In this document: piece by piece, positions 1 through 32,643 of the stretch | Position numbering within the stretch: position 1 is the first letter of the stretch | How the letters are laid out: each line of letters begins with the position of its first letter | From: Candidatus Adlerbacteria bacterium | Lineage (GTDB): Bacteria > Patescibacteriota > Minisyncoccia > Phycocordibacterales > SBAW01 | Length of the DNA stretch: 32,643 nt | Reading direction: 5' to 3' | Assembly: GCA_903851045.1 (NCBI GenBank) | Contig: CAINNF010000015.1 | Coordinates: 1-32,643 of the forward strand | Program-made: the position numbers and the translations under genes | The notes under the pieces: generated by a model | What the model was told of the DNA's origin: nothing | Seen by the model: only the letters and a program-made list of their open reading frames with translations | Databases searched by the model: none

Positions 1-129
1 CGTGACCATCGACGACGGCATCTGTACGCCTACGTGGACTGGTACAACACCGCACGAGAGCATCTGTCGATCGGGACGACACCGCTGGGACGGCTTGAGA
101 ATTTCATCAAAAGTGTCAACAACGCTTGA
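1..129 (+). CDS. Transposase/integrase C-terminal fragment (IS481/IS3-like rve core end)
   Basis: Only the last 42 codons are in the window, read in frame 1 to a TGA stop, and the gene continues beyond the left edge. The residues contain YVDWYNTAREHLSIGTTPLGRL, close to the conserved end of the DDE integrase core of IS481/IS3-type transposases (Y-N-x-x-R-x-H-x-x-L/I-G-x-x-T-P), which lies just after the catalytic glutamate. The catalytic residues themselves would be upstream of the window, so activity cannot be judged. No terminal inverted repeat is recognised in the 60 nt after the stop. A promoter for the next gene begins 18 nt downstream. The family call is from motif memory and is fairly secure; the exact IS family is not. 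Confidence 0.75.
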   Translation, partial: RDHRRRHLYAYVDWYNTAREHLSIGTTPLGRLENFIKSVNNA

Positions 130-146
130 AATTATTACAGAGTGCG

Positions 147-176
147 TTGACAAATTGTGTACATCCTCTATATATA
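147..176 (+). promoter_or_regulatory. Promoter for the 214-708 gene
   Basis: A perfect -35 TTGACA (147-152) is followed after 16-18 nt by a TATATATA stretch (169-176) that can serve as the -10. Transcription would start near 183 and leave a leader of about 30 nt carrying a GAGAGGA Shine-Dalgarno. The promoter lies between the transposase stop and the next gene. Confidence 0.7.
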
Positions 177-213
177 TCACGGACGATAAACAGTTTTGAG
201 AGGACGATCGGCG

Positions 214-708
214 ATGCCAAATATCATCGTGCATGGATTGGACGAGCAGCGCTCCGATACGGTACGGGAGTTGATCGGCGAGTTGTTACAAGATGCGTCC
301 TATGCGGACGAGGTGATAACCGACTGGGCGGGCGGCACCCCCACCGACCTGAAGGGTGCCGAGCAGCCGTACCTAGAGATCCGTGCGACCGACCCGGAAA
401 CACTCAAAGACGTCGAGCGTCGACTGCGGCCGCTCGATATGGACACCGAACTCGTGCAGATCGGCTTCGCCGACCGGCCAAGCAAGCGCTTGATCGCAGA
501 CGTGCTGCGGCTTCCTGCATACGCAGACGTGCCGCCGCGCATAAAAGAACTGTTGCTCACCAGCTGTGAGAGGACCGGCTTGCGCCGACTCGGAGAGCTC
601 ACCGCTATCCCTCACGAAAAAATGGTGAGGAGCGCGTTCGTACATGGTGCCAAATTGCTTGCTGTCCGCCTGCTCGATGACCACGGCATGGAGAGAAGCT
701 GGCACTGA
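214..708 (+). CDS. Two-part protein: tautomerase-like N-terminus and RNAP alpha-CTD-like helix-hairpin-helix
   Basis: The protein has 164 residues. The ATG at 214 is chosen because GAGAGGA lies about 9 nt upstream; the earlier TTG at 196 is inside the leader. Residues 1-90 start MPNIIVHGLDEQRSD and look like a beta-alpha-beta unit. Pro directly after Met, followed by an I-I-x-x-H stretch and an Arg-Ser, resembles the start of the 4-oxalocrotonate tautomerase family, but this is a weak resemblance. Residues about 108-160 (ERTGLRRLGELTAI and later HGAKLLAVRLLDDHGM) match the layout of the RNA polymerase alpha C-terminal domain, a helix-hairpin-helix fold binding DNA or protein. No membrane segment is seen. 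It is a single-gene unit with its own promoter and terminator. The function is unknown; a DNA-associated or regulatory role is inference only. Confidence 0.75.
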   Translation: MPNIIVHGLDEQRSDTVRELIGELLQDASYADEVITDWAGGTPTDLKGAEQPYLEIRATDPETLKDVERRLRPLDMDTELVQIGFADRPSKRLIADVLRLPAYADVPPRIKELLLTSCERTGLRRLGELTAIPHEKMVRSAFVHGAKLLAVRLLDDHGMERSWH

Positions 709-746
709 TCACGGAGGAGACGCACTCTGTCGCTCCAACGAGCATA

Positions 747-799
747 CCGCTCAGGAACCGTTCGGGAGCACATCCCGCTCGGCTCCTGAGCGGCTTTTT
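747..799 (+). terminator. Rho-independent terminator after the alpha-CTD-like gene
   Basis: CCGCTCAGGA (747-756) pairs perfectly with TCCTGAGCGG (784-793). A smaller CGGGA/TCCCG hairpin sits in the 27-nt loop. TTTTT follows at 795-799. Confidence 0.85.
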
Positions 800-847
800 G
801 TACGAACCGTTTTGTGCAACACCCGACACACTTTATGTCTGTGACAG

Positions 848-874
848 AAAAAGCTCGCCGTTGTCGGCGAGCTT
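848..874 (-). terminator. Rho-independent terminator for the phosphatase-fold gene
   Basis: AAGCTCGCCG (851-860) and CGGCGAGCTT (865-874) form a perfect 10-bp stem with a 4-nt loop. Read on the minus strand it is followed by TTTTT. It lies about 40 nt after the stop of the gene at 914-1579. Confidence 0.85.
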
Positions 875-913
875 GTATGAGTGAGTGGAACTACTTCCCT
901 GTCCGATCGAGCA

Positions 914-1579
914 CTATAGCGAGAGGGTTTCGCTGATCAAGCGCTGACCATTCGGTGCCGCACGATGGCTCGTCCACGCCTTCGGCACTCCGTCCACACT
1001 GAAGATGGAGATACCGCAACCCGGCGAAAGGACCCCGTGACGCACCACCGCCGAAAGCCCCTGGAACGCCTGGTCCGCGAGATGCTGCTCGAGCAGCTCC
1101 AGTAGCATCAGATTGAGATAAATGCCGTGACCGATAACCACGACATGGGACGCACCGCTCGTCTCCAATATCGACAAAACGTCAGCAAGCCCCACTCGCA
1201 CTTGCGCAAGCATCGACGATTGTCCCCTACCGGCATAGGCTAGATATTCCTCGAGCGTTCCCTCACCGAACGCCCGGTAGGCTCGAGCCGCGATAGGATC
1301 GAATGTATAGCACAGTGTGTTTCGCGACACAACGACGGCCTTTGTGCCAGCGATACGCCGTGCAAGATCCGTGCATCGCAACGCGGGACCGTGCAGGATG
1401 TGGCTCGCGTCTGCCACAAACCCGCTGTACGCCCAGCACACGACCTGTCGCAACCCCGCTGGCGAGAGCTCACGAGCAAAGTCTGCCTCTCGGCTTTCCC
1501 CAGCTGCGGCGACTGCCAACGGACTCCTTATCACAGTCAGACGAAAGGTCCTCGCGGGAAACTCGAACAGTCTCGTCAT
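914..1579 (-). CDS. Histidine-phosphatase-fold protein lacking the RHG motif
   Basis: The protein has 221 residues and the general layout of the histidine phosphatase/phosphoglycerate mutase superfamily: a first beta strand (LTVIR, residues 14-18), then a LSPAGLRQ segment (38-45), a HGPALRCTDLA segment (63-73) that corresponds to the usual S-P-x-x-R-x-x-x-T-A, and VVVIGHGIYL (146-155) carrying the second conserved histidine (H151). The catalytic R-H-G of the family is replaced by R-S-P (residues 18-20), so the nucleophilic histidine that forms the phosphohistidine is missing. Known dead members of this family act as binding or regulatory proteins. The start is an ATG with GAGGT 6 nt upstream. 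It is a single-gene unit with its own terminator. The fold call is fairly good, and loss of normal catalysis is inferred from the missing residue. Confidence 0.7.
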   Translation of the reverse strand: MTRLFEFPARTFRLTVIRSPLAVAAAGESREADFARELSPAGLRQVVCWAYSGFVADASHILHGPALRCTDLARRIAGTKAVVVSRNTLCYTFDPIAARAYRAFGEGTLEEYLAYAGRGQSSMLAQVRVGLADVLSILETSGASHVVVIGHGIYLNLMLLELLEQHLADQAFQGLSAVVRHGVLSPGCGISIFSVDGVPKAWTSHRAAPNGQRLISETLSL

Positions 1580-1708
1580 CTTCTACCTCACAACGGTTCG
1601 ACTCTGGCCACCGGCAAACCCGAGGCCTTCTTTCGATATTCTACCGAAACGCACGATAGCACATGAACATATTCATGTCCATTATCATCTGAGCTTTCGA
1701 TACGATAC

Positions 1709-2080
1709 ATGTTGACAACAACATTCTTCATGTTATCTTTTTCTCAGACCGTTCCGAACCCTTCGGGCGGCAGCATAAAGGGTCTGGTTGACATGTCGAT
1801 GATCATATTTACCGCTTTGCTGGCCTACGTGAGCGTGCGTTATCTTCAGGCAAGGTCGACGATGCATAGCGACCAGTCGGTCAACATAACGTGGCTCGAC
1901 GCCGGGATCGGATTCATCTTCCTGCTCTATTTCATCGCTCCGCTCATCTTCGGTATTATGTCTTGGCTCTTCAGGATGGCACTTTGGACCATCTTCATTC
2001 TGATGATTGTCTACTTCGTCAGGGACTACTGGCTCTCGAGTCGCAACCTCCCGGCTCGTCCTCCTCTCTGGCATGACTGA
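1709..2080 (+). CDS. Small membrane protein, three predicted TM helices
   Basis: The frame encodes 123 residues from the first ATG. Three hydrophobic stretches are visible at about 29-46, 65-84 and 87-106, with a short basic/Pro tail. The family is not recognised. The start is uncertain. A promoter-like TTGACA (1712-1717) with a TGTTATCTT extended -10 (1731-1739) lies inside the first codons, so translation may begin at ATG 1793, which has AAAGGG about 10 nt upstream and would give 95 residues. The segment before it (PNPSGGSIKGL) resembles N-termini of other CPR membrane proteins, which favours a longer form. The gene is followed 7 nt later by a strong terminator. Confidence 0.65.
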   Translation: MLTTTFFMLSFSQTVPNPSGGSIKGLVDMSMIIFTALLAYVSVRYLQARSTMHSDQSVNITWLDAGIGFIFLLYFIAPLIFGIMSWLFRMALWTIFILMIVYFVRDYWLSSRNLPARPPLWHD

Positions 2081-2087
2081 ACACACC

Positions 2088-2121
2088 GCCCCTCGGCACT
2101 TGTGCCGAGGGGCTTTCTTTT
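2088..2121 (+). terminator. Rho-independent terminator after the small membrane protein gene
   Basis: GCCCCTCGGCAC (2088-2099) pairs with GTGCCGAGGGGC (2102-2113) over 11-12 bp, then TTTCTTTT. The minus side has no T-run, so it acts mainly on plus-strand transcripts, though the hairpin also lies downstream of the convergent hibernation factor gene. Confidence 0.85.
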
Positions 2122-2153
2122 CGCACCTATACAAGCGTGTGCTGCGGCCCCAC

Positions 2154-2513
2154 TTATTTGTCGCGCAATCCTCGCACGACGTCTTTTATCGTAGCCGCGC
2201 CGCGACGTAGGAGGTGCTGGTGTTTCTTCTTCTCGCGAGTGACCTCTTGAGTGAGTTCAGCGGTCGCCACATCTATCGCTTCATGAAGCGTGTCTCCCCG
2301 GGCCTCGACCCGATACACTTGTTTGCGTGCGGTCAGCGTGAACTCCGCGCGGAATTTCTTGTGTTCCTCCCCAGCCTTGAACTCGAGCTCGACATCGGCA
2401 TGTGCGGTCGTATCGTCTTTCAGAAACTTGTCCACATGACCGAACCGTTTCTCGACATAGTCCCGGATCTCGTCGGTGATCTGCAGCCCGGTGCCCTTGA
2501 CGTTGTAGTTCAT
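2154..2513 (-). CDS. hpf: Ribosome hibernation promoting factor, short form (HPF/RaiA family)
   Basis: The protein has 119 residues and would bind the small ribosomal subunit and inactivate or protect ribosomes in slow growth. It starts MNYNVKGTGLQITDEIRDYV, the usual beta strand plus helix of the S30AE family, followed by KRFGHVDKF, a basic middle and a long C-terminal helix rich in Lys and Arg. The second dimerisation domain of the long form is absent. The start at 2513 is chosen from the family alignment; an in-frame ATG at 2555 lies upstream of the likely -10 box and would add 14 unusual residues. No Shine-Dalgarno is obvious. It is downstream of, and co-oriented with, the PEBP gene but seems to have its own promoter. 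Confidence 0.85.
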   Translation of the reverse strand: MNYNVKGTGLQITDEIRDYVEKRFGHVDKFLKDDTTAHADVELEFKAGEEHKKFRAEFTLTARKQVYRVEARGDTLHEAIDVATAELTQEVTREKKKHQHLLRRGAATIKDVVRGLRDK

Positions 2514-2522
2514 CTTGAAAGT

Positions 2523-2549
2523 TATTAGGCGACTAATACCGTAAGTATA
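2523..2549 (-). promoter_or_regulatory. hpf promoter -10 and adjoining inverted repeat
   Basis: TATACT on the minus strand (2549-2544) gives a predicted start near 2537 and a leader of about 23 nt. A perfect 6-bp inverted repeat TATTAG-gcga-CTAATA (2523-2538) covers exactly the predicted first transcribed bases. It could be an operator or a short 5' hairpin; this is inference. Confidence 0.4.
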
Positions 2550-2574
2550 GCGCATCGCACTCCACCCACAACCG

Positions 2575-3195
2575 CTACCGGCCTTTCTTTTGGTATCGAC
2601 CTACCAGTGTCACTTGCGCGAGCGTGTGTCCCTGTAGCGCCTTGAGCACCTCGGCTTTCGTCGGAGGAGTTTGGAATTGGAGCACATAGTCGACCGCGTA
2701 TAACGTGAACTGGTACCGATGCTCGCGAGGCGCATACTGCGTCGGCGGACACGGGCCCACATAGCTCGCACCACCACCACTATTCACACCCAATGAACCA
2801 ACATAGCCGTTCGCGGGGATGAGCGTCGTCGTGGTCGGTATATTGTAGAGCACCCAATGGTCGAAGATACCGTCCGGCCGCACTTCCAGCGGTACGTCCG
2901 GGTCGTCCATGATAAGCGCGAGCGATTTCGCGTCTGCGGGAACGTCCGTTATGGTGAGCGGCGGGTTTGTGTTCGCACCTTCGCAGGTATACAGGCTAGG
3001 GATCGACCCATTGCTCTTGAACATCGTGCTGGTGAGTTGCATAGATGTGTCGGTTACTAGTATGGTGTCGGACACCGGATGATGTTGTGATGAAGGGCAC
3101 ACGAGCAGGAACACGACCACGGCAATTTCCACACAACCCACGAACCCAAGCACCACCAGCGTCCGGCGTTGACTACTTTTTAGTATAGAATTCAT
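2575..3195 (-). CDS. Membrane-anchored PEBP family protein (YbhB/YbcL type)
   Basis: The protein has 206 residues with an N-terminal membrane anchor (about residues 11-33) followed by a phosphatidylethanolamine-binding protein domain. The PEBP hallmarks are visible: LALIMDDPDVP (residues 92-102), FDHWVLYNIP (111-120) and GPCPP then HRYQFTLYAVD (147-151, 159-169), which form the ligand pocket. The bacterial family is soluble or secreted and its role is not firmly known. The ATG start has a strong GAGGAG-rich leader. It overlaps the end of the upstream 68-residue gene by 23 nt, which suggests co-transcription and coupled translation. Confidence 0.88.
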   Translation of the reverse strand: MNSILKSSQRRTLVVLGFVGCVEIAVVVFLLVCPSSQHHPVSDTILVTDTSMQLTSTMFKSNGSIPSLYTCEGANTNPPLTITDVPADAKSLALIMDDPDVPLEVRPDGIFDHWVLYNIPTTTTLIPANGYVGSLGVNSGGGASYVGPCPPTQYAPREHRYQFTLYAVDYVLQFQTPPTKAEVLKALQGHTLAQVTLVGRYQKKGR

Positions 3196-3379
3196 TCTCC
3201 TCTTCTATCTCCTCTTTCGTCTTAGGCGGCGGATGCAACGCCTGCTCAAGCTCCTCCGGCGGAGCTTCCGCGGCTTCTTGCATCGCGTCTTCGTCCATCT
3301 CCTGAGCACCAGACCTGGACAACACGACCAGCCCAAAGAGTATCGCGACGATGAGGACTCCTATAACGATCCACGGCAT
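3173..3379 (-). CDS. Small single-pass membrane protein with acidic tail
   Basis: The protein has 68 residues. Residues 3-21 form one hydrophobic helix, followed by a strongly acidic, Pro/Glu-rich tail (EMDEDAMQEAAEAPPEEL) and a short Lys-containing end. The family is not recognised. A -10 box TATACT (3395-3390) ends 10 nt before the ATG, so the mRNA has almost no leader. The 3' end overlaps the PEBP start by 23 nt. Confidence 0.65.
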   Translation of the reverse strand: MPWIVIGVLIVAILFGLVVLSRSGAQEMDEDAMQEAAEAPPEELEQALHPPPKTKEEIEEENEFYTKK

Positions 3380-3408
3380 AGCACTAGTAAGTATACATCC
3401 CCCACACC

Positions 3409-3972
3409 CTACTGCACCACTTCGGTCAGTATCGTCTCGTGAGCGATCTTGAACATCTTTGTGACACCGACCGACGGTTCGGCGGTCATAGGTTCTCCCG
3501 CCTTACGTTCGGCATAATTCACTAACACTTCCCCGTTACGGATCTCGGTCGTCTGTGGAGCGATGCGGTCTCCAAGCAGTATCGTGTTCGTGACCTTGTA
3601 GCCACCTGGAGTATTGATCGCGGCGGCCACATAGTAAAAGACTCCGCTGCCACCACCCTCCTGCGCTATAAGGAACGCCGTGTCGTTTCGACCATCGCCG
3701 TTGAGATCCCCTGTCGCATCATTGCCGAAATAGCGTGTCGTCACTTTGGATGCCGACCCGGGAGCCGCAGGGACCTGAGCGACCCCGTTATGTAATGATA
3801 CGGACAGACCTTCGACGGTGTACGTCGCGTTCTTCGGATCGAACGCCGTCTCGACCGGCACAGGAGACGGTTGCAAGGTCTTCGTCATACGACCACCAAG
3901 AGATAGCAGATAGAACTCACCTCCCGCGAGAAGAACCGCTACCACCACGACAACTGCCCATTTTCGTTGCAT
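3409..3972 (-). CDS. Membrane-anchored extracytoplasmic protein with a DxNxDGxxD repeat
   Basis: The protein has 187 residues: an N-terminal anchor or signal (residues 4-26 after MQRKW) and an external domain. GDLNGDGRNDTAFLI is a DxNxDGxxD calcium-binding-type loop as in FG-GAP/VCBS or dockerin repeats, so calcium binding is plausible. The family is not otherwise recognised. The start at 3972 is chosen because the minus-strand TATACT box (3985-3980) ends 7 nt before it. The longer upstream frame would cross this promoter and the divergent gene. The unit is followed by the 68-residue gene, which has its own -10 box 14 nt after this stop. Confidence 0.7.
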   Translation of the reverse strand: MQRKWAVVVVVAVLLAGGEFYLLSLGGRMTKTLQPSPVPVETAFDPKNATYTVEGLSVSLHNGVAQVPAAPGSASKVTTRYFGNDATGDLNGDGRNDTAFLIAQEGGGSGVFYYVAAAINTPGGYKVTNTILLGDRIAPQTTEIRNGEVLVNYAERKAGEPMTAEPSVGVTKMFKIAHETILTEVVQ

Positions 3973-3979
3973 ACACACC

Positions 3980-3996
3980 AGTATAGCAGGTATACT
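3980..3996. promoter_or_regulatory. Back-to-back -10 boxes of a divergent pair
   Basis: Minus-strand TATACT (3985-3980, with the extended TGC in front) drives the 187-residue gene. Plus-strand TATACT (3991-3996) drives the DUF1003 gene. Only 5 bp separate the two boxes, and each ends 7-9 nt before its start codon, so neither gene has room for a Shine-Dalgarno. Confidence 0.65.
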
Positions 3997-4005
3997 ATGT
4001 TTTAT

Positions 4006-4449
4006 ATGGAAGAGACGCACATCCCGAATCCTCGCATCAAAGAGCGTGCGAAGACGGGCGTCGTGCTCACCGACAGCGAGCAAGTAGGACTCAACGGCAA
4101 GATAGCGGTCTTTCTCACCCACGCCTTTGGCAGCATGTGGATGTTCTATGCGCTCGCCGCATGGATGTTCATTTGGATACTCTGCGCGACACTCGGTGTC
4201 GGCCTATTCAAAAACGACCCGTACCCCTACACCTTCCTCCTATTCCTTGGTAACCTCGTCCAACTCTTTGCGCTCCCCATCCTCGCGGTCGGCCAACAAG
4301 TGCTCAGCCGCGCCTCCGACAAACAAGCCGAGCAAACCTACAAGGACGCCGAGGCGATCCTCAAACTCCAAGATGAGATCCATCGCTTGGTCAAAATAAA
4401 CAACCGTTTAACCGAAGACATCCATACGATCATAGAGAAGAACAAGTAG
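4006..4449 (+). CDS. DUF1003 family membrane protein
   Basis: The protein has 147 residues. NGKIAVFLTHAFGSMWMF and then a W-containing helix, followed by DPYPYTFLLFLGNLVQLFALPILAV, are the two membrane helices and conserved DPxP turn of DUF1003. A hydrophilic, probably coiled-coil C-terminus (KDAEAILKLQDEIHRL) follows. Members are inner-membrane proteins of uncertain function, sometimes annotated as cyclic-nucleotide or iron-related. ATG 4006 is preferred because TATACT ends 9 nt upstream, which makes the mRNA leaderless; ATG 3997 directly abuts the box. The gene ends 10 nt from the convergent dedA-like gene with no terminator between them. Confidence 0.85.
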   Translation: MEETHIPNPRIKERAKTGVVLTDSEQVGLNGKIAVFLTHAFGSMWMFYALAAWMFIWILCATLGVGLFKNDPYPYTFLLFLGNLVQLFALPILAVGQQVLSRASDKQAEQTYKDAEAILKLQDEIHRLVKINNRLTEDIHTIIEKNK

Positions 4450-4459
4450 TGGTTGTGGA

Positions 4460-5071
4460 TCAACGTCTGACCTTTCGCCCGTTGGACCGTCGTCGATACC
4501 ACAAGGAGACGGTGAGTACGAGTACGACGAACATGCCGAACAGTACCCACTCGACCGTACCGAGGGTCCCGGTCACCGCTTGCCAATTGCTCCCAAAAAA
4601 ATAGCCGACATAGAGCACCCCACCATCGGACACGATGTTGCCCAGCAGACTGTACACCAGGAACGTACCCGTCGATATACCACTGAACCCAGCGAGCACA
4701 CTGATGAAGGAATCCGCGGTAGCGAAAAAGCGAGTGAAAAAGATGGTGAGCCCCGCATAATCGCGCATGTAGTGTTCGAGATGTACGACATACCACGGCG
4801 TACGGATCTTGAGCATATGGAGTGCCTTGCGACCATAGCGACGCGCAAGGACGAAGTCAACACAATCTCCGGCCATGTTGCCGCCAACCGCGACGGCAAG
4901 TGCAAGCGTGAAATCAAAAAAGCCTTGACTCGCCAGCGCACCCGTCGCCAGCAGAAGACTGTTGGTCGGCAACGGCAGTATAATGGATGATACGAACATC
5001 ACACAGAAGATTGCCCAATACTTATACAAAAGTAGATATGCGAGCAGTGGTGCGACAAAAGTACTCAGCAT
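4460..5071 (-). CDS. DedA family (VTT domain) membrane protein
   Basis: The protein has 203 residues and several membrane helices. GGNMAGDCVDFVLARRYGRKAL (residues 63-84) corresponds to the conserved G-N-x-x-G-D...R-x-G segment. FFTRFFATADSFISVLAGFSG is the second re-entrant region with R and S/AG, and a third helix pair follows. The family acts in lipid carrier recycling and membrane homeostasis (UptA and PopT-type undecaprenyl-phosphate or lipid flippases). The ATG start has TGAGG about 10 nt upstream. Its promoter probably shares the TATAGTATACTA sequence at 5099-5110 with the divergent gene. Confidence 0.87.
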   Translation of the reverse strand: MLSTFVAPLLAYLLLYKYWAIFCVMFVSSIILPLPTNSLLLATGALASQGFFDFTLALAVAVGGNMAGDCVDFVLARRYGRKALHMLKIRTPWYVVHLEHYMRDYAGLTIFFTRFFATADSFISVLAGFSGISTGTFLVYSLLGNIVSDGGVLYVGYFFGSNWQAVTGTLGTVEWVLFGMFVVLVLTVSLWYRRRSNGRKVRR

Positions 5072-5099
5072 GGTCGAATAGCCTCAAAAGGTAGTTTAG

Positions 5100-5110
5100 T
5101 ATACTATACT
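5100..5110. promoter_or_regulatory. Overlapping -10 boxes, divergent promoter
   Basis: Two overlapping TATACT copies (5100-5105 and 5105-5110) lie on the plus strand; the second ends 7 nt before the ATG at 5118. The same bases read TATAGTATACTA on the minus strand and can serve the dedA-like gene with a leader of about 20-25 nt. Confidence 0.6.
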
Positions 5111-5117
5111 CAACCCC

Positions 5118-6596
5118 ATGACCTTGTACCACAGCTTTCGCTCTGACATTGGCATCTCGTTCGCGGCACTATTCGTCATACTCGCGCTCTACGCCGACAC
5201 GCTGAACCCCTTCCAGAGATTGAATCGCATAAAAAAAATATTCTATGCCACCGATGATGGGCGCGCGATCAATCTGACACGAAAAGGTGCGCTGATCGTG
5301 CGGACAGCCCTGTGGTGGAGAGCCTTCGCCTATTTCAAGTGTGCATGGCATATCGTGTCGAACGTGCGTGCAGGCACGAGAGCACGAGGAAAGACGCTCG
5401 AAACGATTATTGGCGATATTCACCGGCTACGGTTCGACCCACGCAAACCGTATCTCATCTCCGGTGACCACTTCAACGTGCTGTATCCGCGCAACCTTGG
5501 TATCTTCTACCACGCAACGCTCGATGCGCACACGGTCCTTTCGGAGAACGACTGGCGCGACCGCCAACGTATCTATCTGCAAACGGTCGCATATGCACTG
5601 GACGTGTTCAGTATCTACGGCGACTGCACGACGACCATCGTTCCGGTCGGGCCCAGGGCGGTGTGCCCTATCAACATATATCGCTACCCATCGGACGCGC
5701 TCTATGGGATCCTCTACGGTCTTGCATCGCTCATGGGAGTTACCGGACCCTATGACCAATACTTCAGCGAAGACCCAACGTACACACTCACTACGACGAC
5801 AAGCGCACGAGAGTTGTTGGAGCGATACCGCGAACCACTCTCGAACCTGCTCGCAACATATTACGGCCGTGTGTACGACGCGCGAACCGGACTGGTCCGC
5901 AAGGATATCGCACTCGCGTCCGCAAAAGACTCCGTTCTGCGCGAAAGTTCGTTCTACGACAATGTTATCTTCTGGAAGACGGTGTCGCTCGCCCAGGAAT
6001 TAGGATTCGCTGTCCCCAATGCCGTAGACCTACCTACACTGAAGGTGCACATCCTAGAGACGTACTGGTCCGAAACATCGGGACATTTCATCGATGACCT
6101 CTCGAACGAAGCGATTGCAGGGGCGTACTATTCGGCGGACTGGCTCGTCGTACACTTCACCGGCTTTCTCGACGCGCGCGACCCTACCGAGCGTCGATAT
6201 CTGCAACGAGCGGTCGACTATACGATCGAGCACGAACTCGACGCCCCTTTCCCGCTGCGATACCAGGACAGCAACCACTCGCATCGTGAAGTGCTCTTGG
6301 TGCGGCTGGTGGTCCCCGCGTACGGCGGCTCCGCGATCTGGAGTTTTTGGGGTGCAGAATTCATCAAACTGCTTATCGTCCTTTCACGTTTCGAAGAAAG
6401 GTCTGACTACCTGAGTCGTGCACAAAAACACATCGTGACGTATGAGAAGAATATCGTACGATACAAAGGCTACCCAGAGGTCTACGATGCCCAAGGAAAA
6501 ATGCTCCGCGCCTTGCTCTATAAAAGTGTCCGCCAAACCGGTTGGGTCGTCGGGTTCGAACAAGCACGCGCCCTCCTGCGGTCAGTGACGAAGTAA
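5118..6596 (+). CDS. Possible six-hairpin glycosidase-like protein with N-terminal anchor
   Basis: The protein has 492 residues. An N-terminal hydrophobic segment (about 11-27) probably anchors it or exports it. The rest is a long alpha-helical protein with repeated aromatic helix ends. A GYPEVYD motif (451-457) and a late GWVVGFEQ (475-482) resemble the end of (alpha/alpha)6 toroid enzymes such as GH15/GH63/trehalase-like proteins. I cannot place the catalytic acids, so activity and substrate are unknown; a polysaccharide- or sugar-processing role is inference. The start lies 7 nt after a TATACT box and so is leaderless. The gene converges on the 56-residue gene with 3 nt between the stops. 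Confidence 0.8.
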   Translation: MTLYHSFRSDIGISFAALFVILALYADTLNPFQRLNRIKKIFYATDDGRAINLTRKGALIVRTALWWRAFAYFKCAWHIVSNVRAGTRARGKTLETIIGDIHRLRFDPRKPYLISGDHFNVLYPRNLGIFYHATLDAHTVLSENDWRDRQRIYLQTVAYALDVFSIYGDCTTTIVPVGPRAVCPINIYRYPSDALYGILYGLASLMGVTGPYDQYFSEDPTYTLTTTTSARELLERYREPLSNLLATYYGRVYDARTGLVRKDIALASAKDSVLRESSFYDNVIFWKTVSLAQELGFAVPNAVDLPTLKVHILETYWSETSGHFIDDLSNEAIAGAYYSADWLVVHFTGFLDARDPTERRYLQRAVDYTIEHELDAPFPLRYQDSNHSHREVLLVRLVVPAYGGSAIWSFWGAEFIKLLIVLSRFEERSDYLSRAQKHIVTYEKNIVRYKGYPEVYDAQGKMLRALLYKSVRQTGWVVGFEQARALLRSVTK

Positions 6597-6599
6597 CTA

Positions 6600-6770
6600 C
6601 TACATCTGCGACAATCGATACCCGACCCAAATGCCAGCGAAAGCGCCCACAGCACCAAAGAACATCGACGAGAACGACAAAAAATTATAGTCTCCCCAAA
6701 GCATCGGTATGGCACCACCTATCGCCGAGCCAACTCCTAAACCCACCCACACGATCGATGGTGTTTGCAT
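6600..6770 (-). CDS. Small two-helix membrane protein behind the RND pump
   Basis: The protein has 56 residues, starting MQTPSIVWVGLGVGSAIGGA and ending VGYRLSQM. Two Gly-rich hydrophobic helices (about 6-24 and 33-51) are joined by WGDYNF. The ATG lies 7 nt after the RND pump stop codon. A consensus -10 TATAAT (6782-6777) overlapping the pump's stop ends 6 nt before this ATG, so it could also be transcribed alone as a leaderless mRNA. No family is recognised. By position it may be an accessory subunit of the pump, as small membrane proteins are for AcrB (AcrZ), but there is no visible homology. Confidence 0.6.
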   Translation of the reverse strand: MQTPSIVWVGLGVGSAIGGAIPMLWGDYNFLSFSSMFFGAVGAFAGIWVGYRLSQM

Positions 6771-6777
6771 ACGTATA

Positions 6778-9700
6778 TTATATCTTCTTATGCGGAGCGC
6801 GGAAGAAGAGTACGGGAACTAGGACGAGGGTGAGGACTATGGCGAAGGTGAGACCAAACATGACGGTGAAAGCTAACGGGCCCCAGGTCGCGTTCGCTCC
6901 GGCGAGCGGGATCATGCCTATGACCGTGGTGACGGTCGTGAGGAATATCGGGCGCAGTCTCGTGGCAGCGGAGTCGACGACGATGTCGATGAGCGGCTTG
7001 TCCGGCTGTTCACGAAGGTGGTGGATCATCGAGTCCATGAGGATGATCGCATGGTTGATGATCACGCCACCAAGCGCGATGAAGCCAAGGAGTGACGGGA
7101 ACGATAGCGGCTGCCCGGTGAGCGCCAACCCGTCGAGTACGCCGATGAGCGAAAGCGGCACAATCATCAAGAGATAGAGCGTATAGCGAATGGAGTTGAA
7201 CGCGATAATGAGTATCATGAACATCAGCACCAACCCCGCGATGAGCGCGATGAACATCTCTTGGAAGGACGTATTGATGTCCTTGTTCTCACCGCCGTAA
7301 GAGATAGCGACACCCGCAGGGAGATTGAGTTCGGTCGCGCGTTTTTGGAATTGGCTTACCACCGCGCCCGAGGTCGTCTGGGCGTCCGGATAGGCTGTCA
7401 CCGTCTCTATGCGCTTTTTATCTTTGTGCGCGATACTGGAGTTGCTCAAACCCAACGTGTCCGTGAGGATAGAGCCGAGCAGTACCGGCCCGCTCGGACC
7501 TTGCACGGAAAGGTTCTTGATACTGTCAATCGTCGTCTGCGAAGTGTTGGAAGGGTCGGTGTAAGCGGTATTGAGGTTAAGTTTCACCACCACGTCGATA
7601 TTTTGCGAGGGCTCCGTGATACTCGTCGCCTTGGTGCCGTTGATGGCGGCGCGTAGGGTTTGCGCCACGACCGCAGGACTAAGCCCGAGCGCCGTCGTCT
7701 TGGCGCGATCGATGGTAAGGTCGAACTCGGTACCGTTGGTCTGCGTCGTCGCGGAGATGTTCACGACATGTGGGATCGTCGAGAGTAGTTGCTTACCGTG
7801 GTCGGCTGCGGTGATGAGGTCGTCGAGATTGTCCCCTTCGAGCTGGATCTGTATCGGCGCACCGGAGGACGGGCCGTTGTTCTCTTGGAGTATCTGAATG
7901 GTCGCGTCGGTCACCACCGACAACTTTCGCGTCAATTCGCTCGCCACTTGGGTGCTCGTCTTTGCATGACCGACGGGAAGGTTGACCGTGATGTTCGCCT
8001 GGTTAGAGCCGGAGGTGCTGCCACCACCGAGCGCCGAGCTCTGTCCCACGGTCGTCTGGAAGGAAGAGATATCTGGGTCGGCATAGAGGATCTCTTCGAC
8101 CTCGCGTGCAGCTAGGTCGGTCTGTGCGAGCGTCGTCCCCTGCGGCTTCTCTATATTTATATATACGAAATCGAGATTACTCTGAGGGAAGAAGATTGCC
8201 TGCACAAGGCCGGTGAACGGTAGCGAGAACGACAACAAAAAGAGCGCGAGCAGCGAGCGAAGGAATATCTTTTGATAGCGACGACTCTCCAGCAAGGAGC
8301 GCAGTGTTCGTTTGTACCACGCGGTCACCCGCTCGGTCAGCTCCTCTTGCTTCCGCTCCATAGCGTTCGGTTGCTGTTTTGTAAAGAGGATCGCGACGAG
8401 CGGCACGATACCAAGCGCGACGAATATGGAGGCGATGAGCACGAAGATGAGCGTATAGGGAATGCCCGCGATGAACTTACCGATGATGCCAGAGATGAAG
8501 AAAAGCGGCGCGAACACCGCGACCGTCGCCATCGTGCCTGCCATGAGCGGCCACGCGTAGTCGTGGAGCGCCGCTCGTGCCGCCTCCATCGGAGTTGCAT
8601 ACAGCTTCATGCGTGCATGTATCGCCTCAGTAACAACGATCCCAGAGTCGACCAAAATGCCGACCGCAAGGATGAGCGCGAAGAGACTGATAAAGTTGAG
8701 CGAGTTACCGGTGAAGAAGAGTCCGATGAACGCGATGAGGAAGGACAGCGGGATAGCAAGCGCCGCGACCAACGACTCGCGCCAGCCGATGGTGACGAGC
8801 AAAGCAGCGATCACCAGAAGTACCGTCTCGAACCCGGTCTTGGTGAGATCGCCAAGCTGTTTGTTCACCTGCACTCCCTGGTCGGTCGACGGCGAGATGA
8901 GGACGTTGAGACCCTGGAGCGTCGTACTGCCGAGGTCGGAAAATTCCTTCTTCACCGCGCTTGCCGTACCAACCATGCTCGCGCCCGACTGCTTGTATAC
9001 TTGGAGCGTGATAGCCTGACCACTCGGCTTACCCCCCAGCGACACGCGCGAGTAGGTACTCGCCGGCGCAAGACCGTCGGATATGAGCGCGATGTCGCGC
9101 AAGTAGATCGGTACACCTTTTTTATTGCCGACCGCGATGTCTTGGATCTGGTTCGGGTCGGTGATGCCGCCTTTGAAGTTGACCGTGTAGTTGACGCCAT
9201 CCATCGAGATGCTCCCCGCGGGCAGAGCCGCGTTGTTGGCGCTGATGGCCGAGATGACATCGACGAGCCGCAGACCGTACTGCTCCAGCGACTCCTTGCT
9301 GACCACCACATCCACTTCGCGGTCGGGTACACCCGCCACGTCAACCTTCGAGACTCCCGAGATGTTCTTGAGGTCATCCGACAGCGTCTTCCCCAACCTC
9401 GAGAATTCGGTCGGCGGTAGGTCCCCCACCACCGAGGCGACCATGATCGGTTGGTCGTTGAAGTTGATCTTGCTCACCGTCGGCGTCGTCGCGTCGGCAG
9501 GCAGATCGGGCACCGCCTTGGCGACCGCATCACGCAGGTCTTGGATGGATTGGCTAATGTCCGCGTTCGCGTTGAACTGTACCGTGACCACACTGACCCC
9601 GTCGCCCGAGTTGGAGGTCACCGTGTCGATATTGTTGATGTTGGAGATCTGCGCCTCTAACTTGTCGGTAACGAGCGTCTCCATGTCCGCGGCCGATGCG

Positions 9701-9861
9701 CCCGGCAGTGCGTCGGTCACGATGCCATATGGAATAACGATGGACGGCGTGTTCTCCTTCGGGATGTTCGCGACCGCGTACGCACCCGCGACAAGGAGGG
9801 TTATGATGAGTACATAACTGAACTGTCGTTTATCGAGGAAGAAGTTCCATAGCCACAACAT
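6778..9861 (-). CDS. RND efflux/transport permease (AcrB/HAE1-like)
   Basis: The protein has 1027 residues, the full length of an RND permease, with twelve predicted helices in two halves and two large external loops. It starts MLWLWNFFLDKRQFSYVLI, the usual cytosolic stub and TM1. TM4 reads AVGILVDSGIVVTEAI: the first proton-relay Asp (D405) is kept but the second is Ser (S406). TM10 reads LGGVIINHAIILMD with Asn-His where AcrB has the essential Lys. The relay therefore differs from drug-type AcrB and is closer to divergent RND groups. It is co-transcribed with the adaptor, with one base between the adaptor stop and this ATG. No outer-membrane factor gene is seen, which fits a single-membrane cell. 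The substrate is unknown. Confidence 0.93.
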   Translation of the reverse strand: MLWLWNFFLDKRQFSYVLIITLLVAGAYAVANIPKENTPSIVIPYGIVTDALPGASAADMETLVTDKLEAQISNINNIDTVTSNSGDGVSVVTVQFNANADISQSIQDLRDAVAKAVPDLPADATTPTVSKINFNDQPIMVASVVGDLPPTEFSRLGKTLSDDLKNISGVSKVDVAGVPDREVDVVVSKESLEQYGLRLVDVISAISANNAALPAGSISMDGVNYTVNFKGGITDPNQIQDIAVGNKKGVPIYLRDIALISDGLAPASTYSRVSLGGKPSGQAITLQVYKQSGASMVGTASAVKKEFSDLGSTTLQGLNVLISPSTDQGVQVNKQLGDLTKTGFETVLLVIAALLVTIGWRESLVAALAIPLSFLIAFIGLFFTGNSLNFISLFALILAVGILVDSGIVVTEAIHARMKLYATPMEAARAALHDYAWPLMAGTMATVAVFAPLFFISGIIGKFIAGIPYTLIFVLIASIFVALGIVPLVAILFTKQQPNAMERKQEELTERVTAWYKRTLRSLLESRRYQKIFLRSLLALFLLSFSLPFTGLVQAIFFPQSNLDFVYINIEKPQGTTLAQTDLAAREVEEILYADPDISSFQTTVGQSSALGGGSTSGSNQANITVNLPVGHAKTSTQVASELTRKLSVVTDATIQILQENNGPSSGAPIQIQLEGDNLDDLITAADHGKQLLSTIPHVVNISATTQTNGTEFDLTIDRAKTTALGLSPAVVAQTLRAAINGTKATSITEPSQNIDVVVKLNLNTAYTDPSNTSQTTIDSIKNLSVQGPSGPVLLGSILTDTLGLSNSSIAHKDKKRIETVTAYPDAQTTSGAVVSQFQKRATELNLPAGVAISYGGENKDINTSFQEMFIALIAGLVLMFMILIIAFNSIRYTLYLLMIVPLSLIGVLDGLALTGQPLSFPSLLGFIALGGVIINHAIILMDSMIHHLREQPDKPLIDIVVDSAATRLRPIFLTTVTTVIGMIPLAGANATWGPLAFTVMFGLTFAIVLTLVLVPVLFFRAPHKKI

Positions 9862-9862
9862 A

Positions 9863-11467
9863 TTAGTTAGCGTCGACGACGACCGTTTGTCCGTCCGTCA
9901 GACCACGAGCGTCGGTGACGATATCGGTCTCCGGCGTAAGACCGCTGACGACCACGACGTGGTCGCCAAGGATCGAACCGAGCGTTATAGGATGCGAGAC
10001 CAGCGTACTGCTTGCGACCGTAAAGACGATTGGGCCCTGTGGAGTGATCTTCGCTGCTGCGATCGGGATCACGATACTCTTGAGTGCGTGTGTCGGTTGT
10101 GCGGCGCTGGCTGCTCGAGAGAGCGAGACGGACACCGTGTCGCCGTCGGTGAGCGAACTTTGACTACCGGTGATACCCACCTTCACCAGGATCTTGCCCG
10201 TCGTCGGGTCGAGCGCGGGTGCGACCGACGTGATGACCCCCTTGGTCGTGTCGTTGATGACCGCTGCACCCCCGACCGACAGCGTCTTAGCATCGTCGGA
10301 CGTAACGTTCGTGTCGATCTCCAGAGCACTCGGGTTCGAAACGTCGGCAACCTGTGAGAACGAAGAGACGAAGTCTCCTCGCGAGATGGCGAGCGATACG
10401 ATGGTGCCAGAGATCGGCGAGCGGATAATGGTCTTTTCGAGGTTCGCTTTCGCCGCATCGAGCGCGCCGAGCGCCTGCTTCACGTTCGCCTGTGCCGACG
10501 CGATGTCGTTCTGGCTCCCGGCCGTCGCTGTGTTGGATGCGGTCTGCGCTCCCGACTGTGCGTTGTCGTAGGCGCTCTTAGCGGCAGCAAGACTACCGAT
10601 AGCTGCGACCACTTCGGACCGTGCCGCCCCGACCGACACCTGATACCCTGCGATGGTCGCATTCGACATAGACTGGTTCGGTTGCGCCTCATTGACCGCG
10701 GTCACGAGATCGTTCACGAACGTTTGGACCGTCTGAGCGTATGCGGTCATAGAGTCGATCGCTGTATCGACGTTCGATGGAGCGTTCGAAAGCGAACTAG
10801 CACTACTGAGTATGGACTCCAGCTGTCCCCGCTCGTTGGCGAGCGTCACCGCAAGCTGACTGTTGGGGATAGTGAGCGTGATCGATGGAGACACGCTGCG
10901 CGGATTCGAGAAGAGTGTGTCAGCCTTCGTGTGTACCGCATCGTCGAGCGCCGCATACGCGCTTTGCAGCGCGGCAAGCGCCGATGTCTGTGCCGTTCGC
11001 GCGCTGGTCGCCGCCTGCGCAGAGGTGATGGTGGAGTTCGCCGCGGTGCTGCCCGTCGTCTTCGCGAGCGCCGCTTGCGCCGCCTCGTAGCCGCCTTCGG
11101 CCTGTACCACTGCCGCCTGTTGACTACCGTTCTCGAACGTAGCGATGACCTCTCCTGCCGCAACGCGGTCCCCAAGCGCATGGTCGAGCGTGACTATCTC
11201 GCCGGACGTCTGCGCAAGTATCGTCGCGTGGCTGAGCGATGTAACCTTCCCGGTCACGGGGAGTGGCCCGGTCGCCGATGAAAGACTGGCGACCGATGAG
11301 ATGTGTACATGCGAAATACCCGCCACGACGCTCGCGACCGGAGTCGAGCTGCGAGTGGCGACCTGTACACCGACCACCGCCAACACGACGATGACCATCA
11401 CGCCACCAATACTATAGAGCCGCGGGAGCCTCGCTAGATACCGCCCAAAGCTTCGAAAGACTGACAT
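9863..11467 (-). CDS. RND adaptor (membrane fusion protein, HlyD/AcrA family)
   Basis: The protein has 534 residues, long for the family. A membrane anchor (about 18-37) is followed by the first lipoyl half (TSGEIVTLDHALGDRVAAGEVI), a long Ala/Ser/Gln-rich helical hairpin with an unusually large insertion (about 130-340), the second lipoyl half (IIRSPISGTIVSLAISRGDFV), then beta-barrel and membrane-proximal domains. It would link the pump to the cell wall or exterior. The ATG at 11467 is chosen because the TATACT box (11481-11476) ends 8 nt before it; the longer frame would start upstream of this promoter. It is the first gene of a three-gene unit with the RND permease and the 56-residue protein. 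Confidence 0.92.
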   Translation of the reverse strand: MSVFRSFGRYLARLPRLYSIGGVMVIVVLAVVGVQVATRSSTPVASVVAGISHVHISSVASLSSATGPLPVTGKVTSLSHATILAQTSGEIVTLDHALGDRVAAGEVIATFENGSQQAAVVQAEGGYEAAQAALAKTTGSTAANSTITSAQAATSARTAQTSALAALQSAYAALDDAVHTKADTLFSNPRSVSPSITLTIPNSQLAVTLANERGQLESILSSASSLSNAPSNVDTAIDSMTAYAQTVQTFVNDLVTAVNEAQPNQSMSNATIAGYQVSVGAARSEVVAAIGSLAAAKSAYDNAQSGAQTASNTATAGSQNDIASAQANVKQALGALDAAKANLEKTIIRSPISGTIVSLAISRGDFVSSFSQVADVSNPSALEIDTNVTSDDAKTLSVGGAAVINDTTKGVITSVAPALDPTTGKILVKVGITGSQSSLTDGDTVSVSLSRAASAAQPTHALKSIVIPIAAAKITPQGPIVFTVASSTLVSHPITLGSILGDHVVVVSGLTPETDIVTDARGLTDGQTVVVDAN

Positions 11468-11475
11468 ATACAAGT

Positions 11476-11481
11476 AGTATA
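11476..11481 (-). promoter_or_regulatory. Promoter -10 of the RND operon
   Basis: TATACT on the minus strand, preceded by TGG, forms an extended -10. No convincing -35 is visible. It ends 8 nt before the adaptor ATG. Confidence 0.6.
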
Positions 11482-11520
11482 CCAAATCACGACATTTTGC
11501 ACCCTTACCCATGTACCACA

Positions 11521-11549
11521 AGAAAAGGCTGCCAACGAGAGGCAGCCTT
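11521..11549 (-). terminator. Rho-independent terminator of the 82-residue gene
   Basis: AAGGCTGCC (11525-11533) and GGCAGCCTT (11541-11549) form a 9-bp stem with a 7-nt loop. On the minus strand TTTTCTT follows. It insulates the RND operon promoter. Confidence 0.8.
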
Positions 11550-11560
11550 AGTAGGCACAA

Positions 11561-11809
11561 CTAATAGATCTTTCCGGTACGTTCAAGGTCCCAGCCAACC
11601 GTCGTAATACCACGGATATTTTCATACGCAATGAATGTTGTCCTTGCCGCTTCGCTCATCGGGTCTGGGTCCGGTTGCCTGATATAGACACCGTAGTCGG
11701 TGACCTTAACTACCGTACCGATCACCGGTGAGGCACCATCTCGATCCACAGTGACGACCGTCACAGTGTCAACATACTCGAGAAGTGCCCCCTTATAGGG
11801 AGAGACCAT
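11561..11809 (-). CDS. Small soluble protein, probable beta-barrel, unknown
   Basis: The protein has 82 residues, starting MVSPYKGALLEYVDTVTVV. Alternating hydrophobic residues (VTVVTVDRDG, VIGTVVKVTDYGVYIRQ) suggest a small SH3-like or OB-like beta barrel. The family is not recognised. The start is set by AAGGAAAG 7-8 nt upstream. The mRNA leader is about 75 nt. It has its own promoter and terminator, so it is a stand-alone gene. Confidence 0.65.
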   Translation of the reverse strand: MVSPYKGALLEYVDTVTVVTVDRDGASPVIGTVVKVTDYGVYIRQPDPDPMSEAARTTFIAYENIRGITTVGWDLERTGKIY

Positions 11810-11889
11810 GGGTTCTTTCCTTCCATGTTTTGTTAGACTTTTACAAACATACCCACTAGCCCTGTACAAGCCGAACAGGAATCTAAAAC

Positions 11890-11919
11890 TATATAACACC
11901 TTTATGGTGTGTATGTCAA
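11890..11919 (-). promoter_or_regulatory. Promoter of the 82-residue gene
   Basis: TTGACA (11919-11914) and TATATA (11895-11890) are separated by 18 nt on the minus strand. The predicted transcription start is near 11883. It lies just downstream of the terminator of the preceding gene. Confidence 0.75.
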
Positions 11920-11935
11920 GACTTTGCCAGACGAC

Positions 11936-11968
11936 AAAAAAGCTCCAGCCGCTGTTTGGCTGGAGCTC
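11936..11968 (-). terminator. Rho-independent terminator of the 396-residue gene
   Basis: AGCTCCAGCC (11942-11951) pairs with GGCTGGAGCT (11959-11968). On the minus strand this is followed by TTTTTT. It lies 24 nt after the stop at 11993. Confidence 0.88.
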
Positions 11969-11992
11969 TGTAGTACTCGGGTTACTCGCCCA

Positions 11993-13183
11993 TTAGCGAC
12001 GTGCGGTTGGTCTGCACCAGCGCAGTTTCAGATGCCGATACGCGGATTCAAGACTCATGAATTGAACCGGCCGCAGACCCGTGGGAGGCACGGGCACGAG
12101 CAGCGACCGTGCGAGGCCCGACCGGACACCTTCCTCAATGCGTGCTTTTCGGTTGGCGGCCTTTCGTCTACTTTGTGCATCACCATGCCTCTCGATGATC
12201 GGAAGAAGACCGCCTGCCAGGCCTTGCCACGCTACCGCGAACGCTACAACCGTGCAGGCATACCACACAAAAAAGTGACTGCCTCCAAGTTGCAGATACA
12301 CCTCAGCCGTGGCGAGCAACAGCTGAAACTGGACGACTGGTGTGAACGTCCACAGTGCCTGCGAGAAGCGCCGACGACGACCTCGACTGTCGTGTGTCAA
12401 AAACCGACCAAAGCCATCCTGTCCAAGTACGTAGTCTGGGTCCTCGAACCCGACCCGCACCTGCCTCGTACTGTATGTGAACGGATGCCATATCGCCGAC
12501 CACCTTATGCCACGGCTAGCTGACAAGACCAACCATAACGCATAAAACCCTCGTATTATGCTAATGAACGGTATCCATAGGAGGCATATCGCGAGCGCCT
12601 GCACGGTGTAGGCCAACCACTTACGACGACTAATCTCGCATTCGTCCCAGGGAGGGTCCTCGAACCAGAGGTTGATCCACCAGTCTTCCCAAGGAGAGAG
12701 TGGCTTCGCGAAGAAGTCGTCCGACACTTCGACCGACAGGTCGGTCGAGGCGCTGCCTGGCCGATACCTTGTAAAGTCCTCGAGTGGAGTATTGTACTCG
12801 CGCCGACTCTCTCGCTTAACCCAAACATCTGCCGCCTGTTCGTTGTCTTTATACACCAAGATTCCACGTATACGATGGACCCCCGGGCGATGGAACTGAA
12901 TAAGCGTTTCCAGCTTCTTGAGGTCGATGACCGAACGCTCCTCAATACCCTTCGGATCGGTCACGACCAAGAACAGATACGGGCGCGAGACTCCCCCGTG
13001 CGCAAACTTATCCACCGCCAGTTTCGAAACAGCCCACTGCAGAAGCAGTGCGGCACTGGCAGCCACCTGGGCAGGGTCGAAGATGAATCTGATCTCCTCA
13101 TCCTCCCCAGGCAAAAACACCTCTAAGGCCTGTTCCACGACATGTCCTTTCCTGTTGGAACGTCCGAACACAAAATACATCAT
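11993..13183 (-). CDS. Multi-pass membrane protein with cytosolic N-terminal domain, unknown
   Basis: The longest frame encodes 396 residues. Residues about 25-190 look soluble (PYLFLVVTDPKGIEERSV then RGILVYKDN). Two pairs of hydrophobic helices follow at about 195-225 and 280-325, and a basic C-terminal tail ends the protein. The family is not recognised. The start is uncertain: ATG 13183 and ATG 13180 have a GAGGAG too far away (17 nt), while GTG 13138 has AAAGGA 6 nt upstream. A TTGACG at about 13197 may be the -35. The gene is divergent from the SDR gene and has a strong terminator. Confidence 0.7.
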   Translation of the reverse strand: MMYFVFGRSNRKGHVVEQALEVFLPGEDEEIRFIFDPAQVAASAALLLQWAVSKLAVDKFAHGGVSRPYLFLVVTDPKGIEERSVIDLKKLETLIQFHRPGVHRIRGILVYKDNEQAADVWVKRESRREYNTPLEDFTRYRPGSASTDLSVEVSDDFFAKPLSPWEDWWINLWFEDPPWDECEISRRKWLAYTVQALAICLLWIPFISIIRGFYALWLVLSASRGIRWSAIWHPFTYSTRQVRVGFEDPDYVLGQDGFGRFLTHDSRGRRRRFSQALWTFTPVVQFQLLLATAEVYLQLGGSHFFVWYACTVVAFAVAWQGLAGGLLPIIERHGDAQSRRKAANRKARIEEGVRSGLARSLLVPVPPTGLRPVQFMSLESAYRHLKLRWCRPTARR

Positions 13184-13251
13184 TGTCGAAATGCGTCAAC
13201 TCCTCTTCTTCACACGTGCATATCCACTCCAGCGGAAAGAAGTGGGTGCGG

Positions 13252-13257
13252 TATACT
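13252..13257 (+). promoter_or_regulatory. Promoter -10 of the SDR gene
   Basis: TATACT ends 9 nt before the ATG at 13267. The sequence from box to start is nearly identical to that of the DUF1003 gene at 3991-4008 (16 of 18 bases). No clear -35 is visible. Confidence 0.6.
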
Positions 13258-13266
13258 GTTTTTTAT

Positions 13267-13911
13267 ATGAAAACCATAGTCGTAACAGGTGCACATGGCG
13301 GTATCGGCGAGGCTATCGTCGAGGCGCTTACCGTTGCGGGGCACACGGTCATCGGCGTCGACCGTAAGGACACGGACGTCTCGAATTTCGCCCAGGTACA
13401 ACGGTTGCAAGAAAAGGTACTTAGCGATGTCGACCATATCGACTGGCTCGTGTGTGCCCATGGGTACCTCGACCCGATGACGATCCTTGAAGAACAGTCG
13501 CCCGAAAGCATCGAGGTGACGTTCTTGGTCAATAGCGTCTCGTTGGCATATCTGGCGAAAGCATTTTTGCGCCACATCCCTGCGGGCGGCGGTATCATCG
13601 CTCTCTCCTCTACCGCTAGCTTACACGCGAGTGGTGCTACCCCCGTCTATTCAGCATCCAAAGCGGCTGTCAACAGCTTTATGCAGACGCTCGCCCACAA
13701 TCGAAAAGAGCAGGTCTTTTATGCGCTATGCCCAGGGCCCACCAACACCACACTGCGCGAGAGATTCGCCCATGACGCGGCAAAACAGCAAAGCCCCGAC
13801 GTGGTCGCATCCGTCGTACTGGAGTTGGTGAACGGCTCTGGCGAACATACAAGCGGCGACATCATCGTCGTGCGAGACAGTGTCACCACGACCTTCGAGA
13901 AACTTTCCTAA
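13267..13911 (+). CDS. Short-chain dehydrogenase/reductase (SDR)
   Basis: The protein has 214 residues. The N-terminal nucleotide-binding motif TGAHGGIG (residues 7-14), VDRKD after the second strand, CAHG (63-66) in place of the usual NNAG, N89, the catalytic Ser in LSSTAS (113-118) and YSASK (128-132) are all present, so the Ser-Tyr-Lys active site is intact. The Asp after the second strand suggests NAD(H) preference. The substrate is unknown. ATG 13267 fits the family start exactly; the 28 extra codons upstream would run through the -10 box. It is a single gene with only a weak hairpin-like A/T stretch after it (13918-13935). Confidence 0.9.
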   Translation: MKTIVVTGAHGGIGEAIVEALTVAGHTVIGVDRKDTDVSNFAQVQRLQEKVLSDVDHIDWLVCAHGYLDPMTILEEQSPESIEVTFLVNSVSLAYLAKAFLRHIPAGGGIIALSSTASLHASGATPVYSASKAAVNSFMQTLAHNRKEQVFYALCPGPTNTTLRERFAHDAAKQQSPDVVASVVLELVNGSGEHTSGDIIVVRDSVTTTFEKLS

Positions 13912-14029
13912 TTGAACTCAAAAAGCATTTTTTGTCATATCGCACCCTGTTGACAAGCTGGTTGCTGATGACTTTTTGCATGCTACCCTTACAAGAAGCG
14001 ATTTATTAGTTAGATATCCATCGCATATC

Positions 14030-14986
14030 ATGAGAAAAAAGATTCTTGGTTCGTTTTTAGTGCTTTCGCTGTTCGTGGTAGCAGCTCCGTCACACGCCGC
14101 AGGACTCACGGCGACGCAGATCAGTGCGGTTATCAGTCTATTGAACGCCTTTGGTGCCGACAGTGGCACCATAGCGAACGTACAGTCCACTTTGACTGGC
14201 CAGAGCGAGGGGGGAGGTTGGCAGCCCGGACAAGGAGGCATGCCGCCGCGTCCGTGGGACGGAGTCGCATCGTCGACACACCCTGAATCTTGGCAGAACG
14301 TCGCATCGTCGTCTCATCCGTGGATGAGAGAGGCGTCAACCACCTCGGACGTGCGCCCACCCATTCTGCCAAGGCCGGTCGCAGGGACGTGCGCCATGTT
14401 CTCACGCAATCTCGGTATCGGTTCGCAAGGTGCGGACGTGCTCAATCTGCAAAAGATCCTTGCCGCTGATCCAACCGCCGGCTTTAGTGCTTCGTCGACC
14501 GGATTCTTCGGTAAGCTGACCGCTGAGGCGCTCAAGCGCTTCCAGGCCGCGAACGGTATCGCTTCCAGTAGTGGTATCGTTGGCCCTCTTACTCGCGGAT
14601 TCTTCGAACAGCGCTGTGGAAACGATCTTGGCCATGGTCAGCAGGAGCAGGGGAACCCACCACCACAAGGTGCCCCGGGTACGCACGTACAGAACACTAA
14701 CGTCTTCGGCGCCATCAGTGCGAACACCGGGACAAGTATCGTTGTACAATACGTGACCGCAACAACCACCATACCGGTGACGGTGAACGTGCTTGCCTCG
14801 ACCACGATAGAGGTCTTTGCTAGCACCTCTACCCCGCCGACTATTGGCACGATCGCTAATCTTTCGGTCGGAAAGAATGTCATGGTGGAGGGTCTGCTCA
14901 ACACCGACAAGTCCGTTACCGCGTTTCGTGTACGAGTCGGCATACTGCCTCCTCTTCCGCAGCTCTACAACAACAGTAACCACTAA
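14030..14986 (+). CDS. Secreted peptidoglycan-binding domain protein
   Basis: The protein has 318 residues. A signal peptide (1-24, cleavage near SHAA-G) precedes a helical stretch and a Pro/Ser/Gly-rich linker with repeated ASSTHP/ASSSHP units (79-97). A PG_binding_1 domain follows at about 124-195 (FSRNLGIGSQGADVLNLQKIL, GFFGKLTAEALKRFQ), in the form common in Parcubacteria. The C-terminal part (about 225-310) is Thr/Val-rich beta structure like DUF5666 domains. It probably sits in the cell wall. No catalytic domain is present. A TTGACA at 13950-13955 may be its -35, but the -10 is unclear and no Shine-Dalgarno precedes the ATG. Apart from these signals, the 118 nt between the SDR gene and this start hold nothing. 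Confidence 0.88.
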   Translation: MRKKILGSFLVLSLFVVAAPSHAAGLTATQISAVISLLNAFGADSGTIANVQSTLTGQSEGGGWQPGQGGMPPRPWDGVASSTHPESWQNVASSSHPWMREASTTSDVRPPILPRPVAGTCAMFSRNLGIGSQGADVLNLQKILAADPTAGFSASSTGFFGKLTAEALKRFQAANGIASSSGIVGPLTRGFFEQRCGNDLGHGQQEQGNPPPQGAPGTHVQNTNVFGAISANTGTSIVVQYVTATTTIPVTVNVLASTTIEVFASTSTPPTIGTIANLSVGKNVMVEGLLNTDKSVTAFRVRVGILPPLPQLYNNSNH

Positions 14987-14998
14987 GACACAGCATAT

Positions 14999-15039
14999 CG
15001 CACGAAAAAAGCCGGAACGAGTCCGGCTTTTTTCGTGCG
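14999..15039. terminator. Bidirectional terminator between convergent units
   Basis: A perfect 18-bp inverted repeat is centred on ACGAG, with AAAAAA and TTTTTT built into the stem, so it works in both directions. It serves the peptidoglycan-binding gene (plus) and the ABC operon (minus). Confidence 0.92.
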
Positions 15040-15053
15040 ACGCATTTTCCGTA

Positions 15054-15524
15054 CTAGCGGCGAAACCGCTTACGCAAGCGAGTCTTTTGTTTTCGAAGTT
15101 TCGTTCGTTCAATCTCAAACTTGGTATGTACGCGTTGTCGAAGTTCAGACGCCTTTTGTGACGCTCTCCAACCAGCGGTACTCAATACACCATCCACAAC
15201 GAGGACGACACCGAACACGAGGATGCTAGTCGTCTGAGAAAGCTGCGGTATGAGCAGAAAGAACGTCGGTACAAAACTTGCCATACCAACGACCACATCC
15301 ATGAACCGGTTCGCCGGAGTTTCCTCTATCTTCATCATCGCCTCCCACATCTCATAGATGATGAGCAACAGAAGCGCAAGGAGGACCGACGCAGAGGCAC
15401 CGTAGTGCAAGATATGAAGGCAAAACCCGAGCAATACGCCGGAGAGGAAGTGTACGATGCTCCACAGATCGACCCACTCCCCTTCGCGCCAGATATCGGT
15501 ACGCTCGAATGTATGACGTTTCAT
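15054..15524 (-). CDS. Membrane protein of the ABC operon, unknown
   Basis: The protein has 156 residues from ATG 15524 (MKRHTFERTDIW). Hydrophobic helices lie at about 21-39, 45-60 and 75-120, and the charged segment EMWEAMMKIEETPANRFMDVV sits between them. The C-terminus is a long basic helix (KFEIERTKLRKQKTRLRKRF). The layout is reminiscent of YjdF/DUF2238-type membrane proteins but I cannot assign it. It starts 17 nt after the ABC permease stop with no visible Shine-Dalgarno, and is probably the third gene of that operon. The longer frame would overlap the permease. Confidence 0.65.
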   Translation of the reverse strand: MKRHTFERTDIWREGEWVDLWSIVHFLSGVLLGFCLHILHYGASASVLLALLLLIIYEMWEAMMKIEETPANRFMDVVVGMASFVPTFFLLIPQLSQTTSILVFGVVLVVDGVLSTAGWRASQKASELRQRVHTKFEIERTKLRKQKTRLRKRFRR

Positions 15525-15541
15525 ATATCGCGGGTCTATCG

Positions 15542-16288
15542 CTAGATCTGCACACGAGAGAACAACCAACTGCCTATAGCTACAAGTATGACGACCATGA
15601 TACCGAGCACGAGCGTATCGGTCCCAAGCCCGAACTGAGACACCCCGGTGAGCGCACCACGGAGTCCGTCGACACCGTACGTCAGCGGGTCGAGCCGGAC
15701 GACGACCGACAGTGCCGTGGGGAGATTCTTCGCCGGAAAGAGCGAACCGGAGAGGAAGAAGAGCGGCATGACGATGAAGTTCATGATGAGTTGGAACCCC
15801 TGCATGTCATCGAGCATCGAGGCTATCGCGAGACCGAGCGCAGTGAAGAGAAGTGCGATAAGCGCCGCGAAGCATAGTGCCAGCGGCACCATGAACCAAT
15901 TGTCCGGTCGAAAACCGACGATCAGCGTCAAACAAAAGACGATGATGCCTTGCAGGAGCGCAACGGATGCGCCACCGGCGGTCTGCCCGAACATGATCTC
16001 GAGCCGTGAGACCGGTGCGACCAACGTCTCCTTCAAAAAGCCGAACTGTCTGTCCCAGATGATCTGAATACCCGAGAACACCGCCGTAAAGAGCACGCCC
16101 ATGGCGATGATACCGGGAGCCAAAAAGTCCATGTAGTTGCCGCCGCCCGCGGCGGCGTATACCGGCCCCAGCCCAAACCCGAGCGCCACGAGAAAAAGGA
16201 GCGGCTGGCCGATGGAACCCACGATACGCGAGCGCGCTCGCAGGTAACGTTTGATTTGTCGAAGCCATAGTATGTATATCGCGTTCAT
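15542..16288 (-). CDS. ABC-2 type transporter permease (DrrB-like)
   Basis: The protein has 248 residues and six predicted helices. It starts MNAIYILWLRQIKRYLRARS, the amphipathic N-terminal segment typical of ABC-2 permeases. The long helices include PGIIAMGVLFTAVFSGIQI and FIVMPLFFLSGSLFPAKNLP, the conserved region before the last helix. It would form the channel for the ATPase encoded just upstream. The ATG has an AGGAG about 10 nt upstream, inside the end of the ATPase gene, and the gap is 6 nt. The substrate is unknown; relatives export drugs, lipids or polysaccharides. Confidence 0.92.
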   Translation of the reverse strand: MNAIYILWLRQIKRYLRARSRIVGSIGQPLLFLVALGFGLGPVYAAAGGGNYMDFLAPGIIAMGVLFTAVFSGIQIIWDRQFGFLKETLVAPVSRLEIMFGQTAGGASVALLQGIIVFCLTLIVGFRPDNWFMVPLALCFAALIALLFTALGLAIASMLDDMQGFQLIMNFIVMPLFFLSGSLFPAKNLPTALSVVVRLDPLTYGVDGLRGALTGVSQFGLGTDTLVLGIMVVILVAIGSWLFSRVQI

Positions 16289-16294
16289 AATATG

Positions 16295-17098
16295 TTATCT
16301 CCTCGCAGAGGTGTGCCACGCGCGCATGTGCCCGCCCGCGGCTGCCGCTTCTTCACGGATCTCTTTGCCGGTGAGCGACAAGAAGGCGTCTTCGAGCGTC
16401 GCTGTCTTCGTTTCGTCCTTGAGCGACTGCGGCGTCCCCGAGGCGACGATCTTGCCCTGATCGATCACCGCGATACGCTGAGCCGAGCGGTCAGCCTCTT
16501 CCATATAATGTGTCGAGAAGAAAATGGTCATCTTCTCGTCTCGATTCAGTTCGAGTAGATATTGCCAGATATGGTTGCGCGTCTGCGGGTCGAGTCCGAT
16601 GGTCGGTTCGTCAAGAAAGAGGATCGTCGGGTGGTGGATGAGTCCGCGCGCGATCTCGAGTCGGCGCTTCATACCGCCGGAGAAGGTCTTAACCAGTGAG
16701 TCCTTGCGGTCGGTCAACTCGACGAACTGGAGCAGCTCGGTAATGCGTGTGCGACGCAAACTCTTCTCGACACCATACAACACGCCGTGGAATTCGAGAT
16801 TCTCCCAGGCGGTCAACTCGTCATCGAGCGACGGATCTTGAAAGACGATACCGAAAGAGTGGCGCGCCTGGTGCTGCTGTGACACCGGGTCGAAGCCGTT
16901 GATACGGATCTCCCCGCTCGTCGGACGCAGGAGCGTCGTGAGCATCTTGATGGTGGTCGACTTCCCTGCGCCGTTGGGTCCGAGAAACGCGAAGATCTCT
17001 CCCGCCTTCACCGAGAACGAGACGTCGTCGACCGCCACGACCTCGTCGAATCGCTTTACTAAGTGCTCTGCGGTGATGATGTTCGTGTTGTCTGCCAT
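16295..17098 (-). CDS. ABC transporter ATP-binding protein (DrrA-like)
   Basis: The protein has 267 residues. Walker A GPNGAGKST (40-48), Q-loop FGIVFQDPSLD, signature FSGGMKRRLEIARGL, Walker B ILFLDEPTIGLDP and the H-loop STHYMEEAD are all intact. The C-terminal extension TLEDAFLSLTG is typical of DrrA/NodI-like ATPases. It is first gene of an operon with the ABC-2 permease and a 156-residue membrane protein. The start at 17098 fits the family. An extended -10 TGC-TATCAT (17122-17117) gives a leader of only about 11 nt with no Shine-Dalgarno. Confidence 0.95.
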   Translation of the reverse strand: MADNTNIITAEHLVKRFDEVVAVDDVSFSVKAGEIFAFLGPNGAGKSTTIKMLTTLLRPTSGEIRINGFDPVSQQHQARHSFGIVFQDPSLDDELTAWENLEFHGVLYGVEKSLRRTRITELLQFVELTDRKDSLVKTFSGGMKRRLEIARGLIHHPTILFLDEPTIGLDPQTRNHIWQYLLELNRDEKMTIFFSTHYMEEADRSAQRIAVIDQGKIVASGTPQSLKDETKTATLEDAFLSLTGKEIREEAAAAGGHMRAWHTSARR

Positions 17099-17116
17099 AG
17101 GATGCTGTGTGTGTCT

Positions 17117-17146
17117 ATGATAGCACAGCGAAGGGTCTGTTATAGT
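17117..17146. promoter_or_regulatory. Divergent promoters of the ABC operon and gnd
   Basis: Minus-strand TATCAT (17122-17117) drives the ABC operon. Plus-strand TATAGT (17141-17146) drives gnd and ends 6 nt before its ATG. Each has a TGn extension. The whole intergenic region is 54 bp. Confidence 0.65.
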
Positions 17147-17152
17147 GAAGAC

Positions 17153-18625
17153 ATGGAACCGCAAGCTGATATAGCGCTCATTGGACTGGCTGTCATGGGC
17201 CAAAATTTAGTATTGAACATGAACGATCATGGATACACGGTCGCAGTATACAATCGAACGACCTCGGTGGTCGACACGTTCCTCGACCACGAAGCGAAAG
17301 GAACCAAGGTCATCGGCACACGTTCGATCGACGAGTTGATCGCGACACTGAAGCGACCACGACGCGTGATGATGCTCGTCAAGGCGGGTAGCCCGGTGGA
17401 CCAGCTCATCGACCAGATCATCCCCCATCTTGAACCGGGCGATATCATCATCGATGGTGGCAACTCACTGTTCGCCGACACGACCCGTCGCGTCGCGTAC
17501 TGCGAGTCGAAGGGGCTGCTCTATGTCGGTACCGGCGTCTCCGGGGGCGAAGAAGGGGCGCGCCTGGGACCGAGCATCATGCCCGGTGGGTCTGCCGCCG
17601 CGTGGCCGCAGATACGGGATATCTTTCAAAGTATCTCGGCCAAGGTCGAAGGGGGTGTCCCCTGTTGCGAGTGGGTAGGCGGGGGCGGAGCCGGACACTA
17701 TGTGAAGATGGTCCACAACGGCATCGAGTACGGCGACATGCAGCTTATCTGCGAAGCCTACAACATCATGAAACAGGGCCTCGGCATGAGCGCCCCGGAG
17801 ATGCACGATGTGTTTGCGCAGTGGAACTCGGGCGAGCTCGACTCGTATCTGATAGAGATCACTCGCAATATCCTCGCCACACAAGACGAAGATGGCACCC
17901 CCCTCGTCGACCACATCCTCGATACCGCCGGACAAAAAGGCACGGGCAAGTGGACGGTAGAGAGTTCGCAGGAACTCGGCATCCCCATCACGCTCATCGC
18001 CGAAGCGGTGTACGCACGGTGTGTGTCCGCGCTTAAAGACGAGCGCGTGCAGGCATCGAAGAAGTTGAAAGGCCCACGTCCGCTCTTGGGCAGCATCGCC
18101 GCCGACCCAGAAAAGAAGCGACGATTTATCTCGCATCTGCACGACGCGTTATATGCATCAAAAATAATCAGCTACGCACAAGGGTATATGCTTATGCGCG
18201 CGGCGGCGAAAGAGTACGGCTGGGACCTCAACTACGGCGGCATCGCTCTGATGTGGCGCGGCGGCTGCATCATCCGCTCCCGTTTCCTCGGCAAGATAAA
18301 AGAGGCGTACGACGTTCATCCGAAGCTCACCAACCTTTTGCTCGACGACTATTTCCGCGGCGAGATAAAACGCTGCCAAAAGGGGTGGCGCGAGGTTGTG
18401 TCGACCGCAGCGAAGCGTGGCATCCCCGCTCCCGCGTTTAGTACCGCACTCACCTTTTTCGATCAATACCGCAGCGCGGTCCTACCAGCCAACCTGCTCC
18501 AAGCGCAACGTGACTACTTTGGTGCGCACACCTACGAGCGGACCGATGCACCCCGCGGCGAGTTCTTCCACACCAACTGGACCGGCCGCGGTGGCGACAC
18601 CACCTCGCGCAGCTACAACGCCTAG
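17153..18625 (+). CDS. gnd: 6-phosphogluconate dehydrogenase, decarboxylating
   Basis: The protein has 490 residues, the full length of the long gnd form. It oxidises 6-phosphogluconate to ribulose 5-phosphate and CO2 with NADP+. The Rossmann motif GLAVMG (11-16), NRT (34-36) after the second strand for NADP, GVSGGEEGARLGPSIMPGG (128-146), catalytic Lys185 and Glu192 in GHYVKMVHNGIEYGD, and the C-terminal QRDYFGAHTYER are all visible. The start at 17153 is fixed by the family N-terminus and lies 6 nt after TATAGT, so the mRNA is leaderless. Its stop shares CTAG with the stop of convergent pgl, the preceding enzyme in the pathway. No terminator separates the two. Confidence 0.97.
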   Translation: MEPQADIALIGLAVMGQNLVLNMNDHGYTVAVYNRTTSVVDTFLDHEAKGTKVIGTRSIDELIATLKRPRRVMMLVKAGSPVDQLIDQIIPHLEPGDIIIDGGNSLFADTTRRVAYCESKGLLYVGTGVSGGEEGARLGPSIMPGGSAAAWPQIRDIFQSISAKVEGGVPCCEWVGGGGAGHYVKMVHNGIEYGDMQLICEAYNIMKQGLGMSAPEMHDVFAQWNSGELDSYLIEITRNILATQDEDGTPLVDHILDTAGQKGTGKWTVESSQELGIPITLIAEAVYARCVSALKDERVQASKKLKGPRPLLGSIAADPEKKRRFISHLHDALYASKIISYAQGYMLMRAAAKEYGWDLNYGGIALMWRGGCIIRSRFLGKIKEAYDVHPKLTNLLLDDYFRGEIKRCQKGWREVVSTAAKRGIPAPAFSTALTFFDQYRSAVLPANLLQAQRDYFGAHTYERTDAPRGEFFHTNWTGRGGDTTSRSYNA

Positions 18626-19329
18626 ACGACCTGGTCGGTATACAGTTCGGCACTCGGCACTTCGCGCCATATGCGGCACGGATGTTCGTTGAGCACACCT
18701 TCTGCGGCGAGCATTGCAGCGATAGCTGACCGTTTACTTTCACCAACTACAAAAAGTATCGGATGCTGGATACGCCGAAGGAACGGGAGCGTCGTGGTGA
18801 TACGCTGCCGCAACGGGTTCTTGTTCCCCGCGTCATATGCCACCACCCAGCGCGCGTCATCATTGAACGTCTCCTCGAAAAAGGCTGGGTCTTCTGGATA
18901 TGGCATGACACCCGATGTGTGCGCGTCAGATCCGACACCGACACTCGCGATAATGACCCCCTGGGTACGTTCCATCCACTCACGCAGTGCCAGCTCGAAC
19001 CGCTCGGCAAGCTGCTCGATCGTCTCGCCAGGATGCACCGTTGTGTCTATGCAATGTGCTCCTCGCTCTCGCGCACGGATCACGAAGTCCGTGGCGGCGA
19101 GTTGCGCGGTATTATTGATGGATGGGTCGCTCGAATAGCGCTCATCGAGCACGCCGATGGTGCTGTGTGGTCCGAACGGACCAGCATCGAGATGTTCCAG
19201 AAGCGCGAGCGACGAACCACCCGAGGAAAGAAAAAGGAACTCTTTTTCACGCAACACGGCGAAACGAACGATGAGTGCCTGAGCGGCAGCCAGTGCGACC
19301 TCACCGCTCGGCAACACATGCACGTTCAT
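18622..19329 (-). CDS. pgl: 6-phosphogluconolactonase
   Basis: The protein has 235 residues of the glucosamine-6-phosphate isomerase/6-phosphogluconolactonase fold and would hydrolyse 6-phosphogluconolactone to 6-phosphogluconate. SSGGSSLALLEHL is the phosphate loop, GVLDERYSSDPSINNTAQLAA matches the conserved D-E-R...S-N segment, and GVGSDAHTSGVMPYP corresponds to the usual G-x-G-x-D-G-H motif with Ala for Gly. The ATG overlaps the TGA of the TMEM175 gene (ATGA), so translation is coupled. The pathway partner gnd, convergent next door, supports lactonase over isomerase. Confidence 0.88.
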   Translation of the reverse strand: MNVHVLPSGEVALAAAQALIVRFAVLREKEFLFLSSGGSSLALLEHLDAGPFGPHSTIGVLDERYSSDPSINNTAQLAATDFVIRARERGAHCIDTTVHPGETIEQLAERFELALREWMERTQGVIIASVGVGSDAHTSGVMPYPEDPAFFEETFNDDARWVVAYDAGNKNPLRQRITTTLPFLRRIQHPILFVVGESKRSAIAAMLAAEGVLNEHPCRIWREVPSAELYTDQVV

Positions 19330-19943
19330 ATCGCATCGAGCACTCGAATAAGCATATTGAGCAACCCCGGCGTCACATTGAACACGATAGGAAGCGCGAA
19401 GAACAGGAGTGCGGCGTCGTCGTGGATGAGCGCGGCAGCGACACCGATCGCCGAACATGCGAGTGTCAGGTACATGCGAAGGGTCGCTCGTCGAAGCATA
19501 CCCTCCTCGACGTGCGCGGTGTCTATCTCGTCACTGTACATCGCATAATAGATGACGACGAGCGCGATAACGCTGATGATCATAAGGTTGATGCCGTATA
19601 CGATTCCCGACAACGATTGTTCAGGATAGGTACCGAGCAGTTGTGCCGAGAACGGCACGAGCGCGATGAACGAGAGGTAGAGAATGTTCAACATCGCCAG
19701 TACGCGGTCGATGTTCTTGGTGAAAGCGCTGTAGAAGAAATGATGCGAGAGCCAGAACATCGCTAGCACCAAGAACGAGACGAAATAGGACAGCAGGAGC
19801 GGCCCGAGCGCGACGAGCGCGCTCCACAGGTCGGTACTGGTCCCCCCGGGCTGGAGCGTTGGCACCTTGATCGAGAACACCAAGATGGTCATGACGATGG
19901 CGAACACCCCGTCGGAAAGCGCCTCGAGTCGTGACTTGTTCAT
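19326..19943 (-). CDS. TMEM175-type potassium channel family protein (DUF1211)
   Basis: The protein has 205 residues. It starts MNKSRLEALSDGVFAIVMTI, carrying the R-x-x-x-x-S-D signature of TM1 that defines bacterial TMEM175 channels. Six hydrophobic helices follow, one repeat, as in bacterial members that form tetramers. They conduct potassium with modest selectivity. The start is set by the family and lies 6 nt after TATAGT. The last codons overlap the pgl start by 4 nt, which links an ion channel to a sugar enzyme in one transcript. Confidence 0.88.
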   Translation of the reverse strand: MNKSRLEALSDGVFAIVMTILVFSIKVPTLQPGGTSTDLWSALVALGPLLLSYFVSFLVLAMFWLSHHFFYSAFTKNIDRVLAMLNILYLSFIALVPFSAQLLGTYPEQSLSGIVYGINLMIISVIALVVIYYAMYSDEIDTAHVEEGMLRRATLRMYLTLACSAIGVAAALIHDDAALLFFALPIVFNVTPGLLNMLIRVLDAI

Positions 19944-19949
19944 ACGACT

Positions 19950-19955
19950 ACTATA
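19950..19955 (-). promoter_or_regulatory. Promoter -10 of the TMEM175-pgl operon
   Basis: TATAGT on the minus strand has a TGG extension and ends 6 nt before ATG. The sequence TATAGTAGTCGTATG differs by one base from that of the gtrA-like gene at 29295-29281. Confidence 0.65.
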
Positions 19956-19960
19956 CCAAA

Positions 19961-19990
19961 GAAAAAGACCTTGGCTGTTACACCAAGGCC
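19961..19990 (-). terminator. Rho-independent terminator of the ABC exporter gene
   Basis: On the minus strand GGCCTTGG pairs with CCAAGGTC (one G-U pair) and is followed by TTTTTCTTT. It lies 16 nt after the stop at 20007, and the promoter of the next gene follows directly. Confidence 0.8.
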
Positions 19991-20006
19991 TTGTCGCTAG
20001 TGCGTG

Positions 20007-21851
20007 TTAGTCACGCAACTCGCCCATCTGTTGCAAGGCAACCAGCCCTGCATAGAGACCGTTGCGCCGCAAAAGCTGCTCGTGCGTGCCGTCCTCGACA
20101 ACACGACCACTCGCTAGAACGCAGATCCGGTCGGCTTTGTAGATGGTCGAAAGCCGATGCGCAATCGCAACGATAATGAGGTCACGTCGCTCGGCTCGCA
20201 GCCGTTCGATGAAGTCCTGCACCACACGCTCGGACACAGAGTCAAGACTCGCGGTCGCCTCATCGAGCACAAGCACTTGTGCACCCGCAAGCAGCGCCAC
20301 ATACGCGCGAGCGATGCCCACACGCTGTTTTTCGCCACCAGAGAGCTTTACTCCACGCTCGCCAACCTGTGTATCGAGACCGTCGGGGAAGCGCGCCCGG
20401 TCGTAGACAAACGTATCGAGACATGCTGCCTCGACCGCCTGCCGCACCCACTCCTCGACTGCTTCGGGATAGGCGTAGACGATATTGTCGCGGATCGTGC
20501 CGTCGAAGATATCGATGTCCTGAGGCACGAAAGCGAAGTGTCGGCGATACCAATCACGATCGATAGTGCGAACGTTGACCCCGTTGATCATGACGGTACC
20601 ACTGGTCGGGTCGTATACGCGCGCGAGAACGTTCGCCAGCGTACTTTTGCCCGAACCACTGCGCCCCACCAACGCAAGCATCTCACCCGGGTGGATAGTG
20701 AGCGACAGCGCGTCGAGCGCCGCCTGTGTCTTGCCCGAGTAGATAACGGATACATCGCGCAGTGCGATCTCTCCGCTCCCCTGCTCAGGCACAACCATGG
20801 GCGCTTCGTTGGCGACATCAACCTCCTCGTTAAGCAATGTGTACAAACGCTCTGCTGCGACTAGGTCGCGAAGGACCCGCGTGTATACTTGGACCATACT
20901 CCACAGACTCTGGAGCGACACGAACCCCGTGATGCAGATGTACGACACGGTGCCTATCGTACTCCATCCAAGGTAGACAAAGTACAGACCCACAAGAATG
21001 GTGACGATGAACGGGAGCCCAATCACCATCTCCATCGCAAAGTGGTACCGCTGCAACCGCAGGCAGATGTTGGTGTCGAGCACGCGCATCGCTTCACGCA
21101 GGTCTCGATGCGACTGCGCCTCTGCGCGCTCGCGCACGAACGATTGCACCGTCCGCACATTGAGTATCGCTTGGCAGAGTCGTCCGATGGACTGTTCCTT
21201 CAGACTCTCCCAGTGAATCCAGTCGGTGTAGAATCGCTCATAACTCTTGAGGTTGATCCACATCGCCGGCACAATCGGCAGAGAGAACAGCAACGCGAGT
21301 CGCCAATCGAGCACGAACATGACCACGAGGTTAAACAGTGTGTAGAGCAACGCGGGCATGAGCGTGTAGAACAGCGCATCAAGCATGCCAACCAGTTTTT
21401 CGACACCCTTGTTGACCTTGGCAATCTTGCGACCCGTGTTCTCGCGTTCATGGTAGCGAAGCGAGAGCGCGAGCAACTTTTCCAGTGCCATCCTCGGCCA
21501 GAGGTTTTCCAACCGGATGAGCGCACTGATGAAGATCGGCTCCTGCATGAACCGACGGATCACCAACATCACGGTGCGTGCTGCAAACAGAGCGACGACG
21601 AGCAGAATGATGTCGACCGTGATGCCCTGCACCATGACCGACGGAAGCCGATCCACCAGTGCACGAACAAGCAGCGGAAAGCACAGCGCAAGCGCCTCCA
21701 CGGTCGCTAGCAACCCCACCGCAATGAGAATCACCTTTCGTTCGGTCGCGATAAGGTGCCAAAACATACGCATACCGCGCGCGACGTAGGCAACGGTCTG
21801 TTGCGTTATATCAGGCGGTTCGTCCCAGTCGGGGGTCGCGGCGTCAGCCAT
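20007..21851 (-). CDS. ABC exporter half-transporter (MsbA-like, membrane plus ATPase domains)
   Basis: The protein has 614 residues. Six helices occupy about 38-325, then the ATPase domain follows: Walker A GRSGSGKST (396-404), Q-loop FVPQD (441-445), signature LSGGEKQRVGIARA (503-516), Walker B VLVLDEATASLD (526-537) and H-loop AIAHRLSTI (562-570). All catalytic residues are intact, so a homodimer should be active. The substrate is unknown; lipids, peptides or drugs are typical. The start has AGGAG 8 nt before ATG. The 270 nt upstream hold a promoter, a short ORF and a terminator hairpin, and no other promoter is obvious, so expression may depend on readthrough. Confidence 0.95.
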   Translation of the reverse strand: MADAATPDWDEPPDITQQTVAYVARGMRMFWHLIATERKVILIAVGLLATVEALALCFPLLVRALVDRLPSVMVQGITVDIILLVVALFAARTVMLVIRRFMQEPIFISALIRLENLWPRMALEKLLALSLRYHERENTGRKIAKVNKGVEKLVGMLDALFYTLMPALLYTLFNLVVMFVLDWRLALLFSLPIVPAMWINLKSYERFYTDWIHWESLKEQSIGRLCQAILNVRTVQSFVRERAEAQSHRDLREAMRVLDTNICLRLQRYHFAMEMVIGLPFIVTILVGLYFVYLGWSTIGTVSYICITGFVSLQSLWSMVQVYTRVLRDLVAAERLYTLLNEEVDVANEAPMVVPEQGSGEIALRDVSVIYSGKTQAALDALSLTIHPGEMLALVGRSGSGKSTLANVLARVYDPTSGTVMINGVNVRTIDRDWYRRHFAFVPQDIDIFDGTIRDNIVYAYPEAVEEWVRQAVEAACLDTFVYDRARFPDGLDTQVGERGVKLSGGEKQRVGIARAYVALLAGAQVLVLDEATASLDSVSERVVQDFIERLRAERRDLIIVAIAHRLSTIYKADRICVLASGRVVEDGTHEQLLRRNGLYAGLVALQQMGELRD

Positions 21852-21906
21852 TACACTAGCTCCTTTATGGTTGATAATGCTGCGTCGGTGCAGCGCTATG
21901 AAAGAA

Positions 21907-21932
21907 CAAAGCCCTGCGACAGCAGGGCTTTG
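21907..21932 (-). terminator. Hairpin terminator or attenuator before the ABC exporter
   Basis: CAAAGCCCTGC (21907-21917) pairs perfectly with GCAGGGCTTTG (21922-21932). On the minus strand the T-run is interrupted (TTTGTTCTTTC), so it may terminate only partly. It lies 25 nt after the 41-residue ORF and 56 nt before the exporter start. Confidence 0.6.
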
Positions 21933-21956
21933 TGGACATCTAGTTCAAAAAATGAA

Positions 21957-22082
21957 TTACATAGCCATAAAACACTGCCCTCGATACATAGCGCCGAAAA
22001 CGGCGGTTCGTGGCGTGGACGCACCAAAAAGCGCAGGTGTGATGCGCATCGGTTTCCAGTTGTCGTGTTGATGGGTAGTCAT
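21957..22082 (-). CDS. Possible 41-residue ORF in the exporter leader
   Basis: It encodes 41 residues (MTTHQHDNWKPMRITPALFG at the start) and ends with TAA. It begins about 29 nt after the predicted transcription start and is followed by a hairpin. There is no clear Shine-Dalgarno, no domain and no membrane helix. It may be a small protein gene, a regulatory leader peptide, or not translated at all. It is listed because promoter, ORF and hairpin are in the right order. Confidence 0.35.
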   Translation of the reverse strand: MTTHQHDNWKPMRITPALFGASTPRTAVFGAMYRGQCFMAM

Positions 22083-22117
22083 GATATGGTTCGCCCACAG
22101 AACATGTAGGCGGTTTA

Positions 22118-22145
22118 ATCTTAGCACATGTAATACCATTGTCAA
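22118..22145 (-). promoter_or_regulatory. Promoter between mgtA and the ABC exporter
   Basis: TTGACA (22145-22140) and TAAGAT (22123-22118) lie 16 nt apart, with TGC in front of the -10. It sits 10 nt after the mgtA-like stop codon. Confidence 0.75.
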
Positions 22146-22155
22146 ATTTTTCGTA

Positions 22156-24696
22156 CTATCCGTCGATATGGTCGAGAAACCGCTTTTTGAGAGACTCGAC
22201 GAGCAAGAGGTATGTGGACACCAATATAATGAGAACGACGAAGTAGATGGCGGGAGGGGCAACGAAGCCTAGGTCAGCGCCGATACGTGTAAATGGAATG
22301 AGAACCGCGAGTGCGACTATCCCGAGACAGGATATAAGCAACCAGCGGCTCGGTCGGCTCCGAAAGAAGGGGGTGCGCGAGGTGCGGATAACGAACACCA
22401 CCAACACCTCGGTCATCACCGACTCGATGAACCATCCCGTCTGAAAGAGCGCGCCATGCGACGCGAAGCTCCCGGCACCGTAGTACATCTGGATGATGAA
22501 GAACATCGCACCGAAGGTGAGAAAGTCGTAGAGCGAACTGACGGGCCCGAAGAAGATCATGTACTTACGAATGAAGTCGATGTTCCAGTGGCGCGGCTTC
22601 ACGAGCGCTTCGCGGTCGACGTTGTCGGTCGGGATACTAAGCTGCGAGAGGTCGTACACACCGTTGGTGACCAGGATCTGTACCGGCAACATCGGCAAGA
22701 ACGGGAGGATGAACGACGCACCCGCTGCGGAGAACATGTTACCGAAGTTCGAGCTCGTACCCATGAGAATATACTTGAGCGTGTTACTGAACGTGCGTCT
22801 CCCCTCTCGGATACCCTCACAGATGACATCGAGACCTTGGTCGAGCAACACGATCGACGCCGCCTCCTTCGCCACGTCGACGGCTGTATTGACCGAGATA
22901 CCAACGTCGGCACCACGCAGCGCCGTGATGTCGTTGATACCGTCGCCCATGAATCCGACCACGTGACCGTGCGAGCGAAGTATCTTGATGATGCGGAGCT
23001 TGTTGTCGGGCGTGAGACGCGCGAAGATGTTGTGGCTGATGACGACATCTTTGAGCTGCTCGTCAGTGAGCGTGTCGATCTCGGAACCGATGATGACACC
23101 CGTCACCTTCATGCCGACCTCTTCGCATATCTTTCGAGTGACCAGTTCGTTGTCGCCAGTCACGATCTTTACGTCGACATGCAGGTCATTGAGGTCATCG
23201 AGCGCAAGCTTCGCGCCTTTTTTCGGCACGTCTAGGAACGTCACATACCCAAGGAGTGTGAGATCGTGGACATCGTCCCACGAGTACGCACCCTTCTTCT
23301 CGACCACTCGGGATGCGACCACCGCAACCCGTAGACCATCCGTATTGAAAGCGGTGAACTTCGCCGCCAGTGACGCGGTATCTTCGGAAACGCTATGGGA
23401 AAGCATGAAATCCGGCGCGCCTTTTACGATGAGCGTGCGCACACCGCCCTCTTCGACGACACAGAACATCGCTTTGTTGTCGAAATCGAACGGCTCTTCG
23501 TCGATCTTGACCACCGAGTCGCTTGGTTTGATGTTCTCCTGCCGTGCGTACTTCCATAGCGCCGCGTCGATGCCGTTCCCGACGATATGATTGTGAGCCA
23601 TCGCTTCGTTGGCGTTGAGCGCCGCGATGAGCACCTCTTTGTCGCGCTGGTCTAAGAGATTCGCATACTCCATAAGCGTGATGTTATCTTCGGTGAGCGT
23701 GCCAGTCTTGTCGGTACACAGCACGTCCATGTTGCCGAGATTCTCTATCGCAATAAGCTGCTTGGCGACAACCTTCTTTTTGGCGAGCTTCCCTGCGCCG
23801 TGCGCGAGACTAATGGTCACGATAACGGGCAGAAGTTCGGGAGTAAGCCCCACGGCGATCGCAAGCGCGAAGAGCAGCGATTCCAGGAGCGCATGCCCGA
23901 GCGCGAAGTTGATGATGAAGATACCGATACACAGGATGATGATCGTCCGCACCAACAGGTTGCCGAAACTAATCAGCCCTTTTTCGAACTCGGTCTGTGG
24001 CTTTGTGAAGGCGGCGCTCTTAGCTATCTTGCCGAACTCGGTATCCTTACCGATCGCGAGTACGACCCCCTTACCGGTGCCGTTGTCGACCGAGGTGCCC
24101 ATGAACACTTGGTTTGACATCTCGGAGAGACCATGGGGAGAGGTGCCGAGCACCTGCGCGGTCTTGAAGGTCGTCTTAGATTCGCCCGTCAGCGCCGACT
24201 CATTCATCTGCAGGTCGTTGACCGCGATGAGTCGCAGGTCCGCGGGCGCGATGTCTCCACGCGAGAGGAGGATGATGTCGCCAATGGTAACGTCCGACAC
24301 TGGCACCTGCTCACGGGTACCGTTTCGTAAGACGAACGTCGTAGCGGAGATACGCTTCAAGAGCGCTTCGACGGTGCGCTCCGCTCCATACTCGTTCCAA
24401 AACCCGAGCACGACGCTTAGGAGTATCATCGCGAAGATGTAGTACGAACTGATGTGTTGTCCAAGCAGATACGCGATTGTGGTTGCGCTCGCGAGGATGA
24501 GTATGAGCGGGTTGCCGGTCAATTGTCGAAACAAGATCCCGAATAGGGAGACGGAGTGGCGGTCAAGCATGTTCGATCCGTAGAGTTCGCGGCGCTGCGC
24601 GACCTCGGACGCCGTAAGTCCGGTCGCCCGCGTATCGACACGTTGCAATATGTCGTCTATGGAGAGACATTCCGGCTGCACGATATTTGATAGCAT
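22156..24696 (-). CDS. mgtA: P-type ATPase, magnesium-importing type (MgtA/MgtB-like)
   Basis: The protein has 846 residues, full length for a P3B ATPase. N-terminal soluble region, then TM helices; TGES of the actuator domain (170-173), GLTPELLP in TM4 (283-290), phosphorylated Asp329 in CTDKTGTLT, the KGAP nucleotide loop, TGD and GDGIND hinge, then VTNGVYDLSQLSIPTDNVD in TM6 and a C-terminal helix bundle. The TM4 and TM6 motifs fit the Mg2+ group rather than Ca2+ or heavy-metal pumps. It starts 6 nt after an extended -10 (TGC-TACAAT), so the mRNA is leaderless and has no room for an Mg2+ riboswitch unless transcription enters from the RNA gene upstream. Confidence 0.93.
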   Translation of the reverse strand: MLSNIVQPECLSIDDILQRVDTRATGLTASEVAQRRELYGSNMLDRHSVSLFGILFRQLTGNPLILILASATTIAYLLGQHISSYYIFAMILLSVVLGFWNEYGAERTVEALLKRISATTFVLRNGTREQVPVSDVTIGDIILLSRGDIAPADLRLIAVNDLQMNESALTGESKTTFKTAQVLGTSPHGLSEMSNQVFMGTSVDNGTGKGVVLAIGKDTEFGKIAKSAAFTKPQTEFEKGLISFGNLLVRTIIILCIGIFIINFALGHALLESLLFALAIAVGLTPELLPVIVTISLAHGAGKLAKKKVVAKQLIAIENLGNMDVLCTDKTGTLTEDNITLMEYANLLDQRDKEVLIAALNANEAMAHNHIVGNGIDAALWKYARQENIKPSDSVVKIDEEPFDFDNKAMFCVVEEGGVRTLIVKGAPDFMLSHSVSEDTASLAAKFTAFNTDGLRVAVVASRVVEKKGAYSWDDVHDLTLLGYVTFLDVPKKGAKLALDDLNDLHVDVKIVTGDNELVTRKICEEVGMKVTGVIIGSEIDTLTDEQLKDVVISHNIFARLTPDNKLRIIKILRSHGHVVGFMGDGINDITALRGADVGISVNTAVDVAKEAASIVLLDQGLDVICEGIREGRRTFSNTLKYILMGTSSNFGNMFSAAGASFILPFLPMLPVQILVTNGVYDLSQLSIPTDNVDREALVKPRHWNIDFIRKYMIFFGPVSSLYDFLTFGAMFFIIQMYYGAGSFASHGALFQTGWFIESVMTEVLVVFVIRTSRTPFFRSRPSRWLLISCLGIVALAVLIPFTRIGADLGFVAPPAIYFVVLIILVSTYLLLVESLKKRFLDHIDG

Positions 24697-24702
24697 ACCG
24701 AT

Positions 24703-24708
24703 ATTGTA
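24703..24708 (-). promoter_or_regulatory. Promoter -10 of mgtA
   Basis: TACAAT on the minus strand, preceded by TGC, ends 6 nt before the ATG. No -35 is visible. Confidence 0.6.
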
Positions 24709-24773
24709 GCAAGAAAAAGAGTGCCTTGGTTGCGTGCACCGTCAGAAACGATGGGTGTTGGACCCCCACACGT

Positions 24774-24805
24774 AAAAAGGTCCCGCACCTAGGAGATGCA
24801 GGACC
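24774..24805 (-). terminator. Rho-independent terminator of the noncoding RNA
   Basis: On the minus strand GGTCCTGCATCT pairs with AGGTGCGGGACC (12 bp, with G-U pairs, 3-nt loop) and is followed by TTTTT. The plus side has no T-run. Confidence 0.88.
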
Positions 24806-24880
24806 TGATTGAACGTACGAAAAGAAAGGAAAGGAAGCCACTCGGGGAGGAGCCGAACATGTCGAGCGGGGCGGGTAACC

Positions 24881-24907
24881 CGTCTCAGCTCGTCTCAGCT
24901 CGTCTCA
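24881..24907. repeat. Short tandem repeat inside the noncoding RNA
   Basis: CGTCTCAGCT is repeated 2.7 times in direct tandem. In the RNA it reads GAGACGAGCU units, inside the domain closed by the 11-bp long-range stem. Confidence 0.9.
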
Positions 24908-25085
24908 AAACTCACCCGAGTGGCTACCGAAGGCGGCTTAGTTGGCGAAGACGGTTGCGCGGGCCATCCGTTCGCCGTTCCAAGCTTTTAGTGCATAGCC
25001 TTTTCGATACTGCCTTGCTCTGCGGGTGGAGCTCGGCAGACCTACTTCGACCTTGCACTGCCCTCGGTTCTGTGCAACTGACTAA

Positions 25086-25113
25086 AGTATAGCGAAGTTC
25101 GCCTAGAAGTCAA
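25086..25113 (-). promoter_or_regulatory. Promoter of the noncoding RNA
   Basis: TTGACT (25113-25108) and TATACT (25091-25086) are 16 nt apart on the minus strand. The predicted start is an A near 25079. The -35 lies inside the last codons of the 67-residue gene. Confidence 0.8.
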
Positions 25114-25306
25114 TACCCTGGAAATCTGCTAGGGTACATGAAAAACGTCCAGTCTCGCTAATCTCCACCTCAGTCCCGACCATATATGGTCGACGCTCAA
25201 GTGAGTACGACCGGTACATCTCGACCGCCACACTCGTTACACGTAAGCGCTCTCTCAGTGCGTCGATCTCCCTGAGCAACCTTTTTACTTGTTGTGTAGG
25301 ATCCAT
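25103..25306 (-). CDS. Small soluble protein with N-terminal coiled coil, unknown
   Basis: The protein has 67 residues (MDPTQQVKRLLREIDALRER at the start). Residues 5-25 form a heptad-like helix, and a short beta-rich part follows. No family is recognised. GGAGG sits 6 nt before the ATG, and an extended -10 (TGG-TATACT, 25357-25352) gives a leader of about 39 nt. Its last codons contain the -35 of the downstream RNA gene. No terminator separates the two, so readthrough into the RNA is possible. Confidence 0.7.
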   Translation of the reverse strand: MDPTQQVKRLLREIDALRERLRVTSVAVEMYRSYSLERRPYMVGTEVEISETGRFSCTLADFQGIDF

Positions 25307-25351
25307 GTCTACCCTCCAGTGTCTGGTGTGGATAGTCTTGTAGCTGAAGAT

Positions 25352-25357
25352 AGTATA
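25352..25357 (-). promoter_or_regulatory. Promoter -10 of the 67-residue gene
   Basis: Extended -10 TGG-TATACT on the minus strand. Start near 25345, leader about 39 nt with a good Shine-Dalgarno. Confidence 0.55.
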
Positions 25358-25428
25358 CCACACGACAAAAAACATCACGTATCGCCTCAAGCATCTATCG
25401 TTCGGCCACGACCGAAGCGAGTATTGAT

Positions 25429-25457
25429 AAAAAAGCTGCCGGATTTCTCCGACAGCT
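25429..25457 (-). terminator. Rho-independent terminator downstream of the 59-residue gene
   Basis: On the minus strand AGCTGTCGGA pairs with TCCGGCAGCT around a GAAA loop, then TTTTTT. The stop of the 59-residue gene is 65 nt upstream. Confidence 0.85.
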
Positions 25458-25521
25458 GTCTACAGTAGACATGTGCTACCACCCGAAATGCGCGGCCACG
25501 TTGGTCACGGGCACATCCTCC

Positions 25522-25701
25522 TTATTTCGGCGACGTCAGGTTCGAAGCCGACCGCAGCCCGGTTGTCGCACAGATCGCCCGGGCGACGACAGTGTTACTC
25601 GCGATACAACCGAGCAGGTACCAACCAATCCACTGGTTCCAGACAGCATCGGTCAGGTCCAGCATCACCAGCAACTGCCTTTTTGTATGGTATGTATCCA
25701 T
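25522..25701 (-). CDS. Small protein with one hydrophobic helix, unknown
   Basis: The protein has 59 residues from ATG 25701. A Trp-rich hydrophobic stretch (WNQWIGWYLLGCIASNTVV) may insert in the membrane. An AAAGGAG lies 9 nt before this ATG; an alternative ATG at 25707 would be only 3 nt from it. No family is recognised. It lies 41 nt after the 97-residue gene with a terminator downstream, so the two may form one transcript. Confidence 0.5.
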   Translation of the reverse strand: MDTYHTKRQLLVMLDLTDAVWNQWIGWYLLGCIASNTVVARAICATTGLRSASNLTSPK

Positions 25702-25742
25702 TCGCATGTTCTCCTTTCTGAAAGAAACAGTGCCGTACAACG

Positions 25743-26036
25743 TTACGAGCGCTTCGAAGGGTCTGTTATCGAGCCACCACAGAACAACCGATTAACGTGT
25801 CCGGGCGGAAGACTCCTCGCCACTCGCACTAAAGAGCCAGCCTCTTGTCGCTTCCGCTCGAGGTCTCGCTCAGATGCCGTCTTCAGCCTGAGCTTGATCC
25901 ACACGAGCGGCACGAAAGCGATGGTCGAGACAGAGCCGCCGAGCAGAACCGCCAGTGCGAACGAATACCCGAAACACGGCAACAGAACCATCAGAACGAT
26001 CCAAAAAAGGACACCGATTTGTGCAATCCTACGCAT
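25743..26036 (-). CDS. Small membrane protein with two helices, unknown
   Basis: The protein has 97 residues. Two hydrophobic helices (about 7-25 and 28-48) are followed by a charged cytosolic tail (KTASERDLERKRQEAG). No family is recognised. GGAGG sits 7 nt before ATG, and the promoter TTGACG/TATACA at 26126-26099 gives a leader of about 56 nt that can form a CCCTT/AAGGG hairpin followed by CTTTTC. Confidence 0.65.
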   Translation of the reverse strand: MRRIAQIGVLFWIVLMVLLPCFGYSFALAVLLGGSVSTIAFVPLVWIKLRLKTASERDLERKRQEAGSLVRVARSLPPGHVNRLFCGGSITDPSKRS

Positions 26037-26098
26037 ATCACATCCTCCGTGTGAGTCGTTAAGAAAAGAGCACTTCCCTTACCCAAGGGCTACTTGTT

Positions 26099-26126
26099 TG
26101 TATATCATGGATATTTAATACGTCAA
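26099..26126 (-). promoter_or_regulatory. Promoter of the 97-residue gene
   Basis: TTGACG (26126-26121) and TATACA (26104-26099, with TGA in front) are 16 nt apart, directly after the MFS transporter stop codon. Confidence 0.75.
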
Positions 26127-26138
26127 GGTACGCGGTTG

Positions 26139-27374
26139 TTACGAACGAACGTGCGTGCCTCGCTGGATATGGAGTAACACGAAGGCTCCTGCGTACGTCA
26201 GTACCAGCCCTACTGCTAACATATATAACCCGGCAGAAAGGACGATCTTCTCTGGACTCAGCAGTCTGATGATACACAGAAAGAGACCGCCACCAATGAG
26301 ACGCCATACCCACAAAAAGAAGTCCCGGAGCAACATCGTCGCATAAAAATCCGTCTCTTTCCTGCCAATCTCCATCGAGTTGAGGTCGATTACGTGCGAC
26401 GATACGTTCATGACGGGCGAGATGATCCCGTCGGCGAGTGTATATACGACGAGCGCCGCAAAACTGAACGCGTACCCGAACCACACCGTCACAGCGACGA
26501 GACACAGGGTCGTGATGCCATAGATCTTGAGACGATTTGCGGGAGTCCGATACTGCGCGACGACGAGGATACAGACGGCGGAGAAGACAGCGAAGAACGT
26601 GTTGTAGATACCAACACGAAGGGCGGACCCAAGGATGAGCAAGACCACGAGCGGCGGGACCGTGACGCCCAGTATCTGCTGGATACCGTTTCCCATGGTA
26701 TATACCTGGGCAGCTTGGTTTCTAGTGTCGATGAAATAGTGCCGTACATCCGCCCACACTACAGGGTTGGGGCGATAGTCGCGAATACTCGAAAAACAAA
26801 AGAAGCCGAGCAAATAGACCGCGGGAGCGAACGTAAAAAGGAGTGTGTAAGTGCCAAGGTGCAACACCACACTCGAACACCAAATCAGGAGCGTTGCGGT
26901 CGCGGGTCCTGCGAGCGATAGTACCTGGTTGCCCGCGTTCAAGACCGACGAATAGTAGTCGCACTCATGGTCTTTGGTCTCGGAAAGCTCGAACGTGTTC
27001 ACGGTCAACCAGAACACGCCTTGACCCACGCCCCACAAGAACATCGCGCTGTACGCGTGCGCGACTGTCTCGGTACGCAGCAGGTACAATATCGCGAACC
27101 CGTTGAGCACGAAGCTCCACATGAACCCTTGTTTGATGTTCAGTCGCCATGTGGCAGCAAGAAACCCTGGGACACAAAACCCGATCATGATACCGGTATA
27201 CAAAATCATCGCTGCGATGACGTTCAGTGTGATGCTGGTGAACTTTTGATACAAAAATATCTGTGTGAACACGCCGACCATGCCACCGGTGAACGCATAG
27301 ATCCAGTACAAAAAGACGAGCGAACGTACCGACGGGCGCATTGCGAAAAAATGGTCGAGGACTTTACTGGACAT
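26139..27374 (-). CDS. Major facilitator superfamily transporter
   Basis: The protein has 411 residues with about twelve hydrophobic helices. The first part includes FTGGMVGVFTQIFLYQKFTS and LWGVGQGVFWLTVNTFELSE, which matches the central-pore helices and loops of a divergent MFS group common in CPR genomes. The substrate is unknown. ATG 27374 is preferred because TACTAT (27390-27385) ends 10 nt upstream; the 23 codons before it would cross this box and a terminator. It is a single gene in a run of small orphan genes on the same strand. Confidence 0.85.
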   Translation of the reverse strand: MSSKVLDHFFAMRPSVRSLVFLYWIYAFTGGMVGVFTQIFLYQKFTSITLNVIAAMILYTGIMIGFCVPGFLAATWRLNIKQGFMWSFVLNGFAILYLLRTETVAHAYSAMFLWGVGQGVFWLTVNTFELSETKDHECDYYSSVLNAGNQVLSLAGPATATLLIWCSSVVLHLGTYTLLFTFAPAVYLLGFFCFSSIRDYRPNPVVWADVRHYFIDTRNQAAQVYTMGNGIQQILGVTVPPLVVLLILGSALRVGIYNTFFAVFSAVCILVVAQYRTPANRLKIYGITTLCLVAVTVWFGYAFSFAALVVYTLADGIISPVMNVSSHVIDLNSMEIGRKETDFYATMLLRDFFLWVWRLIGGGLFLCIIRLLSPEKIVLSAGLYMLAVGLVLTYAGAFVLLHIQRGTHVRS

Positions 27375-27384
27375 ATATATCGAA

Positions 27385-27390
27385 ATAGTA
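27385..27390 (-). promoter_or_regulatory. Probable promoter -10 of the MFS gene
   Basis: TACTAT ends 10 nt before the ATG, which leaves a leader of only 3-4 nt. A TATATA closer to the ATG is an alternative. No -35 is visible. Confidence 0.45.
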
Positions 27391-27410
27391 CCCCACTCGC
27401 ACGAGTATGC

Positions 27411-27443
27411 AAAAAAGTGCCCCGTGATGCTACCACGGGGCAC
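27411..27443 (-). terminator. Rho-independent terminator of the 125-residue gene
   Basis: GTGCCCCGTG (27417-27426) pairs with CACGGGGCAC (27434-27443). On the minus strand TTTTTT follows. Confidence 0.9.
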
Positions 27444-27461
27444 AGGGTTTATAACAAAGGT

Positions 27462-27839
27462 TTACTTTATGTGCGACGAAGGCTCTTGTGCGACGCCGTT
27501 GTGTTCGTCAATGACGTCTGCGGTAAAGCAATGTATACCACGCACTCGTGGTACCGACACCTCGATGCTACCGGTGACGCTCGCTATACCAACGATCTGG
27601 GCCCGCACTACCCCACACTTCATCGGCACCTTGACCCACTGTCCGATAGCATACTGCCGCGATCGTTCAATCCGTGCGGACTGTTCCGCTATAATTCGAG
27701 GATCCCATAACGCTTCGGCTCTTTGCCTATTCGACAAATCGGCAAGAATCTTGCTACACGCTATGTCTGCCTGTTTTGGCAAGCCATGCTGGGATCGCAC
27801 GGCTCGCAAAGAAGGCATGTGGCCAGAGTATGCCGGCAT
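27462..27839 (-). CDS. Small soluble protein with probable beta-barrel end, unknown
   Basis: The protein has 125 residues from ATG 27839. The first half is helical and charged (SRQYAIGQWV precedes the second half). The second half alternates hydrophobic residues (CGVVRAQIVGIASVTGSIEV) like an SH3 barrel, similar in style to the 82-residue protein at 11561-11809 but without clear homology. The start at 27902 is rejected because it falls inside the -35 TTGACA. A GTGAGGA sits close to ATG 27839. The gene has its own promoter and terminator. Confidence 0.6.
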   Translation of the reverse strand: MPAYSGHMPSLRAVRSQHGLPKQADIACSKILADLSNRQRAEALWDPRIIAEQSARIERSRQYAIGQWVKVPMKCGVVRAQIVGIASVTGSIEVSVPRVRGIHCFTADVIDEHNGVAQEPSSHIK

Positions 27840-27873
27840 TTCCTCACATTCCTCACAAATACATCCGCAGTAA

Positions 27874-27902
27874 GCTTTACACAGAATCGGTCGGTGTGTC
27901 AA
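27874..27902 (-). promoter_or_regulatory. Promoter of the 125-residue gene
   Basis: TTGACA (27902-27897) is a perfect -35. The -10 is poor (TAAAGC 17 nt further, 27879-27874). Confidence 0.5.
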
Positions 27903-27928
27903 CTGCCCTTAACACAAAAAGTGTCTAT

Positions 27929-27956
27929 AAAAAGGGTCGCTGGTTTCCAGCGACCC
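27929..27956 (-). terminator. Rho-independent terminator of the 98-residue gene
   Basis: GGGTCGCTGG (27934-27943) and CCAGCGACCC (27947-27956) form a perfect 10-bp stem with a 3-nt loop. On the minus strand TTTTT follows. Confidence 0.9.
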
Positions 27957-27962
27957 TCAAGA

Positions 27963-28259
27963 TCACAAGCGCAGACCATGGTACCCCTCCCTCTGAGAGG
28001 TGCTGAAGGTGCGCGTTTTGTCATCGTAGTTGACGGCCATGGTCAGCGGGATACACAGCGCTCCGATAGCGGCGACGAGCACCGTGCACAGTCGCTGTGC
28101 CAGAGAATCGCCGTTCGCTATCGGCGCCGTCGCTACTTCTTCGTGAGTCAGTTGGAGTACGATACCGATACCGTCGGGCCGCGTCTCAGAAAAAGCGGTT
28201 CTGAGCGTTTCGGGTTTCGTGAGGTCGAACGGTATCTCTCGGCCGTTCAGTCGTGCCAT
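27963..28259 (-). CDS. Small protein with one membrane helix, unknown
   Basis: The protein has 98 residues from ATG 28259 (MARLNGREIPFDLTKPETL). A hydrophilic N-terminal half precedes a hydrophobic segment at about 68-88 (TVLVAAIGALCIPLTMAV) and a polar tail. No family is recognised. AAGGA sits 8 nt before the ATG. A TTGATC about 60 nt upstream could be its -35, with a poor -10. The terminator follows 6 nt after the stop. Confidence 0.6.
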   Translation of the reverse strand: MARLNGREIPFDLTKPETLRTAFSETRPDGIGIVLQLTHEEVATAPIANGDSLAQRLCTVLVAAIGALCIPLTMAVNYDDKTRTFSTSQREGYHGLRL

Positions 28260-28367
28260 GGGCAGCATCCTTTCGTGTCTGGTGGCACATCCAAAGCGCC
28301 ACCCCATAGATATACTCTTTGATGGATCAAAAGTCCACAGGACAGAGATCGCCTGGACACACGAAGA

Positions 28368-28399
28368 TAAAACCTGCCTCGACCGAGGTCGAAGCAGGT
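28368..28399 (-). terminator. Rho-independent terminator of the 123-residue gene
   Basis: ACCTGCCTCGAC (28372-28383) pairs with GTCGAAGCAGGT (28388-28399) with one G-U pair. On the minus strand TTTTA follows, so the T-run is short. Confidence 0.75.
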
Positions 28400-28434
28400 G
28401 GTGCCGAACCCAAGACCATCCAGAGATGACTCTC

Positions 28435-28806
28435 TCACTCCACCAGAGGCACGGTGCCTATGTTCAGCCGCAAACGCTTGAACAGACGAGAGAACACAGG
28501 TCGAGGAACCCACACGATCGTGCCACGTTTGCTCCAGTTGCAGGCTGTTATCTGCGCATACCAATCGTCCACATATTGTTGACACACCGCCCAACCGCAA
28601 AAAAGAAAGACACCGAGCGATACGCCGACACCTTGGATGATCGGAACCAGCACTCTTCGTACGAAAAACCAGGCGAACAGTATGCCGAGCAATTCACCGA
28701 CGCCAGACATCGAAAAGAAGAGCGTCATGCACAGGCGCACCCCCTCTTCAAAACCTCCGACCACCCCAGCGTCCGGAGCAAGACCGCATCCCATACGTCC
28801 CTCCAT
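28435..28806 (-). CDS. Small membrane protein with two helices, unknown
   Basis: The protein has 123 residues from ATG 28806. Two hydrophobic helices lie at about 27-50 and 54-75, followed by a basic tail (SRLFKRLRLN). No family is recognised. The start is uncertain: a TATAGT box ends 19 nt upstream, and a GTG at 28821 in frame is only 4 nt from it. There is no Shine-Dalgarno. Confidence 0.55.
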   Translation of the reverse strand: MEGRMGCGLAPDAGVVGGFEEGVRLCMTLFFSMSGVGELLGILFAWFFVRRVLVPIIQGVGVSLGVFLFCGWAVCQQYVDDWYAQITACNWSKRGTIVWVPRPVFSRLFKRLRLNIGTVPLVE

Positions 28807-28825
28807 CGTGTGTGCAGCCACATAC

Positions 28826-28831
28826 ACTATA
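28826..28831 (-). promoter_or_regulatory. Promoter -10 of the 123-residue gene
   Basis: TATAGT on the minus strand, giving a leader of about 12 nt. It lies 38 nt downstream of the gtrA-like gene's stop. Confidence 0.5.
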
Positions 28832-28869
28832 AGTCGCGCACGACCACGAATGCAAGCGGACCTTGTTGA

Positions 28870-29283
28870 TCAGTGCAATCCTGCCACTTTGAAATTCCAG
28901 TGCAGATTAAGCAGGTAGTTGAAGATACCAACACCACCTGCGACGAGTACTCGTGCGACTAGGTATGGCAGCCCAACATACTGCACCAACAAAACGACCC
29001 CAGTCGTGGTGAGCGCCATACCGACCAGCGCAATAATGAAAAAATGGGCGTATCCTCTGTGCCATGAGCGCATGGTCCGTGTGAATACTACTTCTCTACT
29101 GATCGTATAATTGATGCTGACGCCGATAAGGAACGAGATTGGAGTCGCAACATAGTATGCAACATGCGCAAAGGTGGTGAGCGAATATAGCAAGCCAAGA
29201 TCGAGCGCGAACGTCCCGACACCAACGCAACCATACCGCAAGAAACGTCGTAAACCTTTCTGGGTTATCTTCCCGTAGAACAT
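28870..29283 (-). CDS. GtrA family membrane protein
   Basis: The protein has 137 residues, the usual size, with four helices. RRFLRYGCVGVGTFALDLGLLYSL is the first GtrA segment, ISFLIGVSINYTISREVVF the conserved N-Y/F motif before the loop, and VGIFNYLLNLHWNFK the final repeat of the N-F/Y...W-F motif. GtrA proteins help flip polyprenyl-linked sugars or bind them in cell-wall glycosylation. The start fits the family and lies 6 nt after TATACT (leaderless). It is a single gene with no strong terminator of its own. Confidence 0.9.
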   Translation of the reverse strand: MFYGKITQKGLRRFLRYGCVGVGTFALDLGLLYSLTTFAHVAYYVATPISFLIGVSINYTISREVVFTRTMRSWHRGYAHFFIIALVGMALTTTGVVLLVQYVGLPYLVARVLVAGGVGIFNYLLNLHWNFKVAGLH

Positions 29284-29289
29284 ACGACT

Positions 29290-29295
29290 AGTATA
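29290..29295 (-). promoter_or_regulatory. Promoter -10 of the gtrA-like gene
   Basis: TATACT ends 6 nt before ATG; the whole box-to-start stretch matches that of the TMEM175 gene but for one base. Confidence 0.65.
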
Positions 29296-29327
29296 TATCG
29301 AGCGACACACATCGTGGCACACATATG

Positions 29328-29357
29328 AAAAAGGCCCTGGCGTGGTGTCCAGGGTCC
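29328..29357 (-). terminator. Rho-independent terminator of the two-anchor protein gene
   Basis: CCAGGGTCC (29349-29357) pairs with GGCCCTGG (29333-29340) with one bulged base. On the minus strand TTTTT follows, 24 nt after the stop. Confidence 0.78.
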
Positions 29358-29380
29358 GTGACGGTAGTTCGCGGAAAGAT

Positions 29381-30142
29381 CTATGAAAAGAACACGATCG
29401 GAACACCCCATTCGGGGTTCGTGACCATGAGAGCACCGATTACGATCGCGATCAACAGGATCGTCACCGCCAGGAAGATCGAATACCCGAACTGTGCGAG
29501 CGACAGCGTGATGTGCAACGTGCCATCGACGACCTCCACCTTGTCGAGCACGGCCCGAATCGCTATACCCGGGAGAGTGTTCTTCAGCGTGTAGATCGGG
29601 TGGCGCGTCAGCACCGCGGTGAGCTTCTTTTGGGCTTTGGCGCTCACCCACTCGTCGAAATCGGCCTTGAACGCCGCAGTGAGGTCCTCCAACTGATGCT
29701 TCGCGACAAACTGGGCGAACTTCTCTCGAAAGACTTCTGTCGTCCGGGCGAATAGGTGCGACCCTCCCGACCCTTCTCTCTCGATCTTCATGTGCGTGAA
29801 GCGTACCGGCCCCGTCGGATGGAAGTAGAACGCACCTCCCCGATACTCCGGCGAACCCTCGGCATGAGCATCGACTTGGACCAACCGCCCCTTCACCACA
29901 TCCCAGAGCGTCACGTCGATCAGTACCCGGCCCTCGACGAAGACCACATGGGCCGACCCGACATGCAACCCTTTGGGTTCGCTCGCTTCTCGTTGTTCGT
30001 TCACCGCGTCGATACGTTGCTGCACTTCATCCGCCGTGAACACGGCGGTATACGTCCCGCCGTTATAAGCGAACCACGCAATGATGCACGCGGCCACCAA
30101 CAGACCAAGTAACCCGAACCACGAACCTGCACGCTTCGACAT
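29381..30142 (-). CDS. Membrane protein anchored at both ends, YceB/DUF1439-like middle (tentative)
   Basis: The protein has 253 residues. A helix at about 7-25 and a second at about 221-242 enclose a hydrophilic middle of about 195 residues. The middle (YTAVFTADEVQQRIDAVNEQ near its start, then a beta-rich part with VLIDVTLWDVVKGRLVQVD) resembles the DUF1439/YceB lipid-binding-like layout, but only loosely. ATG 30142 is chosen for the GGAGAGG just upstream. The leader is about 41 nt from a consensus promoter. It is a single gene with its own terminator. The function is unknown. Confidence 0.65.
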   Translation of the reverse strand: MSKRAGSWFGLLGLLVAACIIAWFAYNGGTYTAVFTADEVQQRIDAVNEQREASEPKGLHVGSAHVVFVEGRVLIDVTLWDVVKGRLVQVDAHAEGSPEYRGGAFYFHPTGPVRFTHMKIEREGSGGSHLFARTTEVFREKFAQFVAKHQLEDLTAAFKADFDEWVSAKAQKKLTAVLTRHPIYTLKNTLPGIAIRAVLDKVEVVDGTLHITLSLAQFGYSIFLAVTILLIAIVIGALMVTNPEWGVPIVFFS

Positions 30143-30189
30143 CCGACCTCTCCCACTACTAGAAACATACTGAATGGAGTCCAAGAAAC

Positions 30190-30218
30190 ACAGTACGCAA
30201 CATTACTACTTTTGTCAA
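30190..30218 (-). promoter_or_regulatory. Promoter of the two-anchor protein gene
   Basis: TTGACA (30218-30213) and TACTGT (30195-30190) are exactly 17 nt apart. Confidence 0.82.
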
Positions 30219-30283
30219 ACAATCAAAACGTGAGCAAGTGATCTATCTCCATACCGACGCACGGCGATAGTGACCAGCCCCAC

Positions 30284-30312
30284 TTGACCCTTCGTTTCGT
30301 GCTTGCTATACC
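30284..30312 (+). promoter_or_regulatory. Promoter of the DUF6197-like gene
   Basis: TTGACC (30284-30289) and TATACC (30307-30312, with TGC in front) are 17 nt apart. This places the start codon at 30344 and excludes the upstream TTG, which lies in the -35. Confidence 0.8.
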
Positions 30313-30343
30313 AGAGATGGCTACCAACGTACAGGAGGACTAC

Positions 30344-30787
30344 ATGCCGTTCGATACCGAACCATCGACGACCAGCCCCGAGACCGTACACGCGACCACC
30401 TCGCCGTGTTCGGATGCATCCGATACCGCACGACCGGCCCCTAGTACCCGCTTCGGGTGGTTGGGTCGCATCATCGGTCGCGCGCGTGACACACGTAAGG
30501 CGAATCGTACCGCTCGCGCGATAACGCTCCTGCGTAATGCGCGCGCACTGATCGCCGACGAGAAAGACTGGATCCAGGGAGTGTACGAGCGCGATGGGCG
30601 TCGGTGCGCCATCGGCGCGCTCATGGCCGCTAGTCGCAAGACTGACCGCACCACGCGCAGGCTCGCCAACGAGCGTCTGCTGCGGGTCGCTCGTGAAGTC
30701 GGATACCATTCGGTCGAGTCGATGAACGACTCCAGCTCGCACAAAGAGGTGCTGGCGATGTTCGACGCCGCGATCGCGCTCAAGTAA
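30344..30787 (+). CDS. DUF6197-like protein
   Basis: The protein has 147 residues. The N-terminal 45 residues are Thr/Ser/Pro-rich and probably unstructured. The rest holds DWIQGVYERDGRRCAIGALM, a W-x-x-G...C-A-x-G-A-L segment, and later YHSVESMND then VLAMFDAAI, which is the order of conserved blocks in DUF6197 proteins (common in actinobacteria and phages). The function is unknown. The ATG is set by a perfect AGGAGG 5 nt upstream. It has its own promoter and terminator. Confidence 0.75.
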   Translation: MPFDTEPSTTSPETVHATTSPCSDASDTARPAPSTRFGWLGRIIGRARDTRKANRTARAITLLRNARALIADEKDWIQGVYERDGRRCAIGALMAASRKTDRTTRRLANERLLRVAREVGYHSVESMNDSSSHKEVLAMFDAAIALK

Positions 30788-30809
30788 ATAGAGCAGAAAC
30801 CTGCTCTAG

Positions 30810-30844
30810 GCCGGTACCCCATCATGTATGGTACCGGCTTTTTT
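30810..30844 (+). terminator. Rho-independent terminator of the DUF6197-like gene
   Basis: GCCGGTACC (30810-30818) and GGTACCGGC (30830-30838) form a 9-bp stem followed by TTTTTT. A second small hairpin GAGCAG/CTGCTC precedes it. Confidence 0.9.
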
Positions 30845-30890
30845 ATGTTCCACCACGGCACGCTATCCGGACGCACACTTGTTGTGTATG

Positions 30891-30930
30891 AAAAGCAAAA
30901 CCGTCCTCCAACGGTTCGCATTGGGGACGG
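30891..30930 (-). terminator. Rho-independent terminator of the zinc-ribbon gene
   Basis: On the minus strand CCGTCCCCAA pairs with TTGGAGGACGG (one bulge) and TTTTGCTTTT follows. It lies 5 nt after the stop at 30935. Confidence 0.75.
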
Positions 30931-30934
30931 CCGA

Positions 30935-31138
30935 TCATGTACGCTTTTCTCTCTTCGTGTCTATCGCCTGTAGTATCTTTTTATTCGGGCGTCCGACGTG
31001 CCAGCCATTACAGTTGTAACAATGGTACACAAGATGTCCTGCGCGTAGTTGTCGGGCGTGCGCTATAGCGGCTGTTTGCGTCTCGTGCCGCCTCTTGTAT
31101 TCACAAGAACGTCTGCGTTTGTGTCGCTTACTTGCCAC
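30935..31138 (-). CDS. Small zinc-ribbon protein
   Basis: The protein has 67 residues, very basic. C12 in RRRSCEYKRR, then C40-x-x-C43 in YHCYNCNGWHVGR and H47, form a likely Zn2+ site. The order Cys - helix with QTAAIAHARQLR - Y-x-C-x-x-C-x-G-W-H is the layout of small phage and actinobacterial zinc-ribbon proteins. Probably binds nucleic acid (inference). The GTG start at 31138 is chosen because GGAGG lies 5 nt upstream. An AT-rich -10 (TAAAAT/TATAAA near 31172) with TAGACA in front may be the promoter. Confidence 0.7.
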   Translation of the reverse strand: MASKRHKRRRSCEYKRRHETQTAAIAHARQLRAGHLVYHCYNCNGWHVGRPNKKILQAIDTKREKRT

Positions 31139-31235
31139 TCGACCCTCCAAGGAACAGACCCAGACGAATATTTTATAAAAAGGACCCGCTCTTGTCTACG
31201 TACACCACTGCTTCCAGGGCAAGCATGTCGTATAG

Positions 31236-31268
31236 AAAAACGGCAGAGGTGCGGTACACCTCTGCCGT
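31236..31268 (-). terminator. Rho-independent terminator of nadE
   Basis: ACGGCAGAGGTG (31240-31251) and CACCTCTGCCGT (31257-31268) form a 12-bp stem with a 5-nt loop. On the minus strand TTTTT follows. Confidence 0.92.
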
Positions 31269-31290
31269 ATCGTGAGTAGTCTCGTGTTGG

Positions 31291-32643
31291 TCATGCCGCT
31301 TGCGTGAGATACACTTCCCGCAAACGAGCATACTCGTTAGTGAAGTATGCATCCGCGATAGTGTCGCGCCGGTCGAACCCGAAGGCTCGACGCGACGCAA
31401 GGAACACCGGCGGCAGCTGCACCCGTTTGTACTCGATGTTGTACTGCCGCCACGCCCACTCGAGGTCGGCGATGAACGCTTTGCGCGTCGAGAAGTGTCT
31501 CGCGACAGTACCGGGTGTGCACCCAAGCATACGCTCGAGGTCGCCCGCGACCGCATGCCGGAGCACGGTCGTCGCGTCCCAGCGACGTTCGATGAACATG
31601 CTCAGGAGGTAGTCGTGGTAATCGTAGAAGATCGGATCACCCTTCCCCTCGTCCACATTTTGGTCTTCATCGAGTTCGGCGCTCGGCACGATGTCGAGGA
31701 TCCCCTGCGGAATCATCTCCCTCCCATGGTGCTCGTTGATGAACCGGGCCAACTCGTAGATCTGACCCTTCCACAGGTCGGCAAGAAACGCTGCCGCGCC
31801 TGCACCGTCGCCATAGAGCGTAAAGTAGTTGAGCGACAGCTCGGTCTTGTTGCCGTTGCAGACGAATACGCCGTTTTTGTACGCAGCGATGTTCGCAAGC
31901 ACCTCCCCTCGAATGCGAGCTTGGATATTCCCCCGCACATGCTTCGACAGGTCGAGATAGCCGAGCGTATACAGCGTCTCTACTTGCTGGTCGTACATGA
32001 GATCGATCGGCACAATGAGATACTCGATCCCGAGCGCCAAAGCACTGTCCGCTGCCAGTTTGCGAGTCGTCTCGGAGTTGAACGACGTCGGCATATTCAC
32101 CGCCAACACCTTCTCCGCCCCAAGTGCGGCAACGAGTAGCGCAGCCGATACCGCCGAGTCGATGCCGCCGGAAAGTCCGATGACCACCCGAGGGAACGGC
32201 CCGAAGAACTCCCGCAGAGCGGGGATCATCGCATCGTAGATCTCCTTAATGCCGTTCGGACCAGCCAGCGTAGTAGGCGTCGGTTCGCCAGGTCGGTAGA
32301 GAAAGAGTCCCGCCTGATGTTGTGGTGCCTGCCAACGGAAGGATCCGTCGGGAAACACCACAGCTGAGCACCCATCGAACCACACCAGGTTCTTGCCGTT
32401 GTTCTCGAGGCCAACACCGTTGACGTAGAGTATCGGGCACTGGGCACTGCGAGCACCACGCTCAAGCACCCGGTTTCGTGCACGCCACTTTTGCGGCGTC
32501 CACGGCGACTTGGAGATATTGATAAGCAGGTCGAGCTCTTGGGCCGCGTAGATGTGCGCCGGTTTGCTAAGATACTCCGCATCCCACGAGTCTTCGCACA
32601 CCAGCAACCCGAGGCGTACACGCGTACCATCGATGGTGACGTC
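31291..32643 (-). CDS. nadE: NAD+ synthetase, glutamine-hydrolysing (C-terminal 450 residues)
   Basis: The gene runs off the right edge; the first visible codons read DVTIDGTRVRLGLLVCEDSW. LVCEDSWD carries the Cys of the nitrilase-type glutaminase domain, whose end is present (about residues 1-125). The synthetase domain has the PP-loop VVIGLSGGIDSAVSAALL, then the NMPT segment, GNKTELSLNYFTLYGDGAGA and the late DYHDYLLSMFIERRW. It amidates nicotinate adenine dinucleotide with glutamine and ATP to make NAD+, the last step of NAD synthesis. The start is outside the window. A strong terminator follows. Confidence 0.95.
   Translation of the reverse strand, partial: DVTIDGTRVRLGLLVCEDSWDAEYLSKPAHIYAAQELDLLINISKSPWTPQKWRARNRVLERGARSAQCPILYVNGVGLENNGKNLVWFDGCSAVVFPDGSFRWQAPQHQAGLFLYRPGEPTPTTLAGPNGIKEIYDAMIPALREFFGPFPRVVIGLSGGIDSAVSAALLVAALGAEKVLAVNMPTSFNSETTRKLAADSALALGIEYLIVPIDLMYDQQVETLYTLGYLDLSKHVRGNIQARIRGEVLANIAAYKNGVFVCNGNKTELSLNYFTLYGDGAGAAAFLADLWKGQIYELARFINEHHGREMIPQGILDIVPSAELDEDQNVDEGKGDPIFYDYHDYLLSMFIERRWDATTVLRHAVAGDLERMLGCTPGTVARHFSTRKAFIADLEWAWRQYNIEYKRVQLPPVFLASRRAFGFDRRDTIADAYFTNEYARLREVYLTQAA

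Follow-up and report, generated by a model that had tools for sequence, protein, structure and literature searches.

On the minus strand, just upstream of a magnesium transporter gene, lies a stretch of about 306 nucleotides that carries a promoter match at one end and an intrinsic terminator at the other, encodes no convincing protein and is predicted to fold into two large domains. The likeliest reading, to which we give an even chance, is that it is a free-standing gene for a lineage-specific structured small RNA. The three elements by which such a gene is recognised (a promoter, a non-coding body and an intrinsic terminator) are all present, at the level of sequence only, and the candidate is probably an orphan, found so far in one bacterial species. 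In the order in which they would be transcribed, the features of the locus and its neighbours are:

25103 to 25306, minus strand: upstream neighbour, a possible 67-aa orphan gene with the Shine-Dalgarno motif GGAGGG and a weak coding score
25086 to 25113, minus strand: sigma-70-type promoter TTGACT-16-TATACT, a consensus match only, 10/12
24774 to 25079, minus strand: predicted transcript of about 306 nt, start set 7 nt past the -10 box, fold z -5.5
24927 to 25068, minus strand: 5' domain with a long closing helix, two arms and a three-way junction, 47 predicted pairs
24836 to 24925, minus strand: second domain, an 11-bp closing stem around a tandem-repeat region, z -5.2
24810 to 24837, minus strand: pyrimidine-rich linker CUUCCUUUCCUUUCUUUUCGU..., predicted to be mostly unpaired, a candidate pairing region
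24774 to 24806, minus strand: intrinsic terminator of 13 pairs with a 3-nt loop, then TTTTT, from a terminator scan and the fold
22156 to 24696, minus strand: mgtA, a magnesium-translocating P-type ATPase (TIGR01524, 764 bits against a cut-off of 611), the downstream neighbour, outside the RNA gene

Promoter, folded body and terminator

The promoter proposed in an earlier, sequence-only reading is indeed there, TTGACT and TATACT standing 16 nt apart at 25113 to 25086, and the window (the full stretch of 32,643 nucleotides analysed here) has only four sites of its quality, counting both strands. Transcription was taken to start at 25079, a spacing borrowed from the leaderless promoters of the same genome. 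The spacer between the -35 and -10 boxes contains a perfect palindrome, GCGAACTTCGC (25092-25102), which occurs a single time in the window where 0.04 would be expected; it may be an operator or repressor site and is offered as a lead only. At the other end the terminator and its TTTTT run were found as described at 24806-24774, with a stem of 13 pairs where 12 had been counted, and its hairpin (24806 to 24778) has a folding energy of -21 kcal/mol when taken alone. The intervening stretch, given earlier as some 305 nt without a credible open reading frame and here as about 306 nt, keeps that character, as every frame scores like antisense DNA: between -0.19 and -0.32 per codon, where real genes score +0.25 and antisense frames -0.21. 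A 98-aa open reading frame on the plus strand over the same region has a codon score of -0.16 and matched no Pfam family.

Folded in full, terminator included, the RNA reaches -137.3 kcal/mol (z -5.54 against shuffles). The 5' domain contributes -64.6 kcal/mol at z -4.7, and no shuffle folded equally well. In the second domain both elements of the earlier description were recovered, namely the 11-bp long-range stem (24925-24915 paired with 24846-24836) and, within the domain that it closes, the 10-nt tandem repeat, two copies of CGTCTCAGCT at 24881-24900. The linker between this domain and the terminator (24837-24810) has a mean unpaired probability of 0.81. Without its terminator the RNA folds at z -4.05, which is unusual but matches the low end of what 130 window tiles give (minimum -4.07, mean -0.49, sd 1.31) and stays within the range of this window.

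Such figures also leave room for the less favoured but serious possibility that there is no RNA gene here, only a chance promoter-like site, the terminator of the upstream reading frame and a GC-rich spacer that folds by chance. Sites of these kinds are not rare, 0.7 promoter-like and 1.5 terminator-like ones being expected by chance in every 2 kb; the fold z sits at the edge of the tile range and not beyond it; and neither the RNA nor the adjoining 67-aa frame, itself an orphan, is conserved. What tells against chance is the company these elements keep, for two domains at z of about -5 lie between a 10/12 promoter and a 13-pair terminator, and only three long gaps in 400 kb of the genome combine a promoter of that quality with a terminator on one strand at comparable spacing. 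Further candidate RNA genes are the minus-strand promoter-terminator units in the intergenic regions L110 16970-18070 and L107 8091-8602, of 159 and 260 nt; neither has an Rfam match.

Known families and the search for relatives

No known RNA family accounts for the locus. The Infernal/Rfam search that had been proposed as a check was run and gave nothing at gathering cut-offs and, at E 10, only a chance 18-nt snoRNA match. The earlier remark that the RNA has no tmRNA or M-box features was borne out: ARAGORN found no tmRNA in the window, RF00023 was likewise unmatched, and no Rfam riboswitch, the M-box included, matched the RNA locus. Nor did RF00013, RF00169 or any other Rfam SRP or 6S family match in the window; in the genome, which is about 96% complete, RF00169 (small SRP RNA) and RF00013 (6S RNA) were undetected up to E 1. 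The genome's tmRNA lies away from the RNA locus, at C2:11835-12215, and its RNase P RNA at C18:83527-83982, scoring 85 bits, below the Rfam cut-off of 100. That score is typical for the order: RNase P RNA falls below the cut-off in 25 of the 38 order-sample genomes in which one was detected.

Relatives of the RNA were sought widely. DNA searches recovered no homolog in 98 relatives (34 congeneric genomes among them) or in 384 sampled genomes of the class, and in 397 sampled genomes of the order, at E values up to 1, only scattered pieces of 15-50 nt, fewer than chance allows. BLAST against phages and plasmids gave no relative, exact 20-mers gave no match in GTDB or viral contigs, and a literature search yielded nothing pertinent. 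A covariance model built on the 5' domain of this one sequence retrieved only the original from 99 genomes, and again only the original, under laxer filters, from 35 genomes of the genus. Diverged homologs may have escaped, because a model of this kind does not reach far and searching the genomes starts with a coarse first look. Following the neighbours led no further, since the RNA accompanies neither mgtA nor the 67-aa frame in other genomes, and PADLOC returned no defence association for the RNA's neighbours.

A single sequence without homologs therefore shows neither covariation nor any sign of selection. The sequence-only reading had treated absence of conservation as grounds for refutation; as far as can be searched that absence is real, but we read it as weakening the case for a gene and not as refuting it, because the species is isolated and its transcription of the locus is a prediction. 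The same reading had suggested a housekeeping or a lineage-specific RNA. The second half of that suggestion agrees with the lack of an Rfam match and of any homolog in the collections searched; the first is unsupported, because RNase P RNA and tmRNA are encoded elsewhere and the RNA is absent from congeneric genomes. It is also conceivable, if improbable, that the RNA represents a new type of large, structured non-coding RNA limited to a single small-genome lineage, with a conserved architecture of three-way-junction and repeat-bearing domains that would become apparent with the sequencing of close relatives.

The neighbouring genes and the RNase P-like words

An obvious reading would make the RNA the 5' leader of mgtA, attenuating transcription in response to metal through a fold that decides whether the terminator forms, for the RNA lies on the same strand and its terminator stands 78 nt ahead of the start codon of a Mg2+ ATPase, a position typical of riboswitches. 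Several results make this unlikely. In the stretch 24697-24712 a TACAAT stands exactly 6 nt before the ATG of mgtA, with no Shine-Dalgarno motif, and across the 391 called genes of the genome -10 boxes show a sharp peak 6-7 nt ahead of the start codon, where 40 genes have one; those at 4-8 nt number 51 against 15.8 in shuffles. On these two grounds mgtA is likely to be transcribed, leaderless, from a promoter of its own, so that the RNA would end before the next transcription unit begins. The same genome-wide peak suggests that leaderless mRNAs are common in this genome. Upstream of the best mgtA orthologs (64-79% identity) there is no such leader, and in several of them a -10-like site stands just before the start. 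An attenuator would further call for an antiterminator, but shuffled RNA offers the two terminator arms partners as good as the upstream RNA does (191 and 57 of 200 shuffles), while the terminator's own pairs have predicted probabilities of 0.81-1.0; and the Rfam search, as noted above, produced no riboswitch.

More doubtful still is that the RNA is the cis-acting 3' UTR of the 67-aa reading frame and not an independent gene. The arrangement invites the thought, as no terminator separates the two and the stop codon of the frame falls inside the RNA promoter. Yet the RNA has a promoter match of its own, and the frame is weakly supported, with no homolog in 40 relatives or in GTDB contigs.

The scrambled RNase P-like words of the sequence-only reading resemble one molecule, E. 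coli M1, beyond chance, but not the RNase P RNAs of this order. In local similarity to M1 the three best matches sum to 39, where 300 shuffles reach at most 32 and 420 window tiles at most 33, and the words common to both include CUCCACCCG(CA)GAGCAAGGC and GAUGGCCCGCGCAA. With 28 RNase P RNAs from the order the excess is small and variable (z mostly -1 to 3), the RF00010 covariance model gave no match up to E 10, and a profile HMM of those 28 sequences and M1 (29 in total), with local matches allowed in any order, found nothing in the RNA and scored the RNase P RNA of this genome at 212 bits. The order of the words is wrong, no circular permutation yields it, and GAUGGCCCGCGCAA lies in a different hairpin. 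M1 was picked for comparison only once the words had caught attention, and neither their order nor the helices agree. The resemblance is therefore not taken as homology; it is unexplained, and coincidence is most likely. With a normal RNase P RNA at its own locus besides, a rearranged or second RNase P RNA is highly improbable, for all that the word score exceeds every shuffle and tile.

Proposed action and comparison with known systems

If the locus is a free-standing small RNA gene, RNA polymerase would start about 7 nt after TATACT and stop at the intrinsic terminator, short of the separate promoter of mgtA. The RNA so released, about 306 nt long, would consist of two large folded domains, a pyrimidine-rich tract left single-stranded and the terminator hairpin. 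Its likeliest action would be that of an ordinary trans-acting sRNA: protection would come from the folded domains, and the C/U tract, being open, may pair with purine-rich stretches such as the Shine-Dalgarno regions of target mRNAs. We infer its transcription, stability, base-pairing function and targets from the sequence. The genome does make use of Shine-Dalgarno-like motifs, which 119 of 391 genes have where shuffles give 75; against gene starts the pyrimidine tract paired no better than its shuffled versions, and targeting of this kind is a conjecture.

Were the locus transcribed, it would add a large structured RNA, specific to its lineage, to a small genome (1.25 Mb, among relatives of 0.4-1.4 Mb) with few recognised RNA families. 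The locus also serves as a worked case of how a riboswitch-like position, upstream of a Mg2+ transporter, turns doubtful once leaderless promoters are considered.

Set beside known systems, the RNA shares with class A RNase P RNA (RF00010) its size range and a few short words of E. coli M1, but differs in matching neither covariance model nor HMM, in the order of those words and its helices, and in having the real copy elsewhere in the genome. With 6S and SRP RNAs (RF00013, RF00169) it would have in common a free-standing gene; neither family has a match in the genome or the window. The leader riboswitches of mgtA and mgtE, the M-box among them, are likewise structured, terminator-bearing RNAs that precede a Mg2+ transporter gene on its own strand, whereas here Rfam match and antiterminator are absent, mgtA appears to have its own leaderless promoter, and the orthologs are without the element. 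Trans-acting sRNAs with intrinsic terminators are mostly shorter than this RNA, which has no homologs and whose targets are a conjecture, but they share with it a promoter of its own, the lack of an open reading frame, a folded body, an unpaired pyrimidine-rich tract and a terminator.
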